Notes under the pieces: generated by a model
What the model was told of the DNA's origin: nothing
What the model saw: only the letters and a program-made list of their open reading frames with translations
The model's database searches: none
Translations under genes and position numbers: made by a program
Shown here: one piece after another, positions 1-64,000 of the stretch
Numbering within the stretch: position 1 is the first letter of the stretch
Layout of the letters: each line of letters starts with the position of its first letter
Assembly: GCF_003065425.1 (NCBI RefSeq)
Contig: NZ_CP026949.1
Span: 310,001-374,000, forward strand
From: Mycetocola zhujimingii
Lineage (GTDB): Bacteria > Actinomycetota > Actinomycetes > Actinomycetales > Microbacteriaceae
Reading direction: 5' to 3'
Length of the DNA: 64,000 bases

Positions 1-1125
1 ACCTCGGTCACGAGGCGCTTCCTGCACCCCGCGAGCGCGAAACCCGACGAGCCCCGCGAGCAGCGTGAGCCGACGGCGTGGCTCGGGCTTCGCGGCGTCT
101 CACGGCACAACCTCGTCGACCTCGACGTCGACGTTCCGCTCGGCGTGCTCACCGTCGTCACAGGGGTCTCCGGTTCGGGAAAGTCGACGCTCGTCAGCGG
201 TGTGCTCGGCGACGCCGTGCGCGAGGGGCTTCGCGCCGGTCGCCACCACGCCGATCCTGTCATGACCGAGTCCGCCCCCGACGACGAGTCCGCTGCCGTC
301 ACCACGACCATCGACGGCGTCTCCGGCCTCGAGGCCGTCGACAGGATCGTTCGGGTCGACCAGCGCCCCATCGGCCGCACTCCCCGGTCGAACCTCGCCA
401 CGTACACCGGCCTGTTCGACGCCGTCCGGTCGGCGTTTGCCGCGACGACGGATGCCGCGGCGCGCGGATATGACGCCGGCCGCTTCTCCTTCAACGTGGC
501 CGGTGGCCGCTGCGAGACCTGCCTCGGTGAAGGCTTTGTCGCCGTCGAACTCCTCTTCCTGCCGGGCAGCTATGGTGCGTGCCCCGAGTGCGGCGGCAAA
601 CGGTACAACGACGAAACGCTCGAGATCGAGTACCGCGGAAAGAACATCGCCGACGTGCTCGCCATGACCGTCGATGAAGCCGCCGGTTTCCTCGCCGACG
701 TCGCCGCGGCATCCCGGAGTCTCGAAACGCTCCGCGATGTCGGCCTCGGCTACCTGCGCCTCGGCCAGCCGGCGACCGAGCTGTCCGGTGGAGAAGCCCA
801 GCGCATCAAGCTCGCCACCGAACTGCAGCGGGCACGCCGCGGGCACACGCTCTACCTGCTCGATGAGCCCACCACAGGGCTGCACCCCGCCGATGTCGAA
901 CTGCTCATGACCCAGCTCAACAAGCTCGTCGACACGGGCAACACCGTCGTACTCGTCGAGCACGACATGGGCGTTGCCGCCGGTGCCGACTGGGTCATCG
1001 ACATGGGTCCGTCCGGAGGAACAGCGGGCGGACGCGTGCTCGTCGCCGGAACCCCGGCCACGGTGGCTGCGCACGACGGCAGCCGCACCGCGCCTTACCT
1101 GGCCGAGCGGTTGAGCGGAGCCTGA
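1..1125 (+). CDS. UvrA-like excinuclease ATPase, C-terminal part (5' end outside window)
   Basis: The frame is open from the first base, so about 374 C-terminal residues are present. Visible in order: the second Walker A (GVSGSGKSTL), the UvrA sequence DQRPIGRTPRSN, a zinc-finger region with CETC and CPEC pairs around residues 175-200, the ABC signature LSGGEAQRIKLATEL, Walker B LYLLDEPTTGLHP and the H-loop VEHD. These are diagnostic of the UvrA family, which recognises DNA lesions with UvrB. The segment between Walker A and DQRPIGRTP is short, which fits the shorter UvrA paralogues of actinobacteria better than housekeeping UvrA, but the N-terminus is needed to decide. Its 3' end overlaps the convergent FGE-fold gene by 31 bases. 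Confidence 0.88.
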   Translation, partial: TSVTRRFLHPASAKPDEPREQREPTAWLGLRGVSRHNLVDLDVDVPLGVLTVVTGVSGSGKSTLVSGVLGDAVREGLRAGRHHADPVMTESAPDDESAAVTTTIDGVSGLEAVDRIVRVDQRPIGRTPRSNLATYTGLFDAVRSAFAATTDAAARGYDAGRFSFNVAGGRCETCLGEGFVAVELLFLPGSYGACPECGGKRYNDETLEIEYRGKNIADVLAMTVDEAAGFLADVAAASRSLETLRDVGLGYLRLGQPATELSGGEAQRIKLATELQRARRGHTLYLLDEPTTGLHPADVELLMTQLNKLVDTGNTVVLVEHDMGVAAGADWVIDMGPSGGTAGGRVLVAGTPATVAAHDGSRTAPYLAERLSGA

Positions 1126-1874
1126 TCGCGCCGGCCGAGCGGGGTCCAGCCGACGGGCAGCGGCCCGGCGATGTGTGCGCGGCGGGTGTCGGCATCCGCT
1201 GACCAGCCCTGAGCCTGTCCCGGCTCGCCGACAGCACCGCGCGCCAACCGGAATCCGACGTCGTCGATCACCGCGTCCGGTGCGCTTCCGCGACGAACCG
1301 AGGCGCGGCAACTCCAGGCTTCATCGGCCCAGCCACCTCCGCGAAGGCTGCGGTAATCGCCGTATCGGGCCGGATCCGCGTAGTCCCAGCACCACTCCCA
1401 GACATTGCCGATCGTGTCGAACAGTCCGAAGGCGTTCGGCGTTTTGAGGGCAACAGCCTGGGCTGCGGCAACGTCGTCGGCCGCGGTCCAGGCAATCTCC
1501 GCGAGTGGACCATAGGTGGGCCCCGTCGTTCCCGCGCGGCAGGCCCATTCCCACTCGGCCTCGGTCGGCAGCCGATACCCGTCGGCGGCCGTGTTCCACT
1601 CCACAGTGCCGCCGTCAGTGATCGCGTATGCGGGCGCGAGGCCCTCGGCCCGCGACGCGGTGTTGCAGTACCGGACGGCGTCGTTCCACGTGATCGGATG
1701 CCGTGGCGTGGCATCCGTTCGTCCCGTCACCGGTGTTCGAGCGAGTTCGAAGGCCTCGAGTGTCACCGTGCGCGTCGACCCGGTGCGTGCGTCCCGCAGC
1801 ACGATCTCGCCCCCGGGGATGAGCGAGAGGCCCAGCGGTGACGCAAACGTGTGAGCGAGCGTCCGCTCGACCAT
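1095..1874 (-). CDS. SUMF1/FGE-sulfatase-fold protein without the catalytic cysteine pair
   Basis: A 259-residue protein of the formylglycine-generating-enzyme fold family. Family blocks are clear: LIPGGE near residue 18, TWNDAVRYCN near 62, YRLPTEAEWEWACRAG near 100, NAFGLFDTIGNVWEWCWDY near 145, SLRGGGWADEAW, and the terminal GFRLARG. True FGE carries two active-site cysteines five residues apart just before the PD..GFR block. Here only one cysteine (SCRASVRRG) lies in that stretch and it does not align with either, so sulfatase activation is unlikely. The family also includes EgtB-type and other non-FGE members. The ATG directly abuts the stop of the winged-helix gene (TAGATG), indicating translational coupling. 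Confidence 0.8.
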   Translation of the reverse strand: MVERTLAHTFASPLGLSLIPGGEIVLRDARTGSTRTVTLEAFELARTPVTGRTDATPRHPITWNDAVRYCNTASRAEGLAPAYAITDGGTVEWNTAADGYRLPTEAEWEWACRAGTTGPTYGPLAEIAWTAADDVAAAQAVALKTPNAFGLFDTIGNVWEWCWDYADPARYGDYRSLRGGGWADEAWSCRASVRRGSAPDAVIDDVGFRLARGAVGEPGQAQGWSADADTRRAHIAGPLPVGWTPLGRRDQAPLNRSAR

Positions 1875-2594
1875 CTAGATGAAGTCGGGCGAGTGCGCTG
1901 CCGCGTGACGGATGGAGACATCCGCGTGGCGGTCGAAGCGGTAACCGACACCACGCACCGTGCGCACGATGTCTTCGTACCGCCCGAGCTTTGCGCGCAA
2001 GCGACGGACGTGGACATCGATGGTGCGCTCGTTCGGTGCGTCGTCGTCGCCGGCCTTCCACAGCGACGAGATGAGCTCAGCGCGGTCGATCGTGCGTCCC
2101 TCGCGGAGCACGAGGTACTGCAGCAGCTCGAATTCCTTATAGGTCAGGCCGACCGAGTCGTTGTCGAGGATGAGGCGCTTGCGTGAGATGTCGATGACGA
2201 CACCGGCGTGCGCACGGTCGAGTTCTTCCTCGGTGTCGGCTTCGCGGTGCCTGGCGAGAGCCGACGGATCCTGAAGCGCGAGCCTCACCACATCGACGTC
2301 ACGGCCACCAGCGCCCTGCGGCGCCAGTGCGACCGCCGCGTAGGTCTCCGATTCAGGGGCCAGGTCGGCGGCGAGAGCCTTGAGTGCGTGGACGATGGCG
2401 CCGAGGCTGGTGCCGGCGGCTGCGGCCTTGGCGTCATCGATGCCGACGTAGAGAACGAAGCCGCGGGCCTCGGTTCCCTCCGGAACGGCGCGAAGGTTAC
2501 GGCCCTGCGGGGTCGAGGGTGCCGGGGCGGATGCTGCCGGCGCAGTCGACCGGACAACGGTCGGAGCGAGTGTGGTTGCGTGTGCGAGAGACAT
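1875..2594 (-). CDS. Winged-helix (OmpR/PhoB-type) DNA-binding regulator
   Basis: A 239-residue protein with an Ala/Pro-rich N-terminus, a middle region without an obvious receiver domain (no phospho-acceptor aspartate pattern seen) and a C-terminal OmpR-type winged helix at about residues 135-225. Its motifs are LTYKEFELLQYLV, ELISSLW, RTIDVHVRRLRAKLG and RTVRGVGYRF. An in-frame ATG 45 bases upstream is possible, but the ATG at 2594 is preceded by AAGGA at a sensible distance and gives the expected beginning MSLAHATT. It probably acts as a transcription factor not controlled by a classical receiver. It is cotranscribed with the FGE-fold gene and lies below a promoter with a small leader ORF. 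Confidence 0.85.
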   Translation of the reverse strand: MSLAHATTLAPTVVRSTAPAASAPAPSTPQGRNLRAVPEGTEARGFVLYVGIDDAKAAAAGTSLGAIVHALKALAADLAPESETYAAVALAPQGAGGRDVDVVRLALQDPSALARHREADTEEELDRAHAGVVIDISRKRLILDNDSVGLTYKEFELLQYLVLREGRTIDRAELISSLWKAGDDDAPNERTIDVHVRRLRAKLGRYEDIVRTVRGVGYRFDRHADVSIRHAAAHSPDFI

Positions 2595-2767
2595 GGGAGA
2601 AATCCTTGGATGATGTGCCTGTGTCGAATCCGGGTACACCGGATGACGTTTCGACGGTGAGTCGGTGTGGCGGCCGGTGTTACGGCCTGCGCGAATGCGG
2701 GGTGTGGCATCCGTTCGCTCGAGCGGGACCTCGATGGGTTACCGGGAGCGGGGCGAGGGTTTCGCGG

Positions 2768-2869
2768 TCAGCGACACATTCGACAACACATGACTGCGCT
2801 GCCGGCCATCATCAAGCCGGCAGTTCCGTGAGGCTCGGACGAGCTCAGGAGTTGCGCGTTATCAGTCAT
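2768..2869 (-). CDS. Candidate cysteine-containing leader peptide (uORF)
   Basis: A 33-codon ORF upstream of the winged-helix gene, starting ATG ACT GAT AAC and ending ...SAVMCCRMCR-stop. Its ATG lies exactly 7 bases after the -10 TTTACT, so the mRNA would begin at or next to the start codon (leaderless). Actinobacterial leader peptides ending in clustered Cys/Arg codons are known ahead of sulfur-metabolism genes, where stalling on cysteine codons controls the downstream gene. The resemblance here is in the C-terminal end only; the usual RRH(V/I)DL block is absent. An in-frame ATG two codons upstream is also present. No homology search was possible, so the function is inference. Confidence 0.45.
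   Translation of the reverse strand: MTDNAQLLSSSEPHGTAGLMMAGSAVMCCRMCR
2799..2823 (-). promoter_or_regulatory. Hairpin inside the leader ORF
   Basis: Perfect 8-bp inverted repeat CTGCCGGC / GCCGGCAG with a 9-base loop, within the leader ORF and about 200 bases before the winged-helix start. No T-run follows, so it is not a classical terminator. Ribosome progress on the leader ORF would open it. The rest of 2595-3040 shows no further gene. Confidence 0.4.
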
Positions 2870-2876
2870 GGGCATG

Positions 2877-2906
2877 AGTAAACCCCACTGTGTCAGCACG
2901 TGTCAA
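2877..2906 (-). promoter_or_regulatory. Sigma70-type promoter for the leader ORF and winged-helix gene
   Basis: On the minus strand TTGACA (2901-2906), an 18-base spacer and TTTACT (2877-2882). This is one of the best consensus promoters in the window. The spacer contains a second TGACAC, giving a direct repeat TGACAC-N4-TGACAC. The predicted transcript starts near 2869-2870 and has a leader of about 275 bases before the winged-helix ATG. Confidence 0.65.
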
Positions 2907-3040
2907 ATCTTTGCATCGGATGACGAAATATCGTCGAAAAGTGCAGATCGTGTGAATCAGCGGGGTTTGACTCGAAGGATATTCGGGACTATTTCCTGTG
3001 TGACGGAACGCGTCGCAGGAAGTTCTACTCGGAATTTGAC

Positions 3041-3673
3041 CTAAACGAGACCGTAGAGGCGGTCGCCTGCGTCGCCGAGGCCCGGCACGATGTAGCCGTT
3101 CTCGTCGAGGCGTTCGTCGAGGGCGCCGAGCACGATGGTGACGTCGCGACCCTCCGTCGCCTTTTCGAGTGCGGCGATTCCCTCCGGCGCAGCGAGCAGG
3201 CAGATGGCAGTGACGTCAATCGCACCCCGGTCGAAGAGGAACTCGATGGCAGCGCCGAGTGAACCACCCGTCGCGAGCATGGGGTCGAGCACGAAGCACT
3301 GGCGATCGGAAAGGTCTTCGGGGAGGCGCTCGGCGTACGTTGCCGGCTCAAGCGTCTCTTCATTGCGCAGCATGCCGAGGAAGCCGACCTCTGCCGTTGG
3401 CAGCAGCTTGACCATGCCCTCGAGCATGCCGAGACCGGCACGCAGGATGGGGACGACGAGCGGTCGGGGAGTGCTGATCGCGATACCCGTCGTCGTCGTG
3501 ACCGGCGTCTCGATTTCAACCGGTTCTGTGCGCACGTTGCGGGTCGCTTCGTAGGCCAGGAGGGTGACGAGTTCCTCGGTCAGCGCGCGGAAGACGGGCG
3601 CCGGTGTCGATTTGTCACGCAACACGGTGAGTTTGTGGGTGATCAGGGGGTGGTCCGCTACGTGCACTCGCAT
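3041..3673 (-). CDS. upp: Uracil phosphoribosyltransferase
   Basis: 210 residues, the usual length. It converts uracil and PRPP to UMP in pyrimidine salvage in the cytoplasm. The PRPP-binding signature [15 protein letters not shown] is at about residues 128-142. The substrate loops [12 protein letters not shown] (about 77-88) and the C-terminal [11 protein letters not shown] are typical of bacterial Upp. The N-terminus [20 protein letters not shown] matches the family start. No strong ribosome-binding site precedes the ATG; instead a TAGATT -10 element lies 7 bases upstream, suggesting a leaderless mRNA. It is divergent from tadA, a common actinobacterial arrangement. Confidence 0.97.
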
Positions 3674-3680
3674 AGGCTCT

Positions 3681-5078
<1,398 letters not shown>

Positions 5079-5192
5079 GGCTGCCTCCCTTTGCAGCACA
5101 CGGTAGCGCAGGCCTGTCACGCACGCCAGAGCATGCCAATGCCGCCCGAGCTTCGGCGTCTGACGGGGTCGGCGCTGGCGTCGGTGCGCCGA

Positions 5193-6146
5193 TCAGCGTG
5201 TGCTCGGTGAGGCCTCCGCCACGGCGATGAATGGGGAGAGCGGATGCGACGGCGAGACGTCGAGCAGCGACTGGACGCCGTCGAGAGGGAGGCCGAGCGG
5301 CCGGGCGAGCGTGGCCCCAGGCGCCCGCCTGGCGAGAGCCGTGGTCAGGCGCTCCGGCATGAGTGCCGCTTTGGTCGCGAGGGCGCCGACGACACCGACC
5401 CGGGCGGGTTCACCCTCCTCCCAGCCGACGCGCGCGAGCGCGCTTGCTGCCGAGTGGGCGAGTTCTGCAGCAGCCGCCGTGACGATTCCGTCGGCGATCT
5501 CGTCGCCGGCCTGCGCGGCATCCACCACGTCGCGACAGAAGGAGGCGATGACGGAAACCCGCTTGGGATCCGCCTGAAGGGTCATGTAGAGCTCGTCGAG
5601 CGGACCGAAACGGGCCTCGGCGATACCTTGCAGTGGGGTCGGAGCCGACCTGCCGTCGAAAGCCCGAAGCGCAGCGTCGAGTCCCGCGCGCCCGATCCAG
5701 TAGCCACTGCCGGCGTCACCGAGGAGCGAACCCCAGCCGTCGACTTTGGCGACGCGCGACTCGGACAGCGCGAGGACGACAACACCGGTGCCGACAGCGA
5801 GCATGACGCCCGGCTCCATGCCGTTCGCGGCGAGGTAGCCGGTGATCGAGTCGTGAGCGAGCGCCACCCGCCGCACCCCGATGGCGGCAGTCCTGACGAG
5901 AAGTCCGTCCGGGTCTGCGGTTGCCGGGGTCAGGCCGGACGTGCCGGCGGCGAGTTCGTCGATTCTCGTTCCGGATTCCTTCGCGAGGGCGACCGCCATG
6001 TCGGCGAGCTGGTCGATGACCGGCCGGTCGGTGAGCACCCCTGGCCCCTCCGCCTCGGTGAGAACGCCCGACTGGTCGGTAAGCCTCAGCCGGATGCCGG
6101 TCTGCCCGCCGTCGATCGAGAGGCGGGTGCGCTGTGAAGTGGTCAT
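5193..6146 (-). CDS. BadF/BadG-type sugar kinase (N-acetylglucosamine kinase-like)
   Basis: 317 residues with the sugar-kinase/actin fold. The phosphate-1 loop is SIDGGQTGIRLRL near residue 9. A second phosphate loop AVGTGVVVLAL lies near 115, after the ALAHDSITGYLAANG region. DGWGSLLGDAGSGYWIGR near 137 is typical of the N-acetylglucosamine kinase-like BadF/BadG family. It probably phosphorylates an amino sugar or related hexose taken up by the cell. It follows the ROK regulator gene by 24 bases on the same strand, so the two are likely one transcript. GAAGG precedes the ATG. The substrate is not determined by sequence. Confidence 0.85.
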   Translation of the reverse strand: MTTSQRTRLSIDGGQTGIRLRLTDQSGVLTEAEGPGVLTDRPVIDQLADMAVALAKESGTRIDELAAGTSGLTPATADPDGLLVRTAAIGVRRVALAHDSITGYLAANGMEPGVMLAVGTGVVVLALSESRVAKVDGWGSLLGDAGSGYWIGRAGLDAALRAFDGRSAPTPLQGIAEARFGPLDELYMTLQADPKRVSVIASFCRDVVDAAQAGDEIADGIVTAAAAELAHSAASALARVGWEEGEPARVGVVGALATKAALMPERLTTALARRAPGATLARPLGLPLDGVQSLLDVSPSHPLSPFIAVAEASPSTR

Positions 6147-6170
6147 GGGAACCTTCGTGTGTGAGGCGGT

Positions 6171-7382
6171 TCAGGGGGCGACGGAGCGCAGCGAACGAGG
6201 GGCCAGGCGTTCCTGAAGGACGAGGGTGGCTGCACCGAGGGCCGCGGCATCATTGCCGTTGACGGAGACGCGCACTTCGATGGGATGGATGTCCCGCACC
6301 ATGGCGCGCTCAGCGAGGACGCGGGTGATGGTCCGGACATAGATCGAGCCAGTGGTCGAAAACGCATTGCCGGCCAGCACGATGAGCGGCAGGTCGAACA
6401 GGTTGACCATCGACACGATGGCGCTCGCCATGTAGTCCGCTGATTCCTGGATCAGCGCAGACGCCGTGGCGTCGCCCCTCGCCGCGGCGGTGCCGAGTGC
6501 CGCGAAATCGACGGATGTCTTTCCCGTCAGCGGAATGTCCAGCTCACCGCGAGCGACAGCATCCGTCGCTTTGTTCATGATCGCCCGAGGACCGGCAAAC
6601 AACTCAAGGCAGCCGAAGTTGCCGCAGGGGCACAGCGGTCCGCGAGCGTCGACGGTGACGTGGCCGATCTCGCCGACGTTGGCGGAAAGCCCGTGGTAGA
6701 TCGTGCCGTCGACCACAATCCCGGAGCCGATGCCTGACCCCATGTAGACGGATGCGTAGCTGCCGTAGCCGACGGTCGCGCCAAGCCAGTACTCGCCAAT
6801 GGCCGCAGCGGTGGCGTCGTTGTCGAGTTCGACCTGTAGTCCTGTGGTCGTTGCGAGGGCCCTGCGGATGGGAAATTCGGTCCACCCCAGGAGGGAGGGA
6901 ACGCCGCGCACCGTGCCGGCGATGCGGTCGATCGGGCCAGGCATGGCCAGGCCCATGCCGACGAGCGAGTGCCGGTCGAGATCGAGACCGACGATGAGGG
7001 ATTCGATATCGTCAGTCATCCTGGCGACGACCGACACCGGTGAATCATCACCGGGCCCGTCGACCCGTTTCCGGCCGACAACCGTGCCCGCGAGGTCCGC
7101 CACGATGTAGGTGATGTAGTCCTGGCCGATGTGAACGCCGATACCAAGCCGGGATGCCGGGTTGATCTCGAGGCGCATTCGCGGCTTGCCGCCGGTCGAC
7201 TCGCCCCGGCCGGTCTCGCTGATCACACCGTCGGTGAGCAATTCGCGCACGACAGTGGAGATCGTGGCCTGGGTAAGACCGGTGAGTTCCGCAAGCTCGA
7301 CCCGGCTGATGGGTCCTGACGACCGAATCAGGTCGAGCGTCCTGCCCTTGGAGCTCGCCCGACGGCGGATTTTCTCGGTCAT
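6171..7382 (-). CDS. ROK-family transcriptional regulator (NagC/XylR type)
   Basis: 403 residues. The N-terminal winged helix-turn-helix is at residues 10-65 (GRTLDLIRSSGPISRVELAE, then LTQATISTVVRELL). The ROK domain follows, with DNDATAAAIGEYW near residue 185 and the zinc-site pattern CPCGNFGCLE near 252. ROK repressors bind operators in the absence of a sugar inducer. An AT-rich, partly palindromic site sits immediately upstream and overlaps its own promoter region, implying autoregulation. It heads a pair with the sugar kinase. A similar AT-rich site lies in the isomerase/mannosidase intergenic region, suggesting it also controls that locus. Confidence 0.92.
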   Translation of the reverse strand: MTEKIRRRASSKGRTLDLIRSSGPISRVELAELTGLTQATISTVVRELLTDGVISETGRGESTGGKPRMRLEINPASRLGIGVHIGQDYITYIVADLAGTVVGRKRVDGPGDDSPVSVVARMTDDIESLIVGLDLDRHSLVGMGLAMPGPIDRIAGTVRGVPSLLGWTEFPIRRALATTTGLQVELDNDATAAAIGEYWLGATVGYGSYASVYMGSGIGSGIVVDGTIYHGLSANVGEIGHVTVDARGPLCPCGNFGCLELFAGPRAIMNKATDAVARGELDIPLTGKTSVDFAALGTAAARGDATASALIQESADYMASAIVSMVNLFDLPLIVLAGNAFSTTGSIYVRTITRVLAERAMVRDIHPIEVRVSVNGNDAAALGAATLVLQERLAPRSLRSVAP

Positions 7383-7392
7383 GGGGTCATGC

Positions 7393-7428
7393 TAACTTAT
7401 ATCGCTTTATAAAGTTCGCTAAGTAAGT
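7393..7428. promoter_or_regulatory. Candidate ROK operator
   Basis: An AT-rich stretch in GC-rich surroundings. It contains AACTT (7394-7398) and its inverted copy AAGTT (7412-7416), with the perfect 10-bp palindrome CTTTATAAAG between them, followed by TCGCTAAGTAAGT. It overlaps the expected promoter of the ROK gene. TATCG..CTTTATWAA and CGC.TAAG recur at 16358-16385. Confidence 0.5.
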
Positions 7429-7498
7429 AGCCTGAGCGCCCAGGTGCGCCGGACAGAGTCTATTACAGAGACTCGGCGTCGGCGCGTCGTTCATGCGC

Positions 7499-8470
7499 TC
7501 ACCTCAACCGGCTCCAATCGAAGACATAGGTCAATGGGCCGGGTGCGCGATCAGCGAGTGAGTCGAACGCGCGCTGGGCAAACTCGGGGGAGATCGTCTC
7601 GCTCAGTCCGTCGACGGCAACGGTGCCGTTGGCGAGCCAGTCGATCGCCAGGCGGAAGTTCGACGCAACGCTCCCGCGTCGAAAATCAGTCGCGGTCAGC
7701 GGCAGCTGCCATTCCCATCCGCTGCGCACATGCAGATAGCGGTGAAAAATGAGAGTGAGCAGTTCGTGCGCGGATGTCTCCGTTCGTTGTGCCCACGGAG
7801 TGCCGGTCAGGACGAGCTCGCCGTTCTTCGCGACAACGCTCGCCGCCTGCACCGTTGCGCCGTCGTGACCGGACGCGTCAACGACGACCTCGAAGACGTC
7901 GCCCGGGTCGTCGAGAACAGGTGCCGCAAGCACGCGGATTCCTGTGCCGAGTCCCTTTCGACGTTCCGGCAGTGGATCCCACGCGGTGACGCGGTAGCCG
8001 CTCGCGTGAAATGCCTTTGCTCCAAGATGTCCAACGAGCCCAAGGCCGACGATTCCGACGCGATCGCCTGGCCGTGCGGCCGTCGTGATGACGGCGGCGA
8101 GCGGAACGGCGATGATCCTGGCGAAAACAGCGATTTCCGGAGCGAGTCCGGGCGGAAGCTCGAAGACCTTGTCCTCATGCGCGCGCTGTTGTGACTGGTG
8201 TGGTCCCGTCGAAAAAACGCGCGCGCCGATGTGTGAGGCGGACACTTTGCTTCCGATCTCTTCGACCTCGAATACAGACGAGTAGCCGATCGGTTTCGGA
8301 TATTCGACCGTACTGGGATCGGCGGGGGCGAAGGCGCTGGCGATTTCCGTGCCGGGACTCACCAGGGTGGCCAGCGTTCTGCCCCTCACCTCATATTCGC
8401 CGAGCGGCTCGTTGTCGTCGGCCTCAACCAACGCGACAGTTCGCTCCCGGATAACCTGCATGCTTCTCAT
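7499..8470 (-). CDS. MDR-family (zinc-type alcohol dehydrogenase-like) oxidoreductase
   Basis: 323 residues from the ATG at 8470, which has GGAAGGG upstream; the same GAAGGGCACCAC string precedes the binding-protein start of this operon. The N-terminal GroES-like domain contains LVSPGTEIASAF and GYSSVFEVEEIGS. The Rossmann domain has GDRVGIVGLGLVGHLGAKAF near residue 145 and is NAD(P)-binding. I see no cysteines for the usual catalytic or structural zinc, so it is a non-canonical member. It is the last gene of the ABC transporter operon, 49 bases after the second ATPase, and could oxidise the imported sugar or a derivative. Confidence 0.8.
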   Translation of the reverse strand: MRSMQVIRERTVALVEADDNEPLGEYEVRGRTLATLVSPGTEIASAFAPADPSTVEYPKPIGYSSVFEVEEIGSKVSASHIGARVFSTGPHQSQQRAHEDKVFELPPGLAPEIAVFARIIAVPLAAVITTAARPGDRVGIVGLGLVGHLGAKAFHASGYRVTAWDPLPERRKGLGTGIRVLAAPVLDDPGDVFEVVVDASGHDGATVQAASVVAKNGELVLTGTPWAQRTETSAHELLTLIFHRYLHVRSGWEWQLPLTATDFRRGSVASNFRLAIDWLANGTVAVDGLSETISPEFAQRAFDSLADRAPGPLTYVFDWSRLR

Positions 8471-8519
8471 TACTGGTGGTGCCCTTCCGCCGTGCCATCG
8501 CACGGAGCGCTGCTGAGTG

Positions 8520-9308
8520 TCACGGGGTCGCGAACTGGGACTCCGGGTTCGGTGACGCATCGCGTAACCGCTTCGTGTAGTCGTGTTGCGGGTTGAGGAT
8601 GACCTCGTCGGCCGGCCCCTGTTCGACCACGACACCCTGATAAAGCACCATGATCTCGTCACTGAAATGGCGGGCCGTCGCGAGGTCGTGCGTGATGTAC
8701 AGGACGCCGAGGTTCTCTTCGCGCTGGAGATCTCCGAGCAGGTTCAGCACGCCAAGACGGATGGACACATCGAGCATCGAAACCGGCTCGTCAGCAATGA
8801 GGACGCCAGGCTGTGGAGCCAGTGCGCGCGCGATCGCGACGCGCTGCCGCTGGCCGCCTGACAGTTCGTGTGGTTTGCGATGACGCATCTCTGAGGCTGG
8901 CGTCAACTGGACGCGCGTGAGAAGCTCCTCCACGTCAGAATCGACAGTGGCCCGTGTGCTCCTCTTGTGCAGAAGCAGTGGCCTTTCCAGATGGTGCCCG
9001 ACAGGGTGGAACGGGTTGAGCGAGGCGAATGGATCCTGAAACACCATCTGTACGTGACGGCGGTAGTCCCGCAGCCCGCGACCGAAACGCGGCACAGGCT
9101 TGCCGTCGAGAAGGATCTGTCCGCTCGTCGGGCGCTCCAGCTGGACCAGCATTTTCGCGATCGTGGACTTTCCGCTGCCGCTTTGACCGACCAGCGCGAT
9201 CGTTTTGCCCGGCTCGAGGGAAAAGCTCACATCGTCGACGGCTTTGAGCTTGCTTGAGCCGCGCACCCGGTATTCCTTGGATACGTTGCGGAATTCGAGT
9301 GTGCTCAC
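8520..9308 (-). CDS. ABC transporter ATP-binding protein, DppF/OppF type
   Basis: 262 residues. Walker A GQSGSGKSTIAK near residue 39, Q-loop QMVFQDPFASLNPFHPVG, signature LSGGQRQRVAIARAL, Walker B GVLIADEPVSMLDVS and H-loop YITHDLATARHF are complete. The FQDP..SLNP sequence identifies the peptide/nickel/oligosaccharide importer class. It is the second of two ATPases powering the importer. Its start overlaps the end of the first ATPase gene by four bases (ATGA). Confidence 0.95.
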   Translation of the reverse strand: MSTLEFRNVSKEYRVRGSSKLKAVDDVSFSLEPGKTIALVGQSGSGKSTIAKMLVQLERPTSGQILLDGKPVPRFGRGLRDYRRHVQMVFQDPFASLNPFHPVGHHLERPLLLHKRSTRATVDSDVEELLTRVQLTPASEMRHRKPHELSGGQRQRVAIARALAPQPGVLIADEPVSMLDVSIRLGVLNLLGDLQREENLGVLYITHDLATARHFSDEIMVLYQGVVVEQGPADEVILNPQHDYTKRLRDASPNPESQFATP

Positions 9309-10174
9309 AGAATCGCCTCATCCCTGGTTCTCGGTGTGTCATTGCCGCTGCGTATGAAACCGCCCCGTTCGCCCGTAAGGCTGGGGAACGACTGGAGAAG
9401 CCGTTCCGTGTACTCGTGCTCCGGCCCGCGGAAGATCCGTTCTGCAGTGCCCAGTTCGACGATTTCCCCCCTGAGCATGACCGCGATTCGATCGCTGATC
9501 TCCAGAAGCAGCGGCAGGTCATGGGTGATGAAGATGACGGAGAAGCCGAACTGTCGGCGTAGCTCACTGATTTCCTGCAGGATGTCGCGTTGTACCAGGA
9601 CGTCGAGGGCGGTCGTCGGTTCATCCATGATCATGAGCTGGGGTTTGAGGGCGAGCGCCATTGCGATCATGACGCGCTGGCGCATTCCCCCGGACAGCTC
9701 GTGGGGGAAGGACCTGAGACGGTTTCGACCCACCCCGATGAGATCGAGGAGTCCGGCGCTCTCTTCCCTGCGTTCAGCCCTGGACATCTGCGGCCGATGG
9801 GTGCTGAAGATGTCGCTGAGTTGTTTTTCTATGCTGATGACAGGATTGAGCGCATTCATGGCGCCCTGGAACACCATCGACACTTTGTCCCAGCGGTACC
9901 TTCGCAAATCGGCGATGCTGAGGGCGTTGATATCGATGTCGAAGCCCTCCTTGTCATGGAGGATGGCTGACCCGGTCCGAATAACAGCCGGTGGTCGAAG
10001 CAGGCGGTTGATGCCATAAGCCAGCGTCGTCTTGCCACAGCCTGACTCCCCGGCCAGCCCGAGGATCTCGCCCCGGTGCAATTCCAGGTTGACGTCGCGC
10101 ACCGCGTGAACAGGACGCTCGGTCTCATACACGATGTTGTAGTCGTTGATGCTCAGTAGCGTGTCACTGCTCAT
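9305..10174 (-). CDS. ABC transporter ATP-binding protein, DppD/OppD type
   Basis: 289 residues. Walker A GESGCGKTTLAYGI near residue 39, Q-loop SMVFQGAMNALNPV, signature LSGGMRQRVMIAMAL, Walker B MIMDEPTTALDVL and H-loop IFITHDLPLLLEI are intact. It is the first ATPase of the importer, cytoplasmic, and dimerises with the DppF-type partner. It overlaps the permease gene upstream by four bases and the partner ATPase downstream by four bases, so all are translationally coupled. Confidence 0.95.
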   Translation of the reverse strand: MSSDTLLSINDYNIVYETERPVHAVRDVNLELHRGEILGLAGESGCGKTTLAYGINRLLRPPAVIRTGSAILHDKEGFDIDINALSIADLRRYRWDKVSMVFQGAMNALNPVISIEKQLSDIFSTHRPQMSRAERREESAGLLDLIGVGRNRLRSFPHELSGGMRQRVMIAMALALKPQLMIMDEPTTALDVLVQRDILQEISELRRQFGFSVIFITHDLPLLLEISDRIAVMLRGEIVELGTAERIFRGPEHEYTERLLQSFPSLTGERGGFIRSGNDTPRTRDEAIL

Positions 10175-11292
10175 ACCGGGACACCTCCCTCTGTTGTCGT
10201 GTTGAGCCGCTTCTTGAGCCGCTTCTTGTCCTTGCGAAGGGTTGTGGTCCGCAGTCTCGGGTCGACCACTTCGTCAATCGCGAAGTTCACGAGAGCGAGG
10301 GCGCCACCGAGCACGGCGATGAGAATTCCCGGCGGGACGAACCACCACCAGGTTCCCAACGTGAGCGCGAAGCCGTTCTGGGCCTGAAAGAGCATGGTTC
10401 CCCAGGTGAAGGTTCCCGATGCCCCGAGCCCGAGGTAGCTGAGGCCCGCCTCCGCGAGGATCGCGGCAGTGATGGCAAGCACGAATTGTGAAGCCAGGAC
10501 CGGGGTGAGGTTCGGGAGGATTTCCACGGCAATGATGCGCCAGGGTTTCTCCCCGGAGACCCGCGCGGCCGCGACGTAGTCGCGGCTCCGGAGGGAGAGT
10601 GTCACCGACCTGAGCACTCGTGCTGAGGCGGCCCAGCTCGTAATGGCGAGTACGACGGCGAGCACCCAGATGGTCTTGTCCTGGACGTAGCTCGAAATGA
10701 CGATGACCAGGGGCAGGCCGGGAATCACGAGCATGATGTTCGTGAAGAGTGAGAATGACTCGTCGACCCATCCACCGACGTAGCTCCCGATGACGCCGAA
10801 AATCATGGAGAGCACGAGGGCGAGCACGCCAACGACGAGTCCGATCAGGAGCGAGCCATACGTCGCGTGAGCCAGTTGTGCGAGCACGTCCTGGCCGGTC
10901 TGGGTCGTGCCGAGGAGGAACTCCCCGCTTGGAGGGGTCGTCCCGATGTCCCGGATCGATCGGGGATTTCCGAGCACGGCGGGGCCCAGGACTCCGAACA
11001 GGGTGATCGAGGCGATGAGAATCAGTCCCGCTGCGAGTTTGGGCGTCATGGGAGGCAGCACCGAACGCCACTGCTGCGCCCGGCTTCTTGGGCGCGCTGG
11101 CTCGGCCGGCGCGGTCAGTGGCGACTCGCCGGGTCCGGCTGCTGCCGGGTTCGACGGAGCGGTGCCGGTCAGCGAGGCGTCCGAAAAGGCCGCGTCCGCC
11201 GGCGTGAGCTGGGACACACTGCCGATGGGTGAACCGCCAGAGGACAACGAGTCGTCCCTGTCGGTGAACGGCTGTGTCGATTCGTGTGTCAT
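10171..11292 (-). CDS. ABC transporter permease, DppC/OppC type, with long N-terminal extension
   Basis: 373 residues. The transmembrane domain has about six segments starting at LAAGLILIASITLFGVLG. The EAA loop (AARVSGEKPWRIIAVEILPN) contacts the ATPases. The first 86 or so residues are a Ser/Ala/Pro-rich, probably disordered cytoplasmic extension, unusually long for DppC. The end KKRLKKRLNTTTEGG is basic. It lies 5 bases after the partner permease and overlaps the ATPase gene. A start further downstream cannot be excluded, but the extension has normal codon usage. Confidence 0.93.
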   Translation of the reverse strand: MTHESTQPFTDRDDSLSSGGSPIGSVSQLTPADAAFSDASLTGTAPSNPAAAGPGESPLTAPAEPARPRSRAQQWRSVLPPMTPKLAAGLILIASITLFGVLGPAVLGNPRSIRDIGTTPPSGEFLLGTTQTGQDVLAQLAHATYGSLLIGLVVGVLALVLSMIFGVIGSYVGGWVDESFSLFTNIMLVIPGLPLVIVISSYVQDKTIWVLAVVLAITSWAASARVLRSVTLSLRSRDYVAAARVSGEKPWRIIAVEILPNLTPVLASQFVLAITAAILAEAGLSYLGLGASGTFTWGTMLFQAQNGFALTLGTWWWFVPPGILIAVLGGALALVNFAIDEVVDPRLRTTTLRKDKKRLKKRLNTTTEGGVPV

Positions 11293-11297
11293 GGTTC

Positions 11298-12287
11298 TTA
11301 CCCGTTCGCCCTGGTTCGCGGGTCGATCACGCCATACAGCAGATCGACGATGAGGTTCGCGCCAAGCACCGCGAGGGTGATGACGAGGAAGAGGCCCTGC
11401 ATGAGCGCGTAGTCGCTGTTGTTGACTGCCTGCAGCAGAGTGCTGCCGATTCCGGGATAGGAGAAGACCTGCTCGGTGACGATCGACCCTGACACGACGA
11501 AGCCAAGCGAGATGGCAAAGCCTGCGACGGACGGCAGCACGGCGTTTCGTGCCGCGTATGCGGTCATGATGCGGACGGGACGGAGACCCTTCGCCTCTGC
11601 GGTGACAATGTAATCCTCCGACAGCGTCGAGACCATCATGTTGCGCATCCCAAGAAGCCAGCCACCGAATGACGAGATGACGACGGTGAGCGCGGGGAGT
11701 GTTCCGTGATAGATCGCTGTTCCAAGGAACTCCCAGGTGAAACCGGGTTGGGCGACCGTGTAGTCATAGCCGCCGCTGACCGGGAACACCCCGAGGCCCA
11801 CCGAGAGGAGATACAGCAGAACGAGCGCCAGCCAGAAGTAGGGCACCGACTGGAACATCGTCGTCACCGGGACGAGATTGTCCAGCCATGACCCCCGCTT
11901 CCAGCCGGCGAGCATTCCGAGTCCGACCCCGATGACAAACGCCAGCAGCGTGCCGACTCCGATCATGACCACAGTCCAGGGCAGTGCCTGGCCGATGATC
12001 TCCATAACCGGAACGGGGTAATAGGTGATGGATATGCCGAGATTTCCCGTGAAGATCCCGACCAGGTAGTTCCAGTACTGCTCCAGAATTCCCTGGTCGG
12101 GGTCGCCTCCGAGGAGGAGCTGGAGGCTATCGCGTAACTCGTCGGACACGGGACCCCGAGCTGAGAGCTTCGCCACGAGGATGTCGACGGGGTTTCCCGG
12201 CAGCATTCGTGGAAGCAAAAAGTTCACGGTCAACGCGCCCCACAGTGCGACGGCGTAGAAGCCGAGCTTGCGAGCGATGTATCTCAC
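11298..12287 (-). CDS. ABC transporter permease, DppB/OppB type
   Basis: 329 residues with the family N-terminus MRYIARKLGFYAVALWGALT, about six membrane segments, the periplasmic-facing loop containing RMLPGNPVD and the EAA loop TAEAKGLRPVRIMTAYAARN. The end VVDLLYG..DPR-type block (IVDLLYGVIDPRTR) is the DppB signature. It forms the channel with the DppC-type partner, 5 bases downstream. In thermophiles and actinobacteria this class carries oligosaccharides as well as peptides. Confidence 0.95.
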   Translation of the reverse strand: MRYIARKLGFYAVALWGALTVNFLLPRMLPGNPVDILVAKLSARGPVSDELRDSLQLLLGGDPDQGILEQYWNYLVGIFTGNLGISITYYPVPVMEIIGQALPWTVVMIGVGTLLAFVIGVGLGMLAGWKRGSWLDNLVPVTTMFQSVPYFWLALVLLYLLSVGLGVFPVSGGYDYTVAQPGFTWEFLGTAIYHGTLPALTVVISSFGGWLLGMRNMMVSTLSEDYIVTAEAKGLRPVRIMTAYAARNAVLPSVAGFAISLGFVVSGSIVTEQVFSYPGIGSTLLQAVNNSDYALMQGLFLVITLAVLGANLIVDLLYGVIDPRTRANG

Positions 12288-12325
12288 CGGTCCAGCCTCT
12301 CTCTCAGTCCTCCTCGGATCACGGG

Positions 12326-14005
12326 TCAGCTCGCCGGCTTGATCGTCTTCAGGACGATGCCGTTATCCCACGCCCGGTCGGGTCGTGGGTAGGCGTACAT
12401 GTTGTCTTCGGTCGGCCATCCCTGCACGTTTTCGGTGTTGTAGATGGTCAGCGCCGAGTTCACCAGGATCGGAATGTATGGCATGTCCCTGACGATTTCG
12501 GCCTGGATGAGCGCGTACTGCTCAGCCTTCACCGTCTCGTCAAGAGTCGAACCGGCGGTGTCGATCGCCGCGTCGACGGCGGGGTTGCTGTACCGGGCGA
12601 AGTTCTGTCCGGATGTGTCGCCGACGGCGGCCGTGTTGGCGGAGTGGAAGTACCGCATGTAGAGGTAATACGGGTCAGCTGCCACGCCCTGGCCGAGCGA
12701 ATCCAGCGAGAGCTGGAAGTTGCCCTTGCTCTTGTTCGCTGTCCATTCCTGGAACGAGACCTGTGCTGGTTTCAACTCGATCCCCGCCTCCATCAACTGC
12801 TCCGCTGCGGCTTCGATCGCGGCGATGTAGTCGGTCCAGCCGGTGACCACCTGGACCGTGAGGCTCACGCGTTCTCCGTCCTTCGCGAATACTCCGTCTG
12901 ATCCCCGGGTGTACCCGGCTCCTTCGAGAGTGGCAACGGCCGTGTCAACGTCGGCGTCTCCGGGTACCGGCTCACTGAACTCATCGGCGATCCACTTGTC
13001 GTCACGTTCCAGCAGCGCGTACGTCGGTGACATCTGGCCGTTGTAGCTCGAGAAAGCCAGTGAGTTCAGCTGGTCGCGGTTGAGCGCGTTGTAGATGGCG
13101 GTTCGCACCGCGACGTCGGTCTGCGGGCCGGTGCAGCCCATGGCGGGGTCGGAACAGGTGAAGAACGATGTCTGGTTCAACGGGGTGTTGGTGTACTTGA
13201 GAGGTGTTCCCTTGAAGACTCCATCGATGTCCGGGAGGAAGATACCGGCCAGGTCGATCTTTCCCTGCAGCAGGGTGTCAGTTGCCGACTGGTTGCCTGT
13301 CAGGGAGATGTACCGAACGGTGTCGACCTCCGGCTCGCCGCCCCAGTAATTCTCATTGGCTTCGAGGAGGTAGTTCTGGGAGTTGAACTCGCTCAGCGTA
13401 AAAGCTCCTGAGCCGATTGGTTCCGCGTTCTGGTCCGTGGTTGGATCTGCCTTCTCGGCCCAGATGTGCTCAGGCACGATTGCGGTGTTGCCGATGTAGG
13501 ACACGGCATCAGTGAACGATGGACCAGGGAACGTGAACTTGACGGTTTTCTCGTCGACGAGTTCGGCTTGCCCGTCGTATCCCGCTGTATTGAATGCGGG
13601 GATTTCCGTGATGAGGTCGAACGTGTAGACGACGTCCTTGGCGGTGAGTGGGGTGCCATCGCTCCACTCGACGCCATCGCGCATCGTGACCGTTAGTTCG
13701 GTTCCATCGTCGTTGAACTCGAACGATTCGCCGAGCAGCGGCTCAGGGTCGCCGCCAGACGTGATGTTGTAGAAGAACAGCGGCTCGTAGATGACGCCTC
13801 GGGTCGACTGAAGGTTGCCCTCGATGAATGGGTTGAAGTTTTCCGCGAAATCGCCGGTGACGCCTGTGTAAACGACGACTTCGGAATCTCCGGAGGAGTC
13901 TTGATCAGAACCTCCGGATGGTGCTGTGCACGCGGTCAGGGTTAACGCAGCGGCGAGCACAATACCGGCAGTACTGGCGCTCCTTCGCTTCATTGCGTGA
14001 GACAT
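12326..14005 (-). CDS. ABC transporter substrate-binding lipoprotein, family 5 (peptide/oligosaccharide)
   Basis: 559 residues. A lipoprotein signal peptide ends in the lipobox LTLTAC (Cys about residue 26), followed by a Ser/Gly/Asp-rich linker. The family 5 body has ENFNPFIEGNLQSTRGVIYE, EWSDGTPLTAKDVVYTF and ARYSNPAVDAAI. It is anchored outside the membrane and captures the substrate for the downstream permeases. Family 5 includes dipeptide, nickel and oligosaccharide (cellobiose, mannobiose, xylo-oligosaccharide) binders. The surrounding glycosidase and sugar genes argue for an oligosaccharide. The ATG at 14005 is preceded by GAAGGG, part of which lies in an inverted repeat. Confidence 0.93.
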   Translation of the reverse strand: MSHAMKRRSASTAGIVLAAALTLTACTAPSGGSDQDSSGDSEVVVYTGVTGDFAENFNPFIEGNLQSTRGVIYEPLFFYNITSGGDPEPLLGESFEFNDDGTELTVTMRDGVEWSDGTPLTAKDVVYTFDLITEIPAFNTAGYDGQAELVDEKTVKFTFPGPSFTDAVSYIGNTAIVPEHIWAEKADPTTDQNAEPIGSGAFTLSEFNSQNYLLEANENYWGGEPEVDTVRYISLTGNQSATDTLLQGKIDLAGIFLPDIDGVFKGTPLKYTNTPLNQTSFFTCSDPAMGCTGPQTDVAVRTAIYNALNRDQLNSLAFSSYNGQMSPTYALLERDDKWIADEFSEPVPGDADVDTAVATLEGAGYTRGSDGVFAKDGERVSLTVQVVTGWTDYIAAIEAAAEQLMEAGIELKPAQVSFQEWTANKSKGNFQLSLDSLGQGVAADPYYLYMRYFHSANTAAVGDTSGQNFARYSNPAVDAAIDTAGSTLDETVKAEQYALIQAEIVRDMPYIPILVNSALTIYNTENVQGWPTEDNMYAYPRPDRAWDNGIVLKTIKPAS

Positions 14006-14006
14006 G

Positions 14007-14055
14007 TTGTGGTGCCCTTCTGCTTTGGATCAATGATCGGGAGTGGGCACCACAA
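14007..14055 (-). promoter_or_regulatory. Inverted repeat covering the binding-protein ribosome-binding site
   Basis: Perfect 11-base arms: GGGCACCACAA (minus strand, 14007-14017) ends one base before the ATG and overlaps the GAAGGG ribosome-binding site, and TTGTGGTGCCC (14045-14055) lies 27 bases upstream. In the mRNA the two would pair and hide the translation start. This could be translational control or a processing/stability element. Confidence 0.5.
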
Positions 14056-14451
14056 CAATCCGCTTCGTCGCGGGCCCTTGGTCAGTGGGTAAAGAGAGAG
14101 TGAAGGATGTGGAGCCGGCCGGGAATTGAATCGGCGCAGAGATCCTGGAGAGGTGCAATGGTGGCGAAGCGGGTGGCTGTCTTGCCGTTGGCGAGGTGAC
14201 GATCAAGCTGCTGAGTGATGGAGCGCGCCGTGGAACGATGTGTTCGCCGGGGCGTGATCCGCCCGTGGTGTGCGCGCTCCGCCGGGTGGTGCACGGTCCT
14301 GGGCGGCGCCGTTGCAAGCCTTGGGTGACCTCATTGCGGGAACTCCTTTGTTGCGAGATCAGCAGGTGTTCGGCGGCCAGCGGGTTCATCCGGCCGTGGG
14401 ACGTGCCACCGAGTGCGGTTGCATCCCACGTGAAAGACGTGTGCGTGAAAG
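14056..14451. other. Intergenic region without a supported gene
   Basis: About 400 bases between the oxidoreductase/isomerase pair and the transporter operon, all on the minus strand. Open frames run through it on both strands, but none has a recognisable protein, a ribosome-binding site or family resemblance. It most likely holds the transporter promoter and a long leader. I found no convincing -35/-10 pair. Confidence 0.4.
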
Positions 14452-15558
14452 TTAGAGGGTCATGGCGTGAGGGTCCCAGTCCTCCGGCAGCAGTGTTGTG
14501 GTTGGGGCTGTGCTTTCGACCGATACGAACTGGCCGGTCTCCATGGACTCGCTGATCGACACCATGGCGTCGACGACGTGATACGCGAGTTCTCCGCTGG
14601 CGCGGTGCGGCCGATCCTCACGGATGGCTCGAGCGAAGTCGAGAACACCGGTGCCGCGAGTGGACGTGGCCACCGTTGGTTCGAGGACCTCCGAAGAATC
14701 CGACCCGCGGCGGTGAATCACAAGGTCGCCGTCGAAATAGTTCGGGTCAGGGAAAACGAGGGTTCCCTCTGTTCCGGTGATTTCGACGAAGCCGGCCCTG
14801 CGCAGGGCTGAGTCGAAACTCCACACGCTCTGTGACGAGGCGCCCTCTGCGAACTGCAGCATGGCGCCGACGTGCGACGGCACGGTGACGTCGAATTCCT
14901 CGCCGGCCTTTGGCCCCGACCCGATGACGCGGGTGGGGCGTGCTGTCGACCCGGACGCGGCGACGCGTGCTATCGAACCGAAGGCCTGCACAAGGGTTGT
15001 CAGGTAGTACGGCCCGATGTCGAAGAGGGGGCCGGCGCCCTCCTGGAAGAGGAACGCGGGATTGGGGTGCCAGGATTCGGGCCCAGGGGACTGCATGAGA
15101 GTGAGCGCGGTCAGCGGGGTTCCGATGTCGCCGCGTCGGATAGCGCGCAGGGCGGCTTGCAATCCGGCGCCAAGGAACGTGTCTGGCGCGCAGCCGACCC
15201 GCAGGCCGGCATCCGCCGCTTTCGCAAGGAGATCGCGCCCGCTTGCCCGGTCGAGTGAGAACGGCTTCTCGCCGAAGACGTGTTTGCCTGCGTCAATCGC
15301 CCGGAGCGCGACCGGTACGTGCGCAGTGGGAATCGTGAGGTTGACGACGATTTCGACGTCGGGGTGCGAAAGCACGGCATCGACCCCGCCGCTTGACTCG
15401 ATTCCGAACTGTGCGGCACGCCGAGCAGCGGCGTCTTCGAAGAGATCGCCGATGACGTGGACCTTGACGTCGGGGAATGAGGTGAGATTCTCGAGATAGG
15501 TCTCGCTGATGACGCCAGCGCCGATGATCCCGATTCCGACGGGGCCCGTGCCGCTCAT
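14452..15558 (-). CDS. Gfo/Idh/MocA-family sugar oxidoreductase
   Basis: 368 residues. The N-terminal Rossmann domain has GIIGAGVISETYL near residue 9. The catalytic-region lysine motif GEKPFSLD is near residue 95. The C-terminal alpha/beta domain includes GPLFDIGPYYLTTLVQAFG near 175. These enzymes oxidise or reduce sugars, inositols or glycosides with NAD(P). The gene is translationally coupled (ATGA) to the isomerase upstream, a pairing seen in many sugar and inositol pathways. The substrate is unknown; it is probably a product of the adjacent glycoside locus. Confidence 0.92.
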   Translation of the reverse strand: MSGTGPVGIGIIGAGVISETYLENLTSFPDVKVHVIGDLFEDAAARRAAQFGIESSGGVDAVLSHPDVEIVVNLTIPTAHVPVALRAIDAGKHVFGEKPFSLDRASGRDLLAKAADAGLRVGCAPDTFLGAGLQAALRAIRRGDIGTPLTALTLMQSPGPESWHPNPAFLFQEGAGPLFDIGPYYLTTLVQAFGSIARVAASGSTARPTRVIGSGPKAGEEFDVTVPSHVGAMLQFAEGASSQSVWSFDSALRRAGFVEITGTEGTLVFPDPNYFDGDLVIHRRGSDSSEVLEPTVATSTRGTGVLDFARAIREDRPHRASGELAYHVVDAMVSISESMETGQFVSVESTAPTTTLLPEDWDPHAMTL

Positions 15559-16307
15559 GACGAGACCTTCCCGGTGAGGTAGTTGTAGCTGTCGGCAACG
15601 GCCTTCAGGATGTCGCCAGAGGTGTCATCGAGCTCGACGACGCCGATGGCCCCGGCTGGAGCCGCCGCGATGATGTCGCCGATGGGCAGCGAGCCAGCGC
15701 CGACCGCTACCTGCTTCGTAGTGTCGAGGGAACCATCGCCGTCCTTGATGTGAATTGCGGCAACGCGCTCCCCAAGCCGGGTGAGCAACTCAACCGGGTC
15801 TGCCCCACCGACCTGGGCCCAATAGGTATCGATCTCGAGAACCACGCCGGGGTCGAGGGCATCGACGAGCAGGTCGAGAGCGAACCGGTTGTCAATGCGG
15901 TTCTCGAGTTCGAAGTGGTGGTTGTGGTAACCGACGGTGATGCCGAACTCCGCACCGGTCGCGGCCGCGCGATTGAGCTGCTCGGCCGTCCTGGCGATGT
16001 CTTCGGCGGTGGTCCACCGCTCTCGATCGACGTGGGGGTCGATCACGATGCCGATGCCGAGTCGAGCTGCCGCTTCGAACACCGGGCGCTGATCGTCCAC
16101 GGAGAGAAGGCCGACGTGCGCTGACGGTGCGCTGATGCCCGTCGCCGCGAGAGCCTTTTCGAGTTCATCTGCCGCTGCCACGAACCGGTACGGCTCGACC
16201 TGGCGGTAACCCATGGCGGCGACGCGGTCCATCGTCCCCGCGAAATCTTCCGCCAGGGCATCCCTGAGCGTGTAGAGCTGGAGCGAGGGGTTCTCGAGTA
16301 TCGTCAT
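15555..16307 (-). CDS. Sugar phosphate isomerase/epimerase (AP-endonuclease-2 TIM barrel)
   Basis: 250 residues from the ATG at 16307 (MTILENPSLQLYTLRD). In-frame ATGs at 16316 and 16319 are alternatives with no better ribosome-binding site. A xylose-isomerase-like TIM barrel shows LQLYTLRDAL at the N-terminus, GYRQVEPYRF, GYHNHHFELE near residue 125, LEIDTYWAQVGG near 155 and IHIKDGDG near 183. These carry the His/Glu/Asp metal ligands of this family. It probably interconverts keto- and aldo-forms of a sugar or its oxidised derivative, with the overlapping Gfo/Idh/MocA partner. It is divergent from the beta-mannosidase. Confidence 0.9.
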   Translation of the reverse strand: MTILENPSLQLYTLRDALAEDFAGTMDRVAAMGYRQVEPYRFVAAADELEKALAATGISAPSAHVGLLSVDDQRPVFEAAARLGIGIVIDPHVDRERWTTAEDIARTAEQLNRAAATGAEFGITVGYHNHHFELENRIDNRFALDLLVDALDPGVVLEIDTYWAQVGGADPVELLTRLGERVAAIHIKDGDGSLDTTKQVAVGAGSLPIGDIIAAAPAGAIGVVELDDTSGDILKAVADSYNYLTGKVSS

Positions 16308-16356
16308 GGACTCCATCATCCTGAGAGGGTGGTCAGCACAGAGCCGGACCACTTTT

Positions 16357-16387
16357 GTATCGAGCTTTATTAACCCGCCTAAGATAC
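16357..16387. promoter_or_regulatory. Candidate operator/promoter between the isomerase and mannosidase
   Basis: AT-rich element bounded by the inverted pair GTATC (16357-16361) and GATAC (16383-16387), containing CTTTATTAA and CCTAAG. It resembles the site upstream of the ROK gene. On the minus strand TTAGGC, a 17-base spacer and TACAAA would serve the isomerase operon. TAAGAT or GATACT could be the -10 for the mannosidase. Confidence 0.45.
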
Positions 16388-16477
16388 TGTTTACCACGAA
16401 CTGCCCCAGAGTCAAGGAGTTTTTCCGCTTCGAGGCTCGTGCTGGCGGATTCCGATTCGAAGAGAAGAGAGCCCCGA

Positions 16478-18979
16478 GTGACGTTCACCTCCCTTAACTC
16501 CGCCGACGGCGCAACCTGGACCCTCCGCGCGACGGCCGGTCCGATCGATGCGAGCATCACCGACCGGGATGTGCCAGCGACGGTTCCGGGCGAAGTGCAG
16601 CTCGACCTGCTCGCCGCCGGCCTCATCGACGACCCGTTCGACGGCGCCAACGAGAAGGTGCAGGCCTGGATCGGCTACTGCGACTGGCGGTACCGCACCT
16701 CGTTCAGCTGGAGCCCGAATGACGCCGAGCGCCACGACCTCGTCGCCGACGGACTCGACACGGCCGCGACGATCACCCTCAACGGCACCGAGGTCGGCCG
16801 CACCCAGAACCAGCACCGCGGCTACCGCTTCGACATCGCGGGGCTTCTCGTCGACGGTGAGAACGAGCTCGTCGTCGACTTCCGCTCGCCGATCGAGTTC
16901 GCCCGCGAGCAGGAGGCGCTCCTCGGCGCGCGCCCGACGGTGATGCATCACCCGTTCAACGCGATCCGCAAGGTGGCCTCCAACTTCGGCTGGGACTGGG
17001 GCATCGACGTGTCGAGCTCCGGCATCTGGAAGTCGATCGGTATCGAGTCCTGGTCGGGAGTTCGCATTGCTTCGGTGCGCCCGCTCACCGAGATCGGCGG
17101 CGCGGAGAACGACAGCAGCACAGGCATCCTGAACGCACACGTCGACCTCGAGTGGGCGAGTACGAACAGCTCCGACGCCACGGTGGCTGTGACGGTGAAC
17201 GGTGCCACCGAAACCGTCGAAGTGAAGAACGGTCAGACGGATGCCGCGGTGCGCGTCGACGCCGGATCGATCGATCTCTGGTGGCCGCGAGGCTACGGCG
17301 CCCAGCCGCTCTATGACGTCACCGTGACGGTCGGCGACGCCGAGTGGGCCAGCCGCATCGGGTTCCGCACCGTCAGGCTCGACACCGCGCCTGACGCGCA
17401 CGGCTCACCGTTCTCCATCTTCGTCAACGGCCAGCTCATCGGCATCCGTGGCGCCAACTGGATCCCCGATGACGCCTTCGTCACCCGCATCACCCGCGAG
17501 CGTTATCGCGCGCGGATTACGGATGCTGTCGACGCGAACATGAACCTGCTGCGGGTGTGGGGTGGCGGAATGTACGAATCCGACGACTTCTACGACGCCT
17601 GCGATGAGCTCGGTGTGCTGGTCTGGCAGGACTTCCTCTTCGCCTGCGCCGCGTACGCGGAGGAGGACCCGCTGCGGAGCGAGGTCGAGGCGGAGGCCCG
17701 GCAGAACATCGCGCGGCTGAGCACGCACCCGAGCCTCGCGCTCTGGAACGGCTGCAACGAGAACATCTGGGGCTACCTCGAGTGGGACTGGCGCCGCCAG
17801 CTCGGGAACAAGACCTGGGGCGAGGGGTACTACATGGACCTCCTGCCGTCGCTCGTCGCCGAACTGGTTCCCGGCACGCCGTACTCGCCCGGCAGCCCGT
17901 TCTCGTTCACGAAGTACGCGCACCCCAATGACCCACGCAACGGCACGATGCACATCTGGGATGTCTGGAACGACAGGGACTACACCGCGTACGCCGACTA
18001 CGCACCGCGGTTTGCGAGCGAATTCGGGTTCCAGGGCCCGCCAGCGTGGTCGACGCTCACGGCATCCGTTCACGATGAACCGCTCGAGCCGTACGGTGAG
18101 CAAATGCTCGTGCACCAGAAGGCCGACAAGGGCAATCTCAAGCTCGAACGCGGACTCGGGGAGCACCTGCCGAAACCGCGGTCGATCGACGAGTGGCACT
18201 GGGCGACCCAGCTCAACCAGGCACGGGCGCTGCGCTTCGGGATCGAGCATTTCCGTTCGCTGTGGCCGCTCAACACCGGGTCGATCATCTGGCAGCTCAA
18301 CGACGACTGGCCCGTCATCTCCTGGGCCGCCGTCGATTACGCCGGTCACCGTAAGCCGCTGTGGCACGCGCTCAAGCACGCTTACGCCGACCGCCTGCTG
18401 ACGATCCAGCCGCGCGACGGAGTACCCGTGCTCGCCGCGCACAATGATTCGGCCGAACCGTGGACAGCGACGGTGAGCGTGTCGCGCCAGGGTTTCGACG
18501 GCACCGAGTTGGCCGCCCAGCGCATTGAGATCGACGTCGAACCGCGCGGTATCGTCCTCATCCCGTTCGACGAGAAGGTGCTCGCGGTGACGGATGCCGG
18601 TCGTGAGTTCGTGCGCGCGAGCGTCGACAGCGCCCCGAGCACGGACCGCACGGACAGCATCGACAGCGCGTTCTGGTACTTCGCGGAGGATCCGCAGCTG
18701 GGTCTCGAGCCGACCGCAACGGCACTCGACGTCACGGTCGAGCCTGTCGAGGGCGGCGTCGCCATCACCGTTCGGGCGAACTCGCTCGTCAAGGACATCG
18801 TGCTTCAGGCTGACCGCCTGCACCCGCAGGCATCCGTCGATCGAGGACTCGTCACGCTCGCGGCTGGTGACAGCGCGGTATTCACGGTCTCCGGGCTCCC
18901 GGAGTCGTTCTCCTTCGACGGGGCCTCCATTGCCGGGTTCCCGGTGTTATGTTCGGTCAATGATCTTGTCACCGGGTAG
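16478..18979 (+). CDS. Glycoside hydrolase family 2 beta-mannosidase
   Basis: 833 residues from the GTG at 16478, preceded by GAGAAGAGAG; the open frame upstream lacks homologous character. GH2 architecture: a sugar-binding domain (residues 1-170, ATVPGEVQLDLLAAG, WIGYCDWRYRT), an Ig-like sandwich and a TIM barrel. The acid/base site is in LALWNGCNENIWGY (about residue 425) and the nucleophile in ASEFGFQGPPAW (about 512). Both sequences are typical of beta-mannosidases rather than beta-galactosidases. There is no signal peptide, so it is cytoplasmic and cleaves imported beta-mannosides. A LacI-type sensor gene overlaps its 3' end. Confidence 0.93.
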   Translation: MTFTSLNSADGATWTLRATAGPIDASITDRDVPATVPGEVQLDLLAAGLIDDPFDGANEKVQAWIGYCDWRYRTSFSWSPNDAERHDLVADGLDTAATITLNGTEVGRTQNQHRGYRFDIAGLLVDGENELVVDFRSPIEFAREQEALLGARPTVMHHPFNAIRKVASNFGWDWGIDVSSSGIWKSIGIESWSGVRIASVRPLTEIGGAENDSSTGILNAHVDLEWASTNSSDATVAVTVNGATETVEVKNGQTDAAVRVDAGSIDLWWPRGYGAQPLYDVTVTVGDAEWASRIGFRTVRLDTAPDAHGSPFSIFVNGQLIGIRGANWIPDDAFVTRITRERYRARITDAVDANMNLLRVWGGGMYESDDFYDACDELGVLVWQDFLFACAAYAEEDPLRSEVEAEARQNIARLSTHPSLALWNGCNENIWGYLEWDWRRQLGNKTWGEGYYMDLLPSLVAELVPGTPYSPGSPFSFTKYAHPNDPRNGTMHIWDVWNDRDYTAYADYAPRFASEFGFQGPPAWSTLTASVHDEPLEPYGEQMLVHQKADKGNLKLERGLGEHLPKPRSIDEWHWATQLNQARALRFGIEHFRSLWPLNTGSIIWQLNDDWPVISWAAVDYAGHRKPLWHALKHAYADRLLTIQPRDGVPVLAAHNDSAEPWTATVSVSRQGFDGTELAAQRIEIDVEPRGIVLIPFDEKVLAVTDAGREFVRASVDSAPSTDRTDSIDSAFWYFAEDPQLGLEPTATALDVTVEPVEGGVAITVRANSLVKDIVLQADRLHPQASVDRGLVTLAAGDSAVFTVSGLPESFSFDGASIAGFPVLCSVNDLVTG

Positions 18980-19865
18980 CCGGGCGACGACGGATGCCGT
19001 CGGGCTCTGCCTCCATCAGCCGAGGCGGCGGGTTTCGCTCGAGCCGTTTTGGATGCAGTTCCTTCAGGGAGCGGAGGACGTGCTCGCGGAGAGCGGCAAA
19101 ACGCTGCTGCTCGCGGTCGTTGCCGATCTGAGCGACGAGGTCGCCACCCTTCGGCGCTGGCACGAAACGGGACAGGTTGTCGGGGTGATCCTGTCTGACC
19201 TGGCATCGGGCGGTGACGAACGGCTCGAGTTGTTGCGTGAGATCGAGATGCCGGCTGTCGTGCTCGCTCAGCCGATGCTCGCACCGGGGTTTGCCACGAT
19301 CTCCACGGACAATGCACGTTCTATCCGTGAAGTTGTCGAGTTTCTGGCGGCAGGCGGGCACCGCTCCATCGGCAGGGTGTCAGGGCCGAAGGAGTTCATG
19401 CACACCCTCGTCCGGGATGAGGCATTCCGCTCAGCGGGCGAACGCCTCGGGATCGACACGGTCTCGGTGTGGAGCGACTACACAGCGGATGGCGGTGCAG
19501 AAGCGACGGTGGAACTTCTCGAGCGCCCCGACCGGCCGACCGCAGTGATTTACGACAACGACCTGATGGCGCTCGCCGGACTCGAGACGGTGACCTCGCT
19601 CGGACTGTCCGTGCCCGGAGACGTCGCCATCCTGGCCTGGGACGACTCCGTCCACTGCCAGCTTGCCTCCCCGCCGATATCTGCACTCATGCACGACCTG
19701 GTCGCGTACGGGGCAGACACCGCCCGCGTGCTGCTCGATGTGTTGAACGGTGTACCGGAGCCCAGCCGGGTGGCCGAGCAACCACACCTCGTCGCTCGCG
19801 AGTCGACCCGCGTGGTCCGGGACAGGGAGCCGGAAGGCCACCCGGACATACACTTGCAAGGGTGA
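18960..19865 (+). CDS. LacI-type ligand-binding domain protein lacking the HTH
   Basis: 301 residues from the ATG at 18960, which overlaps the end of the mannosidase gene by 20 bases. The whole protein matches the periplasmic-binding-like sensor domain of LacI/GalR regulators: AVGLCLHQP, QFLQGAEDVLAESGKTLLL, GVILSDL, TDNARSIREVVEFLAAGGHR, AVIYDNDLMALAGLE, and SVPGDVAILAWDDS. Full-length LacI proteins carry a helix-turn-helix of about 60 residues before this. Here only about 12 residues precede it and the upstream DNA is intact mannosidase coding sequence. It therefore cannot bind DNA alone. It may act as a sugar sensor partnering another regulator, or be a decayed regulator that is still translated. 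Confidence 0.85.
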   Translation: MILSPGSRATTDAVGLCLHQPRRRVSLEPFWMQFLQGAEDVLAESGKTLLLAVVADLSDEVATLRRWHETGQVVGVILSDLASGGDERLELLREIEMPAVVLAQPMLAPGFATISTDNARSIREVVEFLAAGGHRSIGRVSGPKEFMHTLVRDEAFRSAGERLGIDTVSVWSDYTADGGAEATVELLERPDRPTAVIYDNDLMALAGLETVTSLGLSVPGDVAILAWDDSVHCQLASPPISALMHDLVAYGADTARVLLDVLNGVPEPSRVAEQPHLVARESTRVVRDREPEGHPDIHLQG

Positions 19866-20725
19866 GCAGCGAGAACAGCACGGCGACCGAAACCACCCTC
19901 CCCACGATCGCCATTCTTGGCAGCGGCTCGATGGGATCGGCGATTTTGTCCGGGCTGCTTCAGCCGGGAGTGACCGTCGCCGGCGGCATCCGCGTGACGA
20001 ATCGAACCAGCGCCAAGGCCCAGGAGCTCGCTCGGCTTTCCGGTGTCACGTCGCTCGCTCTCGAGGAGCAGCCCGATGCCAACCGGATCGCCGTCGACGG
20101 TGCCGAGGTTGTGCTCGTTGCGGTCAAGCCCGCGATGGTTCCTGACCTGCTGCGCGAGATCAGCGATTCGCTCGCGCCGGGCACGATCGTGATCAGCGTC
20201 GCTGCCGGCGTCACGGTTGCGACGTTCGAGTCGCTGCTGCCGGAGACTGTGCCGGTGCTTCGGTCGATGCCCAACACCCCGTCGGTGGTCGGTCGAGGGG
20301 TCACCGGGCTGTCGGCCGGTACACGTTCGAGTGAGAGCGACCTGGCTGTGGCCCGGGCGATCTTCGAAACCGTCGGAACCGTGGTCGAGGTGCCCGAGAA
20401 CCAGCTCGACGCGCTCAGCACGATCTCCGGTTCCGGTCCCGCCTATGTCTTCCTGCTCATCGAGGAGCTCACGAAAACCGCCGTCGCGAAGGGATTCACT
20501 CCGGAGCAGGCTGCTGTGCTCGTGAACGGTACTTTCCGCGGTGCCGCAGAGTTGCTCGCGCAGTCGGACAAGACTCCCGAGCAGCTCCGCATCCAGGTCA
20601 CGAGCCCCAAGGGCACGACGGAGCGCGCGGTTGCCGTGCTCCAGAAGGCTGACCTCAAGCACGTCTTCGATGAGGCGACGGATGCTGCGCTCGAGCGGGC
20701 GAAGGAGCTCGCCGCCGGGTCCTGA
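19862..20725 (+). CDS. proC: Pyrroline-5-carboxylate reductase
   Basis: 287 residues from GTG, overlapping the LacI-type gene by four bases (GTGA). It reduces pyrroline-5-carboxylate to proline with NAD(P)H. The N-terminal Rossmann motif AILGSGSMGSAILSGL is followed by VKPAMVPDLL, the SMPNTPSVVGRGVTGLS signature near residue 125 and the dimerisation domain with STISGSGPAYVFLLIEEL near 180 and TSPKGTTERAV near 245. The length is normal. An order proC, small HTH protein, bS22 is also known from mycobacteria; here potassium and ArsR-type genes intervene. Confidence 0.96.
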   Translation: MSSENSTATETTLPTIAILGSGSMGSAILSGLLQPGVTVAGGIRVTNRTSAKAQELARLSGVTSLALEEQPDANRIAVDGAEVVLVAVKPAMVPDLLREISDSLAPGTIVISVAAGVTVATFESLLPETVPVLRSMPNTPSVVGRGVTGLSAGTRSSESDLAVARAIFETVGTVVEVPENQLDALSTISGSGPAYVFLLIEELTKTAVAKGFTPEQAAVLVNGTFRGAAELLAQSDKTPEQLRIQVTSPKGTTERAVAVLQKADLKHVFDEATDAALERAKELAAGS

Positions 20726-20736
20726 CGGGGCGCGCT

Positions 20737-20759
20737 CGGATGCCGGCCTCCGGCATCCG
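20737..20759 (+). terminator. Hairpin between proC and ktrA (convergent)
   Basis: A perfect 10-bp stem CGGATGCCGG / CCGGCATCCG with a 3-base loop lies 11 bases after the proC stop and serves two convergent genes. No U-run follows. A second short hairpin (CGCTCG-TCG-CGAGCG) is close behind. The stem is built from the abundant CGGATGC 7-mer. Confidence 0.5.
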
Positions 20760-20865
20760 CTAACGGCATCCGCTCGTCGCGAGCGCATCACTTCCGGTCG
20801 AGAACATCCCGCGCAACTGATGCGCTCGGCTGGAACTGATGTTTTGGCGAAGGCGACTGGATCGG

Positions 20866-21537
20866 TTAGCTCCCCAGCGCTGCGAACTTCTCGATATCTG
20901 CGGACGTTCCCGACACAATAATCAGGTCGTGGTCAGAGACAACGGTGTCTGCCGTCGCGTAGGTGAACGGCTTTCCCGGGCTCTTGACGCCGACGACGGT
21001 GATGTTGTGCCGCGATCGCACGCCGCTCTCCGTCAGGTTCTTGCCACGGATCGGCCTCGGCGGGTACATCTTGACGAGGGCGAAGTCGTCGTCGAACTGG
21101 ATGAAGTCGAGCATGCGCCCGCTGACCAGGTGCGCGACTCGCTCGCCGGCCTCGGCTTCGGGGTAGATGACGTGGTTCGCGCCGACCCTCGCGAGGATCT
21201 TGCCGTGTGACTGCGAGACGGCCTTGGCCCAGATCTGCGGGACCTTGAGGTCGACGAGGTTCGCCGTGATGAGCACGCTGGCCTCGATCGACGAGCCGAC
21301 GGCGACAACGGCGATGGAGAAGTCCTGCGCCCCGATCTGCTTGAGGGCTTCGATGTTCCTCGCGTCGGCCTGAACCGTGTGGGTAATCCGCTCTGACCAC
21401 TTCTGCACGAGTTCGGCGCCCTCGTCGATGGCGAGCACCTCGCGGTCGAGGCGGTCGAGTTCGCCGGCGCACGCAGCGCCGAAGCGGCCGAGACCGATGA
21501 TGAGCACGGGGGCGTCGTGCTTGATACGGTCAACCAA
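20866..21537 (-). CDS. KtrA/TrkA-type potassium channel gating subunit
   Basis: 223 residues. The N-terminal RCK domain has the nucleotide-binding Rossmann motif LIIGLGRFGAACAGELDRL near residue 13 and the acidic end AIDEGAEL. A TrkA-C domain (about 140-220) contains LVSGRMLDFIQFDDDFALVK. The protein sits on the cytoplasmic face of the KtrB-type channel and gates K+ entry in response to ATP/ADP or NAD(H) and cyclic-di-AMP in related proteins. Its start overlaps the end of the channel gene by 8 bases. Confidence 0.93.
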   Translation of the reverse strand: MVDRIKHDAPVLIIGLGRFGAACAGELDRLDREVLAIDEGAELVQKWSERITHTVQADARNIEALKQIGAQDFSIAVVAVGSSIEASVLITANLVDLKVPQIWAKAVSQSHGKILARVGANHVIYPEAEAGERVAHLVSGRMLDFIQFDDDFALVKMYPPRPIRGKNLTESGVRSRHNITVVGVKSPGKPFTYATADTVVSDHDLIIVSGTSADIEKFAALGS

Positions 21538-23011
21538 CGATTGGCCTTTCTTCTGGACGTCGATACAGCTTGGAACTTGTGGTGGCGGCGACTGCCGCAG
21601 CGAGAGTCACTGTACCAACTCGGCCGAGGAACATCGTCATAGCGAGGACATACTTGGCGGGGTTGTCGAGTTCGGCGGTGAGTCCCGTGGACAACCCGAC
21701 GGTACCGAAAGCGGAGATCACGTCAAAGAGCACATGGTCCAGTGGTGCCTTCGTCATTTGGAGAAGAACAATCGTCGAAAGGGCGACGATGGTTGCGCCC
21801 CAGAGCACAACGCTCAGCGCCACTCTCAGCACGTCGGGCGGAACGCGGCGGCCAAATGCCTCCATGTCCGGGCTGCCCTTCGCCTCGGCAGCCGCTGCGA
21901 GGAAAATCACGGCGAGGGTCGTCACCTTGATGCCGCCGCCCGTCGACGCGGAACCGCCGCCGATAAACATCAGCATGTCCGCGACGAGCAGGCTCGACCC
22001 GTTCATGTCGCCGATCTCGACCGTCGAAAACCCGCCAGACCTCGTCATCATCGAGAAGAACAGGGATTGGAAGACCGTGTCACTGAAATTGAGCGTGCCG
22101 AAGGTCTTCGGGTTGTCGAATTCGAGCAGCGAGATCGCGAGAGCTCCTGCGAACAAGAGGATGACTGTCGTCACGATGGTGAGCTTGACGTGGAGCGACC
22201 AGTAGCGCACGTGCCAGAGATGGCGCTTCAGTGCATAAATCACCGGGAAGCCGAGCGCGCCCAGAAAGACACCGAGCATCAGGATGGAGAGGAACCAGTA
22301 GTCGTTAGCGAACTGGCCGATGCCCCCGGCGTTGGGAGTGAACCCCGTGTTGGTGAAGGCCATGGCCGAGTAATAGAGGCTGTTCCAGATGGCGTCCCAG
22401 GTGGGGATGCCGTCGATCACCATGCGGGGAAACAGCAGGATAGCGATGGCCCCCTCGATCACGATGAGGCTCAGCGCGACGGTGACGAGCAGGTTGCCGA
22501 TCTCGCCGAGCCGTACGGCCTGTCCTTCGGCGACGGGGCCGCGGTGGCCGCGCATGGGGTTCGAGTCGCTCGCCGCCATCAGTTTCGCCCGAAGTCCGAG
22601 CCGGCGCGAGATGACGAGACCGAGAATCGACGCCAGGGTGAGCACGCCGACCGCACCGATCTGCACGCCGATGTAGACGAACGTGTGACCGACCAGCGAC
22701 CAGTGGGTTGCCATGTCGACGGTAGCCAGGCCGGTGACGCAAATGACGGAGACCGCGGTGAAGAATGCGTCGGCGAGCGGAGTCATCCTGCCGTCAGCGG
22801 AGGCGATCGGCAGCGAGAACAGGAGGGTGAAAACGAGGATCAGCGCTGTGAAGATCAGGATGGCAAAACGCGACGGGGAGCGCCCGGTGAAATCCTCCAT
22901 CTGCTCGCGGATGCGCGCGAAGCCCGTCGCTACGAGAATGTGCGGACGCGCCTCGGTGGTGCTGCCGGCCACGGTTCCCCCGATCTTGGGCTTGGTTCGG
23001 ACCGTTGTCAT
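21530..23011 (-). CDS. KtrB/TrkH-type potassium uptake channel
   Basis: 493 residues with four repeated M1-P-M2 units of the TrkH/KtrB family. Pore-loop sequences with conserved glycines include AVSVICVTGLATVD near residue 90, AMAFTNTGFTPN near 210, MTRSGGFSTVEIG near 330 and SAFGTVGLSTGLTAEL near 445. It is an inner-membrane potassium (and possibly sodium) translocator that works with the RCK subunit encoded directly downstream. The ATG is preceded by CGGAG. The gene is divergent from an ArsR-type regulator, 35 bases between starts. Confidence 0.95.
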   Translation of the reverse strand: MTTVRTKPKIGGTVAGSTTEARPHILVATGFARIREQMEDFTGRSPSRFAILIFTALILVFTLLFSLPIASADGRMTPLADAFFTAVSVICVTGLATVDMATHWSLVGHTFVYIGVQIGAVGVLTLASILGLVISRRLGLRAKLMAASDSNPMRGHRGPVAEGQAVRLGEIGNLLVTVALSLIVIEGAIAILLFPRMVIDGIPTWDAIWNSLYYSAMAFTNTGFTPNAGGIGQFANDYWFLSILMLGVFLGALGFPVIYALKRHLWHVRYWSLHVKLTIVTTVILLFAGALAISLLEFDNPKTFGTLNFSDTVFQSLFFSMMTRSGGFSTVEIGDMNGSSLLVADMLMFIGGGSASTGGGIKVTTLAVIFLAAAAEAKGSPDMEAFGRRVPPDVLRVALSVVLWGATIVALSTIVLLQMTKAPLDHVLFDVISAFGTVGLSTGLTAELDNPAKYVLAMTMFLGRVGTVTLAAAVAATTSSKLYRRPEERPIVG

Positions 23012-23033
23012 GGTACTCCGTGCTGAGAGTCAC

Positions 23034-23039
23034 TAACCT
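23034..23039 (+). promoter_or_regulatory. -10 element of the ArsR-type gene (leaderless)
   Basis: TAACCT, 7 bases before the ATG at 23047. Confidence 0.4.
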
Positions 23040-23046
23040 TGGGGCC

Positions 23047-23475
23047 ATGGCTGACATATTTGACGTTATTGCGGATGCCACCCGGCGTGACATCCTGCAG
23101 ATCCTCCTTGACCGGTACGAGTCCGACTCGACGGCCTCTCACGGGGGGACGAGCGTGTCCGAAATTGTGACCGCTCTCGGCCTCAGCCAGCCGACGGTCT
23201 CCAAGCACCTCAAGGTGCTCCGCGAAGCAGGTCTCGTTGCTGTGCGCGAGGAAGGCCAGCACCGCTACTACCGGTTGGAGAGCTCCCCGCTCGAGACCGT
23301 CGAGGACTGGCTGATCCCTTTCCTCAGCGTCGACTTCGACGTCGCCGGTGCGATCGAGGTTGCCCTGACCGATCAGGCGAAACAAATGGCGGATGCCATT
23401 GGGCACGCCGTCGCCGACACCACCCATCGCGTAACGAGTGCCGTTCAGGCAGTGAGCAAGAAACTGGGAAAGTAG
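23047..23475 (+). CDS. ArsR-type helix-turn-helix regulator
   Basis: 142 residues from the ATG at 23047. A winged helix of the ArsR type spans residues 1-85: MADIFDVIADATRRDILQIL, then TSVSEIVTALGLSQPTVSKH and the wing REEGQHRYYRLE. The C-terminal half is a hydrophilic, probably helical extension (ALTDQAKQMADAIGHAVADT). There are no metal-binding cysteines, so it is not a classical metal sensor. A -10 element TAACCT lies 7 bases before the ATG (leaderless). Divergent placement next to ktrB makes control of potassium uptake possible but unproven. Confidence 0.88.
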   Translation: MADIFDVIADATRRDILQILLDRYESDSTASHGGTSVSEIVTALGLSQPTVSKHLKVLREAGLVAVREEGQHRYYRLESSPLETVEDWLIPFLSVDFDVAGAIEVALTDQAKQMADAIGHAVADTTHRVTSAVQAVSKKLGK

Positions 23476-23577
23476 CGACCCTCGACACCACTGATGGGTG
23501 GCGCTACAGTCAGAGAAGATCAGCCTGCTCCGCTTCGACGACACCCATCAGACCGAGATCCCGCACCAGGAGACACC

Positions 23578-23784
23578 ATGGCAAGTGGTTTGGAAGACGT
23601 ACGTTTTCTTACGGTTGCCGAGGTCGCCGACATGATGCGGGTGTCCAGGATGACCGTGTATCGCATGGTTCACGCCGGAGAACTCCCGGCCATTCGCTTC
23701 GGCCGGTCTTTCCGCGTGCCCGAGTCAGCGGTCGAGCAGGTTGTCGGCTCGCACGTCGCATCCCAGGTCGCCGACAGCGCCTGA
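23578..23784 (+). CDS. Small excisionase-type (BldC/Rv0500A-like) DNA-binding protein
   Basis: 68 residues from the ATG at 23578, which is preceded by AGGAGA. A MerR/excisionase-type helix-turn-helix fills the protein: FLTVAEVADMMRVSRMTVYR, then MVHAGELPAIRFGRSFRVP and AVEQVV. This resembles the small actinobacterial HTH proteins BldC and Rv0500A. Its position just before bS22 matches the mycobacterial Rv0500A-Rv0500B order. It likely acts as a DNA-binding transcription factor, perhaps polymerising on DNA as BldC does. A terminator follows its stop. Confidence 0.87.
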   Translation: MASGLEDVRFLTVAEVADMMRVSRMTVYRMVHAGELPAIRFGRSFRVPESAVEQVVGSHVASQVADSA

Positions 23785-23803
23785 GTCGGCGTGGGATCGA
23801 GAG

Positions 23804-23841
23804 CCTTCGGGATCGGGTAGACTGTCCCGAGGGCATTTTTT
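23804..23841 (+). terminator. Intrinsic terminator after the small HTH gene
   Basis: A 9-bp stem CCTTCGGGA / TCCCGAGGG with one G-T wobble and a 12-base loop, followed by CATTTTTT. The loop contains TAGACT, which could be a -10 for the next gene, so read-through and a new start are both possible. Confidence 0.7.
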
Positions 23842-23890
23842 CTGCCGGCCGTGGCATCCGCGGCCATAGCCGATCTTTGTGAGGTAAGTA

Positions 23891-23989
23891 GTGGGTTCTG
23901 TAATCAAGAAGCGCCGCAAGCGTATGGCAAAGAAGAAGCACCGCAAGCTGCTTCGCAAGACTCGTCACCAGCGTCGCAACAAGAAGTAG
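23891..23989 (+). CDS. Small ribosomal subunit protein bS22 (AURKAIP1/COX24 domain)
   Basis: A 32-residue, extremely basic protein with GTG start, GAGG 6 bases upstream, beginning MGSVIKKRRKRMAKKKH and continuing RKLLRKTRHQRRNKK. This is nearly identical in pattern to mycobacterial Rv0500B (33 residues), identified in ribosome structures as bS22 in the small subunit, and related to the mitochondrial AURKAIP1/COX24 domain. It is too short for most gene finders. It has its own terminator directly downstream, in keeping with a strongly expressed small gene. Confidence 0.93.
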   Translation: MGSVIKKRRKRMAKKKHRKLLRKTRHQRRNKK

Positions 23990-24004
23990 CGAAACGCACC
24001 AGTT

Positions 24005-24035
24005 AAGCGCCGGGCCTTCGGGACTGGCGCTTTTT
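24005..24035 (+). terminator. Intrinsic terminator of bS22
   Basis: Stem AAGCGCC / GGCGCTT extended by CC/GG around a TTCG loop, followed by TTTTT. It lies 15 bases after the bS22 stop and faces the convergent yidC-like gene. Confidence 0.85.
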
Positions 24036-24061
24036 GGCGCGCCCGAGGGCCCGGCGTTTGC

Positions 24062-24814
24062 TCACTCCGCCATGACTTTCTCGTAGCGACGTCGCAGGAC
24101 TGCCCGCTCCACGAGCGTCCAGCTCGTCGTCACCGCGAGGTAGAGCGTTGCCGCGAGCGGAACGATCGCCGCAAAGATCACGGTGATAAATGGCATCCAG
24201 CTGAGTATCCCCGTGAGGTTTTGCATGCCGGGCGGAAGCTCATCGCTGACCGGAGGGGCGTTGCGCAGGGCTGCGCGGCGACTCAGCCAGGCGACGACCG
24301 CGATGATGGCGAGGAGTGCGAGATAGACGAGCGCTCCTGGCCACGCGTCGCCCCCGCCGACGAAGCTGATCAGCGAACTGCCGAGTTGCACACCGAAGAT
24401 GTCCTCGGTGAGCAGATCATTCGAGTGTCCGTTGATGCTCTGCAGAATGAACAGGCCGTAGACGGTTGAAATAACGGGTGCCTGCAGAAGTGTCGGGAAG
24501 CATCCGGCGAGAGGTGACGCCTTTTCGGCTTGGTACAGCTCCATAGTCTTTTGCTGCAGCAGCTCGGGTTTCTTCTTGTAGCGCTGCTGCAGTTCTTTGA
24601 GCTTCGGGGCGAGCCGCCGTCGGGTGAACTCGGCGCGCACCTGAGAGCGGCCGACCGGGATCAGAAGCGTTCGAACGAGCAGAGTGATGGCCACGATCGC
24701 TGCCGCGGTGCTCAGCACTCCCGTGAGGGGTGCGAGCAGGGTGGCGAGAGCGGTGACGAGTGAATAGGCGAAGTCGAGCACGATCGCGACGGGCGCGAAC
24801 GAATAGATGTCCAC
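24062..24814 (-). CDS. YidC/Oxa1-family membrane protein insertase (paralogue)
   Basis: 250 residues, about five membrane segments. Conserved features are the positively charged first cytoplasmic region RTLLIPVGRSQVRAEFTRRR with the groove arginine, the helical hairpin PKLKELQQRYKKKPELLQQK, the PLAGCFPTLLQAPVISTVYGLF segment and the late SWMPFITVIFAA region. It inserts proteins into the cytoplasmic membrane. It is shorter than typical housekeeping actinobacterial YidC and has no rpmH/rnpA/jag neighbours, so it is probably a second copy. The gene follows a small membrane protein gene by 69 bases. Confidence 0.92.
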   Translation of the reverse strand: MDIYSFAPVAIVLDFAYSLVTALATLLAPLTGVLSTAAAIVAITLLVRTLLIPVGRSQVRAEFTRRRLAPKLKELQQRYKKKPELLQQKTMELYQAEKASPLAGCFPTLLQAPVISTVYGLFILQSINGHSNDLLTEDIFGVQLGSSLISFVGGGDAWPGALVYLALLAIIAVVAWLSRRAALRNAPPVSDELPPGMQNLTGILSWMPFITVIFAAIVPLAATLYLAVTTSWTLVERAVLRRRYEKVMAE

Positions 24815-24883
24815 AGGGGGATCCTTACGGTCAGAGGGAGAGGTGGCGACTGAAGGTCGCGGGCTCTCTTCGTTACCGAAGGG

Positions 24884-25180
24884 CTACGCGACCGCCTCTG
24901 ACAGTCCTGGGGCTCGCGGCTGGGGGCGTCCGGCCGTGTTGGGGTGACTCGGCGCGGGAATGCGGGTGAGTGACTCGCGGTGTTCGCGCGCGCGGGACCC
25001 GACCATGAGTCGCAGCGCGATGATGATGACGGCGAGATAGCGGGCCCCGAGAAGAGCGGATGCCGCGAGGACGGCGACACCGGCAACGAGCACGGCGGAT
25101 GGTTCTGCGGCCTGCGCTACAGCGAGCACGAGGAACGACATGGTGAGCACCATGATCAGTTGCTCGTAGCGGGATCTCAT
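24884..25180 (-). CDS. Small membrane protein upstream of the YidC paralogue (possibly DUF6412)
   Basis: 98 residues from the ATG at 25180, preceded by GAGGAA; the longer upstream frame has no ribosome-binding site. Two hydrophobic segments are seen: LIMVLTMSFLVLAVAQAA, then AVLVAGVAVLAASALLG continuing into RYLAVIIIALRL. The C-terminus is hydrophilic and basic (REHRESLTR). The arrangement with yidC suggests DUF6412, a family I associate with Microbacteriaceae YidC loci, but I cannot confirm this. A helper or client of the insertase is possible. Confidence 0.65.
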   Translation of the reverse strand: MRSRYEQLIMVLTMSFLVLAVAQAAEPSAVLVAGVAVLAASALLGARYLAVIIIALRLMVGSRAREHRESLTRIPAPSHPNTAGRPQPRAPGLSEAVA

Positions 25181-25297
25181 CGGTTCCTCGGGTAGCGGTT
25201 GGATTCGAGGGTACCGGATGCCACGGACCGCGTCAGCCTGGCGGCGGCGGTTGCTGTTTTCCGGTGCGCTCAGATGCGGGAGAACACGGGTCCTGCT

Positions 25298-25519
25298 GCT
25301 CGTGGTGCTGGAGGTCAATGTCAGTGGTTGGGTGTGTAGTTAAGTCATGAAGATCCCGGTCAGCAGTCCGATTCGCCACCGTTCTGGTGTGGCGTGCGGA
25401 TGTCGGCAAAGGCCGGGGTGTAGCGCTCGTGGTGCTGGGGTTCAATGTCAGTGGTTGGGTGTGTACTGAAGTCATGAACATCCCGGTCAGCAGCCCGATC
25501 CGCCACCGTCTCGGTGTGG
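25298..25519. repeat. Direct repeat of 95 bases, two copies, upstream of the DUF222-HNH gene
   Basis: Copy 1 is 25298-25392 and copy 2 is 25425-25519, a period of 127 bases. About 10 of 95 positions differ (about 89 percent identity). Both contain TCAATGTCAGTGGTTGGGTG and ATCCCGGTCAGCAG. The rest of 25181-25589 shows no gene. Such repeats beside a 13E12-type gene suggest local duplication of its upstream region. Confidence 0.85.
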
Positions 25520-25589
25520 TGAACTCGGTTGTGGGCGGGCCTCGTGCCCTTGAATCGGATGGCTCGACTGGTGGGAGTGTGCAGGTGCC

Positions 25590-27131
25590 ATGAGCCTCGC
25601 GGTGAGCGACTTTCCGCCGGCATCGGTGCCGGAGGGTGAGAGTGCGCTCACCGGACTGCTCGTGCACCTGGGGCAGGTGGTCGATGTTCTCGACCTGGAT
25701 CATCTCGACCGGTTGACCGGCGAACAACTGCTGACCCAGCTGGGCCAGGTCGCCGGGGTGGTGCGAGCCGGGGAGGCGGTCCTTGCTGCGTTCAGTGCCG
25801 AGGTCGCCGACCGGTCGGATCCCGCCCGCGGTAACGAGGGGTTGGCGGTGAAGCATAACTACCAGCGTCCGTCGCATCTGGTCGAGGTGATCACGGGAAT
25901 GTCGTCCGCGGCCGCGTCTCGGTTGATCCGGGTCGGTCAGCGCACCTGCCGCCGTCTCACCGATGCCGGGTTCCCGTTGCCGCCGTTGTTCCCCGTGGTC
26001 GGGGAAGCATTCCGGCAGGGCCTGATCGGGGTGGAGTCCGCGGAAGCGATCACCCGGGAACTGTCTTTGGCCGCACCCCGCGCCGAGGTGGAGCACCTCG
26101 CTATTGCCGAGCGCACTCTGGTCAGTGAAGCGGTCGGTGCTGGCTGGCGTGACGGTTTACCCATGTCGGCAGACCTGGTCGGTATTCAGGCGCGCCAGTG
26201 GCGTGACCGGTTGGACGAAGACGGGATTGAACCCAACACCGACAAAGCGTTCCAGAAACGCGATTTCTGGATCGCTCGTGCGGCGAAGGATGGATTGGTG
26301 AAGTTCGGTGGCCAGATCACCGTCGACGTGGGAGCGAAACTCCATGCTCTGCTGGATGCGGTGCTGAGTCCGAAGACCGCGGACCGATACGACCCAATGG
26401 CCACTGATACTGGCGCTGGCGCTGGAACTGGCGGCGATGCTGGTGGCACCGGGGCCGGCGACACGGGTGCCTTCGGATCCGCCGCGTCGCCAACCGTGGC
26501 CGGCACCAACCCAGACACCGTTGACGCGGCGCAAGGCATCGACGGCAATCCCGATGCGGAATTCAGCGAACCGATCCGGGCCCGACGCACCGCCGGGCAG
26601 CAACGCGCTGACGTGTTCGCCGCGATGATCGACGCCCTCGCCCGCTCCGCCGACGCGCCATCGGTCACCGGGGCAGCGCCCACGGTCGTCGTCACCGTCA
26701 ACGCGGAGGTCATCGACTCCGGTACGGGTACCGGCCAGATCGTTGGAGTGAACGCTCCGGTCGCGGCATCAACGATCACCCAAATTCTCTGTGACGCGAG
26801 CATCATCCCGGTATTCATCGACCCCGACGGCACCGTCGTCGCCCTCGGCAACGACCAGCGCGGGTTCAACCGGACCCAGCGGATGGGCATGATCGCCCGC
26901 GACGGACCCACCTGCGCGATGCCGGACTGTCAGATCCCGGCGACCGGCTGCGAAGCGCACCACATCGTTCCCCACGCGGAGGGCGGGCCTACCCACATTG
27001 ATAATGGTGTGTTGTTCTGTTGGTTCCACCACCGGATGGTCGACACCGGGGTATTCACCGTAACGATGGTGAACGGCAAACCCAAGGTCACCATCGCCGA
27101 ATGGATCCGCCGCAAACCGTACTTCCGGTGA
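25590..27131 (+). CDS. DUF222 / HNH nuclease-domain protein (13E12 repeat family)
   Basis: 513 residues. The DUF222 domain (residues 20-350) has VLAAFSAEVADRS, VEVITGMSSAAASRLIRVGQ and ALLDAVLS, interrupted by a Gly/Ala/Thr-rich linker around 270-320. The C-terminal HNH motif is CAMPDCQIPATGCEAHHI, with PHAEGGPTHIDNGVLFCWFHH. Both zinc cysteine pairs and the catalytic His are present. These genes occur in many copies in actinobacterial genomes (13E12 in mycobacteria, where they are phage attachment sites). Their function is unresolved: nuclease activity is predicted, and mobility is suspected from the repeats. The start at 25590 (ATG) fits the family. Confidence 0.9.
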   Translation: MSLAVSDFPPASVPEGESALTGLLVHLGQVVDVLDLDHLDRLTGEQLLTQLGQVAGVVRAGEAVLAAFSAEVADRSDPARGNEGLAVKHNYQRPSHLVEVITGMSSAAASRLIRVGQRTCRRLTDAGFPLPPLFPVVGEAFRQGLIGVESAEAITRELSLAAPRAEVEHLAIAERTLVSEAVGAGWRDGLPMSADLVGIQARQWRDRLDEDGIEPNTDKAFQKRDFWIARAAKDGLVKFGGQITVDVGAKLHALLDAVLSPKTADRYDPMATDTGAGAGTGGDAGGTGAGDTGAFGSAASPTVAGTNPDTVDAAQGIDGNPDAEFSEPIRARRTAGQQRADVFAAMIDALARSADAPSVTGAAPTVVVTVNAEVIDSGTGTGQIVGVNAPVAASTITQILCDASIIPVFIDPDGTVVALGNDQRGFNRTQRMGMIARDGPTCAMPDCQIPATGCEAHHIVPHAEGGPTHIDNGVLFCWFHHRMVDTGVFTVTMVNGKPKVTIAEWIRRKPYFR

Positions 27132-27228
27132 CCGGTGCTGACCATCGGCGCGTGCTGACCAGCCGGCTCCGCAATCGGGACGGCCACCCCACCAGCGGCA
27201 CTGGAAATTCCATCGTGCGCCGTGCGCG

Positions 27229-27234
27229 TACTCT
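27229..27234 (+). promoter_or_regulatory. -10 element of the SRPBCC gene (leaderless)
   Basis: TACTCT, 7 bases before the ATG at 27242; there is no ribosome-binding site. Confidence 0.4.
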
Positions 27235-27241
27235 TGATCTC

Positions 27242-27655
27242 ATGAGTGAATCGCGCAACACCCCAGGCCAGAAGAACGACACAGGCTGGGATGTCGGCGT
27301 ACGAAAGACCGTGGACACCCCACCGCAGAAGCTCTGGGACTACCTCCTCGGCGAGGGTCTTCCGCTCTGGCTCGGCGAGATCGAGTCCCTCCCGACCAAG
27401 AAGGGCGTTCGTTACCAGACCACCGACGGCGTTCGCGGCACGATTCGTGCCTTCACGGCGGGCAAGCAGATTCGCCTCACCTGGCAGCCCCAGGACTGGC
27501 CCCACGACACCACACTGCAGGTGACCGTCTCCAAGTCCGGTCCGGGCGCCATCGTCGAGTTCCACCACGAAGACCTCGCTGACCGCGACGAACGACGGAT
27601 GATGCTCGGTCACTGGCACAACGTCACCGACTCCCTCGTCGACCACTTCGCCTAG
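27242..27655 (+). CDS. SRPBCC/AHSA1-type START-fold protein
   Basis: 137 residues from the ATG at 27242. The SRPBCC fold shows VRKTVDTPPQKLWDYLLG (first strand and helix), GVRGTIRAFTAGKQIRLTWQP, TTLQVTVSKSGPGAIVEFHH and the long C-terminal helix MLGHWHNVTDSLVDHF. AHSA1-like bacterial members bind hydrophobic ligands or influence stress responses, but no ligand can be read from the sequence. The frame is open further upstream, where it overlaps the HNH gene, and that part lacks family resemblance. Confidence 0.85.
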   Translation: MSESRNTPGQKNDTGWDVGVRKTVDTPPQKLWDYLLGEGLPLWLGEIESLPTKKGVRYQTTDGVRGTIRAFTAGKQIRLTWQPQDWPHDTTLQVTVSKSGPGAIVEFHHEDLADRDERRMMLGHWHNVTDSLVDHFA

Positions 27656-27660
27656 CCGAT

Positions 27661-27666
27661 TAGGCT
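27661..27666 (+). promoter_or_regulatory. -10 element of the glutaredoxin gene (leaderless)
   Basis: TAGGCT, 6 bases before the GTG at 27673. Confidence 0.5.
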
Positions 27667-27672
27667 GGAACC

Positions 27673-27942
27673 GTGGCAACGGCATCCCTCACCCTGATCT
27701 CGAAACCGGGCTGTCATCTCTGCGATGACGCCCGCAGCGTCGTCACCAGCGTGATGACCGAGCTCGAGTCCCGCCAGGACGCACCCCGGCTGACACTCGA
27801 CGAGGTGTCGATCCTCGACGACGCCGAACTGCACGAACGGTACGTCGAAGAGATCCCGGTCCTCCTCATCAACGGGCGGGTCCACAACTACTGGCGCATC
27901 GACCCGAAACGCCTCACAACAGCACTTTTGGAGCTCACATGA
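27673..27942 (+). CDS. Glutaredoxin-like thiol protein
   Basis: 89 residues. A thioredoxin fold with the redox motif KPGCHLCDDA at residues 11-20 (CxxC), cis-Pro region EEIPVLLINGRVHNYWRID and a final helix. It belongs to the DUF836/glutaredoxin-like group of short proteins. It is a cytoplasmic disulfide oxidoreductase or a mycothiol-linked thiol protein. It overlaps the next gene by four bases (ATGA). Confidence 0.88.
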   Translation: MATASLTLISKPGCHLCDDARSVVTSVMTELESRQDAPRLTLDEVSILDDAELHERYVEEIPVLLINGRVHNYWRIDPKRLTTALLELT

Positions 27943-28238
27943 TCCGCCACATCGTCTGCTGGAAGCTCGCCGCAACGGATGCCGCCACCAAGGCAGAACA
28001 CGCCGCCCGCATCGCAACGGAGATGGGCGAATTACCCGCTCTTATTCCCGAAATCCTCTCACTTCAGGTGGGCGAAAACGTCCTGTACCCCGAGGTCAAC
28101 TGGGATGTCGTGCTGATCGCCGACTTCGCGGATGCCGCTGCGCTCGAGCGTTACTCGGCGCACCCCGAACACCAGAGGGTGGGTAAGTTCATCGGCGAGG
28201 TCCGGTCGGACCGGATCGCCGTCGACTTCGAGGTCTAG
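27939..28238 (+). CDS. Dabb-family (stress-responsive alpha/beta barrel) protein
   Basis: 99 residues. The ferredoxin-like fold of the Dabb family is shown by MIRHIVCWKL at the N-terminus, LQVGENV, VVLIADFADAAALERYSAHP near residue 65 and HQRVGKFIGEV. These small cytoplasmic proteins form dimeric barrels; some are stress-induced and some are enzymes. No catalytic role can be assigned. It is translationally coupled to the glutaredoxin-like gene. Confidence 0.88.
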   Translation: MIRHIVCWKLAATDAATKAEHAARIATEMGELPALIPEILSLQVGENVLYPEVNWDVVLIADFADAAALERYSAHPEHQRVGKFIGEVRSDRIAVDFEV

Positions 28239-28285
28239 AGCCCGGTCCGGCCAGGCCAGGCCAGGTCAGACACGACCAGACTCGG

Positions 28286-28681
28286 CTACGCGCGAGCCAG
28301 CGCTTTCGCCTTGAGGGTCTCGAACTCGGATTGCGAGATCGCCCCAGAATCGAGCAGCGCCTTTGCGGTGGCTATCTCGTCACTCGGCGTTGCTTTTCCG
28401 GCCGTTTCGCGGATGTAGGCATCCGTTGCTGCCTTCGCGTTGTTTGCCCGCTCCGCCGACCGCTCAGCCATGCCTTTGCCGCGCGCGATCAGGTAGACGA
28501 GCGCGGTGAGAAACGGCAGGAAGACCAGGAAGATGAGCCACACGGCCTTGAGCCAGCCGTTGAGGTTCCGGTCCTGGAAGATGTCCGCGATGATCGAGAA
28601 CAGAGCAAACAGGTAGGCGATAAACGCGAACGCCCAGAAGAAGACCCACAACAGGTCCCAGATGTTTCGAACGAATTCCAC
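28286..28681 (-). CDS. PLDc_N / SHOCT-domain membrane protein
   Basis: 131 residues. The N-terminal part has two membrane helices in the phospholipase D nuclease N-terminal (PLDc_N) arrangement: IWDLLWVFFWAFAFIAYLFA, then WLKAVWLIFLVFLPFLTALV followed by YLIARGKGM. A helical linker leads to the C-terminal SHOCT motif (EIATAKALLDSGAISQSEFE, TLKAKAL). The combination is common in actinobacteria. It is probably a membrane-anchored oligomerising protein of unknown role, without nuclease residues. Confidence 0.9.
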   Translation of the reverse strand: MEFVRNIWDLLWVFFWAFAFIAYLFALFSIIADIFQDRNLNGWLKAVWLIFLVFLPFLTALVYLIARGKGMAERSAERANNAKAATDAYIRETAGKATPSDEIATAKALLDSGAISQSEFETLKAKALARA

Positions 28682-28774
28682 GGCGGATCCCTCCTGCGGG
28701 CGAACTCGTGCGGCTCGCGTGCCCGGATCATAGAACCGCGACGAAGCTGAAGGCCAGAGGCCGTGCGCAAAGCA

Positions 28775-28826
28775 AAGTCCCCCGGGACAAGCGCGCGAAA
28801 TGTTCGCGGCTTGCCCCGGGGGACTT
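28775..28826 (-). terminator. Strong hairpin downstream of aspS
   Basis: Arms AAGTCCCCCGGG / CCCGGGGGACTT with an inner CAAGC/GCTTG stem, located 11 bases past the aspS stop. A broken T-run (ACTTTGCTTTG on the minus strand) follows. It probably also insulates the SHOCT gene. Confidence 0.7.
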
Positions 28827-28836
28827 ATGTCAAGAC

Positions 28837-30177
28837 CTACGGCAGGAGGCGGGTCGGGCCGCGGAACAGGTAGGTGACCTCGCGGATCGACGTCTCGTGC
28901 AGCATGAGCATCAGTACACGGGCGAGGCCCATGCCGAATCCACCGTGCGGCGGAACACCGTAGCGGAAGAAGTCGAGGTAGAACTCAAGCTCTTCGGGGT
29001 CGAGACCCTTTTCCTTGGCCTGCTCAATGAGGACGTCAACGCGGTGCTCGCGCTGCGCACCGGTCGAGATCTCGACGCCGTTGAAGATGAGGTCGTAGCT
29101 CTTCGTGATCGACCCATCGCCCTCGTGGCGCATGTGGTAGAACGGCCGGATGCTCGACGCATAGTCGGTCAGGAACACGAACTCGTGGCCGAACTTCTCC
29201 GCGACGTAGGCCGCGATCTGGCGCTCACCCTCGGGGTCCATGTCGTCATCGGCGCGGGGCACTTCGTACCCACGGTCGGCGACGATCTGCTTGGCCTCGG
29301 CCAGCGGGATGCGGGGGAACGGCGTGGAGGGAACAACGACCTCAAGGTCGAACAGCGCCTTGATCTCCTCGCCGTGCTTTTCCTTTACAGCGCTGAAACC
29401 GGCAACGATGAGGTCCTCGTGCAGCTTCATGACGTCTTCGTGCGAGTCGATCCAGCTCACCTCGGAGTCGATCGACGTGAACTCGGTCGCGTGACGCGAG
29501 GTGAACGACGGGTCAGCGCGGAACGCGGGTCCGACCTCGAAGACCTTGCCGAAACCGGCGGGCTGAGCCATCTGCTTGAAGAACTGCGGGCTCTGCGCGA
29601 GGTAGGCCTTCGTGTCGAAGTAGTCGACCTCGAAGAGCTCGGCGCGTGATTCGCTGGCGGATGCCATGAGCTTCGGTGTGTGGATCTCGATAAAGTCGTT
29701 CTCGATCCAGTAGGTACGGAGCGCGTGCTCAAACGTCGTTTGGATACGGAAGATGAGGTTCTGCTTCGGGTTCCTCAGGTCGAGGAAGCGCCAGTCCATC
29801 CGCTTGTCGAGGCTCGAGTCGGCAGCAATGGGGGTCTCGGGCAGGGCCTCGGAAACAACGGTCAGCGTCTCGAGCTTGATCTCGAGCCCGCCGAGCTTGA
29901 CGCGCTCGTCGTGCTTGAGCGTTCCGGTCACGGTGATGAACGAGCCGTGGGCGAGGGCCGAGATCGATTCGGTGATGGCCAGCTTCGACGCCGATGCCTC
30001 ATCCTCGGGGTTCAGCTCGCGCACCGCGGGGTTCACCAGCTGTGCGGCACCGGACTCATCGCGCAAGACGATGAACTGCACCTTCTTCTGGTCACGGACG
30101 GTCTCGACCCATCCGGAGACGGAGACGGGACCTTCGGGAAGGTCGGCCAGGTTCTTGATCAATACGCGTGTGGTCAC
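28837..30177 (-). CDS. aspS: Aspartyl-tRNA synthetase, archaeal/eukaryotic-like type
   Basis: 446 residues from GTG at 30177; a TTG nine bases upstream is possible. It charges tRNA-Asp with aspartate. An OB-fold anticodon domain is at residues 10-105. The class II catalytic core has motif 2 VFEVGPAFRADPSFTSRH near 200 and motif 3 GGFGMGLARVLMLML near 412. It is about 150 residues shorter than typical bacterial AspRS and lacks the GAD insertion domain, matching the archaeal-like AspRS2 class. Members of this class are often non-discriminating and also charge tRNA-Asn when GatCAB is present. A -10 element TAAGAT lies 8 bases upstream of the GTG. Confidence 0.95.
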   Translation of the reverse strand: MTTRVLIKNLADLPEGPVSVSGWVETVRDQKKVQFIVLRDESGAAQLVNPAVRELNPEDEASASKLAITESISALAHGSFITVTGTLKHDERVKLGGLEIKLETLTVVSEALPETPIAADSSLDKRMDWRFLDLRNPKQNLIFRIQTTFEHALRTYWIENDFIEIHTPKLMASASESRAELFEVDYFDTKAYLAQSPQFFKQMAQPAGFGKVFEVGPAFRADPSFTSRHATEFTSIDSEVSWIDSHEDVMKLHEDLIVAGFSAVKEKHGEEIKALFDLEVVVPSTPFPRIPLAEAKQIVADRGYEVPRADDDMDPEGERQIAAYVAEKFGHEFVFLTDYASSIRPFYHMRHEGDGSITKSYDLIFNGVEISTGAQREHRVDVLIEQAKEKGLDPEELEFYLDFFRYGVPPHGGFGMGLARVLMLMLHETSIREVTYLFRGPTRLLP

Positions 30178-30185
30178 GAGGGTCA

Positions 30186-30191
30186 ATCTTA
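30186..30191 (-). promoter_or_regulatory. -10 element of aspS
   Basis: TAAGAT on the minus strand, 8 bases before the GTG at 30177. It would place the TSS at the GTG and argues against the TTG start. Confidence 0.4.
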
Positions 30192-30301
30192 CCCGCGCGC
30201 CGCTGCGGTTCTCCTGACGGCTCTGACCCGCACTCTGCCCCGTTTCCGCTCGCGCTGGCGCGGGCGAGTCACTCTCGGTGTTTTCCGAGTTCTACCGAAC
30301 G

Positions 30302-30307
30302 TAGACT
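30302..30307 (+). promoter_or_regulatory. -10 element of the cytochrome c maturation operon (leaderless)
   Basis: TAGACT, 7 bases before the GTG at 30315; it would drive the phosphatase gene and the coupled genes behind it. Confidence 0.45.
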
Positions 30308-30314
30308 GGGACGT

Positions 30315-30950
30315 GTGGTAGCCAGCCAGATCCACCTCGTCCGTCACGGCGAGGTGCACAATCCGACACGAGTCCTCTATGGTCGACTCCCTGGTTTCCG
30401 ACTCTCCGAACGCGGAGAACTCATGGCTGCGGCCGCAGCAGACGACCTCGCCGCGCGCGATCGAACGATTACCCGGCTGGTGGCATCCCCTCTTCAGCGC
30501 GCACAGGAATCTGCGGCTCCCATCGCCTCACGGTTCGGTCTTGAGATCGTCACCGACGACCGCATCATCGAGCCGACCAACCACTTCGAGGGCAGGATCA
30601 TGCGGGTCGCCCTTCGCAACCCGGCGAATTGGCCAGCGCTGCGCAATCCGCGCAAGCCCAGCTGGGGCGAGCCATACGTGTCGATCGTCGCCCGCATGCT
30701 CGACGCCGTCCGCGACGCATGGGAATCCACCGAGACCGGCGACGCCGTCCTCGTGAGTCACCAGTTGCCGATCTGGATGGTGCACTCCTCGCTCACCGGA
30801 ACACCGCTGCCCCACGATCCACGCCAGCGTCGGTGTGCACTCTCGAGTATCACCACCTTCGAACACCGCGACGGAGCCTTCGTCGAGGTCGGCTACTCAG
30901 ACCCGGCGGCACCGCTCAGTGCTGGCGCGACGGACGTGGGGGCGGTATGA
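30315..30950 (+). CDS. Histidine phosphatase (phosphoglycerate mutase-like)
   Basis: 211 residues from the GTG at 30315. The catalytic RHG signature is in IHLVRHGEVHNPT near residue 6. Further active-site elements are ASPLQRAQESAAPI (second arginine), a Glu in TDDRIIEPTNHFEG and the second histidine in AVLVSHQLPIW near 155. It is a phosphatase or phosphomutase of small phosphorylated molecules with unknown substrate. As first gene of the cytochrome c maturation operon it is the usual actinobacterial neighbour of CcdA/ResB. The next gene overlaps by ATGA. Confidence 0.9.
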   Translation: MVASQIHLVRHGEVHNPTRVLYGRLPGFRLSERGELMAAAAADDLAARDRTITRLVASPLQRAQESAAPIASRFGLEIVTDDRIIEPTNHFEGRIMRVALRNPANWPALRNPRKPSWGEPYVSIVARMLDAVRDAWESTETGDAVLVSHQLPIWMVHSSLTGTPLPHDPRQRRCALSSITTFEHRDGAFVEVGYSDPAAPLSAGATDVGAV

Positions 30951-31534
30951 AGCACCGGATGCCGCTGGTCGCCACGCTCCTCGCCTCGACGCTGCTTCTT
31001 GTCGGCTGTTCAAGCGACCCGCTCGCTGAGCAGTACGCGGAGGGAAGCAACAAGGGCTACATCGCCGGCGATGGCAGCGTCACCGAGATCGCCGAGGCCG
31101 ACCGCGGAGAGTCGATCACGTTCTCCGGCGTCGCCGATACCGGTGAGCAGATCGCGTCGGCCGACTTCGCCGGTGACGTCCTGGTAGTCAACTTCTGGTA
31201 CGCCGCGTGCGCACCGTGTCGTGCCGAAGCGCCACTGCTTCAGGAACTCAGCGCGGAGTACGACGGTAAGGACGCGCAGTTCATCGGCGTCAACGTGTAC
31301 GACCAGCCAGACACCGCGCTGTCGTTCAACGACAAGTACGGCATCACCTACCCGTCGATCATGGACGTGCAGGATGGGGCGGTGAAACTCGCCTTCACCG
31401 GCAGCGTGCCACCCAAGGCCGTTCCCACCACCCTTGTCCTCGATAAAGAGGGCCGGGTCGCCGCACGAATTCTCGGCCAGGTGAAGGAAGCGTCGATCCT
31501 CGACACCCTCATCCGCGACGCGATCGCCGAGTAA
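30947..31534 (+). CDS. TlpA/ResA-type thiol-disulfide reductase lipoprotein
   Basis: 195 residues. The signal peptide ends with lipobox LLLVGC (Cys about residue 21), so it is anchored outside the cytoplasmic membrane. The thioredoxin-like domain has WYAACAPCRAEAP near residue 83 (CxxC) and cis-Pro KAVPTTLVLD. Together with CcdA it reduces apocytochrome c cysteines before haem attachment in system II. The start codon overlaps the phosphatase stop, and the CcdA gene follows after 4 bases. Confidence 0.93.
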   Translation: MKHRMPLVATLLASTLLLVGCSSDPLAEQYAEGSNKGYIAGDGSVTEIAEADRGESITFSGVADTGEQIASADFAGDVLVVNFWYAACAPCRAEAPLLQELSAEYDGKDAQFIGVNVYDQPDTALSFNDKYGITYPSIMDVQDGAVKLAFTGSVPPKAVPTTLVLDKEGRVAARILGQVKEASILDTLIRDAIAE

Positions 31535-31538
31535 CCAC

Positions 31539-32285
31539 GTGAACCCCGGCGAGATCATTTTCAATGGCCAGCTCCTGGCCGCCATCCCGATAGCTCTGCT
31601 CGCGGGGCTCGTCTCGTTTGCGTCTCCTTGTGTCCTCCCGCTCGTTCCCGGGTACCTCGGTTACGTCGGCGGAATGTCGAACGGCGCGCGCAGTAAGGCC
31701 ACCCCGGCACGGTCACGAGTGCTACTCGGTGCCACGCTTTTCGTCCTCGGTTTCTCGCTTGTCTTCGTGCTCATCGGCGCGTTCGCCGGAACTGTTGGCG
31801 CGTTCGTCGTCCGCTGGGAAGACATCATCACGCGGGTGCTTGGCGTCGTCGTCATCGTCATGGGGCTCGTCTTCATCGGCCAGTTCTCGTTCCTGCAGCG
31901 AACGGTGAAGTCGAACTTCCGCCCGGCAACGGGACTCGCCGGAGCGCCGCTTCTCGGCATCGTCTTCGCGGTTGGCTGGACCCCGTGCCTCGGTCCAACA
32001 CTTATCGCCATCAACGCGCTGAGCTTCGAGTCCGGATCGACCGGACGGGGAGCGATCCTCGCGCTGTTCTACTGCGTCGGTCTCGGCATCCCGTTCATTC
32101 TCGTCGCGGCCGGCCTCAACTGGGTGACCGGATCCGTTGCATTCTTGAAGCGGCATATTCGCGCAATAAATATCGGAGGCGGCATCCTGCTCGTAATCAT
32201 CGGAGTGCTCATGGTCACTGGCGCATGGGGCATCTTCATGTCGAAGCTCGGGGTGGTGATCAGCGGATTTGTCCCGGCCATCTGA
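31539..32285 (+). CDS. ccdA: Cytochrome c biogenesis protein CcdA
   Basis: 248 residues, GTG start, six membrane segments. The conserved cysteine pair is seen in FASPCVLPLVPGYLGYVGG (near residue 30) and GWTPCLGPTLIAINAL (near 148), which shuttle electrons across the membrane from cytoplasmic thioredoxin to the TlpA/ResA protein. The length and topology are standard. The following resB frame starts 17 bases before its stop. Confidence 0.95.
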   Translation: MNPGEIIFNGQLLAAIPIALLAGLVSFASPCVLPLVPGYLGYVGGMSNGARSKATPARSRVLLGATLFVLGFSLVFVLIGAFAGTVGAFVVRWEDIITRVLGVVVIVMGLVFIGQFSFLQRTVKSNFRPATGLAGAPLLGIVFAVGWTPCLGPTLIAINALSFESGSTGRGAILALFYCVGLGIPFILVAAGLNWVTGSVAFLKRHIRAINIGGGILLVIIGVLMVTGAWGIFMSKLGVVISGFVPAI

Positions 32286-33987
32286 TTACGTTGACGCCGG
32301 AGCGCCGCTGAGCGAACGCGAGCGCCCGGATTCCGACGCCGCTGACGTCCAGCAGCCCAAGCTCGGATTCGTTGGCACCCTTCGCTTCATCTGGCGCCAG
32401 CTCACGAGCATGAAGACGGCGCTGCTTCTGCTCCTCCTGCTCGCTGTCGCGGCGGTCCCCGGTTCGCTCGTGCCCCAGCGCAGCTCCGACCCGAACGGCG
32501 TCATCCAGTACTTCGCCGACAACCCGGACCTCGCGCCGGCTCTCGACAACATCCAGATGTTCGACGTCTACGGGTCCGTCTGGTTCTCGAGCATCTACCT
32601 TCTCCTCTTCGTGTCGCTCATCGGTTGCGTGATCCCACGCACCAAGCACCACCTCCAGGCCATGCGCGCCCGTCCGCCGCGCACCCCCGCGCGCCTCGAG
32701 CGCCTGCCCGCACACACCGAGCAGACCCTTTCGGGTGGCGATGCCGGAGCCGCAATCGACGCGGCAAAGGGCCTGCTGAAAAAGTCCGGCTATCGTGTCG
32801 AGCTCTACCAGGGCAGGGACGGCGCCGTCTCGGTCTCCGCGGAGCGCGGCTACCTGCGTGAGACGGGCAACCTCGTCTTCCACTCCGCGCTCGTCGGCAT
32901 GCTCGTCACCGTCGCGATCGGCGGCGGACTCGGTTACGCCGGACAGCGGGTTGTCGTTGAGGGGCAGACCTTCGTCAACACCCTGCTCGACTACAACTCC
33001 TTCAATCCGGGCCGGTTCTACAACCCGGACGACCTCGCGCCGTACTCGCTCTCGCTCGATCGGTTCGATGTGGCCTACGAGCAGGAGAACCTCGACGCTT
33101 ACGGCCAGCCCATCGATTTCACGGCATTCGTCACGACCCGCTCGCCCGGCGGCGATCCGGTCGAACGCACGGTGAAGGTCAACGAACCGCTCCGCTACGA
33201 GGGCACAGACGTCTACCTCCTGGGCAACGGCTACGCGCCGACCATCACCGTCCGTGACCCGGATGGCACAGTCGTGTTCACCGATTCGGTGCCATTCCTC
33301 CCGCAGGATGCAAACCTGACCTCCCTCGGTGTCGTGAAGGTCCCTGACGGGCTTGAAGAGCAGATCGGGATGATCGGTTTCTTCTACCCAACGGCACAGC
33401 TGCTCGAGACCGGCGCGTACACGTCGACGTATCCCGACCTGGTGTTCCCGGTTCTGACGCTCAACGTGTACACGGGTGACCTCGGCATCGATGACGGAGC
33501 ACCGAAGTCGGTGTATGAACTCGAGACCGACGACATGACTCAGCTCACCGGTGGCAAGACCGGCGTCGACTCCATCGAGCTGATGCCGGGCGAGAGCCAG
33601 GAGCTCCCGGGCGGCCAGGGCACGATCACCTTCGAGAACGCCAACCCCGATGCGGTTCCCGTCGATCCGGATGCCGCTGCGAGCGACGACCACGCAGCCG
33701 TCACCGCCGCGCACTACGAAAACGCGGTCCCGCGGTTCGCGTCATTCGATGTGCACCGCGACCCGACCCAGGGGTGGGTGCTTCTGTTCGCCATCCTCAT
33801 CCTCGGCGGCCTGCTCACCTCGCTCTTCGTGCCGCGGCGCCGGGTCTGGGTCAAGGCAACGGACAAGCCAGACGGTACTGTGCACATCCAGTACGCCGGC
33901 CTTGCGCGCGGGGAGGATCCCGGCCTCGTCGAAGCTGTCGATGCGATCGCCTACCGTCACGGCACAGCGCTCGGGCTCGAACGATGA
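32269..33987 (+). CDS. resB: Cytochrome c maturation protein ResB/Ccs1
   Basis: 572 residues if translation begins at the TTG at 32269, overlapping ccdA by 17 bases. There is no upstream ATG or GTG in frame, and the next ATG (32410) would cut into the conserved start LRFIWRQLTSMKTALLLLLL. The family block PGSLVPQRSSDPNGV follows. A large extracytoplasmic domain lies between membrane helices 3 and 4, the last being WVLLFAILILGGLLTSLFVP. ResB and CcsB together deliver haem and ligate it to apocytochrome c. The downstream gene overlaps by ATGA. Confidence 0.92.
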   Translation: MSRPSDYVDAGAPLSERERPDSDAADVQQPKLGFVGTLRFIWRQLTSMKTALLLLLLLAVAAVPGSLVPQRSSDPNGVIQYFADNPDLAPALDNIQMFDVYGSVWFSSIYLLLFVSLIGCVIPRTKHHLQAMRARPPRTPARLERLPAHTEQTLSGGDAGAAIDAAKGLLKKSGYRVELYQGRDGAVSVSAERGYLRETGNLVFHSALVGMLVTVAIGGGLGYAGQRVVVEGQTFVNTLLDYNSFNPGRFYNPDDLAPYSLSLDRFDVAYEQENLDAYGQPIDFTAFVTTRSPGGDPVERTVKVNEPLRYEGTDVYLLGNGYAPTITVRDPDGTVVFTDSVPFLPQDANLTSLGVVKVPDGLEEQIGMIGFFYPTAQLLETGAYTSTYPDLVFPVLTLNVYTGDLGIDDGAPKSVYELETDDMTQLTGGKTGVDSIELMPGESQELPGGQGTITFENANPDAVPVDPDAAASDDHAAVTAAHYENAVPRFASFDVHRDPTQGWVLLFAILILGGLLTSLFVPRRRVWVKATDKPDGTVHIQYAGLARGEDPGLVEAVDAIAYRHGTALGLER

Positions 33988-34376
33988 GCGTGCGCTCCCG
34001 CGACGTGGCAATTGCTGTCGGACTGGACGTCGTCGCGACGCTGGTTTTCGTGCTCATCGGGCGCGGCACGCACAATGCTGATCCCACGCTCGTGGGCCTT
34101 GCGGCGGCGTGGTGGCCGTTCCTCGCCGCGCTCGCGCTCGGCTGGGTCGTCACCCTCGCGTGGCGCCGTCCGTTCGGACCTGTCTGGCCCGGGCTTGGGC
34201 TCTGGCTGATCACCGTCGCGGGCGGGATGCTGTTCCGCACGCTGTCAGGACAGGGAACGGCTCTCGCTTTCGTCATCGTTGCCACCCTGTCGCTCGGCAT
34301 CCTGCTTACCGGATGGCGCGGCATTGCCGTGTTGATCCGCCGTCGATCATCACTTACTCACGCTCCCTCAGCGTGA
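33984..34376 (+). CDS. DUF3054 small membrane protein
   Basis: 130 residues with four predicted membrane helices: VAIAVGLDVVATLVFVLIGR, WWPFLAALALGWVVTLAW, VWPGLGLWLITVAGGMLFR and TALAFVIVATLSLGILLTGW. The spacing and R/G-rich loops match DUF3054, an actinobacterial and haloarchaeal family of unknown function. Its insertion between resB and ccsB with overlapping start (ATGA) suggests coexpression with cytochrome maturation. No catalytic residues are recognised. Confidence 0.85.
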   Translation: MSVRSRDVAIAVGLDVVATLVFVLIGRGTHNADPTLVGLAAAWWPFLAALALGWVVTLAWRRPFGPVWPGLGLWLITVAGGMLFRTLSGQGTALAFVIVATLSLGILLTGWRGIAVLIRRRSSLTHAPSA

Positions 34377-34387
34377 AACCCGAGAGG

Positions 34388-34393
34388 TACTGT
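34388..34393 (+). promoter_or_regulatory. -10 element of ccsB (leaderless)
   Basis: TACTGT, 6 bases before the GTG at 34400; ccsB may therefore also be transcribed on its own. Confidence 0.4.
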
Positions 34394-34399
34394 TAAACC

Positions 34400-35443
34400 G
34401 TGGATCTCAACGAACTGTCCGTCCTCGCCCTCTGGTCCGCCATGGCGATCTACGCGCTGGCGTTCATCGCCTTCGCGGCCGACCTCGCCAAGCGCTCAGC
34501 CGACGTCACGGCGGCCGCAGAGCTGACCGAGGGCGACAGCGCGAGCGCGCCCGTGGCTGCAACAGTCGGCTCAGCAGGGAACGCCATGGCCGCAGCATCG
34601 GCGGATAAGTCGGCGTACTCGGGGCGTCGCCCCGTCGGGCCGCTCACGCGCACTGACCCGGACGCGCCGCAGGTCCAGGCGAAGAAGTCGGCTGTGCTCC
34701 GGGTTGCCGTCGCACTGACTGTGCTCGGGCTCCTGCTTCACCTGACCGCAGCGGTCACCCGCGGCGTTGCCGCCGAGCGTGTTCCGTGGGCCAACATGTA
34801 CGAGTTCGCCATGACCGGCACACTCCTCATCATTGCGACCTACCTCGTCGTGCTCACCCGGGTCGACCTGCGCTTCCTCGGCACCTTCATCGTCGGCCTC
34901 GTGCTCGTCATGCTCGGTCTCGCCGCCGTGAACTTCTACGTCGAAGTGGTTCCGCTTCCGCCGGCACTGCAGTCCGCGTGGCTCGTGATCCACGTTTTCG
35001 TCGCGTCGACCGGAACGGCACTGTTCGCGCTCGGGTTTGCGTTGTCCGTTCTGCAACTCGTGCAGCACCGCCGGGAAACGAGCGGATCAGACCTGAAGTC
35101 GCTCAAGCTCAAGTTCGTCGCGACGCTCCCGTCGGCGGCGCGCCTCGAGAACCTCGCCTACCGGTCCAACATCGTCGCGTTCATTCTCTGGACGTTCACC
35201 CTCATCGCCGGTGCGATCTGGGCAGAGCGCGCCTGGGGCCGCTACTGGGGCTGGGACACCAAAGAGGTCTGGACCTTCATCATCTGGGTGATCTACGCCG
35301 GATACATCCACGCCCGCGCGACGCGCGGCTGGCGTGGATCCCGTTCGGCGTGGCTGTCGATCATCGGCTTCGTCGCGGTGATCTTCAACTTCTCGATCGT
35401 GAACCTGTTCTTCAAGGGTCTGCACGCGTACTCGGGCCTCTAG
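34400..35443 (+). CDS. ccsB: Cytochrome c maturation protein CcsB/ResC
   Basis: 347 residues, GTG start. An N-terminal membrane helix is followed by an Ala-rich cytoplasmic stretch, then about six membrane segments. The haem-handling tryptophan-rich motif is WGRYWGWDTKEVW near residue 278, with partner histidines in LVIHVFVASTG and YIHARATRGWRG. It transports haem and attaches it to cytochrome c together with ResB. The stop codon lies inside the first unit of the repeat array that follows. Confidence 0.95.
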   Translation: MDLNELSVLALWSAMAIYALAFIAFAADLAKRSADVTAAAELTEGDSASAPVAATVGSAGNAMAAASADKSAYSGRRPVGPLTRTDPDAPQVQAKKSAVLRVAVALTVLGLLLHLTAAVTRGVAAERVPWANMYEFAMTGTLLIIATYLVVLTRVDLRFLGTFIVGLVLVMLGLAAVNFYVEVVPLPPALQSAWLVIHVFVASTGTALFALGFALSVLQLVQHRRETSGSDLKSLKLKFVATLPSAARLENLAYRSNIVAFILWTFTLIAGAIWAERAWGRYWGWDTKEVWTFIIWVIYAGYIHARATRGWRGSRSAWLSIIGFVAVIFNFSIVNLFFKGLHAYSGL

Positions 35444-35866
35444 CCCGGTCTGGACGTCGACTCCGGCCTGTACCCCGGTCTGCACGGCGACCGCTGCACA
35501 TCCATCGTTGCGCTGCAGAAGCTTCTGCAGCGCGGGGCAAGGACCTGCAGCGCTCGATGGCGTAGAGCCCAGTCCGCCTGCAGCGCTCGACGGCGCAGAG
35601 CGCCCAAACCTGCCTGCAGCGCTCGATGGGCAACGCGCCCGCCCGACTCGGGCCTGTAGCCCGGCGTCTGCACGTCCGCTCAGCCCTGTACCGCGGTCTG
35701 GACGTCGACCGCTGCACTTCCAGCGTTGCGCCGCAGAAGCTTCTGCAGCGCGGGGCAAAGACCTGCAGCGCTCGGTAGCGCAGCGCCCGAACCGGCCTGC
35801 AGCGCTCGACGGCGTAGTGCCCAGCCCGCACTGCAGCGCTCGATCAGTAAGACCACTCAGGGCAGC
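35435..35866. repeat. Two-level intergenic repeat array between ccsB and menC
   Basis: Three unit types recur in the same order twice. X units (about 30 bases, GGCCTGTA.CCCGGTCTG) start at 35435, 35465, 35651 and 35683. A P unit (49 bases, with GCAGAAGCTTCTGCAGCG) lies at 35496-35544 and 35714-35762, differing at 4 positions. Y units, each starting CTGCAGCGCTCG, are at 35545, 35578, 35614, 35763, 35797 and 35831 (spacing 33-36). The block X-X-P-Y-Y-Y repeats with a period of about 216-219 bases. ccsB and menC are convergent here and no protein-coding gene is supported in the interval. Confidence 0.9.
35513..35530. repeat. Perfect 18-bp palindrome
   Basis: CTGCAGAAGCTTCTGCAG reads the same on both strands. 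The second copy at 35731-35748 has one mismatch. It is the centre of the P unit of the repeat array. Confidence 0.9.
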
Positions 35867-35877
35867 TGCAGCGAGGT

Positions 35878-36882
35878 TCAGCCCAGCGCCGGTGCGGTGT
35901 CGCCCTCTGTCAGCAGCTCGTAGCAGCGCGACACCCGCTCCAGCCACCAGTCGCGACGCGCAGCCGATGCCGCATAACCGTCGATCAGCCGAGGCGTCGG
36001 GGTGACCCTGCGCACATCGATCGATCCGCCGGATGCCTGCATCGGGGCATCCGTCACATCGGCCGACAGCAGCGACGCCGTACCGAGCCCGCAGTCGTAG
36101 TCGAGCTCGGGAATCACCGACGCGAGCCACGCCCCCATCGACAGGCCAACCGAAGTGTCGAGTGCACTCGACACGACGACGGGAAGCCCGGCCTGGGCAA
36201 TGATGTCGAGCGAGCGACGGATGCCGCCGAGCGGCTGCGCCTTCAGCACGAGAATGTCAGCGGCGCCAGCCCGGGCAACGTTGAGTGGGTCGGCGGCCTT
36301 GCGCACGCTCTCGTCAGCGGCGATCGGCACGCCCATGTACTTCGTCCTGCGGCGGATTTCGACGAGCTCCGCAACCGTGGTGCAGGGCTGCTCGACATAC
36401 TCGAGGTCGTACTCGGCAAGGGCGTGGATGGCGTGCTCGGCCTCGTCGATGTTCCAGCCGCCGTTCGCATCGATGCGGATCCGTGCTTCCGGGCCGAGGA
36501 TGTCGCGGACGGCACGGACGCGCGCGACGTCTTCGGCGAGTCCCTGGCCGCGTTCGGCGACCTTGACCTTTGCCGTGCGGCATCCGTCGAACCGCTTGAG
36601 GATTCCGGCGACGCGATCGACGTGCACCGATGGAACCGTGGCGTTCACCGGGATGCTGGAGCGCAGGGGAGTGGGCAGGTCGCCGAACGCGAACTCAATG
36701 GCGGCCCGAAGCCAGGTGGCGCTCTCGGCGTCGTCGTATTCGACGAACGGGGAGAACTCACTCCATCCGTTCGGCCCCTCGAACAGCAATGCTTCGCGTT
36801 CCTCGATGCCGCGGAACCTGGTGGCGAGGGGCCGCGCGACGACCCGCGCTGTGTCGAGGAGATCGTGGAGCTGTGGACGCAT
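35878..36882 (-). CDS. menC: o-Succinylbenzoate synthase
   Basis: 334 residues of the enolase superfamily. It dehydrates SHCHC to o-succinylbenzoate in menaquinone synthesis. The general-base lysine is in TAKVKVAE near residue 104. The metal ligands are Asp in RIDANGGWN, Glu in YVEQP and Asp in IAADESVRK, and the second lysine is in ILVLKAQPLGG near 225. The actinobacterial MenC N-terminus (VVARPLATRFRGIEEREALL) is shorter than in E. coli. It is divergent from menB with 44 bases between starts. Confidence 0.94.
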   Translation of the reverse strand: MRPQLHDLLDTARVVARPLATRFRGIEEREALLFEGPNGWSEFSPFVEYDDAESATWLRAAIEFAFGDLPTPLRSSIPVNATVPSVHVDRVAGILKRFDGCRTAKVKVAERGQGLAEDVARVRAVRDILGPEARIRIDANGGWNIDEAEHAIHALAEYDLEYVEQPCTTVAELVEIRRRTKYMGVPIAADESVRKAADPLNVARAGAADILVLKAQPLGGIRRSLDIIAQAGLPVVVSSALDTSVGLSMGAWLASVIPELDYDCGLGTASLLSADVTDAPMQASGGSIDVRRVTPTPRLIDGYAASAARRDWWLERVSRCYELLTEGDTAPALG

Positions 36883-36914
36883 GCTTCCAGTCTGGCATCC
36901 GTTGCTGCCGTCGT

Positions 36915-36920
36915 TAGGCT
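36915..36920 (+). promoter_or_regulatory. -10 element of menB (leaderless)
   Basis: TAGGCT, 6 bases before the ATG at 36927; a GGAG between them is too close to act as a normal ribosome-binding site. Confidence 0.5.
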
Positions 36921-36926
36921 GGAGCC

Positions 36927-37832
36927 ATGACCGTGTCAGAAATATTCGATGAGACCCAGTGGGCGGATGTGACGGGGTTCGATTCCCTCACCGACGTGAC
37001 CTACCACCACGACACGACGGGCCGCATCGCACGCGTCGCGTTCAACCGGCCCGAGGTGCGCAACGCGTTCCGGCCGCACACGGTCGACGAGCTGTACCGG
37101 GTGCTCGAGGATGCGCGCACCAACTCCCGAATCGGTGTCGTGCTGCTCACCGGCAACGGTCCGAGCCCGAAGGACGGCGGCTGGGCGTTCTGCTCGGGTG
37201 GCGACCAGCGCATCCGTGGCCGTGACGGCTACAAGTACTCAGACACCGAGTCGGCCGGGGGAGTGGACCCCGCCCGTGGCGGTCGCCTCCACATCCTCGA
37301 AGTGCAGCGACTCATCAGGTTCATGCCGAAGGTCGTCATCGCCGTCGTTCCCGGTTGGGCTGCCGGCGGTGGCCACTCCCTTCACGTCGTCTGCGATCTC
37401 ACGATCGCCAGTCGCGAGCACGGCAAGTTCAAGCAGACGGATGCCGATGTCGGCTCCTTCGACGCCGGTTACGGGAGCGCATACTTCGCCCGTCAGATCG
37501 GCCAGAAGTTCGCCCGTGAGATCTTCTTCCTCGCCGAGGAGTATTCGGCAGAGCGCGCGTACCAGATGGGCGCGGTCAACGCCGTCGTTCCACACGAGGA
37601 ACTCGAATCAACCGCTCTCGACTGGGCGCGCACGATCCTCGGGAAGTCGCCGACAGCCATCCGGATGCTCAAGTTCGCGTTCAACGCGGTCGATGATGGC
37701 ATGGTCGGTCAGCAGGTGTTCGCCGGCGAGGCAACGAGGCTTGCGTACGGAACTGACGAAGCCGTTGAGGGTCGTGACTCCTTCCTCGAGAAGAGGGAGC
37801 CGGACTGGGGCCCGTACCCCTGGCAATACTGA
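36927..37832 (+). CDS. menB: 1,4-Dihydroxy-2-naphthoyl-CoA synthase
   Basis: 301 residues of the crotonase family. It cyclises o-succinylbenzoyl-CoA to DHNA-CoA. The N-terminal active site has RPEVRNAFRPHTVDELYR. The oxyanion-hole region is WAFCSGGDQRIRGRDGYKY near residue 88, with VPGWAAGGGHSLHVVCDLT near 140. The Asp-containing TDADVGSFDAGYGSAY motif near 170 and the terminal FLEKREPDWGPYPWQY are MenB-specific. The length is typical of actinobacterial MenB. Confidence 0.97.
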   Translation: MTVSEIFDETQWADVTGFDSLTDVTYHHDTTGRIARVAFNRPEVRNAFRPHTVDELYRVLEDARTNSRIGVVLLTGNGPSPKDGGWAFCSGGDQRIRGRDGYKYSDTESAGGVDPARGGRLHILEVQRLIRFMPKVVIAVVPGWAAGGGHSLHVVCDLTIASREHGKFKQTDADVGSFDAGYGSAYFARQIGQKFAREIFFLAEEYSAERAYQMGAVNAVVPHEELESTALDWARTILGKSPTAIRMLKFAFNAVDDGMVGQQVFAGEATRLAYGTDEAVEGRDSFLEKREPDWGPYPWQY

Positions 37833-37940
37833 GGCCCGTCGGCCGGGGTCTTTAGTCTCCTGACGGGGTGGTCCCCGAAGTGCATACTGTGCGGAAGGGC
37901 CGCTCGGTCCGCGTCCACACGACGAGCATAGGAGGACGAC

Positions 37941-38516
37941 ATGACCGCTACACCCGCCCAGTCACACAGTGACGACGTCAGAGAAGTTCCGGTTAACGGC
38001 CGTGGTGAGATCCTCACTCAAACCGCTCGGCGCTGGCTCGCCGTTCTCAGGCTGGCCCTCGGTTTCCTCTTCCTCTGGGCGTTCCTCGACAAGACCTTCG
38101 GGCTCGGCTTCTCGACCCCGTCTGAGCGCGCCTGGGTCAACGGCGGGGCGCCAAGCCAGGGCTTCCTCAAGAGTGACGCTGTCCGCGGGCCGCTGAAGGA
38201 CTTCTTCGGCAGTATCGCCAGCCCGCTGAGCGACTGGCTGTTCATGCTCGCGATGCTCGGACTTGGCGTCGCCCTGATGCTCGGCATCGGGTTGCGCGTG
38301 AGCGCCGTTGTCTGCACCTTCGTGATGATTCTCATGTATCTGGCCGAGTGGCCGTTCACGCCGAACTCCGGGTCCACCAACCCGCTCGTGGACTACCACA
38401 TCATCTACGCACTGGCCAGCATCGTGATCGCCGCAACCTATGCCGGCGACACCTGGGGCGCCGGCCGCCCGTGGCGGCGCCTGGGCATCGTGCGCAAGAA
38501 CCCCTGGCTGATCTAG
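37941..38516 (+). CDS. DoxX-family membrane protein
   Basis: 191 residues, four membrane helices: WLAVLRLALGFLFLWAFLDK, LFMLAMLGLGVALMLGIGL, VSAVVCTFVMILMYLAE and YALASIVIAATYAG. The family's AFLDKTFGLGFSTP block is present, as is the late PWRRLGIVRKNPWLI. DoxX proteins are linked to quinone-dependent thiosulfate oxidation in archaea and, in mycobacteria, to membrane redox stress complexes. It has an excellent ribosome-binding site (AGGAGG) and stands alone between menB and a hairpin terminator. Confidence 0.88.
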   Translation: MTATPAQSHSDDVREVPVNGRGEILTQTARRWLAVLRLALGFLFLWAFLDKTFGLGFSTPSERAWVNGGAPSQGFLKSDAVRGPLKDFFGSIASPLSDWLFMLAMLGLGVALMLGIGLRVSAVVCTFVMILMYLAEWPFTPNSGSTNPLVDYHIIYALASIVIAATYAGDTWGAGRPWRRLGIVRKNPWLI

Positions 38517-38533
38517 GGCTACCGCCGGCAACG

Positions 38534-38569
38534 CGAAGGGCGAACGGATGCCAATCCGTTCGCCCTTCG
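38534..38569. terminator. Bidirectional hairpin between DoxX and LLM genes
   Basis: A perfect 16-bp stem, CGAAGGGCGAACGGAT with its complement, and a 4-base loop, between convergent genes. No U-run follows on either side. Like the proC hairpin it includes the CGGATGC motif. Confidence 0.65.
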
Positions 38570-38658
38570 TGTGCGCGGGCACCAAGCACGGTGACCGAGA
38601 CCGCCGACCGCCTCGGTTGTGGCGCCATCCCGGCGCCTGGGGGTCGTACTCGGAACTG

Positions 38659-39546
38659 CTAGGCGGAGAGGAGTGAGGCAAGCTCCGCCCACTCGGCGCG
38701 CGGCAGCCTCCGTTGTCCCGTAAGCACGTGCAGCGCGAGGTGGTCGGCCCCGGCGGCGATGTGCTCGTCGATGCGCCTGCGCACATCGTCCAGTGACCCC
38801 CAGGCGACAACACGGTCGATGAGCCGGTCGCTGCCGCCGGGCACGAGATCGTCGTCGGTGAAGCCAAGGCGCCGAAGGTTCGCCTGATAGCTGGGGAACC
38901 CGATGAACATGCCGATCCCGGCTCGGGCGATCTGGCGAGCCTTCGCAGGATCGGTTTCGAGCACGACCGCCAAGTGGGGCGCGATCAGACTGCTCTCGCC
39001 GAGGATGGAGCGGTTGGCGATGTTCGACTCGGGGGTGACAAGGAACGGATGGACCCCCGCGCCTCGCCGGCCCGCGAGCTCGACCATCCGGGGACCGAGC
39101 GCTCCAAGGATGCGGTCGTTCGCCGCCAGTGGCGGCGTGGCCTGGTCGAGGCGGTCCAGGTACTGATTCATTGCGCCGATTGGCGTGCCGAACGGCTTGC
39201 CAACGGCGGCGGCGTTCTGTGGACTGCTGACGCCGAATCCCGCGAGCAGTCGGTCGCCGTGTTGCCCGGTGATGCGTGCGAACTCCGTGGGTGCGGCGTC
39301 GGCGTCCGGCCCCCAGATGCTCGCGACGCCCAGCGCGACGCTGAGCCGGCTGGTCGCCGCGAGCAGATCGCTGGCGCTCTGCCAGATGCCCGGTCCACCG
39401 GCGCCTGCAAGCCAGAGAGCTCCCCAGCCTGCGTCGTCGAGTTCTGCGGCGGCGTCGCCGGCCGCAGAGGGGTCGGCTCCGCGCAGTTCGAGGCTCCACA
39501 CCCCGAGCCGTCCAATGTCGGCGCGCGCCGACTTCTTAGTTGTCAT
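38659..39546 (-). CDS. F420-dependent LLM-class oxidoreductase (TIGR03620-like)
   Basis: 295 residues, luciferase-like TIM barrel. The N-terminus GRLGVWSLELRGADPSAAGD, GALWLAGAGGPG, ATSRLSVALGVASIWGPDA and LAGFGVSSPQN are typical of the F420-dependent LLM family found in actinobacteria. It probably reduces or oxidises a small organic molecule using coenzyme F420. The substrate is unknown. It lies 53 bases downstream of an SDR gene on the same strand and may share its TetR-controlled transcript. Confidence 0.85.
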   Translation of the reverse strand: MTTKKSARADIGRLGVWSLELRGADPSAAGDAAAELDDAGWGALWLAGAGGPGIWQSASDLLAATSRLSVALGVASIWGPDADAAPTEFARITGQHGDRLLAGFGVSSPQNAAAVGKPFGTPIGAMNQYLDRLDQATPPLAANDRILGALGPRMVELAGRRGAGVHPFLVTPESNIANRSILGESSLIAPHLAVVLETDPAKARQIARAGIGMFIGFPSYQANLRRLGFTDDDLVPGGSDRLIDRVVAWGSLDDVRRRIDEHIAAGADHLALHVLTGQRRLPRAEWAELASLLSA

Positions 39547-39599
39547 CTCTCGTGTCCTTTCGTGTCGTGTGCGTGCGATTCAGTCGTTCGAGTTGGGGC

Positions 39600-40355
39600 T
39601 CAGGCGGTCCAGCCACCGTCGATGGTTACCGTGGAGCCGGTCATGTAGGCCGCCTGGTCGCTGGCGATCCACGCCACGAGCGGTCCGACCTCCTCGACGG
39701 TGCCGAAGCGACCCGCGGCGGTCAGGCCGGCGAGGAGCTCACCCGCGGGACCGCCCGCGGGGTTGCCTTCGGTGTCGATCGGGCCGGGCTGGACGATGTT
39801 CGCGGTGATTTTGCGTGAGGCGAGGTCACGGGCGAGGCCCTTGGTGAGGGCCACGAGGGCGGCCTTGGTCATGCCGTAGATCGCCGCGCCGGGGAACGGC
39901 AGACTCTCGGCGGTGACGCTGCCGATCGTGATGATGCGGCCGCCGTCGGACAGATGATTGATCGCCTCCTGCGTCGCGTAGACGGTGCCCCGGATGTTGA
40001 TGTTGATCGTGTGCTCGATGTGCTCGTCCGTCGCGTCCTGGAACGGCTCGAACCAGCCAGCGCCCGCGCTGTTCACCAGGATGTCGAGCGAGCCCAGTTT
40101 CGCGGCCGCCTCACGCACCCCCTCGCGGGCACCATCTGCGGTCGAGTTGTCCGCCCGGATCGCGACCGCCTCGCCGCCAGCATCCTGGATCGCTGTGACG
40201 ACCTGCGCAGCCCGCTCCGGCGACGACCAGTAGGTGATGGCGACCTTTGCGCCCTGCGCGGCGAGCTCGGTCGCCAGTCCCGCACCGAGGCCGCGGGACG
40301 CCCCGGTGACCAGGGCAGTCTTGCCTGCGAGGGGACGAGTAGTGGTGGTGGTCAT
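39600..40355 (-). CDS. SDR-family oxidoreductase
   Basis: 251 residues from the ATG at 40355, preceded by AGAAGGAG; the longer frame upstream crosses the operator region. Classical short-chain dehydrogenase: cofactor motif TGASRGLGAGL near residue 19, NSAGAGW, catalytic Ser in TIGSVTAES and YGMTK (Tyr-x-x-x-Lys) near 158. The end ASDQAAYMTGSTVTIDGGW is typical. It acts on an unknown carbonyl or alcohol. It is divergent from a TetR regulator whose palindromic site lies between them, a standard repressor-target arrangement. Confidence 0.93.
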   Translation of the reverse strand: MTTTTTRPLAGKTALVTGASRGLGAGLATELAAQGAKVAITYWSSPERAAQVVTAIQDAGGEAVAIRADNSTADGAREGVREAAAKLGSLDILVNSAGAGWFEPFQDATDEHIEHTININIRGTVYATQEAINHLSDGGRIITIGSVTAESLPFPGAAIYGMTKAALVALTKGLARDLASRKITANIVQPGPIDTEGNPAGGPAGELLAGLTAAGRFGTVEEVGPLVAWIASDQAAYMTGSTVTIDGGWTA

Positions 40356-40375
40356 GCTGACTCCTTCTAATTGTG

Positions 40376-40392
40376 TTCGGTACAGTACAGAA
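40376..40392. promoter_or_regulatory. Candidate TetR operator
   Basis: TTCGGTACAGTACAGAA, an imperfect 17-bp palindrome around GTAC-A-GTAC. A further half-site GGTACAGAA lies at 40441-40449. Both are in the SDR/TetR intergenic region, and a TAAAAT -10 candidate for the regulator is at about 40426. Confidence 0.6.
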
Positions 40393-40471
40393 TCACGATG
40401 CGCCCCGTGGTATTCCTCGAAGCGGTAAAATTGTTCAATCGGGTACAGAACAAAGAGCCGGGAGGCGCAGC

Positions 40472-41062
40472 ATGGCGGAGCGAGGCCGACCACGTGAGTT
40501 CGAGCTCGACGCGGCGCTTGACGCGGCGATCGAGGTGTTCTGGCGGCAGGGGTATGAGGGCACAACGCTCGATGACCTGACGAGGGCCATCGGGATCAAC
40601 CGGCCGAGCCTCTATGCGGCGTTCGGGAACAAGGAAGAGACCTTCAGACGCGCAGTTGCGCGCTACGCCAAGGTCGACATGGCCTACATCGACGCGGCGC
40701 TCGACAAGCCAACGGCCCGTGCCGTCGCCGAGCACTATGTGCACAGCAATGTGCTCGCGATCACCGATCCGTCCAAGCCACCCGGTTGCCTCTCTATCCA
40801 GGGTGGGCTCGCCGGTTCTTCGACCGATCAACGCGTCGTCGACTTCCTCAACTCCACCAGGGCCGCCGGCGAAGCGCGCTTCGCCGAACGCTTCGCGCGC
40901 GCAATCCGTGAGGGTGACCTGTCGGACGCCGAAGACCCGGCAGAGCTGGCGAAGTTTCTCAACACCGTTACCAGCGGGCTCGCTGTCCAGGCTGCTGGAG
41001 GAGCCGAGCGCCCGGCCCTGGCGAGAGTCGCCGAACGAGCACTCCGAGCTTTTCCGGGATGA
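40472..41062 (+). CDS. TetR/AcrR-family repressor
   Basis: 196 residues from the ATG at 40472, preceded by GGGAGG. The N-terminal helix-turn-helix is MAERGRPREFELDAALDAAI, then EGTTLDDLTRAIGINRPSLY and AAFGNKEETFRRAV. The C-terminal ligand domain contains PPGCLSIQGGLAGSS, seen in TetR regulators of SDR/aldo-keto genes that respond to electrophiles or quinones. It probably represses the divergent SDR gene and itself through the GTAC palindrome. Confidence 0.93.
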   Translation: MAERGRPREFELDAALDAAIEVFWRQGYEGTTLDDLTRAIGINRPSLYAAFGNKEETFRRAVARYAKVDMAYIDAALDKPTARAVAEHYVHSNVLAITDPSKPPGCLSIQGGLAGSSTDQRVVDFLNSTRAAGEARFAERFARAIREGDLSDAEDPAELAKFLNTVTSGLAVQAAGGAERPALARVAERALRAFPG

Positions 41063-41158
41063 GTAGCTCCACGGCGACCCTGCTGTGACGCCGCAACTGG
41101 GGGCATCCGGGGCGGCGAAACCTGACCGCAGCGACCAGACGGATGCCAGTATGGCGAG

Positions 41159-42394
41159 GTGTCGAGAGATAACCAGGCCGGAGCGCTTGCGCCGAGTGAC
41201 GAACTGTCCTTTACCGTGCTCGGGAGGGGTGGAAACTTCACTGCTCGCCTGAAGGCGGCACTCGTTGATCGCAGGGTGCCCGCCGTTGTTCTGGAGGATG
41301 CTCAGCGGGGGGACTTCCTGGCTGTGGCCGTTCGCGCGTTCACCGACGAGGACGGGCACCCGTTGCGATGGGAGACCTCCGAGCCGGGCAGGCACGGCTG
41401 GGAACGCGTGGAAGCGGTAACGCTGTTTGATGAACTCAGTGTGGAGCTTGGCTGCGTCATCGCTTCGCCGGCCGGTCTCCACAGCCCGACTGGTTCAGAA
41501 CCGACATCCGCCGAGGCTGCTGCCCTCGAAGCATCCTTTTCGCTCGACGCGTTTACCTGGTTCTCTCCGGTGGGGAGTGAGATCGAGGTACTGGGTGTCG
41601 TCGCGAAACGAGCGGGGCAGGCGTTGGTCGGTCGTGCCGCCGGTGCAGGTGCGGTCGTCGAGCCGACCGGCTCACCTGACGCCGTTTACGAAAGCATGGC
41701 GTGGGCGGCGGACGGCGCCCTGTTCCTCGCGCGATCGGGCAAGCGGCGAGGCGCGGGGTTCGCCAGCAAGGACCATCCGCTCGTCATTCACTGGTGGGAT
41801 GAGGAATGGGTCAGTGTGGATCCGTCGAACCCGTGGGATATGGATGCCGACGGCCGCCATGTGCGCGACTGGCTCGATCTCCTGCTCCCCGAAGCGGAGA
41901 CCGAGCCCTGGACAGACTCCTTCCGATCCGACGGCGGAAACCTCGAAGAACTCCGGATCCTGCTTCGCTCGCCGCGAAGCGATGACGCGACGTTCGACAG
42001 GCTCATCCGCGCTGTCGGCCTGCCACCGTTGCTCGCCGATGTGGCGAGCGGGCGCGTTGCGCTCGCGGGCAGCGACGGTGCGACGATCTTCGAGCCGAAC
42101 ACGCTGTGGGGAGTCGTGAAGGACGCAGTGAAGGCTGAGGCGAAACGCCCGGTCGAGTACCCCACGTGGGCACGCCCGTGCGCGGTATGGGAGCAGCATC
42201 GTAACCGGCGGTCACCGCTCTACCTCGCACTCAGCGGCGTCGCTCTGGGGGCCTTCGTGCTCAGCGTTGTCGTTTTTGGTGACGATAACGGGCTGCTGTG
42301 GCTCAAGTGGGTGGCGCTCGCCGTGATCGTGTTTGATGTTCTCCGGCCACGCAAAAAAGCCCTGGAAGACACGTCCGGAGTCGAAGCCCCCTGA
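41159..42394 (+). CDS. Uncharacterised protein with C-terminal membrane anchor
   Basis: 411 residues, GTG start, no recognised domain. The first 340 residues are soluble, acidic and tryptophan-containing: LSFTVLGRGGNFTARLKAAL, HPLVIHWWDEEWVSVDPSNP, LDLLLPEAETEPW, FDRLIRAVGLPPLLADV. Two hydrophobic stretches near the end (LYLALSGVALGAFVLSVVVF, LLWLKWVALAVIVFDVL) form a hairpin anchor, leaving a basic tail. Codon usage is normal. It lies between the TetR gene and menE and is followed by a short GCGGGG/CCCCGC hairpin at 42401-42419. I could not assign a family. Confidence 0.75.
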   Translation: MSRDNQAGALAPSDELSFTVLGRGGNFTARLKAALVDRRVPAVVLEDAQRGDFLAVAVRAFTDEDGHPLRWETSEPGRHGWERVEAVTLFDELSVELGCVIASPAGLHSPTGSEPTSAEAAALEASFSLDAFTWFSPVGSEIEVLGVVAKRAGQALVGRAAGAGAVVEPTGSPDAVYESMAWAADGALFLARSGKRRGAGFASKDHPLVIHWWDEEWVSVDPSNPWDMDADGRHVRDWLDLLLPEAETEPWTDSFRSDGGNLEELRILLRSPRSDDATFDRLIRAVGLPPLLADVASGRVALAGSDGATIFEPNTLWGVVKDAVKAEAKRPVEYPTWARPCAVWEQHRNRRSPLYLALSGVALGAFVLSVVVFGDDNGLLWLKWVALAVIVFDVLRPRKKALEDTSGVEAP

Positions 42395-42443
42395 GCCGGA
42401 GCGGGGTCAATAGCCCCGCCTGCCACAGAGGGGCCCTCGCGCA

Positions 42444-42449
42444 TACACT
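42444..42449 (+). promoter_or_regulatory. -10 element of menE (leaderless)
   Basis: TACACT, 7 bases before the ATG at 42457. Confidence 0.45.
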
Positions 42450-42456
42450 TGAAACC

Positions 42457-43623
42457 ATGACGAGGCCACTCACCCGGGTGTCTGCCACCGACCCACTCGA
42501 GCTGATGGTCGAACTCCGGCGTGCGCTTGACAGGTCGGGCCCGGCCATCACTCCGGTTCCCGGCGCGGACGACGGTACAGGCCCGCCAGAGCCAACGGGC
42601 GAAGAGGTGCCACAACCGGTCGGAGTCGTCGTCGAGACATCGGGCTCAACCGGAGTACCGAAGCGGGTTGCACTTGGTTGTGACGCCCTGCTCGCGAGTG
42701 CCGCAGCGTCGGCGACCGTTCTCGACGGCCAGGGCCAGTGGCTCCTCGCTCTGCCCGCCCACTACATCGCCGGCATCCAGGTTCTCGTCCGCTCGATCGC
42801 CGCCGGAACCACCCCAATCGTCGTGCCTCAGGGGAGATTCGACCCGGCCGCGTTCGCCGACGCATCGAAGCGTCTCACCGCTGAACGACGGTTCACTTCC
42901 CTCGTCCCGCTCCAGCTCTCGCGCCTGCTGGAATCACGGGCGGGGCTCCTCGCTCTCCGGCGATTCGACGGCATCCTCGTTGGCGGCCAGGCAATGCCGG
43001 TCTCCCTCCGCGCGCGCGTTGAACAACTGGGTCTTCCCATCTATCGCACGTACGGGTCGAGCGAAACCTCGGGCGGCTGCGTCTACAACGGAGTTCCGCT
43101 TCCCGGCGTGCACGTCCGGGTGGTCGATGGTGAGGTCGAGCTGGCAGGCCCAATGCTCGCGGAAGGATATCTCGGCGACGACGAGCTCACTGAACGAACG
43201 TTCGTTGTCGACGAGGGTTTGCGCTGGTATCGCACCGGAGACCTCGGCGAATTCGAGGACGGCGTCCTCCGGGTGACGGGGCGTGCCGACAACGTCATCA
43301 TCTCCGGGGGCGTGAACGTTTCCCTCGACCGGGTCGAACGCGTGGTTCGGGGCATTCCCGACCTCGCGGAATCCGTCGTCGTCCCCGTGGCGGATGACCG
43401 GTGGGGAGAGGTTCCCGTCGTCGTCACCGTCGGACAGCATCCCGAACTGTCGGACATTGCGGATGCTGTCGCTGTCGCCCTGGGCAAACCGGCCAGGCCG
43501 GCGCACGTCGTCCGTCTCGACGCCATGCCGACCCTGCCGTCCGGCAAGCCCGACCGGCTTGCGATCGTTGCGATCGTGGCGGTTACCCTCGGCTCGGAGG
43601 ACGCGCAGACCGCCGAACCGTAG
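42457..43623 (+). CDS. menE: o-Succinylbenzoate-CoA ligase
   Basis: 388 residues of the adenylate-forming family. It activates o-succinylbenzoate with ATP and CoA. Motifs: the phosphate-binding loop VVETSGSTGVPKRV near residue 60, YRTYGSSETSGG near 200, WYRTGDLGEFEDG near 258, GRADNVIISGGVNVSLDRVE near 275 and the catalytic lysine in LPSGKPDRLAI near 368. It is shorter than E. coli MenE, as in other actinobacteria, where the N-terminal lobe is reduced. It stands ahead of menA in the same direction. Confidence 0.94.
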   Translation: MTRPLTRVSATDPLELMVELRRALDRSGPAITPVPGADDGTGPPEPTGEEVPQPVGVVVETSGSTGVPKRVALGCDALLASAAASATVLDGQGQWLLALPAHYIAGIQVLVRSIAAGTTPIVVPQGRFDPAAFADASKRLTAERRFTSLVPLQLSRLLESRAGLLALRRFDGILVGGQAMPVSLRARVEQLGLPIYRTYGSSETSGGCVYNGVPLPGVHVRVVDGEVELAGPMLAEGYLGDDELTERTFVVDEGLRWYRTGDLGEFEDGVLRVTGRADNVIISGGVNVSLDRVERVVRGIPDLAESVVVPVADDRWGEVPVVVTVGQHPELSDIADAVAVALGKPARPAHVVRLDAMPTLPSGKPDRLAIVAIVAVTLGSEDAQTAEP

Positions 43624-43753
43624 TGCACCTTGCCGGTCGCGCCTGGGCACCCGGCCTGGACCGGCCGGACAGCGAGACTCGTGTGCCGTGGCGCGCACGA
43701 AAACCCGTCACGTCGTGGCTGTAAACTCCTTGCGGACAGAGGGAGGTTGCCAG

Positions 43754-44737
43754 GTGGCAGCTAAGCAGCAGAGACTCACGCCGCCCACGGCGCCAGCAGC
43801 ATCGAAGCGGAAGGGCAAGAGCGGGAATCCGGCGGCGCGTGTGTACGCCGATGTTCGCCCAGCGCGGTTCAGCGACTGGGTCGCCGGTGCACGCATCCCG
43901 ACCCTGTCGATGTCGGTCTCCCCGGTGCTCGTGGGCACCGGTGCGGCCGTGGCAGCCGGTGACCCCGGCGAGTTCCACTGGGTGCGAGCACTGCTCTGCC
44001 TCGTCGTCGCCGTGAGCCTGCAGATCGCTGTCAACTACGCGAACGACTATTCAGACGGCATCCGGGGTACCGACCGCGATCGCGTCGGTCCGTTCCGCCT
44101 CGTCGGCAGCGGCAAAGCGACGCCAAAGGCGGTGCTCACAGCTGCACTGATCTTCTTCGGCATCGCGGCGGTCGCCGGCCTGGTTCTCACCGTTGTCACC
44201 CAGCTGTGGTGGCTCATCGCCGTCGGCGCTGTCGCGATCGTCGCCGCCTGGTTCTACACCGGCGGCAAGCGCCCGTACGGGTACCTCGCGCTCGGCGAAC
44301 TCTTTGTTTTCATCTTCTTCGGGCTCGTCGCCACACTCGGCACCACGTACGTCCAGATCATGAACCTCACGCAGGAAGCATGGCTGGGAGCGGTCGGGGT
44401 TGGCCTCATCTCCGTTGCGACGCTCATCGTGAACAACATCCGTGACATCGAGCAGGATCGCATCGCCGGCAAGCGGACCCTGACGACGTTCCTCGGGACG
44501 ATCCCCAGCCGCATCCTGTACATCGTGTGCCTGCTGGTGCCGTTCGGCATCGCCGCCTGGATCGCGCTGCTTTACCCGATCGCCTGGTTCGCCTTGTTCG
44601 CGCTCCTCGCCGCGCTTCCCGCGGCCATCATCGTGGCAACGGCGCGTACGGCCAGGGAGTACATCCTCGCGCTCAAGCTGACCGGACTCACCCAGCTGCT
44701 CTACGGCATCGCGCTGTTCTGGGCGCTCTGGAAGTAG
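43754..44737 (+). CDS. menA: 1,4-Dihydroxy-2-naphthoate polyprenyltransferase
   Basis: 327 residues from the GTG at 43754, preceded by GGAGG; the longer open frame is the shadow of menE. An UbiA-family membrane prenyltransferase attaches the isoprenoid tail to DHNA. The first Asp-rich motif is NYANDYSDGIRGTDRDRVG near residue 95, the second NNIRDIEQDRIAGKRT near 231. About eight membrane segments and a basic N-terminal tail (SKRKGKSGN) are seen. A TGTAAACT -10 element at about 43719 gives a leader with a normal ribosome-binding site. It is convergent with the DUF4229 gene. Confidence 0.95.
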   Translation: MAAKQQRLTPPTAPAASKRKGKSGNPAARVYADVRPARFSDWVAGARIPTLSMSVSPVLVGTGAAVAAGDPGEFHWVRALLCLVVAVSLQIAVNYANDYSDGIRGTDRDRVGPFRLVGSGKATPKAVLTAALIFFGIAAVAGLVLTVVTQLWWLIAVGAVAIVAAWFYTGGKRPYGYLALGELFVFIFFGLVATLGTTYVQIMNLTQEAWLGAVGVGLISVATLIVNNIRDIEQDRIAGKRTLTTFLGTIPSRILYIVCLLVPFGIAAWIALLYPIAWFALFALLAALPAAIIVATARTAREYILALKLTGLTQLLYGIALFWALWK

Positions 44738-44738
44738 C

Positions 44739-45086
44739 TCAGCGCTCGGTTGGTGAGCGGAACTCGCCCGTGTTCTGCTCATCCACCGTGTTCTTGGAGT
44801 GCGCTGTGTGCGCGGTGTCGACCGTGTCCTCGGCGTGCGCGGTGTCTTCCGCGTCTTCGTCGGCGGTGACCGGCGTGCGGTTACCGTGGCGGCGGTCGTA
44901 CAGTTCAGCTGCGACCTGCTCGCGAGGCTGCCTGAGGAAGATGTACGACAGGCTCAGTCCGATGATCGCCGCGAGCACCGTCGCGACCCACGGCTCGAAG
45001 CCCAGGAAGAGAAGCAGGGCAAGCGGAACCGCGAAAGCGAGCAGGCGGAGCACCGTGTAGGTCACAACGGGGGGAATGCGTTTCAC
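44739..45086 (-). CDS. DUF4229 membrane protein
   Basis: 115 residues. Two membrane helices (TYTVLRLLAFAVPLALLLFL and ATVLAAIIGLSLSYIFL) are followed by RQPREQVAAELYDRR, the DUF4229 signature, and an acidic disordered tail with repeated ED(T/V) and HT. This actinobacterial family is regularly found beside menA, so a link to menaquinone synthesis or its membrane enzyme is plausible though untested. The gene ends one base from the convergent menA stop. Confidence 0.88.
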   Translation of the reverse strand: MKRIPPVVTYTVLRLLAFAVPLALLLFLGFEPWVATVLAAIIGLSLSYIFLRQPREQVAAELYDRRHGNRTPVTADEDAEDTAHAEDTVDTAHTAHSKNTVDEQNTGEFRSPTER

Positions 45087-45189
45087 GGGATCAAGTGTAT
45101 GCGCGCCAGTCTGGGAGGACGCTCGCCGGTGTGGCCTGCGTGATCCCCCTCCCCGGGGTAATTCACAGAATGAAGACTACGATGAGGGT

Positions 45190-45600
45190 ATGCGTTGGCT
45201 CGTGATTCTCCTCGTTGTGGTGGTAGTCGCAACGATCTTCGCCGTGATCGATTGCGCCATGATGGCGAAGGAGAGAGTGCGGGGCTTGTCGAAGCCGGTG
45301 TGGCTCATCGTCATCGTGTTGCTGCCGGTTCTGGGCCTGATCCTGTGGTTCACCATCGGTCGCGCCAGGGTGACCCAGGTTGTCCGCCCCCGACTCGCTC
45401 CAGACGACGACCCCGCCTTCATCGGCACCCTCGGTCGCGATAAGGAGCAGGACGAACGCATCCGCCGACTCGAAGAAGAGCTCGCCGCCCTCGACTCAGA
45501 CGCCGCAGAGCCCGACGAACCCGGTAAGGCCAAGCCGACGCCGGATAAGCACCCTGACGCCAAGCAGGAGCCTGACGACACGGGCAGGGCGGATGCCTGA
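45190..45600 (+). CDS. PLDc_N-domain membrane protein
   Basis: 136 residues from the ATG at 45190. Two membrane helices in the PLDc_N pattern: WLVILLVVVVVATIFAVIDC and WLIVIVLLPVLGLILWFTIG, then RARVTQVVRPRLAPDDD. A coiled-coil-like region (DERIRRLEEELAAL) and an acidic, Pro/Lys-rich tail follow. There are no phospholipase residues. Its 3' end overlaps menD by 8 bases, so translation of menD is coupled to it. It is a recurring neighbour of men genes in actinobacteria. Confidence 0.87.
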   Translation: MRWLVILLVVVVVATIFAVIDCAMMAKERVRGLSKPVWLIVIVLLPVLGLILWFTIGRARVTQVVRPRLAPDDDPAFIGTLGRDKEQDERIRRLEEELAALDSDAAEPDEPGKAKPTPDKHPDAKQEPDDTGRADA

Positions 45601-47302
45601 CGGCAGTCCGGCAACCGACTACTCGCTCGCACTTCTCGAGGAATGCATTCGGCAGGGTGTCACCGACATCGTCGTTTGCCCCGGTTCACGCTCGCAGGCA
45701 CTCGCCCTCGCAGCAGCGGCACTTGAGCGGTCGGGAGAGATCCGCCTCCACGTCCGAATCGATGAGCGGGTGGCCGGCTTCTTCGCGCTCGGCCTGTCGA
45801 TCGAAACCGGTAACCCTGCCATCGTCATCGTCACGAGTGGCACCGCTGTAGCCAACCTGCACCCGGCCGTCCTCGAGGCACACTCCTCCGACGTGCCCCT
45901 CATCCTCATCACCGCGGATCGACCGCTCGAACTCCGCGGCATCCGGTCGAACCAGACCACACACCAGGTCGGCATCTTCGGTGAGGCCGCCCGTTTCGCC
46001 CGTGACATAGCCGCCCCGACCGGTGCCAGCGGCGAGCCCGAGGCGGCGCGCGCGATCGCTCGACTCGCGGTCGACGCGGCGCTCGGCAGCGGGCGTGCAA
46101 GCGCTGGCCCTGTGCACCTCAACCTCCCACTGCGCGAGCCGTTGTCACGGCCCATCCCGGATCGCGTCGCCGGTCCGCCGGTCGAACGTCGTGCGGATGT
46201 CGCGATTCACGACCCAGCGGCCGCCTCGCGCATCACCAGGCCGGGCATTCTGCTCGACCGCTCGAAGCGAACCGTCGTGATCGCCGGCCACGGTGCCGGC
46301 CCGCAGGCCGAAGCGCTCGCACACGCCGGCGGCTGGCCCCTCATCGCCGAGGTCTCGAGTGGAGCCCGCTTCGGCCGTAACGTGATTGTCGCGTATCGCG
46401 AACTCCTCGCCGATGCGGAGCTCGGCGGCCGGGTCGAGCGGGCCGTCGTGTTCGGTCATCCGACACTGAGCAGGCAGGTGCCCGCATTGCTGTCCACCGA
46501 CGGCGTCGAAGTCATCGTCGTCGCGCCAACGGGCAACGAGGTCTACAACCCCGGCCGGCGCGCTGCGCACGTCGTCGGTGCCGCGAGCGTCGTTGACGGT
46601 GGCGTCGATCGCGCCTGGCTCGGCGCCTGGATCTCGGCATCCCGCGCCATCGTCGATGCGGCATCCACCGACGTTGCTCCTGACCTCGAGGCCGCTCACT
46701 CTCACGACCCCGCCACCAGACTCGCGTACGTGAAGACCGAGTTCGGTGCGATCCGGGCGCCGATCGACCGGCGCTCCCTCGCCCTCGCGGTGTGGGGCGC
46801 GACCTGGCCGCACGACAGACTCGTGCTCGGGGCGTCCCGGATCATCCGCGACGTCGATGGCGCGGTCCCCGGCAAGAAGATCTCCGTGCACTCGAACCGC
46901 GGGCTCGCCGGCATCGACGGAACCGTGTCGACCTCCCTGGGCATCGCCAGCGCCAGCCAGCACGCTGGATCCGGCGTCACCCGGGTGCTCCTCGGCGACC
47001 TGACGTTTCTGCACGACGCCGGAGCCCTGCTGACGGCTGCCGGCGAACGGATGCCACGGATCCAGGTGATCGTCGGCAACGACGGAGGCGGCACCATCTT
47101 CGACGGACTCGAGGTCGCGCAGGCCGCTGACCGAGACGCGGTCGACCGCGTGCTGTACACACCCCAGTCGGTGAACCTCGAAGCCCTCGCAACGGCCTAT
47201 GGCTGGAAGTACGTGAAGGCTGCTACCCGCTCGGCGCTCGACCAGGCACTGACCGCGCCGACGGCATCCGGCACGCTGATCGAGGTGCCGCTCGAGCGCT
47301 GA
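45593..47302 (+). CDS. menD: SEPHCHC synthase (2-succinyl-5-enolpyruvyl-6-hydroxy-3-cyclohexene-1-carboxylate synthase)
   Basis: 569 residues, a thiamine-diphosphate enzyme that adds 2-oxoglutarate to isochorismate. The catalytic Glu is in HVRIDERVAGFFALGL near residue 55. CPGSRSQALALA near 26 and TSGTAVANLHPAVLEAHSS near 80 are MenD-specific. The ThDP/Mg2+ motif GDLTFLHDAGALL is near 467 with GNDGGGTIFDGLE following. The ATG at 45593 follows AGGG and overlaps the preceding gene. The longer open frame upstream is not homologous. Confidence 0.95.
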   Translation: MPDGSPATDYSLALLEECIRQGVTDIVVCPGSRSQALALAAAALERSGEIRLHVRIDERVAGFFALGLSIETGNPAIVIVTSGTAVANLHPAVLEAHSSDVPLILITADRPLELRGIRSNQTTHQVGIFGEAARFARDIAAPTGASGEPEAARAIARLAVDAALGSGRASAGPVHLNLPLREPLSRPIPDRVAGPPVERRADVAIHDPAAASRITRPGILLDRSKRTVVIAGHGAGPQAEALAHAGGWPLIAEVSSGARFGRNVIVAYRELLADAELGGRVERAVVFGHPTLSRQVPALLSTDGVEVIVVAPTGNEVYNPGRRAAHVVGAASVVDGGVDRAWLGAWISASRAIVDAASTDVAPDLEAAHSHDPATRLAYVKTEFGAIRAPIDRRSLALAVWGATWPHDRLVLGASRIIRDVDGAVPGKKISVHSNRGLAGIDGTVSTSLGIASASQHAGSGVTRVLLGDLTFLHDAGALLTAAGERMPRIQVIVGNDGGGTIFDGLEVAQAADRDAVDRVLYTPQSVNLEALATAYGWKYVKAATRSALDQALTAPTASGTLIEVPLER

Positions 47303-47376
47303 CGGCCGGGCGCAACATGAACCGAGCATTGGGCCAGCACTTGAGCCGGACGGCCGTGAGGGACCACACTGTCGGG

Positions 47377-48471
47377 ATGGCCAAGAAGAAGAAGTCAGCG
47401 GAGACGAAGTCAGCGGAGAAGAAGTCCGAGAAGAAATCGGCGAAGAAGTCCGCGGAGAAATTGGCGGAGAAGCTCGCCGCGAAGAAGTCAGCGGCGAAGG
47501 TGGCCGCGAAGGCAGCGGAGAAGTCGGCGGAGAAGTCGGCGGCGAAGCCCGGCAAGAACAGCCAGGCATCCGCGTGGCGGTCAAGCCCTGCCTCACTTTT
47601 ACGGGTCAGCGACGGCTTCGTCCTCGCTGACGTCGCCCCGGAGTCGACCCCGGGCTTCTCGGGCGGAAAGCGGGAAGGGCGCCAGGAGCTGGCCACCGAT
47701 GCCGTGGAGCTCAGCGCCATTCAAGAGCGGCTGTTCGCTTCCTCGAAGGGCGGGGCCCCGGATGCCGTTCTCCTGGTTCTGCAGGCCATGGACACGGCGG
47801 GTAAAGGCGGGATCGTTCGCCACGTCGTTGGTTCCGTCGACCCCCAGGGCGTGACACTCACCGCTTTCAAGGCGCCGACGCGGGCAGAGCGCAGGCACGA
47901 TTTCCTCTGGCGAATCGAGAGGCGGGTTCCTGAGCCCGGCTTCATCGGAGTGTTCGACAGGTCGCACTACGAAGACGTCCTCATCGGTTCGGTTCGAAAG
48001 CTCGCGAGTGACGAAGAGATCGAACGCCGTTTCGACGCCATCCTCGACTTCGAATCACGCCTCGCCGACCGAAACGTACGCGTCGTGAAGGTGATGCTCC
48101 AGATCAGCCCGGACGAGCAGAAGCGCCGCCTGGCTGAGCGGCTGGACCGCCCTGACAAGCACTGGAAGTTCAACCCGGCAGACATCGACGAGAGAGAAAT
48201 CTGGCCCGACTACCAGGCGGCGTACCAGCGTGTCTTCGACCGGACGTCGACCGAGGGAGCCCCGTGGTTCGTCGTGCCGGCCAACCACAAGTGGTACGCA
48301 CGCGCCGCGGTGCAGCGCCTGTTGCTCGACGCGCTCACCGATATCGACCCGCAGTGGCCGGTAGCCGACTTCGACGTGGCCGAGCAGAAGGCACGGCTCG
48401 CAGCGTCCACGCTGGGCCAGGCATCCGCTCTGCCCACACAGCACTCGACGTCGAAAGTGACGCCGCTCTAG
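47377..48471 (+). CDS. Polyphosphate kinase 2-type nucleotide kinase with histone-H1-like N-terminal tail
   Basis: 364 residues from the ATG at 47377; an ATG at 47317 would add 20. The first 60 residues are almost only Lys, Ala, Ser and Glu (AKKSAEKLAEKLAAKKSA), like histone H1 or the tail of actinobacterial HupB. The PPK2 domain follows, with Walker A VLQAMDTAGKGGIVRHV near residue 133, Walker B VFDRSHYEDVLI near 193, lid region SPDEQKRRLAERLDRPDKHW and FVVPANHKWYARAAV. PPK2 enzymes phosphorylate nucleotides with polyphosphate or the reverse. The tail may bind DNA or polyphosphate. Its 3' end overlaps convergent menF by four bases. Confidence 0.9.
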   Translation: MAKKKKSAETKSAEKKSEKKSAKKSAEKLAEKLAAKKSAAKVAAKAAEKSAEKSAAKPGKNSQASAWRSSPASLLRVSDGFVLADVAPESTPGFSGGKREGRQELATDAVELSAIQERLFASSKGGAPDAVLLVLQAMDTAGKGGIVRHVVGSVDPQGVTLTAFKAPTRAERRHDFLWRIERRVPEPGFIGVFDRSHYEDVLIGSVRKLASDEEIERRFDAILDFESRLADRNVRVVKVMLQISPDEQKRRLAERLDRPDKHWKFNPADIDEREIWPDYQAAYQRVFDRTSTEGAPWFVVPANHKWYARAAVQRLLLDALTDIDPQWPVADFDVAEQKARLAASTLGQASALPTQHSTSKVTPL

Positions 48472-49748
48472 CCGAAGGCGTCCAGAATGGGCCGGAACTT
48501 CATTGAGGTTTCGGCGAGTTCCTTCGCCGGATCGGAGTCTGCAACGATGCCGCAACCGGCGTAGGCCGTCACGTCGCCATTCGGCTCGACCTGCGCCGAC
48601 CGCAGCGCGATCGCCCACTCGCCGTCTCCGTTTGCGCCGACCCAGCCGACAGGTCCGGCAAACCGGCCACGGTCGAACGGTTCGAGTTCGTCGATGAGTG
48701 CGGTTGCCTTCGCGGTCGGTGCTCCAGCGACGGCGGCCGTTGGGTGCATGGCGTCGATCAGGTCGAGGGAGGTGGCGGCGTCGGTCAAGGTGCCTTCGAC
48801 GTCGGTGGCAAGGTGCCACAGGTTCGGCAGCTTGAGGGCGAACGGCGCCTCACTCGTGATCACCCGAGCGGTGTGCGCCCGAAGCGACTCGAGCACGCTC
48901 TGGACCGCGAATCGGTGTTCGTCCTGGTCCTTTGTGCTCGACATGAGGTCCGTCGCGGCTCGGGTGTCGCTCGCGGCGTCGATTCCGCGGGAGGCGGTGC
49001 CGGCGAGCACCCGCGCGGTGACCGAACCGCGCGACACGGTGACGAGGGTTTCAGGACTCGATCCGATGAGGCCATCGACCGAGTATGTCCAGCAGTTGGG
49101 GTAGCCGAGCGCGAGGTCGGCGAGCACACGGCGGAGGTCGGCGCCCGCCGGGAGGTGGCCGTGGAGATCCCGCGCCAGCACCACTTTGTCGACGTCGCCG
49201 GCCACGATGTGATCGACGGCCTCGGCGACGTGGGCCTTGAACCCGTCGGCGCTCTCCGCTCCCGGAGTGAGGCTGAGCCGGTATTCAGGGCCGAACGGGG
49301 TTGAGCGTGGGGCGGATGCCGTCGGCGCGGCGTCAGAGAGAGCGTCGGTGTCTGAGACCGTGATCTCCGTCATCCAGCTCTGGCCGTCGCGGCGACCGAT
49401 GATCGTCCGGGGCACGATGAGCACGCTGGACTTCTCCGACGAGTCGGCGAACGCGAAGGTACCGAACGCGACCAGGCCGCTGCCCGGCATCCGTACCTCG
49501 TCGACGACATCAGCAGCGGCAGCAACCTCGCGCCAAAGCAGTGCGGCGTCGCTCATCCGGGTCGGCCCTGAGAACTCGAGCCGGAGCGCCTCGCCCATGC
49601 CCACGATGCCGTTGCCCTGTCGTACCCACAGCAACGGGTGGTGAGGGTCGCCGAGCGGGAGGAGTGTGCGGACGCCGTCGACCTTGTGGGTCCTGACGGT
49701 GAGGTGCCGCACACGCGGATGCGGAGCGATTGTGCCGGGTTGAGTCAC
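48468..49748 (-). CDS. menF: Isochorismate synthase
   Basis: 426 residues, GTG start. It converts chorismate to isochorismate, the entry step of menaquinone synthesis. Chorismate-binding family motifs: KVVLARDLHG near residue 190, GSSPETLVTVSRG near 230, ARVLAGTASRGIDAASDT, LWHLATDVEGTL near 315, DAMHPTAAVAGAPT near 335, GRFAGPVGWVGANGDGEW near 360. The general-base lysine lies in VDKVVLA. A TAGGCT -10 element 6 bases before the GTG predicts a leaderless transcript. It is divergent from menG. Confidence 0.94.
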   Translation of the reverse strand: MTQPGTIAPHPRVRHLTVRTHKVDGVRTLLPLGDPHHPLLWVRQGNGIVGMGEALRLEFSGPTRMSDAALLWREVAAAADVVDEVRMPGSGLVAFGTFAFADSSEKSSVLIVPRTIIGRRDGQSWMTEITVSDTDALSDAAPTASAPRSTPFGPEYRLSLTPGAESADGFKAHVAEAVDHIVAGDVDKVVLARDLHGHLPAGADLRRVLADLALGYPNCWTYSVDGLIGSSPETLVTVSRGSVTARVLAGTASRGIDAASDTRAATDLMSSTKDQDEHRFAVQSVLESLRAHTARVITSEAPFALKLPNLWHLATDVEGTLTDAATSLDLIDAMHPTAAVAGAPTAKATALIDELEPFDRGRFAGPVGWVGANGDGEWAIALRSAQVEPNGDVTAYAGCGIVADSDPAKELAETSMKFRPILDAFG

Positions 49749-49754
49749 GTCTCA

Positions 49755-49760
49755 AGCCTA
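49755..49760 (-). promoter_or_regulatory. -10 element of menF (leaderless)
   Basis: TAGGCT on the minus strand, 6 bases before the GTG start at 49748. Confidence 0.5.
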
Positions 49761-49865
49761 CGCCTCGACGGTGCACTCCCAGCCGGTTGTCGCCGTCTGC
49801 TCAGCGGGCTTTGAGGCGGCCGCGACCCGGTGCCCGCCTGTCGGGATCTTCCATCCATGCGGACG

Positions 49866-49871
49866 TATGCT
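49866..49871 (+). promoter_or_regulatory. -10 element of menG
   Basis: TATGCT, 6 bases before the ATG at 49878. The intervening TGGAGG could act as ribosome-binding site only if transcription starts further upstream. Confidence 0.4.
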
Positions 49872-49877
49872 TGGAGG

Positions 49878-50585
49878 ATGAACAAGGCAGATCTCTCCAA
49901 GCAGCCATCGCAGGTATCCGCCATGTTCGACCAGGTTTCCACGCACTATGACCGCACGAACGCGGTGATGAGTGTCGGCAACGACATGCTCTGGCGAGTG
50001 GCCACAACGCGTGCCGTTGACCCGCACCCCGGCGACCGTATTCTCGACCTCGCTGCAGGCACCGGCACGTCGAGTGCGTCGCTCGCGAAGTCGGGCGCAA
50101 CAGTGGTTGCCGCTGATTTCTCGCCCGGCATGATCGAGGTCGGCCGTAAGAAGTACGGTCGCGTGCGCAACATGCAGTTCGTCGAAGCGGATGCCACTGA
50201 CCTCCCGTTCGGCGACAACGAGTTCGACGCAACGACGATCTCGTTCGGCCTCCGCAACGTCGTCGAGCCCAAGAAGGCGATCGCCGAGATGTTCCGGGTG
50301 ACGAAGCCGGGCGGACGCATTGTGATCTGCGAGTTTTCGACCCCGCCGAACCCGGTGATGAAGGGCCTGTACGACTTCTACCTCGAGCGCGTGACGCCGG
50401 TGATGGTGAAGCTCTCGAGCTCGAACCCCGACGCGTACGACTACCTCAACGACTCGATCAAGGCCTGGCCGAAGCAGGCCGAACTCGCCTCCTGGCTGCG
50501 TGGCGCCGGGTGGACCGAGGTTCAGTACCGCAACCTCACCGGCGGAATCGTGGCTCTTCACCGCGGGACGAAGCCGGTCGCGTAG
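49878..50585 (+). CDS. menG: Demethylmenaquinone methyltransferase
   Basis: 235 residues of the UbiE/MenG family from the ATG at 49878. It methylates demethylmenaquinone with S-adenosylmethionine, the last step of menaquinone synthesis. SAM-binding motif DRILDLAAGTGTSSASLAKS near residue 55, ADFSPGMIEVGRKK near 78, the DATTISFGLRNVVEPKKAI block near 115 and the C-terminal YRNLTGGIVALHRG are diagnostic. The N-terminal VSAMFDQVSTHYDRTNAVMS is the conserved UbiE start. The remnant of a DUF1294 gene follows directly. Confidence 0.96.
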   Translation: MNKADLSKQPSQVSAMFDQVSTHYDRTNAVMSVGNDMLWRVATTRAVDPHPGDRILDLAAGTGTSSASLAKSGATVVAADFSPGMIEVGRKKYGRVRNMQFVEADATDLPFGDNEFDATTISFGLRNVVEPKKAIAEMFRVTKPGGRIVICEFSTPPNPVMKGLYDFYLERVTPVMVKLSSSNPDAYDYLNDSIKAWPKQAELASWLRGAGWTEVQYRNLTGGIVALHRGTKPVA

Positions 50586-50791
50586 GCGCCCCTGAAGTTC
50601 CCCTGCTCGGACTCGGGCTCGGCGGCTGGCCCGGGGCGATTGTTGCCCAGCAGGTGCTCCGTCACAAGATCAGAAAACGGCACTTCATGGTCGTCTTCGC
50701 CGGCACCGTGGTGGCCAACGTCGGCGTTCTCGTGCTGCTGGCCTCGCCGCTCGACGCTACAGCGCTGTGCTCGATCACCGGGTGCCAGTGA
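50582..50791 (+). pseudogene. Remnant of a DUF1294 membrane protein gene
   Basis: About 68 codons matching only the C-terminal half of DUF1294: LGLGGWPGAIVAQQVLRHKI, then RKRHFMVVFAGTV and a final hydrophobic segment. The N-terminal helix and the DK-rich region that normally precede PE..LLGLGL are absent. The upstream frame is the menG 3' end read in another frame, with no start codon or ribosome-binding site of its own. It is probably a gene truncated by deletion at the menG end. Confidence 0.6.
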
Positions 50792-50800
50792 CGATCGGCG

Positions 50801-51373
50801 TCACAGGATCTTTTCTCCCCGAGCCAGTTTCTCGACGAACGCGTCAATCCGCCGCGCACGGGTCTCGGGCCGTTTTGCCTCCTGGATCCTGTAATAGACC
50901 ATGAACCGGTTCTGGCTGTTGAGGCCGGCGAAGGACTCAGCCGCGGCCGGGTTCTTGTCGAGGGCGGCAAGGAAGTCGGAGTGCGGCTCCGCCGTTTTCG
51001 GCCCTTCGTATGCCCGATCCCATCTCCCGTCGGCGCGAGCGCGCTCCACCTCGGCAATGCCTCGGGGCGTCATCCGGCCCTCGGCGATCATGGCCTCCGC
51101 GAAGCGGACGTTGCGCATCGACCACGGGCTCCGGGATCGCCGTGGGGTGAAGCGCTGGACATAGGTTTCGTCGTCGACCCGGCGGGCCTGCCCATCGATC
51201 CAGCCATAGGCGAGTGCGATATCGAGCGCCTCGGCGTACGTGATGGTGGTTTGCCCCGATCCCTTCTTCGCCATCACGAGCCACACACCCGGTGAGGTGT
51301 CCTGCTCGGCTTCGATCCAGGCGCGAAACTCATCGGGGCTGTCGAAACGCCGCGTTTCCTGCTCCGCGGCCAT
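50801..51373 (-). CDS. YdeI/OmpD-associated family protein
   Basis: 190 residues. The N-terminal YdeI domain contains EFRAWIEAEQDTSPGVWLVM, AKKGSG, ITYAEALDIALAYGWIDGQA near residue 45 and the signature RFTPRRSRSPWSMRNV near 73. The C-terminal part has FLAALDKNPAAAESFAGLNS, then YRIQEAKRPETRARRIDAFV. The family is annotated as bacteriocin-protection or cationic-peptide resistance from limited data. It is coupled to the VOC gene upstream through a TAATG overlap. Confidence 0.9.
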   Translation of the reverse strand: MAAEQETRRFDSPDEFRAWIEAEQDTSPGVWLVMAKKGSGQTTITYAEALDIALAYGWIDGQARRVDDETYVQRFTPRRSRSPWSMRNVRFAEAMIAEGRMTPRGIAEVERARADGRWDRAYEGPKTAEPHSDFLAALDKNPAAAESFAGLNSQNRFMVYYRIQEAKRPETRARRIDAFVEKLARGEKIL

Positions 51374-51804
51374 TACTCGCCCAGCATCCCGCCGGTGCGG
51401 AACTCGAGGATCTGGAGATAGTGAGGGTTGTACATGACGCCCAGGATGTTGCCGAATGGATCGACGACGGATGCCGTCACGAAACCCGCTTCACGCGTCG
51501 TGATCGGTTCGTGCTCGGTCGCACCACGCGCGAACAGTCGCTTCAGCGCCTGCTCAACATCATCGACGTGCCAGAAGACAACGGCACCACCCGGATCGGT
51601 TATCGCCGGGTGCGGGGAGTACCGGCGATCGATGATCCCGAGCTCGTGCTCATAGTCACCGATCCGGTATTCGATGTATGCGGCGGGTCCGCTCTCGGGC
51701 CGCACGAAGTATGGCTCGATCCCCAGTAACTCGGTGTACCACTCCCTGGCCGCATCGATGTCGTCGGCGAAGAAGCTGACAGTGGCGAGGCCTCTCAAAA
51801 ACAT
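51373..51804 (-). CDS. VOC-family (glyoxalase/bleomycin-resistance fold) protein
   Basis: 143 residues from the ATG at 51804, which has GGAG at good spacing; an ATG 24 bases upstream does not. The vicinal-oxygen-chelate fold is shown by ATVSFFADDIDAAREWYTEL, YFVRPESGPAAYIEYRIGDY, ELGIIDRR, VVFWHVDDVEQALKRLFARG and VVDPFGNILGVMYNP. It may be a metal-dependent lyase or a binding protein. Substrate unknown. It is cotranscribed with the YdeI-type gene. Confidence 0.9.
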   Translation of the reverse strand: MFLRGLATVSFFADDIDAAREWYTELLGIEPYFVRPESGPAAYIEYRIGDYEHELGIIDRRYSPHPAITDPGGAVVFWHVDDVEQALKRLFARGATEHEPITTREAGFVTASVVDPFGNILGVMYNPHYLQILEFRTGGMLGE

Positions 51805-51930
51805 GATTGCTCCGTTTCCGGCGCTCATACGGGTGACGCCTGAACGGTCTAATAGTGACGCGCGGAACGGCATCCGTCCACCCCCGCCGAGAGGCCAGCC
51901 AACAGAAATAACGGCATCAGCTTGCACAGG

Positions 51931-51936
51931 TAGGCT
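51931..51936 (+). promoter_or_regulatory. -10 element of the polyprenyl diphosphate synthase gene (leaderless)
   Basis: TAGGCT, 7 bases before the GTG at 51944; no ribosome-binding site is present. Confidence 0.5.
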
Positions 51937-51943
51937 AGTCCTC

Positions 51944-53011
51944 GTGAATCCGAGTGCTATCCGGCGTGCGACGAGCCTTTCCAGCCATCTGGGCCAGACC
52001 GAACGCATCTTTGCGTCCGCGAAAAGCAAGCGGTTGCTCGCGTCGGTCGACGATGGGCTCCAGCGCATCGAGACCGCCCTCGAGCGTGAACTGAGATTCA
52101 CCGACTCCGTCGCCGATTCAACGTCGCGATACCTGCTCGAGGCCGGCGGCAAGCGGGTTCGCCCCATGCTGCTTCTGCTCACCGCCCAGCTCGGAAACGG
52201 CAACACAGACGAGGTGATCCAGGCGGCCGAGGCCATCGAGATCACCCACCTCGCGTCGCTGTACCACGACGACGTCATGGACGACGCTGACCGGAGGCGT
52301 GGCGTACCGAGTGCCCACGCCGTGTTCGGCAACTCGGTTGCCATCCTGACCGGTGACCTTCTCTTCGCGCGGGCAAGCCAGCTGATGGCGAAGCTGGGCG
52401 AGCGTGCGACTCAGCTTCAGGCCGATACGTTCGAGCGACTTGTCCTCGGACAGCTGCACGAGACGGTCGGACCGCAGGACGACGAAGACCCGGAAGAGCA
52501 CTACATCCAGGTTCTCGCCGATAAAACAGGTTCTCTCATCGCCCTCGCCGCCCAGGCCGGACTGATCTTCTCGGGAGCCCCCCGCGAATTCGAGCCCGCT
52601 GTCGTCGAGTACGGCGAGAAGATCGGCGTCGCCTTCCAGCTCATCGATGACGTCATCGACCTCTCGCCGCAGCCGGAGGAAACCGGCAAGGTCCCGGGCA
52701 CCGACCTGCGCGCCGGCGTCGCAACCCTTCCGCTCATCAGGCTTCGCGCGCTCGCCGCCACCGATGAGTCGGCGGCTGCGCTTGTGTCCCGCATCGAAAC
52801 GGATGCCGCTGGCGCCGACGGTGACGCGGCATCCGCCGATTTCGACGCGGCGATCGCGGAACTCCGCGTTCATGACGTCACTACACGCACCCTCGCCGAA
52901 GCGCACGAGTGGGCGCGCGAAGCCGTTGAGGCGCTCGCCCCGCTGCCGGACGGCCCGGTGAAACAGGCTCTCACCCGCTTTGCGGACACCATCGTCGACC
53001 GCAGCAAGTAA
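51944..53011 (+). CDS. Polyprenyl diphosphate synthase (menaquinone side chain)
   Basis: 355 residues from the GTG at 51944. A trans-isoprenyl diphosphate synthase: GGKRVRPMLLLL near residue 66, first Asp-rich motif LYHDDVMDDADRRRG near 103, GDLLFARA near 134, KTGSLIALAAQAG near 190 and second Asp-rich motif FQLIDDVIDLSPQ near 230. It elongates farnesyl or geranylgeranyl diphosphate to the long tail that MenA attaches. An insertion around residues 280-300 (ETDAAGADGDAASADFDAA) is low complexity. Clustering with men genes supports the role. Confidence 0.93.
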   Translation: MNPSAIRRATSLSSHLGQTERIFASAKSKRLLASVDDGLQRIETALERELRFTDSVADSTSRYLLEAGGKRVRPMLLLLTAQLGNGNTDEVIQAAEAIEITHLASLYHDDVMDDADRRRGVPSAHAVFGNSVAILTGDLLFARASQLMAKLGERATQLQADTFERLVLGQLHETVGPQDDEDPEEHYIQVLADKTGSLIALAAQAGLIFSGAPREFEPAVVEYGEKIGVAFQLIDDVIDLSPQPEETGKVPGTDLRAGVATLPLIRLRALAATDESAAALVSRIETDAAGADGDAASADFDAAIAELRVHDVTTRTLAEAHEWAREAVEALAPLPDGPVKQALTRFADTIVDRSK

Positions 53012-53026
53012 GGAACGTACCCCCGA

Positions 53027-54397
53027 ATGACCAAGTTGAGACTCGCCATCGTCGGTGCCGGCCCCGCAGGGATCTACGCAGCAGACATCCTGCTCAAGAC
53101 AGAACGCAACTTTGATGTATCGATCGACCTGTTTGACCGGCTTCCGGCACCATACGGTCTGGTCCGATACGGTGTCGCGCCGGATCACCCCCGGATCAAG
53201 GGAATCATCACGGCGCTCCGCGAGGTGCTCGACCGCGGCGACATTCGCGTCTTCGGCAACGTCAACTTCGGCACAGACATCACGCTTGACGACCTCAAGA
53301 AGCATTACCACGCCGTGATCTTCGCCACGGGCGCCACCCAGGACGCCGACCTCGACATTCCGGGCATCCGGCTCGAGGGGTCCTACGGGGCGGCCGAGTT
53401 CGTCAGCTGGTTCGACGGTCACCCTGACGTTCCGAGGACCTGGCCGCTCGAGGCGCAGTCCGTCGCCGTCATCGGCAACGGAAACGTCGCACTCGACGTA
53501 TCCCGGATTCTCGCCAAGCACCCCGAAGACCTGCTGTCGACGGAGATCCCGGACAACGTGTACGAGGGTCTCAAAGCATCCCCGGTCACCGATGTGCACG
53601 TCTTCGGTCGCCGCGGCCCCGCACAGGTCAAGTTCACGCCGCTTGAGCTGCGGGAACTCGGCGAGCTCCGTGACGTCGACATGATTCTCTACGACGAAGA
53701 CTTCGACTACGACGAGGCTTCCAAGGCGGCCATCGCGACCAACAAGCAGGTCATGGTCATCGACAAGGTGCTGCAGAAATGGCGCCAGCGTGAGGTCGGT
53801 TCTGCGTCACGGCGACTCCACCTGCACTTCTACGCCAAGCCGATCGAGATCGTCTCCGACGGTTCAGGTCACGTAGCTGCGTTCAGGTACGAGCGCACGA
53901 CACCGGATGCCGAAGGCGGCGTCGTCGGGACCGGCGAGATCCGTGAGGTGCCGGTCCAGGCCGTCTACCGGGCCGTCGGATACTTCGGCTCGCCGCTCGA
54001 TGGCATCCCGTTCGACAAGCGCCACGGCGTGATCCCGAACCGCGAGGGCATGGTGCTCCAAAAGGGCAGCAACGACGTGGTGCCTGGGGTCTACGCCACC
54101 GGCTGGATCAAGCGCGGACCGGTCGGCCTCATCGGCCACACCAAGTCCGACGCCATGGAGACGATCAAGCACGTCATCAACGGCGAGAGCAACTGGTGGA
54201 CGCCCGCAGATCCCACCGAGCAGGGTGTGATCGACATGCTCAACGAGCGTGGCATCAAGTACACGGATCTCGAGGGGTGGCACAACCTCGACCAGTACGA
54301 GATGAAGCTCGGTGAGCCCCGGGGGCGCGCGCGCATCAAGGTCGTGCCCCGCGAGGACATGGTCGCTATTTCGCGCGGCGAAGCGGTCGACGAGTAG
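53027..54397 (+). CDS. FprA-type ferredoxin/flavodoxin-NADP+ reductase (adrenodoxin reductase-like)
   Basis: 456 residues. FAD-binding motif LAIVGAGPAGIYAADILLK near residue 6, DRLPAPYGLVRYGVAPDHP near 40, NADPH domain with VIGNGNVALDVSRIL near 147, RRGPAQVKFTPLELREL near 200 and the C-terminal GWIKRGPVGLIGHTKSDA near 365. This matches mycobacterial FprA and mitochondrial adrenodoxin reductase. It transfers electrons between NADPH and ferredoxin, for example to cytochrome P450s or reductive enzymes. It is 15 bases after the polyprenyl synthase and likely cotranscribed. Confidence 0.94.
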   Translation: MTKLRLAIVGAGPAGIYAADILLKTERNFDVSIDLFDRLPAPYGLVRYGVAPDHPRIKGIITALREVLDRGDIRVFGNVNFGTDITLDDLKKHYHAVIFATGATQDADLDIPGIRLEGSYGAAEFVSWFDGHPDVPRTWPLEAQSVAVIGNGNVALDVSRILAKHPEDLLSTEIPDNVYEGLKASPVTDVHVFGRRGPAQVKFTPLELRELGELRDVDMILYDEDFDYDEASKAAIATNKQVMVIDKVLQKWRQREVGSASRRLHLHFYAKPIEIVSDGSGHVAAFRYERTTPDAEGGVVGTGEIREVPVQAVYRAVGYFGSPLDGIPFDKRHGVIPNREGMVLQKGSNDVVPGVYATGWIKRGPVGLIGHTKSDAMETIKHVINGESNWWTPADPTEQGVIDMLNERGIKYTDLEGWHNLDQYEMKLGEPRGRARIKVVPREDMVAISRGEAVDE

Positions 54398-54451
54398 TAA
54401 GCGGAGCGGCACCGGGGACTTCTGTCCATTCGCGGGCGGTGGCTCGGCCGA

Positions 54452-54457
54452 TAGGGT
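54452..54457 (+). promoter_or_regulatory. -10 element of the PQG-rich membrane protein gene (leaderless)
   Basis: TAGGGT, 6 bases before the ATG at 54464. Confidence 0.4.
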
Positions 54458-54463
54458 GGGTGC

Positions 54464-55285
54464 ATGTCGATCGAGCAGCCTCCCCAGAACCCGAACTCTC
54501 AGCCCGTCCCGCCGGTAAGCGCGCGACCTCAGCAGGGCACAGCGCCGCAGGGCGGTTACGCGCCTCAGGGCGGGTACGCACCACAGGCAGGCTATGCACC
54601 GCAGGCCCCCCAGAAGCAGGCGCGGCCGGTTGACAAGAGCATCCTGCGCCAGCTGATCTTCGGTGGAGCCGTCGTCGTCGGGCTCGAGGCAGTCACCGGC
54701 CTTCTCGGCTTGATCGGGAGCGCCGTCTATGGCATCGGCAACGGGTTCGTGTACTTCGTTATCTCTGTCGTCGCTGCCGCCGTCTTCGCCGGACTGGTCG
54801 CGGTCAGCGCGCTCTACATCGTGCCCATCGAGAAGGCTCGCACCACTGTCGAACTGCTCAAGAAGATCGCGATCGGCGGCGCGGTCGGCCTCGCCGGGCT
54901 CGTCATCATCAACCTCATCTGGGCTGTCATCACCGGCGGTTCGTACCTCGGTGAGGCCATCTTCAGCTCCGCGATCGTCGGATCGCTGTCCACCGCCCTC
55001 ATCTACACGGCCCTCTTCGCCCTCGGAGTTCTCATCGCGCGGGCTGTTCCCGCTCGTCAGCAGGGCCCCGCAGGACAGTTTGGTGCTCCTCAGGGCCAGG
55101 CGCCTCAGGGATACGCTCCCCAGCAGGGTCAGGCGCCTCAGGGATACGCTCCCCAGCAGGGTCGCGCTCCTCAGGGGTACGCCCCCCAGCAGGGCCAGGC
55201 CCCCCAGGGTTACGCGCAGCAGCAGGCGCCGCAGTACCCCGCCGCTCCTCAGGGCCAGCAGCCGCCGCTCCCGCCCAGGCCGTAA
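54464..55285 (+). CDS. Membrane protein with PQG/Y-rich disordered tails
   Basis: 273 residues. The N-terminal tail (about 1-60) is Pro/Gln/Gly/Tyr-rich (GGYAPQGGYAPQAGYAPQAP). The centre has four membrane segments: IFGGAVVVGLEAVTGLLGLI, FVYFVISVVAAAVFAGLVAV, IAIGGAVGLAGLVIINLIWA and LSTALIYTALFALGVLIARA. The C-terminal tail carries about four 11-residue repeats of the form APQGYAPQQGQ. Such tails suit phase separation or cell-wall contact and are common in actinobacterial envelope proteins. No catalytic residues. The function is unknown. Confidence 0.8.
   Translation: MSIEQPPQNPNSQPVPPVSARPQQGTAPQGGYAPQGGYAPQAGYAPQAPQKQARPVDKSILRQLIFGGAVVVGLEAVTGLLGLIGSAVYGIGNGFVYFVISVVAAAVFAGLVAVSALYIVPIEKARTTVELLKKIAIGGAVGLAGLVIINLIWAVITGGSYLGEAIFSSAIVGSLSTALIYTALFALGVLIARAVPARQQGPAGQFGAPQGQAPQGYAPQQGQAPQGYAPQQGRAPQGYAPQQGQAPQGYAQQQAPQYPAAPQGQQPPLPPRP
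55100..55225 (+). repeat. In-frame 33-bp tandem repeat in the PQG-rich gene
   Basis: Units start at 55100, 55133, 55166 and 55199 (the last partial), each encoding APQGYAPQQG(Q/R). The first two are almost identical at DNA level; later ones carry synonymous changes. Slippage could change copy number without breaking the frame. Confidence 0.85.
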
Positions 55286-55290
55286 TTTCG

Positions 55291-56316
55291 GTGGTTTCGA
55301 GCGCGCACACCGAGAGCGTCGGGCACAGCTGGAAGCCCGACATTCTCGGTGAGCCGTTCGAGCAACTGACGCTCGACCTGGACTCCGATTTCGAGGGGCC
55401 CATGGTCGCGACGCTGGTACGGCGTCGCGAGGTCCCGTTGCGCCGTCTTGCGTCGATGTTCAATGACGAAGCCGCGGCTCGCGGCTGGGATGTGCTGTAC
55501 GTGCACGGCTGGTCCGACTACTTCTTCCAGTCCGAACTCGCCGAGTTTTGGAGTGCACAGGGTGCGAGATTCTTCGCCATCGACCTGCGCAAGTACGGCA
55601 GGTCGTTGCGTGAGTACCAAACGCCCGGTTACATCACCAACCTCGCCGACTACGACGAGGACATCGAGGCGGCACTGACCGTCATGGGCCACGGGATCGG
55701 TGAGCAGCCGACCCGCCGCCTGCTTCTGATGGGTCACTCCACGGGTGGCCTGACGGTGTCGTTGTGGGCTGACCGGCATCCGCAACGGGCGCAGGCGCTC
55801 GTGCTCAACAGCCCCTGGCTCGAGTTTCAGGCGGGCGCTGTCGGGCGACGAGCACTCGCGCCGCTCGCAACGATCGGTGCCAGGCTCGACCCGCGCGCAC
55901 CCCTGCCCAACGTGGACCTCGGGTTCTATACCCGCGCCGTGTCCAGCGCGATGGATGGCGAGTGGGACTACAACACCGATTGGCGGCCGGCGCGGGGCTT
56001 TCCCACGCACCCCGCGTGGCTGGCAGCCATCTTCGCTGGGCATCAGAGAGTGGCAGCGGGCCTGTCGATCAGTGCCCCGGTGCTCAGCATGATGTCGTCC
56101 AGGTCGACCCTGTCTGTGACCTGGTCGGATCGGATGCTCGAGAGCGACAGTGTGCTCGTCGTCGATGAGATCGCCGAGCACTCGCTCAGGCTCGCACCGA
56201 CGGTGACCGTGGCGAAAATCGATCGCGCCATCCACGACGTGTTGCTTTCGGCTGGGCCGGTGCGTGCTGTCGCGTATGGGCAGCTGGGGCAGTGGGCGCG
56301 CGCATACCTGCGCTGA
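55291..56316 (+). CDS. Alpha/beta hydrolase (serine aminopeptidase-like)
   Basis: 341 residues, GTG start 5 bases after the previous stop. Alpha/beta hydrolase fold: VLYVHGWSDYFFQSELAEFW near residue 68 (oxyanion hole), FFAIDLRKYGRSLREYQTPG, the nucleophile elbow LLLMGHSTGGLTVSLWADRH near 148 and ALVLNSPWLEFQ. The C-terminal HDVL (AKIDRAIHDVLLSAG, near 315) contains the catalytic His. It resembles monoacylglycerol lipase/lysophospholipase-type (Hydrolase_4) esterases. No signal peptide. Substrate unknown. Confidence 0.88.
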   Translation: MVSSAHTESVGHSWKPDILGEPFEQLTLDLDSDFEGPMVATLVRRREVPLRRLASMFNDEAAARGWDVLYVHGWSDYFFQSELAEFWSAQGARFFAIDLRKYGRSLREYQTPGYITNLADYDEDIEAALTVMGHGIGEQPTRRLLLMGHSTGGLTVSLWADRHPQRAQALVLNSPWLEFQAGAVGRRALAPLATIGARLDPRAPLPNVDLGFYTRAVSSAMDGEWDYNTDWRPARGFPTHPAWLAAIFAGHQRVAAGLSISAPVLSMMSSRSTLSVTWSDRMLESDSVLVVDEIAEHSLRLAPTVTVAKIDRAIHDVLLSAGPVRAVAYGQLGQWARAYLR

Positions 56317-56368
56317 CGGCATCCGTCTCGATCATCACTGACGGGTTCTGCCTCGCCGGTGTTCTGCG

Positions 56369-57886
56369 CTACTCGAGTTGCAGTGCCAGCCACAGGTTGG
56401 TGCGGGCCTCGAAGCTCTGAAGCTCCCGCCCGGTGAGCTTCTCCACGAGGCCGACCCTGCTCTTCAGCGTGTGCCTGTGGATCCCGAGCTGTTTGGCCGC
56501 CGGGTCCCACGACCCGTTGTGCTCAAGCCACACGCGTGCGCTCTCGACGAGAGTCATGCCGGTGGCCGCATCGTGTTCCCTGACCGGTCGAAGCAGCGCC
56601 CTGGCGAGCTCGGTCGCCGACGTGTCGCGAAGCAGCCCGGCGAGGCTCCCTGAAACGAGGGCACCGAACTCCAGAACGGATGCCACGCCCGCTTTGTCGA
56701 GGGCGCGCACGGCCTGCTCCACCCCTGTCGCGGTCGCCGCCAACGGGAGCGGGTCGGAAATCCCCACCGCGAGGGAGTGCGCGAGGCTCAGCTCGTCCGC
56801 GAGCGTGACGGCATCCTCCGCGGCCACGCACACGTACACTCGGCCGTCTTCCGCCGCGAGGAACGGCTCGCCACCCGGGCGGACGTCGAGCTCGGACACG
56901 AGCACATCGCGGGAGTCCTGCGGTACCTCCACCGCGACCACGCGCACGGGTTCGGCCGGGAGCATGCCGCCCAGCTGCGAAACGATCCGCTGAACGAAGG
57001 CCACATTGCCCTCGAGCAAGGCCTGAAAAAGCCCGCCGCGCAACCGGCCGTGCGTGCGGCCGAGCTCCCGAGCTTGCTCGATGGCCAGCCCGACCAGGGC
57101 AACGACGCTCGTCACAACACTCTGATCTGCCGCGTCAAGCGGCTCGACACCCGCGATGACGAGCACACCGCGAAGCTCCCCGCGGCGGCCGAGGGTCTGC
57201 AGCGATACCTGGCCCGTGGTGTCGCTGATCGTCGAACTGGACCGTTGCCCGCGTGCAATCAGCCGTCCGGCTTCCGCGTCCACGCGCGTCATCAGCTCTG
57301 GAACATCGAGGTGCACCAGAACGGATGCCTCGTCGACCGTCACGGTTTTCTGCCCGCGGTAGTCATAGAGAGCCACCCATCGACCCAGCTGGCGGGAGAG
57401 TTCGGCGAGAACCGAGGCAACGGCATCCGGTTTCAATGCTGCAAAGGAAATAGCACGCTGTGCATTGAGCGCCCAGGTGTCGCGCGCATGCGCGGCCTCG
57501 GCGATGAGGTCGGCAACCGACCTGACCACCGCGATGAACGGCACCCGGTACGGCACCTCGAACAGGGGCATGCCGGCTCCGTCACACGCCGCGATGAGGC
57601 CGTCGGGCGTCTCGGCGCGAACAACCTCGCTTCCGAACCCGATGCCGAGGATGCCGTGGTCGGCAAGCCGTTCGACATAGCCGGAGAAGGTGGCCGCTGT
57701 CGCCGCCTCGAACTGTGTGCCCGTCGTGAGCACCAGGTGCCCGGCGTCGAGGAATGGCGTCGGGTCGGCGAGGTCGGAGCTGTGGATCCAGGAGACGGGT
57801 TCCGAGAGCTTCGACGAGTTGTCCCCTGCGAGGAGCCGGAGCCCGAGGCCCGCATTGTTGAGCAGGCCGTGCACGGTGGGTTGCAT
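56369..57886 (-). CDS. PucR-family transcriptional regulator
   Basis: 505 residues. The N-terminal PucR domain (about 5-125) has PVSWIHSSDLADPTPFLDAG and TGTQFEAATAATFSGYVERL. A middle GGDEF-like/CdaR region follows. The C-terminal HTH_30 contains SARVWLEHNGSWDPAAKQLG, then IHRHTLKSRVGLVEKLTGRE. PucR/CdaR proteins activate purine, polyamine or GABA catabolic genes in response to pathway metabolites. It is divergent from gabT with 114 bases between starts and a perfect inverted repeat in that interval, so it is the probable regulator of the putrescine/GABA operon. Confidence 0.92.
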   Translation of the reverse strand: MQPTVHGLLNNAGLGLRLLAGDNSSKLSEPVSWIHSSDLADPTPFLDAGHLVLTTGTQFEAATAATFSGYVERLADHGILGIGFGSEVVRAETPDGLIAACDGAGMPLFEVPYRVPFIAVVRSVADLIAEAAHARDTWALNAQRAISFAALKPDAVASVLAELSRQLGRWVALYDYRGQKTVTVDEASVLVHLDVPELMTRVDAEAGRLIARGQRSSSTISDTTGQVSLQTLGRRGELRGVLVIAGVEPLDAADQSVVTSVVALVGLAIEQARELGRTHGRLRGGLFQALLEGNVAFVQRIVSQLGGMLPAEPVRVVAVEVPQDSRDVLVSELDVRPGGEPFLAAEDGRVYVCVAAEDAVTLADELSLAHSLAVGISDPLPLAATATGVEQAVRALDKAGVASVLEFGALVSGSLAGLLRDTSATELARALLRPVREHDAATGMTLVESARVWLEHNGSWDPAAKQLGIHRHTLKSRVGLVEKLTGRELQSFEARTNLWLALQLE

Positions 57887-57905
57887 GGCCTCAGCGTACG
57901 CGGGA

Positions 57906-57920
57906 TTGCCAGAGTGGCAA
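57906..57920. promoter_or_regulatory. Candidate PucR operator
   Basis: TTGCCAGAGTGGCAA, perfect 6-bp arms with a 3-base centre, 19 bases upstream of pucR. A related GCCACTTTGTC follows at 57938-57948. Confidence 0.5.
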
Positions 57921-57973
57921 CAGGTCTAGGAGCCGTAGCCACTTTGTCAGTTCCGGGGAGGCTCGCTCGCTCG

Positions 57974-57979
57974 TACGCT
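57974..57979 (+). promoter_or_regulatory. -10 element of the gab operon
   Basis: TACGCT, 21 bases before the gabT ATG, leaving a short leader that includes the AGGAG ribosome-binding site. A clear -35 is not seen, as expected for an activated promoter. Confidence 0.4.
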
Positions 57980-58000
57980 TGCTACACCGACAGGAGCCCC

Positions 58001-59347
58001 ATGACACTCACCACACACGTCACCGGAGGGCCGTCACTCGCGCAGGAGCGACGGATCGTCACAAAGATCCCTGGCCCGCGCTCGCGGGAACTCATGGCCC
58101 GCAAACAGAGCGCCGTCGCCGGAGCGGTCGGAACCACCATGCCGGTCTTCGCCGCGGCCGCGGGAGGCGGGGTTGTTGTCGACGTCGACGGCAACTCGTT
58201 CATCGACCTCGGCTCGGGCATCGCGGTCACCGGAGTCGGCAACAGCGCACCGCGCGTGGTCGAGGCCGTGCAGGCGCAGGTGGCGCAGTTCACCCACACC
58301 TGCTTCATGATCACGCCGTATGACTCCTACGTCGAGGTCGCCGAGAAACTCAACGAGCTCACCCCCGGCGACCACGAGAAGCGCAGTGCACTGTTCAACT
58401 CCGGCGCCGAAGCCGTCGAGAACGCCATCAAGGTCGCCCGCAGCTACACCGGCAAGCAGGCGGTCGTCGCGTTCGACCACGCCTATCACGGCCGCACCAA
58501 CCTCACCATGGCGCTTACCGCCAAGTCGATGCCATACAAGAGCGGTTTCGGCCCGTTCGCCTCCGAGATTTACCGCGCCCCCATGTCGTACCCGTTCCGT
58601 GACGGGCTGACCGGCTCCGACGCCGCGAAGCAAGCCATCTCGATGATCGAGAAGCAGGTCGGCGCGCAGCACCTCGCGGCGATCATCATCGAGCCGATCC
58701 AGGGCGAGGGCGGGTTCATCGTGCCTGCCCCCGGATTCCTCCCCGCCCTTGCCGAGTGGGCCCGCGCCAACGGCGTAGTATTCATCGCCGACGAGGTGCA
58801 GACCGGTTTCTGCCGCACCGGCGACCTCTTCGCCTCAGAACACGAGGGCCTTGTTCCCGACGTCGTCGTCACAGCGAAAGGGATCGCCGGTGGCCTGCCC
58901 CTCTCCGCCATCACCGGGCGTGCCGAAATTATGGACGCCACCCACACCGGCGGCCTCGGCGGCAGCTACGGCGGCAACCCGATCGCGTGCGTCGCCGCCC
59001 TCGCGACGATCGAAACCTACCTCGCCGACGATCTCGCCTCGGTGGCCCGCTCCATCGGCGAGACGGTCACCTCGCGTTTCGCCGCAGTGCAGAAGACCGA
59101 TCCGCGCATCGGCGACGTCCGTGGTCGCGGTGCCATGATCGCCGTGGAGTTTGTTGACCCCGAGACGCATGAACCGGATGCCGCGTTGACGAGCACAATC
59201 GCCAAGGCAGCAGCGGCGAACGGCGTTATTGTCCTCACCTGCGGAACGTACGGTAACGTCATCCGTTTCCTGCCCCCGCTGTCCATCACCGACGCGCTGC
59301 TCTCCGAGGGCATCGACGTCGTTCTGTCCGCATTGGAGAACGCATGA
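58001..59347 (+). CDS. gabT: 4-Aminobutyrate aminotransferase
   Basis: 448 residues from the ATG at 58001, preceded by AGGAG. A PLP-dependent class III aminotransferase: GSGIAVTGVGNSAPRVVEAV near residue 72, FNSGAEAVENAIKVARSYTG near 133, AFDHAYHGRTNLTMALT near 160, IIIEPIQGEGGFIVP near 230, FIADEVQTGFCRTG near 262 and the Schiff-base lysine in VVTAKGIAGGLPLSA near 292. It converts GABA and 2-oxoglutarate to succinate semialdehyde and glutamate. The stop overlaps gabD by ATGA. Open sequence upstream in the same frame is antisense to pucR. Confidence 0.95.
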   Translation: MTLTTHVTGGPSLAQERRIVTKIPGPRSRELMARKQSAVAGAVGTTMPVFAAAAGGGVVVDVDGNSFIDLGSGIAVTGVGNSAPRVVEAVQAQVAQFTHTCFMITPYDSYVEVAEKLNELTPGDHEKRSALFNSGAEAVENAIKVARSYTGKQAVVAFDHAYHGRTNLTMALTAKSMPYKSGFGPFASEIYRAPMSYPFRDGLTGSDAAKQAISMIEKQVGAQHLAAIIIEPIQGEGGFIVPAPGFLPALAEWARANGVVFIADEVQTGFCRTGDLFASEHEGLVPDVVVTAKGIAGGLPLSAITGRAEIMDATHTGGLGGSYGGNPIACVAALATIETYLADDLASVARSIGETVTSRFAAVQKTDPRIGDVRGRGAMIAVEFVDPETHEPDAALTSTIAKAAAANGVIVLTCGTYGNVIRFLPPLSITDALLSEGIDVVLSALENA

Positions 59348-60798
59348 TTTCCGAATCCGCCCTGCTCGCCAAGGTCCCGACCGGGCTGTTCATCGGCGGT
59401 GAGTGGCGATCGACCCAGAAGACGATCGACGTGATGGACCCATCGACCGGTGCCGTCCTCGCGTCGATCGCCGACGCATCCGCCGAGGACGCAACCGCAG
59501 CGCTCGACGCCGCTGTCGCCGTGCAGGACGAGTGGGCGGCAACGGCTCCACGCACCCGGTCGAACATTCTTCGGAAGGCATTCGACCTCATGCAGGAACG
59601 CAGGGACGAATTTGCCCTGTTGATGACGCTAGAGATGGGCAAGCCGCTCGCTGAAGCGCGGGGCGAGGTGACATACGGTGGCGAGTTCCTCCGCTGGTTC
59701 AGCGAGGAGGCCGTGCGCATCACCGGCCGCTACGGCATCAACCCCGAGGGCACCGGCCGCACCATCGTTTCGCAGCACCCGGTCGGTCCCTGCTACCTCA
59801 TCACACCGTGGAACTTCCCGCTCGCCATGGCGACCCGCAAGATCGCACCGGCGCTCGCCGCCGGCTGCACGGTCGTGATCAAGCCCGCGTCGCTCACACC
59901 GCTCACCACGCTCTATTTCGCGAAGCTGCTCGAGGACGCCGGGCTTCCCGCCGGCGTTGTCAACGTTCTCACCACGAGCTCGTCGAGCGCCGTCACCGAG
60001 CCGCTGCTGAACGACTCCCGCCTGCGTAAGCTCAGCTTCACCGGATCGACACCTGTCGGACAGAAACTGATCGAGCAGTCGGCGAAGAACGTGCTCCGCA
60101 CCTCGATGGAACTCGGCGGCAACGCCCCGTTCATTGTCTTCGATGACGCCGACCTCGACGCTGCGGTCGACGGCGCCATCGCCGCGAAGTTCCGCAACGT
60201 CGGCCAGGCCTGCACCGCGGCCAACCGGTTCATCGTGCACGAGTCGGTCGCCGAGGAATTCGCGCGCCGCGTCACCGAGCGGGTCACGGGCTTCGGCATC
60301 GGCCGCGGCACCGAGGAGGGCGTCACCATCGGTCCACTCATCGACGACCGCGCCGTGACCAAGGCCAGCGAACTCGTGGATGACGCCGTCGCGAAGGGTG
60401 CGACGCTCCTCACCGGTGGTTCCGCTCTCGACGGGCAGGGCACCTTCTTCGAGCCGACGGTTCTCACCGACGTGCAGGCGGGCTCGAACATCCTGCGCGA
60501 GGAAATCTTCGGCCCTGTGCTCGCCATCGTTCCCTTCAGCGACGAAACGGATGCCATCCGGCTGGCCAACGACACCGAGTACGGACTCGTCAGCTACGTC
60601 TTTACGACAGACCTCGCTCGCGGGCAGCGGATGATCGACAAGCTCCAGACCGGCATGATGGGGCTCAACGTCGGCGTGATCTCCAACGCATCTGCCCCGT
60701 TCGGCGGAGTCAAGCAGTCGGGCATCGGCCGTGAGGGCGGGTTCGAGGGAATCCACGAATACCTCTCGACCAAATACACAATGACACCGATGTCCTAA
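59344..60798 (+). CDS. gabD: Succinate-semialdehyde dehydrogenase
   Basis: 484 residues of the aldehyde dehydrogenase superfamily. [20 protein letters not shown] near residue 153, [20 protein letters not shown] near 180, [15 protein letters not shown] near 232, catalytic Glu in [18 protein letters not shown] near 260 and catalytic Cys in [12 protein letters not shown] near 290. The end [20 protein letters not shown] is typical of GabD. It oxidises succinate semialdehyde to succinate, feeding the TCA cycle. Translationally coupled to gabT. Confidence 0.95.
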
Positions 60799-60826
60799 GA
60801 CGCCGGGCCACGAGAGAGGAAGAACA

Positions 60827-62254
60827 GTGACGTTGCTCCAGAACTACATTCACGGAACCTTTGTCGACGCTCAGGGAACGGAGACTCTCGAGGTGGTAAA
60901 CCCGGCAACGGGTGAGGTCGTCGCGGTGTCGCCCATCTCCAACGTCGCCGACATCGACACCGCGTTCGCCGAGGCGAAGGCGGCATTCTCGACCTGGAAG
61001 CGCACAACGCCGAGCCAGCGGCAGGCCATGCTTCTTCGAATTGCGGATGCCATGGAAGCGAACGCAGACGAGCTCGTCGAGGCCCAGCATCGGAACACCG
61101 GCCAGCCCAGGGAGACGATCCGGGTTGAAGAGGTGCTCACGGGCGCCGACCATCTGCGGTTCTTCGCCGGTGCCGCGCGCGTGCTCGAGGGCAAGAGCGC
61201 GGGGGAGTACCTCGAAGGTCACACCTCGTTCGTGCGGCGCGAGCCGATCGGTGTCGTCGCCCAGGTGACCCCGTGGAACTACCCGATCATGATGGCCATC
61301 TGGAAGATCGCGCCTGCGCTCGCTGCGGGCAACACGGTCGTCCTCAAGCCGAGCGACACCACGCCCGAGTCCACCCTGGTTCTCGCCCGGCTGACGCAGG
61401 GCATCCTCCCCGACGGGGTGCTCAACGTCGTGCTCGGAAACGGGAGCACAGGACAACTGATGACCGAGCACCCCGTGCCGGGGCTCGTGTCGATCACCGG
61501 GTCGGTGCGCGCCGGAATGGCGGTCGCGGCATCCGCTGCCAAGAGCCTGCACCGCGCGCATCTGGAACTCGGTGGAAAGGCACCAGCCGTGGTGTTCGCC
61601 GATGCGGACATCGCGGGTGCCGCCGAGGGGATCGCCGGCGCAGGGTACTTCAATGCCGGGCAGGACTGCACAGCGGTCACGCGCGTGCTCGTGCACGAGT
61701 CGGTCGCCGACGAATTCACCGCGGAACTCGTGAAAGCGGCGGAAGCCACGACAACGGGCGACGCCGAAGACCCCGATGCGTATTACGGCCCACTCAACAA
61801 CGCCTCGCACTTCGAGAAGGTCTCTGCGGTGATCGACGACCTGCCCTCGCACGCGAAGGTCCTCACCGGCGGGCACCAGGTCGGTGACAAGGGCTTCTAC
61901 TACGCGCCGACCGTCATCACGGGGGTTTCGCAGATCGACGCCTGCGTGCAGGAGGAGACCTTCGGCCCCGTGCTCACCGTGCAGACCTTCGCCACCGAAG
62001 AGCAGGCCGTCGAGATGGCCAACGACGTGGACTTCGGGCTCGCGTCGAGCGTCTGGACGACAGACCACGGCACCGCAATGCGGATGGCGCGCGACCTCGA
62101 CTTCGGCGCTGTGTGGATCAACACCCACATCCTGCTCGCTGCCGAGATGCCGCACGGCGGGTTCAAGATGTCGGGCTACGGCAAGGATCTCTCGTCGTAC
62201 GGACTCGAGGACTACACGCGGATCAAGCACGTCATGAGCGCGATCGGCGAATGA
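60827..62254 (+). CDS. Gamma-aminobutyraldehyde dehydrogenase
   Basis: 475 residues, GTG start with GAGGA. A second aldehyde dehydrogenase: VTPWNYPIMMAIWKIAPALA near residue 147, KPSDTTPESTLVLARL near 173, catalytic Glu in LELGGKAPAVVFADADI near 250 and catalytic Cys in NAGQDCTAVTRVLVHE near 280. The end KMSGYGKDLSSYGLEDYTRI is characteristic of aminobutyraldehyde dehydrogenases (PatD/Prr type). It oxidises 4-aminobutanal from putrescine to GABA. It lies between gabD and the putrescine-oxidase-like gene, closing the pathway. Confidence 0.93.
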   Translation: MTLLQNYIHGTFVDAQGTETLEVVNPATGEVVAVSPISNVADIDTAFAEAKAAFSTWKRTTPSQRQAMLLRIADAMEANADELVEAQHRNTGQPRETIRVEEVLTGADHLRFFAGAARVLEGKSAGEYLEGHTSFVRREPIGVVAQVTPWNYPIMMAIWKIAPALAAGNTVVLKPSDTTPESTLVLARLTQGILPDGVLNVVLGNGSTGQLMTEHPVPGLVSITGSVRAGMAVAASAAKSLHRAHLELGGKAPAVVFADADIAGAAEGIAGAGYFNAGQDCTAVTRVLVHESVADEFTAELVKAAEATTTGDAEDPDAYYGPLNNASHFEKVSAVIDDLPSHAKVLTGGHQVGDKGFYYAPTVITGVSQIDACVQEETFGPVLTVQTFATEEQAVEMANDVDFGLASSVWTTDHGTAMRMARDLDFGAVWINTHILLAAEMPHGGFKMSGYGKDLSSYGLEDYTRIKHVMSAIGE

Positions 62255-62286
62255 CGGATGACGATGCCGGACACAGGGAGAACCGC

Positions 62287-63642
62287 ATGACCGAACTGCA
62301 GCGAGACGTCGTTATCATCGGCGCAGGAGCGTCCGGATTGACGGCTGCTCACAAGCTGCGCGAGGCGGGACTCAGCGTCGCCGTGCTCGAGGCACGCGAC
62401 CGGGTCGGTGGTCGGCTCTGGACGAACGACATCGAGGGGGCGACCCTTGAGATCGGCGGCCAGTGGGTTTCTCCCGACCAGGATGCGCTCATCGAGACGC
62501 TCGCCGAGCTCGGGCTCGAGACCTACTCGCGGTATCGCGAGGGCGACAGCGTCTACATCAACGCCGAAGGAACGCTCACGCGGTTCACCGGGGAGATCTT
62601 TCCGGTCGAGGCATCGACCCAGCGCGAGATGGAGCGGCTCATCGGTGTGCTCGACGAACTCGTCGCCGAGATCGGGCCGCGCGAACCGTGGGCGCACCCC
62701 CGCGCCGAAGAACTCGATTCGGTGACCTGGATCGAGTGGCTCGAGGGCCAGACCGATGACATCGAGGCCCGAGACAACATTGCGCTCTTCATCGCAGACG
62801 CGATGCTCACCAAACCGGCCCACAGCTTCAGCGCGTTGCAGGCGATCCTGATGGCGGCATCCGCCGGGAGTTTTTCGAACCTCGTCGACGCCGATTTCAT
62901 CCTCGACAAGCGGGTGGTAGGTGGACTGCAGCAGGTGCCGCTGCTTCTCGCTGAGAAGCTCGGCGACGACGTGTTCCTGTCGCAGCCGGTTCGTCGGCTG
63001 GAGTACGGAACTGAGGGTGTGCGCGCCGTCGCCGATGGGATGACCGTGTCCGCCCGCCACGCCATCGTCGCTGTGCCGCCGAACCTCTACACGCGGATCG
63101 ACTTCCAGCCGCCGCTGCCACGGCGCCAGCAGCAGATGCACCAGCACCTGTCGCTCGGGCTCGTGATCAAGGTTCACGCAGTCTACGAGTCGCCGTTCTG
63201 GCGGGATGCCGGGTTGTCTGGAACCTCGTTCAGCCCGTACGAGATCGTGCACGAGGCCTACGACAACACCAACCACGATGACCCGCGCGGCACACTGGTC
63301 GGTTTCGTCTCCGATGAAAAGGCCGACCGGTTGCTTGCCCTGCCGGCCGAGGAGCGCAAGCGGATCATCCTCACGTCGCTGTCGCACTACTTCGGTGCAG
63401 AGGCGCTGTCGCCGGTTGTGTACTACGAGAGCGACTGGGGCAGCGAGGAATGGACCCGCGGCGCCTACGCCGCGAGCTTCGACATGGGCGGCCTGCACCG
63501 GTACGGCGCCGACCTGCGCTCGCCGGTCGGACCGATCCACTGGTCGTGCAGCGACATCGCGGCCGAGGGCTACCAGCACGTCGACGGTGCCATTCGGCGC
63601 GGGTGGGAAACCGCCCAGGAGATACTCGACGACCGACAGTAA
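62287..63642 (+). CDS. Flavin amine oxidase, probable putrescine oxidase
   Basis: 451 residues from the ATG at 62287, preceded by GGGAG. FAD-binding motif VVIIGAGASGLTAAHKL near residue 9, EARDRVGGRLWTNDI near 35, IGGQWVSPDQDALIETLAEL and the C-terminal flavin segment GPIHWSCSDIAAEGYQHVDG near 415. Related to Rhodococcus and Micrococcus putrescine oxidase and monoamine oxidases. It would convert putrescine to 4-aminobutanal, ammonia and H2O2. Context (aminobutyraldehyde dehydrogenase, GabT, GabD, PucR) makes putrescine the most likely substrate; other amines are possible. Confidence 0.92.
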   Translation: MTELQRDVVIIGAGASGLTAAHKLREAGLSVAVLEARDRVGGRLWTNDIEGATLEIGGQWVSPDQDALIETLAELGLETYSRYREGDSVYINAEGTLTRFTGEIFPVEASTQREMERLIGVLDELVAEIGPREPWAHPRAEELDSVTWIEWLEGQTDDIEARDNIALFIADAMLTKPAHSFSALQAILMAASAGSFSNLVDADFILDKRVVGGLQQVPLLLAEKLGDDVFLSQPVRRLEYGTEGVRAVADGMTVSARHAIVAVPPNLYTRIDFQPPLPRRQQQMHQHLSLGLVIKVHAVYESPFWRDAGLSGTSFSPYEIVHEAYDNTNHDDPRGTLVGFVSDEKADRLLALPAEERKRIILTSLSHYFGAEALSPVVYYESDWGSEEWTRGAYAASFDMGGLHRYGADLRSPVGPIHWSCSDIAAEGYQHVDGAIRRGWETAQEILDDRQ

Positions 63643-63699
63643 TCACACCGCAGTACCCCGCACCTCCCGCAGGACCCGACCGCAAAGGAGCGACTCGAC

Positions 63700-64000
63700 A
63701 TGCGATACATCGTGGGCTACACCGATACACCCTCCGGTGAGGATGCACTCAACCTCGCCGTGAGGCTCGCGCGTTCCATGGACCGCGGCCTCGACATCGT
63801 CATCGTGCTGCGAAGCGCGGCGCGGGCGGCGCTCGTGCCCGTCGATGTCGGCTACGAGAAATTCCTGCACCGGGCCGCCGAGGACTGGTTGCACCACGCG
63901 CTCGCCTTCGTGCCGAGGGACATGGATGTGCGGGGTCACATCGTGTACGCGGACTCGTTCGCGCAGGGACTGCTCGACGCCAGCCGTGACCTCGAGGCTC
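63700..64000 (+). CDS. Universal stress protein, N-terminal part (3' end outside window)
   Basis: 100 codons are visible from the ATG at 63700, preceded by AAAGGAG, and the frame runs off the window. It begins MRYIVGYTDTPSGEDALNLA and continues VRLARSMDRGLDIVIVL, the first strand, helix and second strand of the Usp fold. FAQGLLDASRDLEA at the end matches the region before the ATP-binding loop. It may be cotranscribed with the amine oxidase gene, 57 bases upstream. Domain number cannot be told. Confidence 0.82.
   Translation, partial: MRYIVGYTDTPSGEDALNLAVRLARSMDRGLDIVIVLRSAARAALVPVDVGYEKFLHRAAEDWLHHALAFVPRDMDVRGHIVYADSFAQGLLDASRDLEA

Follow-up and report, generated by a model that had tools for sequence, protein, structure and literature searches.

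How did the interval between the convergent genes ccsB and menC of Mycetocola zhujimingii come to be filled with a two-level array of repeats, and what are its units? We analysed a 64,000-nucleotide stretch of the genome (positions 310,001 to 374,000 of contig NZ_CP026949.1, forward strand; hereafter the window), in which an initial annotation had described the array as X-X-P-Y-Y-Y, twice, arising by unit expansion followed by duplication of the whole block. Self-comparison of the repeat array (35435-35866) bears out both the arrangement and the proposed hierarchy: the segments 35448-35570 and 35666-35788 share 87% identity over 123 nt at an offset of 218, and the blocks recur with a period of 218 bp. 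Because the two blocks have diverged from each other, an assembly artefact appears unlikely. The features of the locus are collected in Table 1.

Table 1. Features of the ccsB-menC interval, in window coordinates.
Feature	Coordinates	Strand	Basis
ccsB, cytochrome c assembly protein, upstream convergent gene	34400..35443	+	ORF; Pfam PF01578, E 6.4e-44
X0, native 3' end of ccsB including stop codon, source of X units	35430..35448	+	Repeat comparison and ccsB ORF
X copies, ccsB 3' end in tandem, 30-bp period	35448..35487	+	Identity to ccsB end 23/30 (35447) and 16/30 (35477)
Element copy 1, 69-bp imperfect palindrome with four GCNNCA/TGNNGC boxes (P + first Y)	35488..35556	+	Predicted fold -41.5 kcal/mol
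Two additional Y units (CTGCAGCGCTCG at 35578, 35614), outer arms duplicated with flank	35557..35645	+	Repeat comparison
X units of block 2	35646..35705	+	35646-35664 95% identical to ccsB end
Element copy 2, 69-bp imperfect palindrome	35706..35774	+	65/69 bases identical to copy 1; predicted fold -36.8 kcal/mol
Two additional Y units of block 2 (CTGCAGCGCTCG at 35797, 35831)	35775..35866	+	Repeat comparison
menC (name from the initial annotation), enolase superfamily, downstream convergent gene	35878..36882	-	Pfam PF13378, PF18374

The units themselves are not the three independent types that had been proposed. The conservation of P between copies stands, at 46 of 49 positions on recount where 45 had been given, and P together with the first Y forms a single imperfect palindrome of 67-69 bp. 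All six copies of CTGCAGCGCTCG that had defined the Y units are present (starts 35545, 35578, 35614, 35763, 35797 and 35831) and are the only ones in the window, against 0.04 expected from shuffles; in the 245.5 kb of the genome searched, this dodecamer occurs outside elements in the array only. Y loses its standing as a unit of its own: in both blocks the first Y is simply the outer arm on the 3' side of P, and the additional Y units are, on repeat comparison, duplicated outer arms of the palindrome. Nor is X a separate unit type. The end of ccsB at 35430-35448 recurs at 35460-35478 (84%) and at 35646-35664 (95%), and by this comparison X is a tandem duplicate of the 3' coding end of ccsB, stop codon included.

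Searching the whole genome (3.19 Mb, two contigs) with the array returned 98 matches on both strands, which resolve to a sharply bounded palindrome 67-69 bp long. A covariance model built with a hand-written hairpin structure gave 112 matches, corresponding to 56 elements each found on both strands, two of them new; all matches are full length, and the weakest has an E value of 2.9e-5 under a limit of 1e-3. These 56 elements are drawn from the best 150 of 2829 first-look candidates, and a few may be missed. The array is real as a local feature, while its palindrome (P + Y), with 56 copies genome-wide, is not local; the suggestion that the array is possibly a structural or mobile repeat stands. 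When neighbours less than 400 bp apart are joined, the elements fall into 42 chromosomal sites, nine of which hold two to four copies each. Neighbours at the multi-copy sites are spaced 147-218 bp apart, with a single exception of 386, and share one orientation at eight of the nine; the flanks look alike by eye in the clusters of the window, at 636 kb and at 2930 kb.

The elements are located predominantly behind genes. Gene calls made with a small purpose-written gene finder assign 28 of the 56 to intervals with convergent flanking genes, 23 to tandem and 3 to divergent intervals, and 2 to the interior of a predicted gene, so that 51 lie between convergent or tandem genes and 54 outside predicted genes; one of the two intragenic placements is doubtful, since the orthologous gene of the congener G004 is much shorter. 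By hand count, 18 of the 42 sites are convergent, compared with 10 of 63 gene junctions in the window, the array's own junction included (Fisher P 0.003). In the loci retrieved, a set selected because it contains elements, convergent junctions make up 47 of 223.

A long imperfect hairpin is predicted from either strand of the element (mean -43.2 and -44.8 kcal/mol for the two strands), with arms that pair over ~30 bp and a loop mostly of 4 nt. In the alignment of 54 copies (A1), inspected by eye, each arm carries two GCNNCA boxes whose starts lie 19 bp apart. All four boxes are retained in 49 of the 54 copies, the NN positions being more variable than the rest, and binding of a protein to the four conserved boxes of each copy is plausible. 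The outer 11-bp stem, counting Watson-Crick pairs only, is mismatch-free in 9 of the 54.

We favour, with a probability of roughly 0.6, the reading that a dispersed, non-coding palindrome of REPIN-like type, amplified in this lineage by a trans-acting factor and tolerated at gene ends, has expanded locally into the array. Such a factor would recognise the boxes and the palindrome and thereby amplify the element within the lineage, and copies would persist where they are least harmful, after stop codons. Insertion of a palindrome after ccsB would probably have been followed by replication slippage or template switching, which would have produced X from the ccsB end and Y from the outer arm before the whole block was duplicated. 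The dispersed palindrome accounts in this way for the array between ccsB and menC and yields a searchable model for others. Against the REPIN-like reading, the conservation of the boxes in diverged copies could reflect a host function.

We infer that the palindrome moves; the searches for a mobiliser returned the following. The Y1 tyrosine transposase family (PF01797) has no match in the genome itself, while 5 of 14 control genomes match. A Pfam scan of 30 genes, 28 of them beside multi-copy sites and clusters, assigned families to 25 and none to 5 and contained one RecQ-type helicase and no transposase or recombinase. Flanking direct repeats of k = 2-10 showed no excess around the 54 copies that would indicate target-site duplication, and a blastn search with the array found nothing in plasmid and phage collections. 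In an all-against-all blastp comparison of the 378 predicted proteins at the loci, the largest common clusters comprise 10 proteins each, from five and from four genomes, and are unannotated. If true, a large actinobacterial REPIN-like family with no detected Y1 transposase would imply either a second route of palindrome replication or a host function that maintains it.

By ccsB, the nearest named relatives belong to Mycetocola (76-78% identity), and of five congeners searched, G004 holds two elements and the other four have no match. Both G004 elements occupy sites orthologous to elements of our genome, one of these sites being a divergent region, and three further orthologous pairs were found (two in genus g54, that of genome G134, and one in g25). 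A first model matched 12 of 150 genomes of the family. A broader, pair-aware model, built from 37 68-mers of 10 genomes, matched 55 of 398 Microbacteriaceae genomes (25 of the 85 genera) at unchanged length and geometry. In a sample of the order it matched 11 of 297 genomes, 6 of them outside Microbacteriaceae; both counts include our genome and G004. As the best 33, 12 and 17 candidates per genome were scored in the 150-, 398- and 297-genome searches, respectively, copy numbers are lower bounds. Among 41 elements from other genomes, found without use of gene context (4 passed the looser limit only), 24 lie in convergent, 13 in tandem and 2 in divergent intervals, and 2 within genes. The middle stem is more alike within genomes (identity 0.65, 130 pairs) than between them (0.38, 536 pairs), a difference beyond all 2000 label permutations of the 37 68-mers that also holds without our own genome, and this fits new copies arising inside each lineage. 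The literature covered, with subscription journals mostly outside its scope, gave no description of such an element in Microbacteriaceae.

A tentative extension of the favoured reading is that these elements belong to a Micrococcales superfamily of replicating palindromes, defined by geometry (length ~68 nt, with a pair of direct boxes in each arm at a 19-bp spacing) and not by sequence, which would spread by an enzyme other than REP-type transposases and whose box sequences would differ by lineage. We regard this as possible rather than probable. Across genera, length is near-constant in searches whose models are biased towards it. When 105 loci (1.29 Mb) were scanned without regard to sequence, 44 long hairpins emerged, chosen independently of the models; a significant direct repeat within the arm at offset 19 is found in 6 of the 44, against 0.9 expected. 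Of the other offsets among the 14 tried, 18, 20 and 21 gave 1, 2 and 1 hairpins, and three of the remaining ten gave one each. The six include a hairpin of G004 at site 2698156, where our genome has 133 bp between the flanking matches and G001 has 26, a point in favour of the REPIN-like reading; G002 and G004 carry a different hairpin there, its TCAGGA boxes spaced by 19 bp, and the sequence in G003 and G005 is longer and unlike. A sequence-blind scan of 400 kb of G004 found 5 long hairpins, and the 2698156 hairpin has no further copy, as a second amplified family in G004 would show, in the DNA searched, which includes those 400 kb.

Position and folding can also be read as the marks of a host transcript-end device, an RNA hairpin that forms from either strand and ends or protects the flanking mRNAs, as a U-less bidirectional terminator or a 3' stabiliser. 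The placement of 51 of 56 own and 37 of 41 other-genome elements between convergent or tandem genes is in line with such a device, as are the predicted folds of both strands. In relatives, moreover, long hairpins of other sequence number 36 per 837 kb against 3 in shuffles, and 15 of 80 loci have one within 200 nt after ccsB (hand count); that such hairpins recur between ccsB and menC in relatives speaks for a hairpin function at this junction. Against this reading, only 2 of 54 copies are followed, on either strand, by 8 bases with at least four T, and no terminator-like site was found at 34300-37000. The canonical form of the bidirectional terminator first suggested for the array is thereby set aside, the U-tract being absent. 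Furthermore, in the outer and inner stems of the transcribed strand of 22 tandem copies, G-U and A-C appositions are equally frequent (14 to 14), and at site 835963 no matching element occurs in G002 or G004.

Evidence for selection on pairing in single copies, which bears on this device, is mixed. Within the genome (54 copies), whole-stem covariation does not exceed shuffles, and RNAalifold alone recovers 5 pairs only from A1. Over all 34 nt, pairing with the copy's own partner (15.96) matches that with permuted partners (15.85, sd 0.38). The variable middle stem lies above expectation (3.52 vs 2.51, sd 0.30), a point in favour of the transcript-end device, and the outer (6.96 vs 7.64, sd 0.19) and inner stems (5.17 vs 5.77, sd 0.20) lie below; copy orientation may matter in these within-genome figures of arm complementarity. 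Comparison of the three orthologous pairs that align without gaps shows 12 stem pairs with pairing in just one of the two species, against one two-sided and two one-sided changes that keep pairing, which counts against the device; this tally leaves out the two pairs with G004, which have unequal lengths or indels. In the G004 pair at 992034, both arms differ together by eye, and this, with the better own-partner pairing of the middle stem, gives signs of selection on pairing. Between genomes, 185 stem cells have changed on both sides against 72 in shuffles, with 86% paired against 69% (79% against 53% in the middle stem alone), a result weakened and partly ascertained because pair-aware models selected the sequences. 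The stem-pair results within the genome and in the orthologous pairs indicate that the boxes are kept more strictly than pairing, but some selection on pairing may act. On balance, a transcript-end device is unlikely to be the explanation of the array.

The boxes raise a different possibility, that the element is a chromosome-organisation site at which a DNA-binding protein occupies the four boxes and which is kept for a nucleoid or segregation function near the origin. Retention of the GCNNCA boxes in 49 of 54 copies with two more variable middle bases agrees with this, and in this genome the sites are biased towards the origin: the half nearer dnaA (C1:1141) holds 35 of the 42 (P 1.5e-5), and 17 of 23 regions do so after merging sites within 20 kb (P 0.035). 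The lack of a match in four of five congeners, with two elements in the fifth, argues that this is not a genus-essential site, and we consider such a role improbable. A further improbable reading is that of a miniature inverted-repeat element, two adjoining ends with paired transposase boxes that a conventional transposase would move: the two boxes per arm 19 bp apart, an offset shared by 6 of the 44 model-independent hairpins (0.9 expected), suit it, but target-site duplication is lacking in 54 copies and annotation of 30 proteins identified no partner element.

The REPIN-like reading leaves the question of how near the element stands to described repeats. In the parts of the source drawn on here, REPINs of Pseudomonas fluorescens SBW25 are extragenic REP doublets that form a symmetrical palindromic hairpin, with conserved outer regions, a variable spacer and compensatory changes between the sides; they form clusters of ordered tandem repeats that include flanks, the largest of four units, and are linked to RAYT transposases (PMC3116915). 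Compared with that description, our element is likewise a dispersed, extragenic palindromic hairpin (56 copies, 54 outside predicted genes, with predicted folds), has conserved outer and variable middle regions, with compensatory changes between the sides as a further parallel, and occurs in ordered clusters including flanks and of up to four units (nine multi-copy sites among the 42, eight of them with all copies in one orientation). It differs in being a single 67-69-bp unit with two boxes per arm and in its actinobacterial host. By inspection, the A1 consensus starts with CGAG and ends with CTCG, so that neither end carries the GT[AG]G or CGTC tag of REPINs and REPs; because this tag is not seen in the element and no Y1 transposase was found in the genome, we do not file the element as a REPIN.

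For GTAG and CGTC REPs, the portions of PMC3733652 drawn on here report that the repeats are intergenic and lie downstream of genes, for the most part in convergent and unidirectional positions, that their stems of 5-13 bp bear a tag (GTAG or CGTC) and often contain GT pairs, that CGTC repeats are without a dedicated transposase, and that tagged REPs come mostly from Proteobacteria; in its main text the word actinobacteria is absent. Against that partial account, our element resembles both groups in its gene-downstream, mostly convergent or tandem positions, and the CGTC group in that no dedicated transposase was found, whereas its stems of ~30 bp, the tag not seen and G-U not above A-C set it apart.

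Several other element classes were considered. The array is not CRISPR-like, as the initial annotation had stated: its repeat anatomy lacks equal repeats with unique equal-length spacers. Like intrinsic terminators, the element is a hairpin after a stop codon; unlike them, it lacks a U-tract (2 of 54 copies; 0 sites at 34300-37000), has near-constant length and forms one dispersed sequence family. Integron attC sites have GTTRRRY / RYYYAAC boxes, and the conserved box here is GCNNCA. MITE character is not indicated, with no target-site duplication at k = 2-10 in 54 copies. A DNA uptake sequence would be abundant singly across genes, and the motif is not: in 245.5 kb, CTGCAGCGC occurs 88 times in elements, 7 times in coding sequence and 4 times elsewhere (all in this array), shuffled 9-mers of its composition having a mean of 7. 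The two Rfam matches in 35300-36000 reach 18.7 and 16.7 bits, below their gathering scores of 49 and 75. BIME, ERIC, NEMIS and similar families are dispersed palindromic repeats of bacterial genomes, to which the element is likened by description only.

Further repeats and palindromes were observed at these loci. Long hairpins with GAACACCCG-type boxes at L028:5188-5253 and L023:3903-3966 possibly represent a second palindrome type of one genome. At L015:2641-13508, a segment of ~10.9 kb (encoding a beta-galactosidase, a LacI-type regulator and others) has elements near both ends; the congener G002 lacks the segment and has ~140 bp between the flanking genes. The commonest 8-mer of the window is CGGATGCC, with 66 matches against 5.5 expected in shuffles, 53 of them coding and 13 intergenic; its density per 10 kb is ~10 in the window, compared with 4.8 over 22 loci of G004 and 3.0 over 80 further loci of Microbacteriaceae type. 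It is also included in a long imperfect hairpin between convergent genes at 38522-38581 of the window, and tandem repeats lie within predicted genes at 47385-47547 and 55091-55226.
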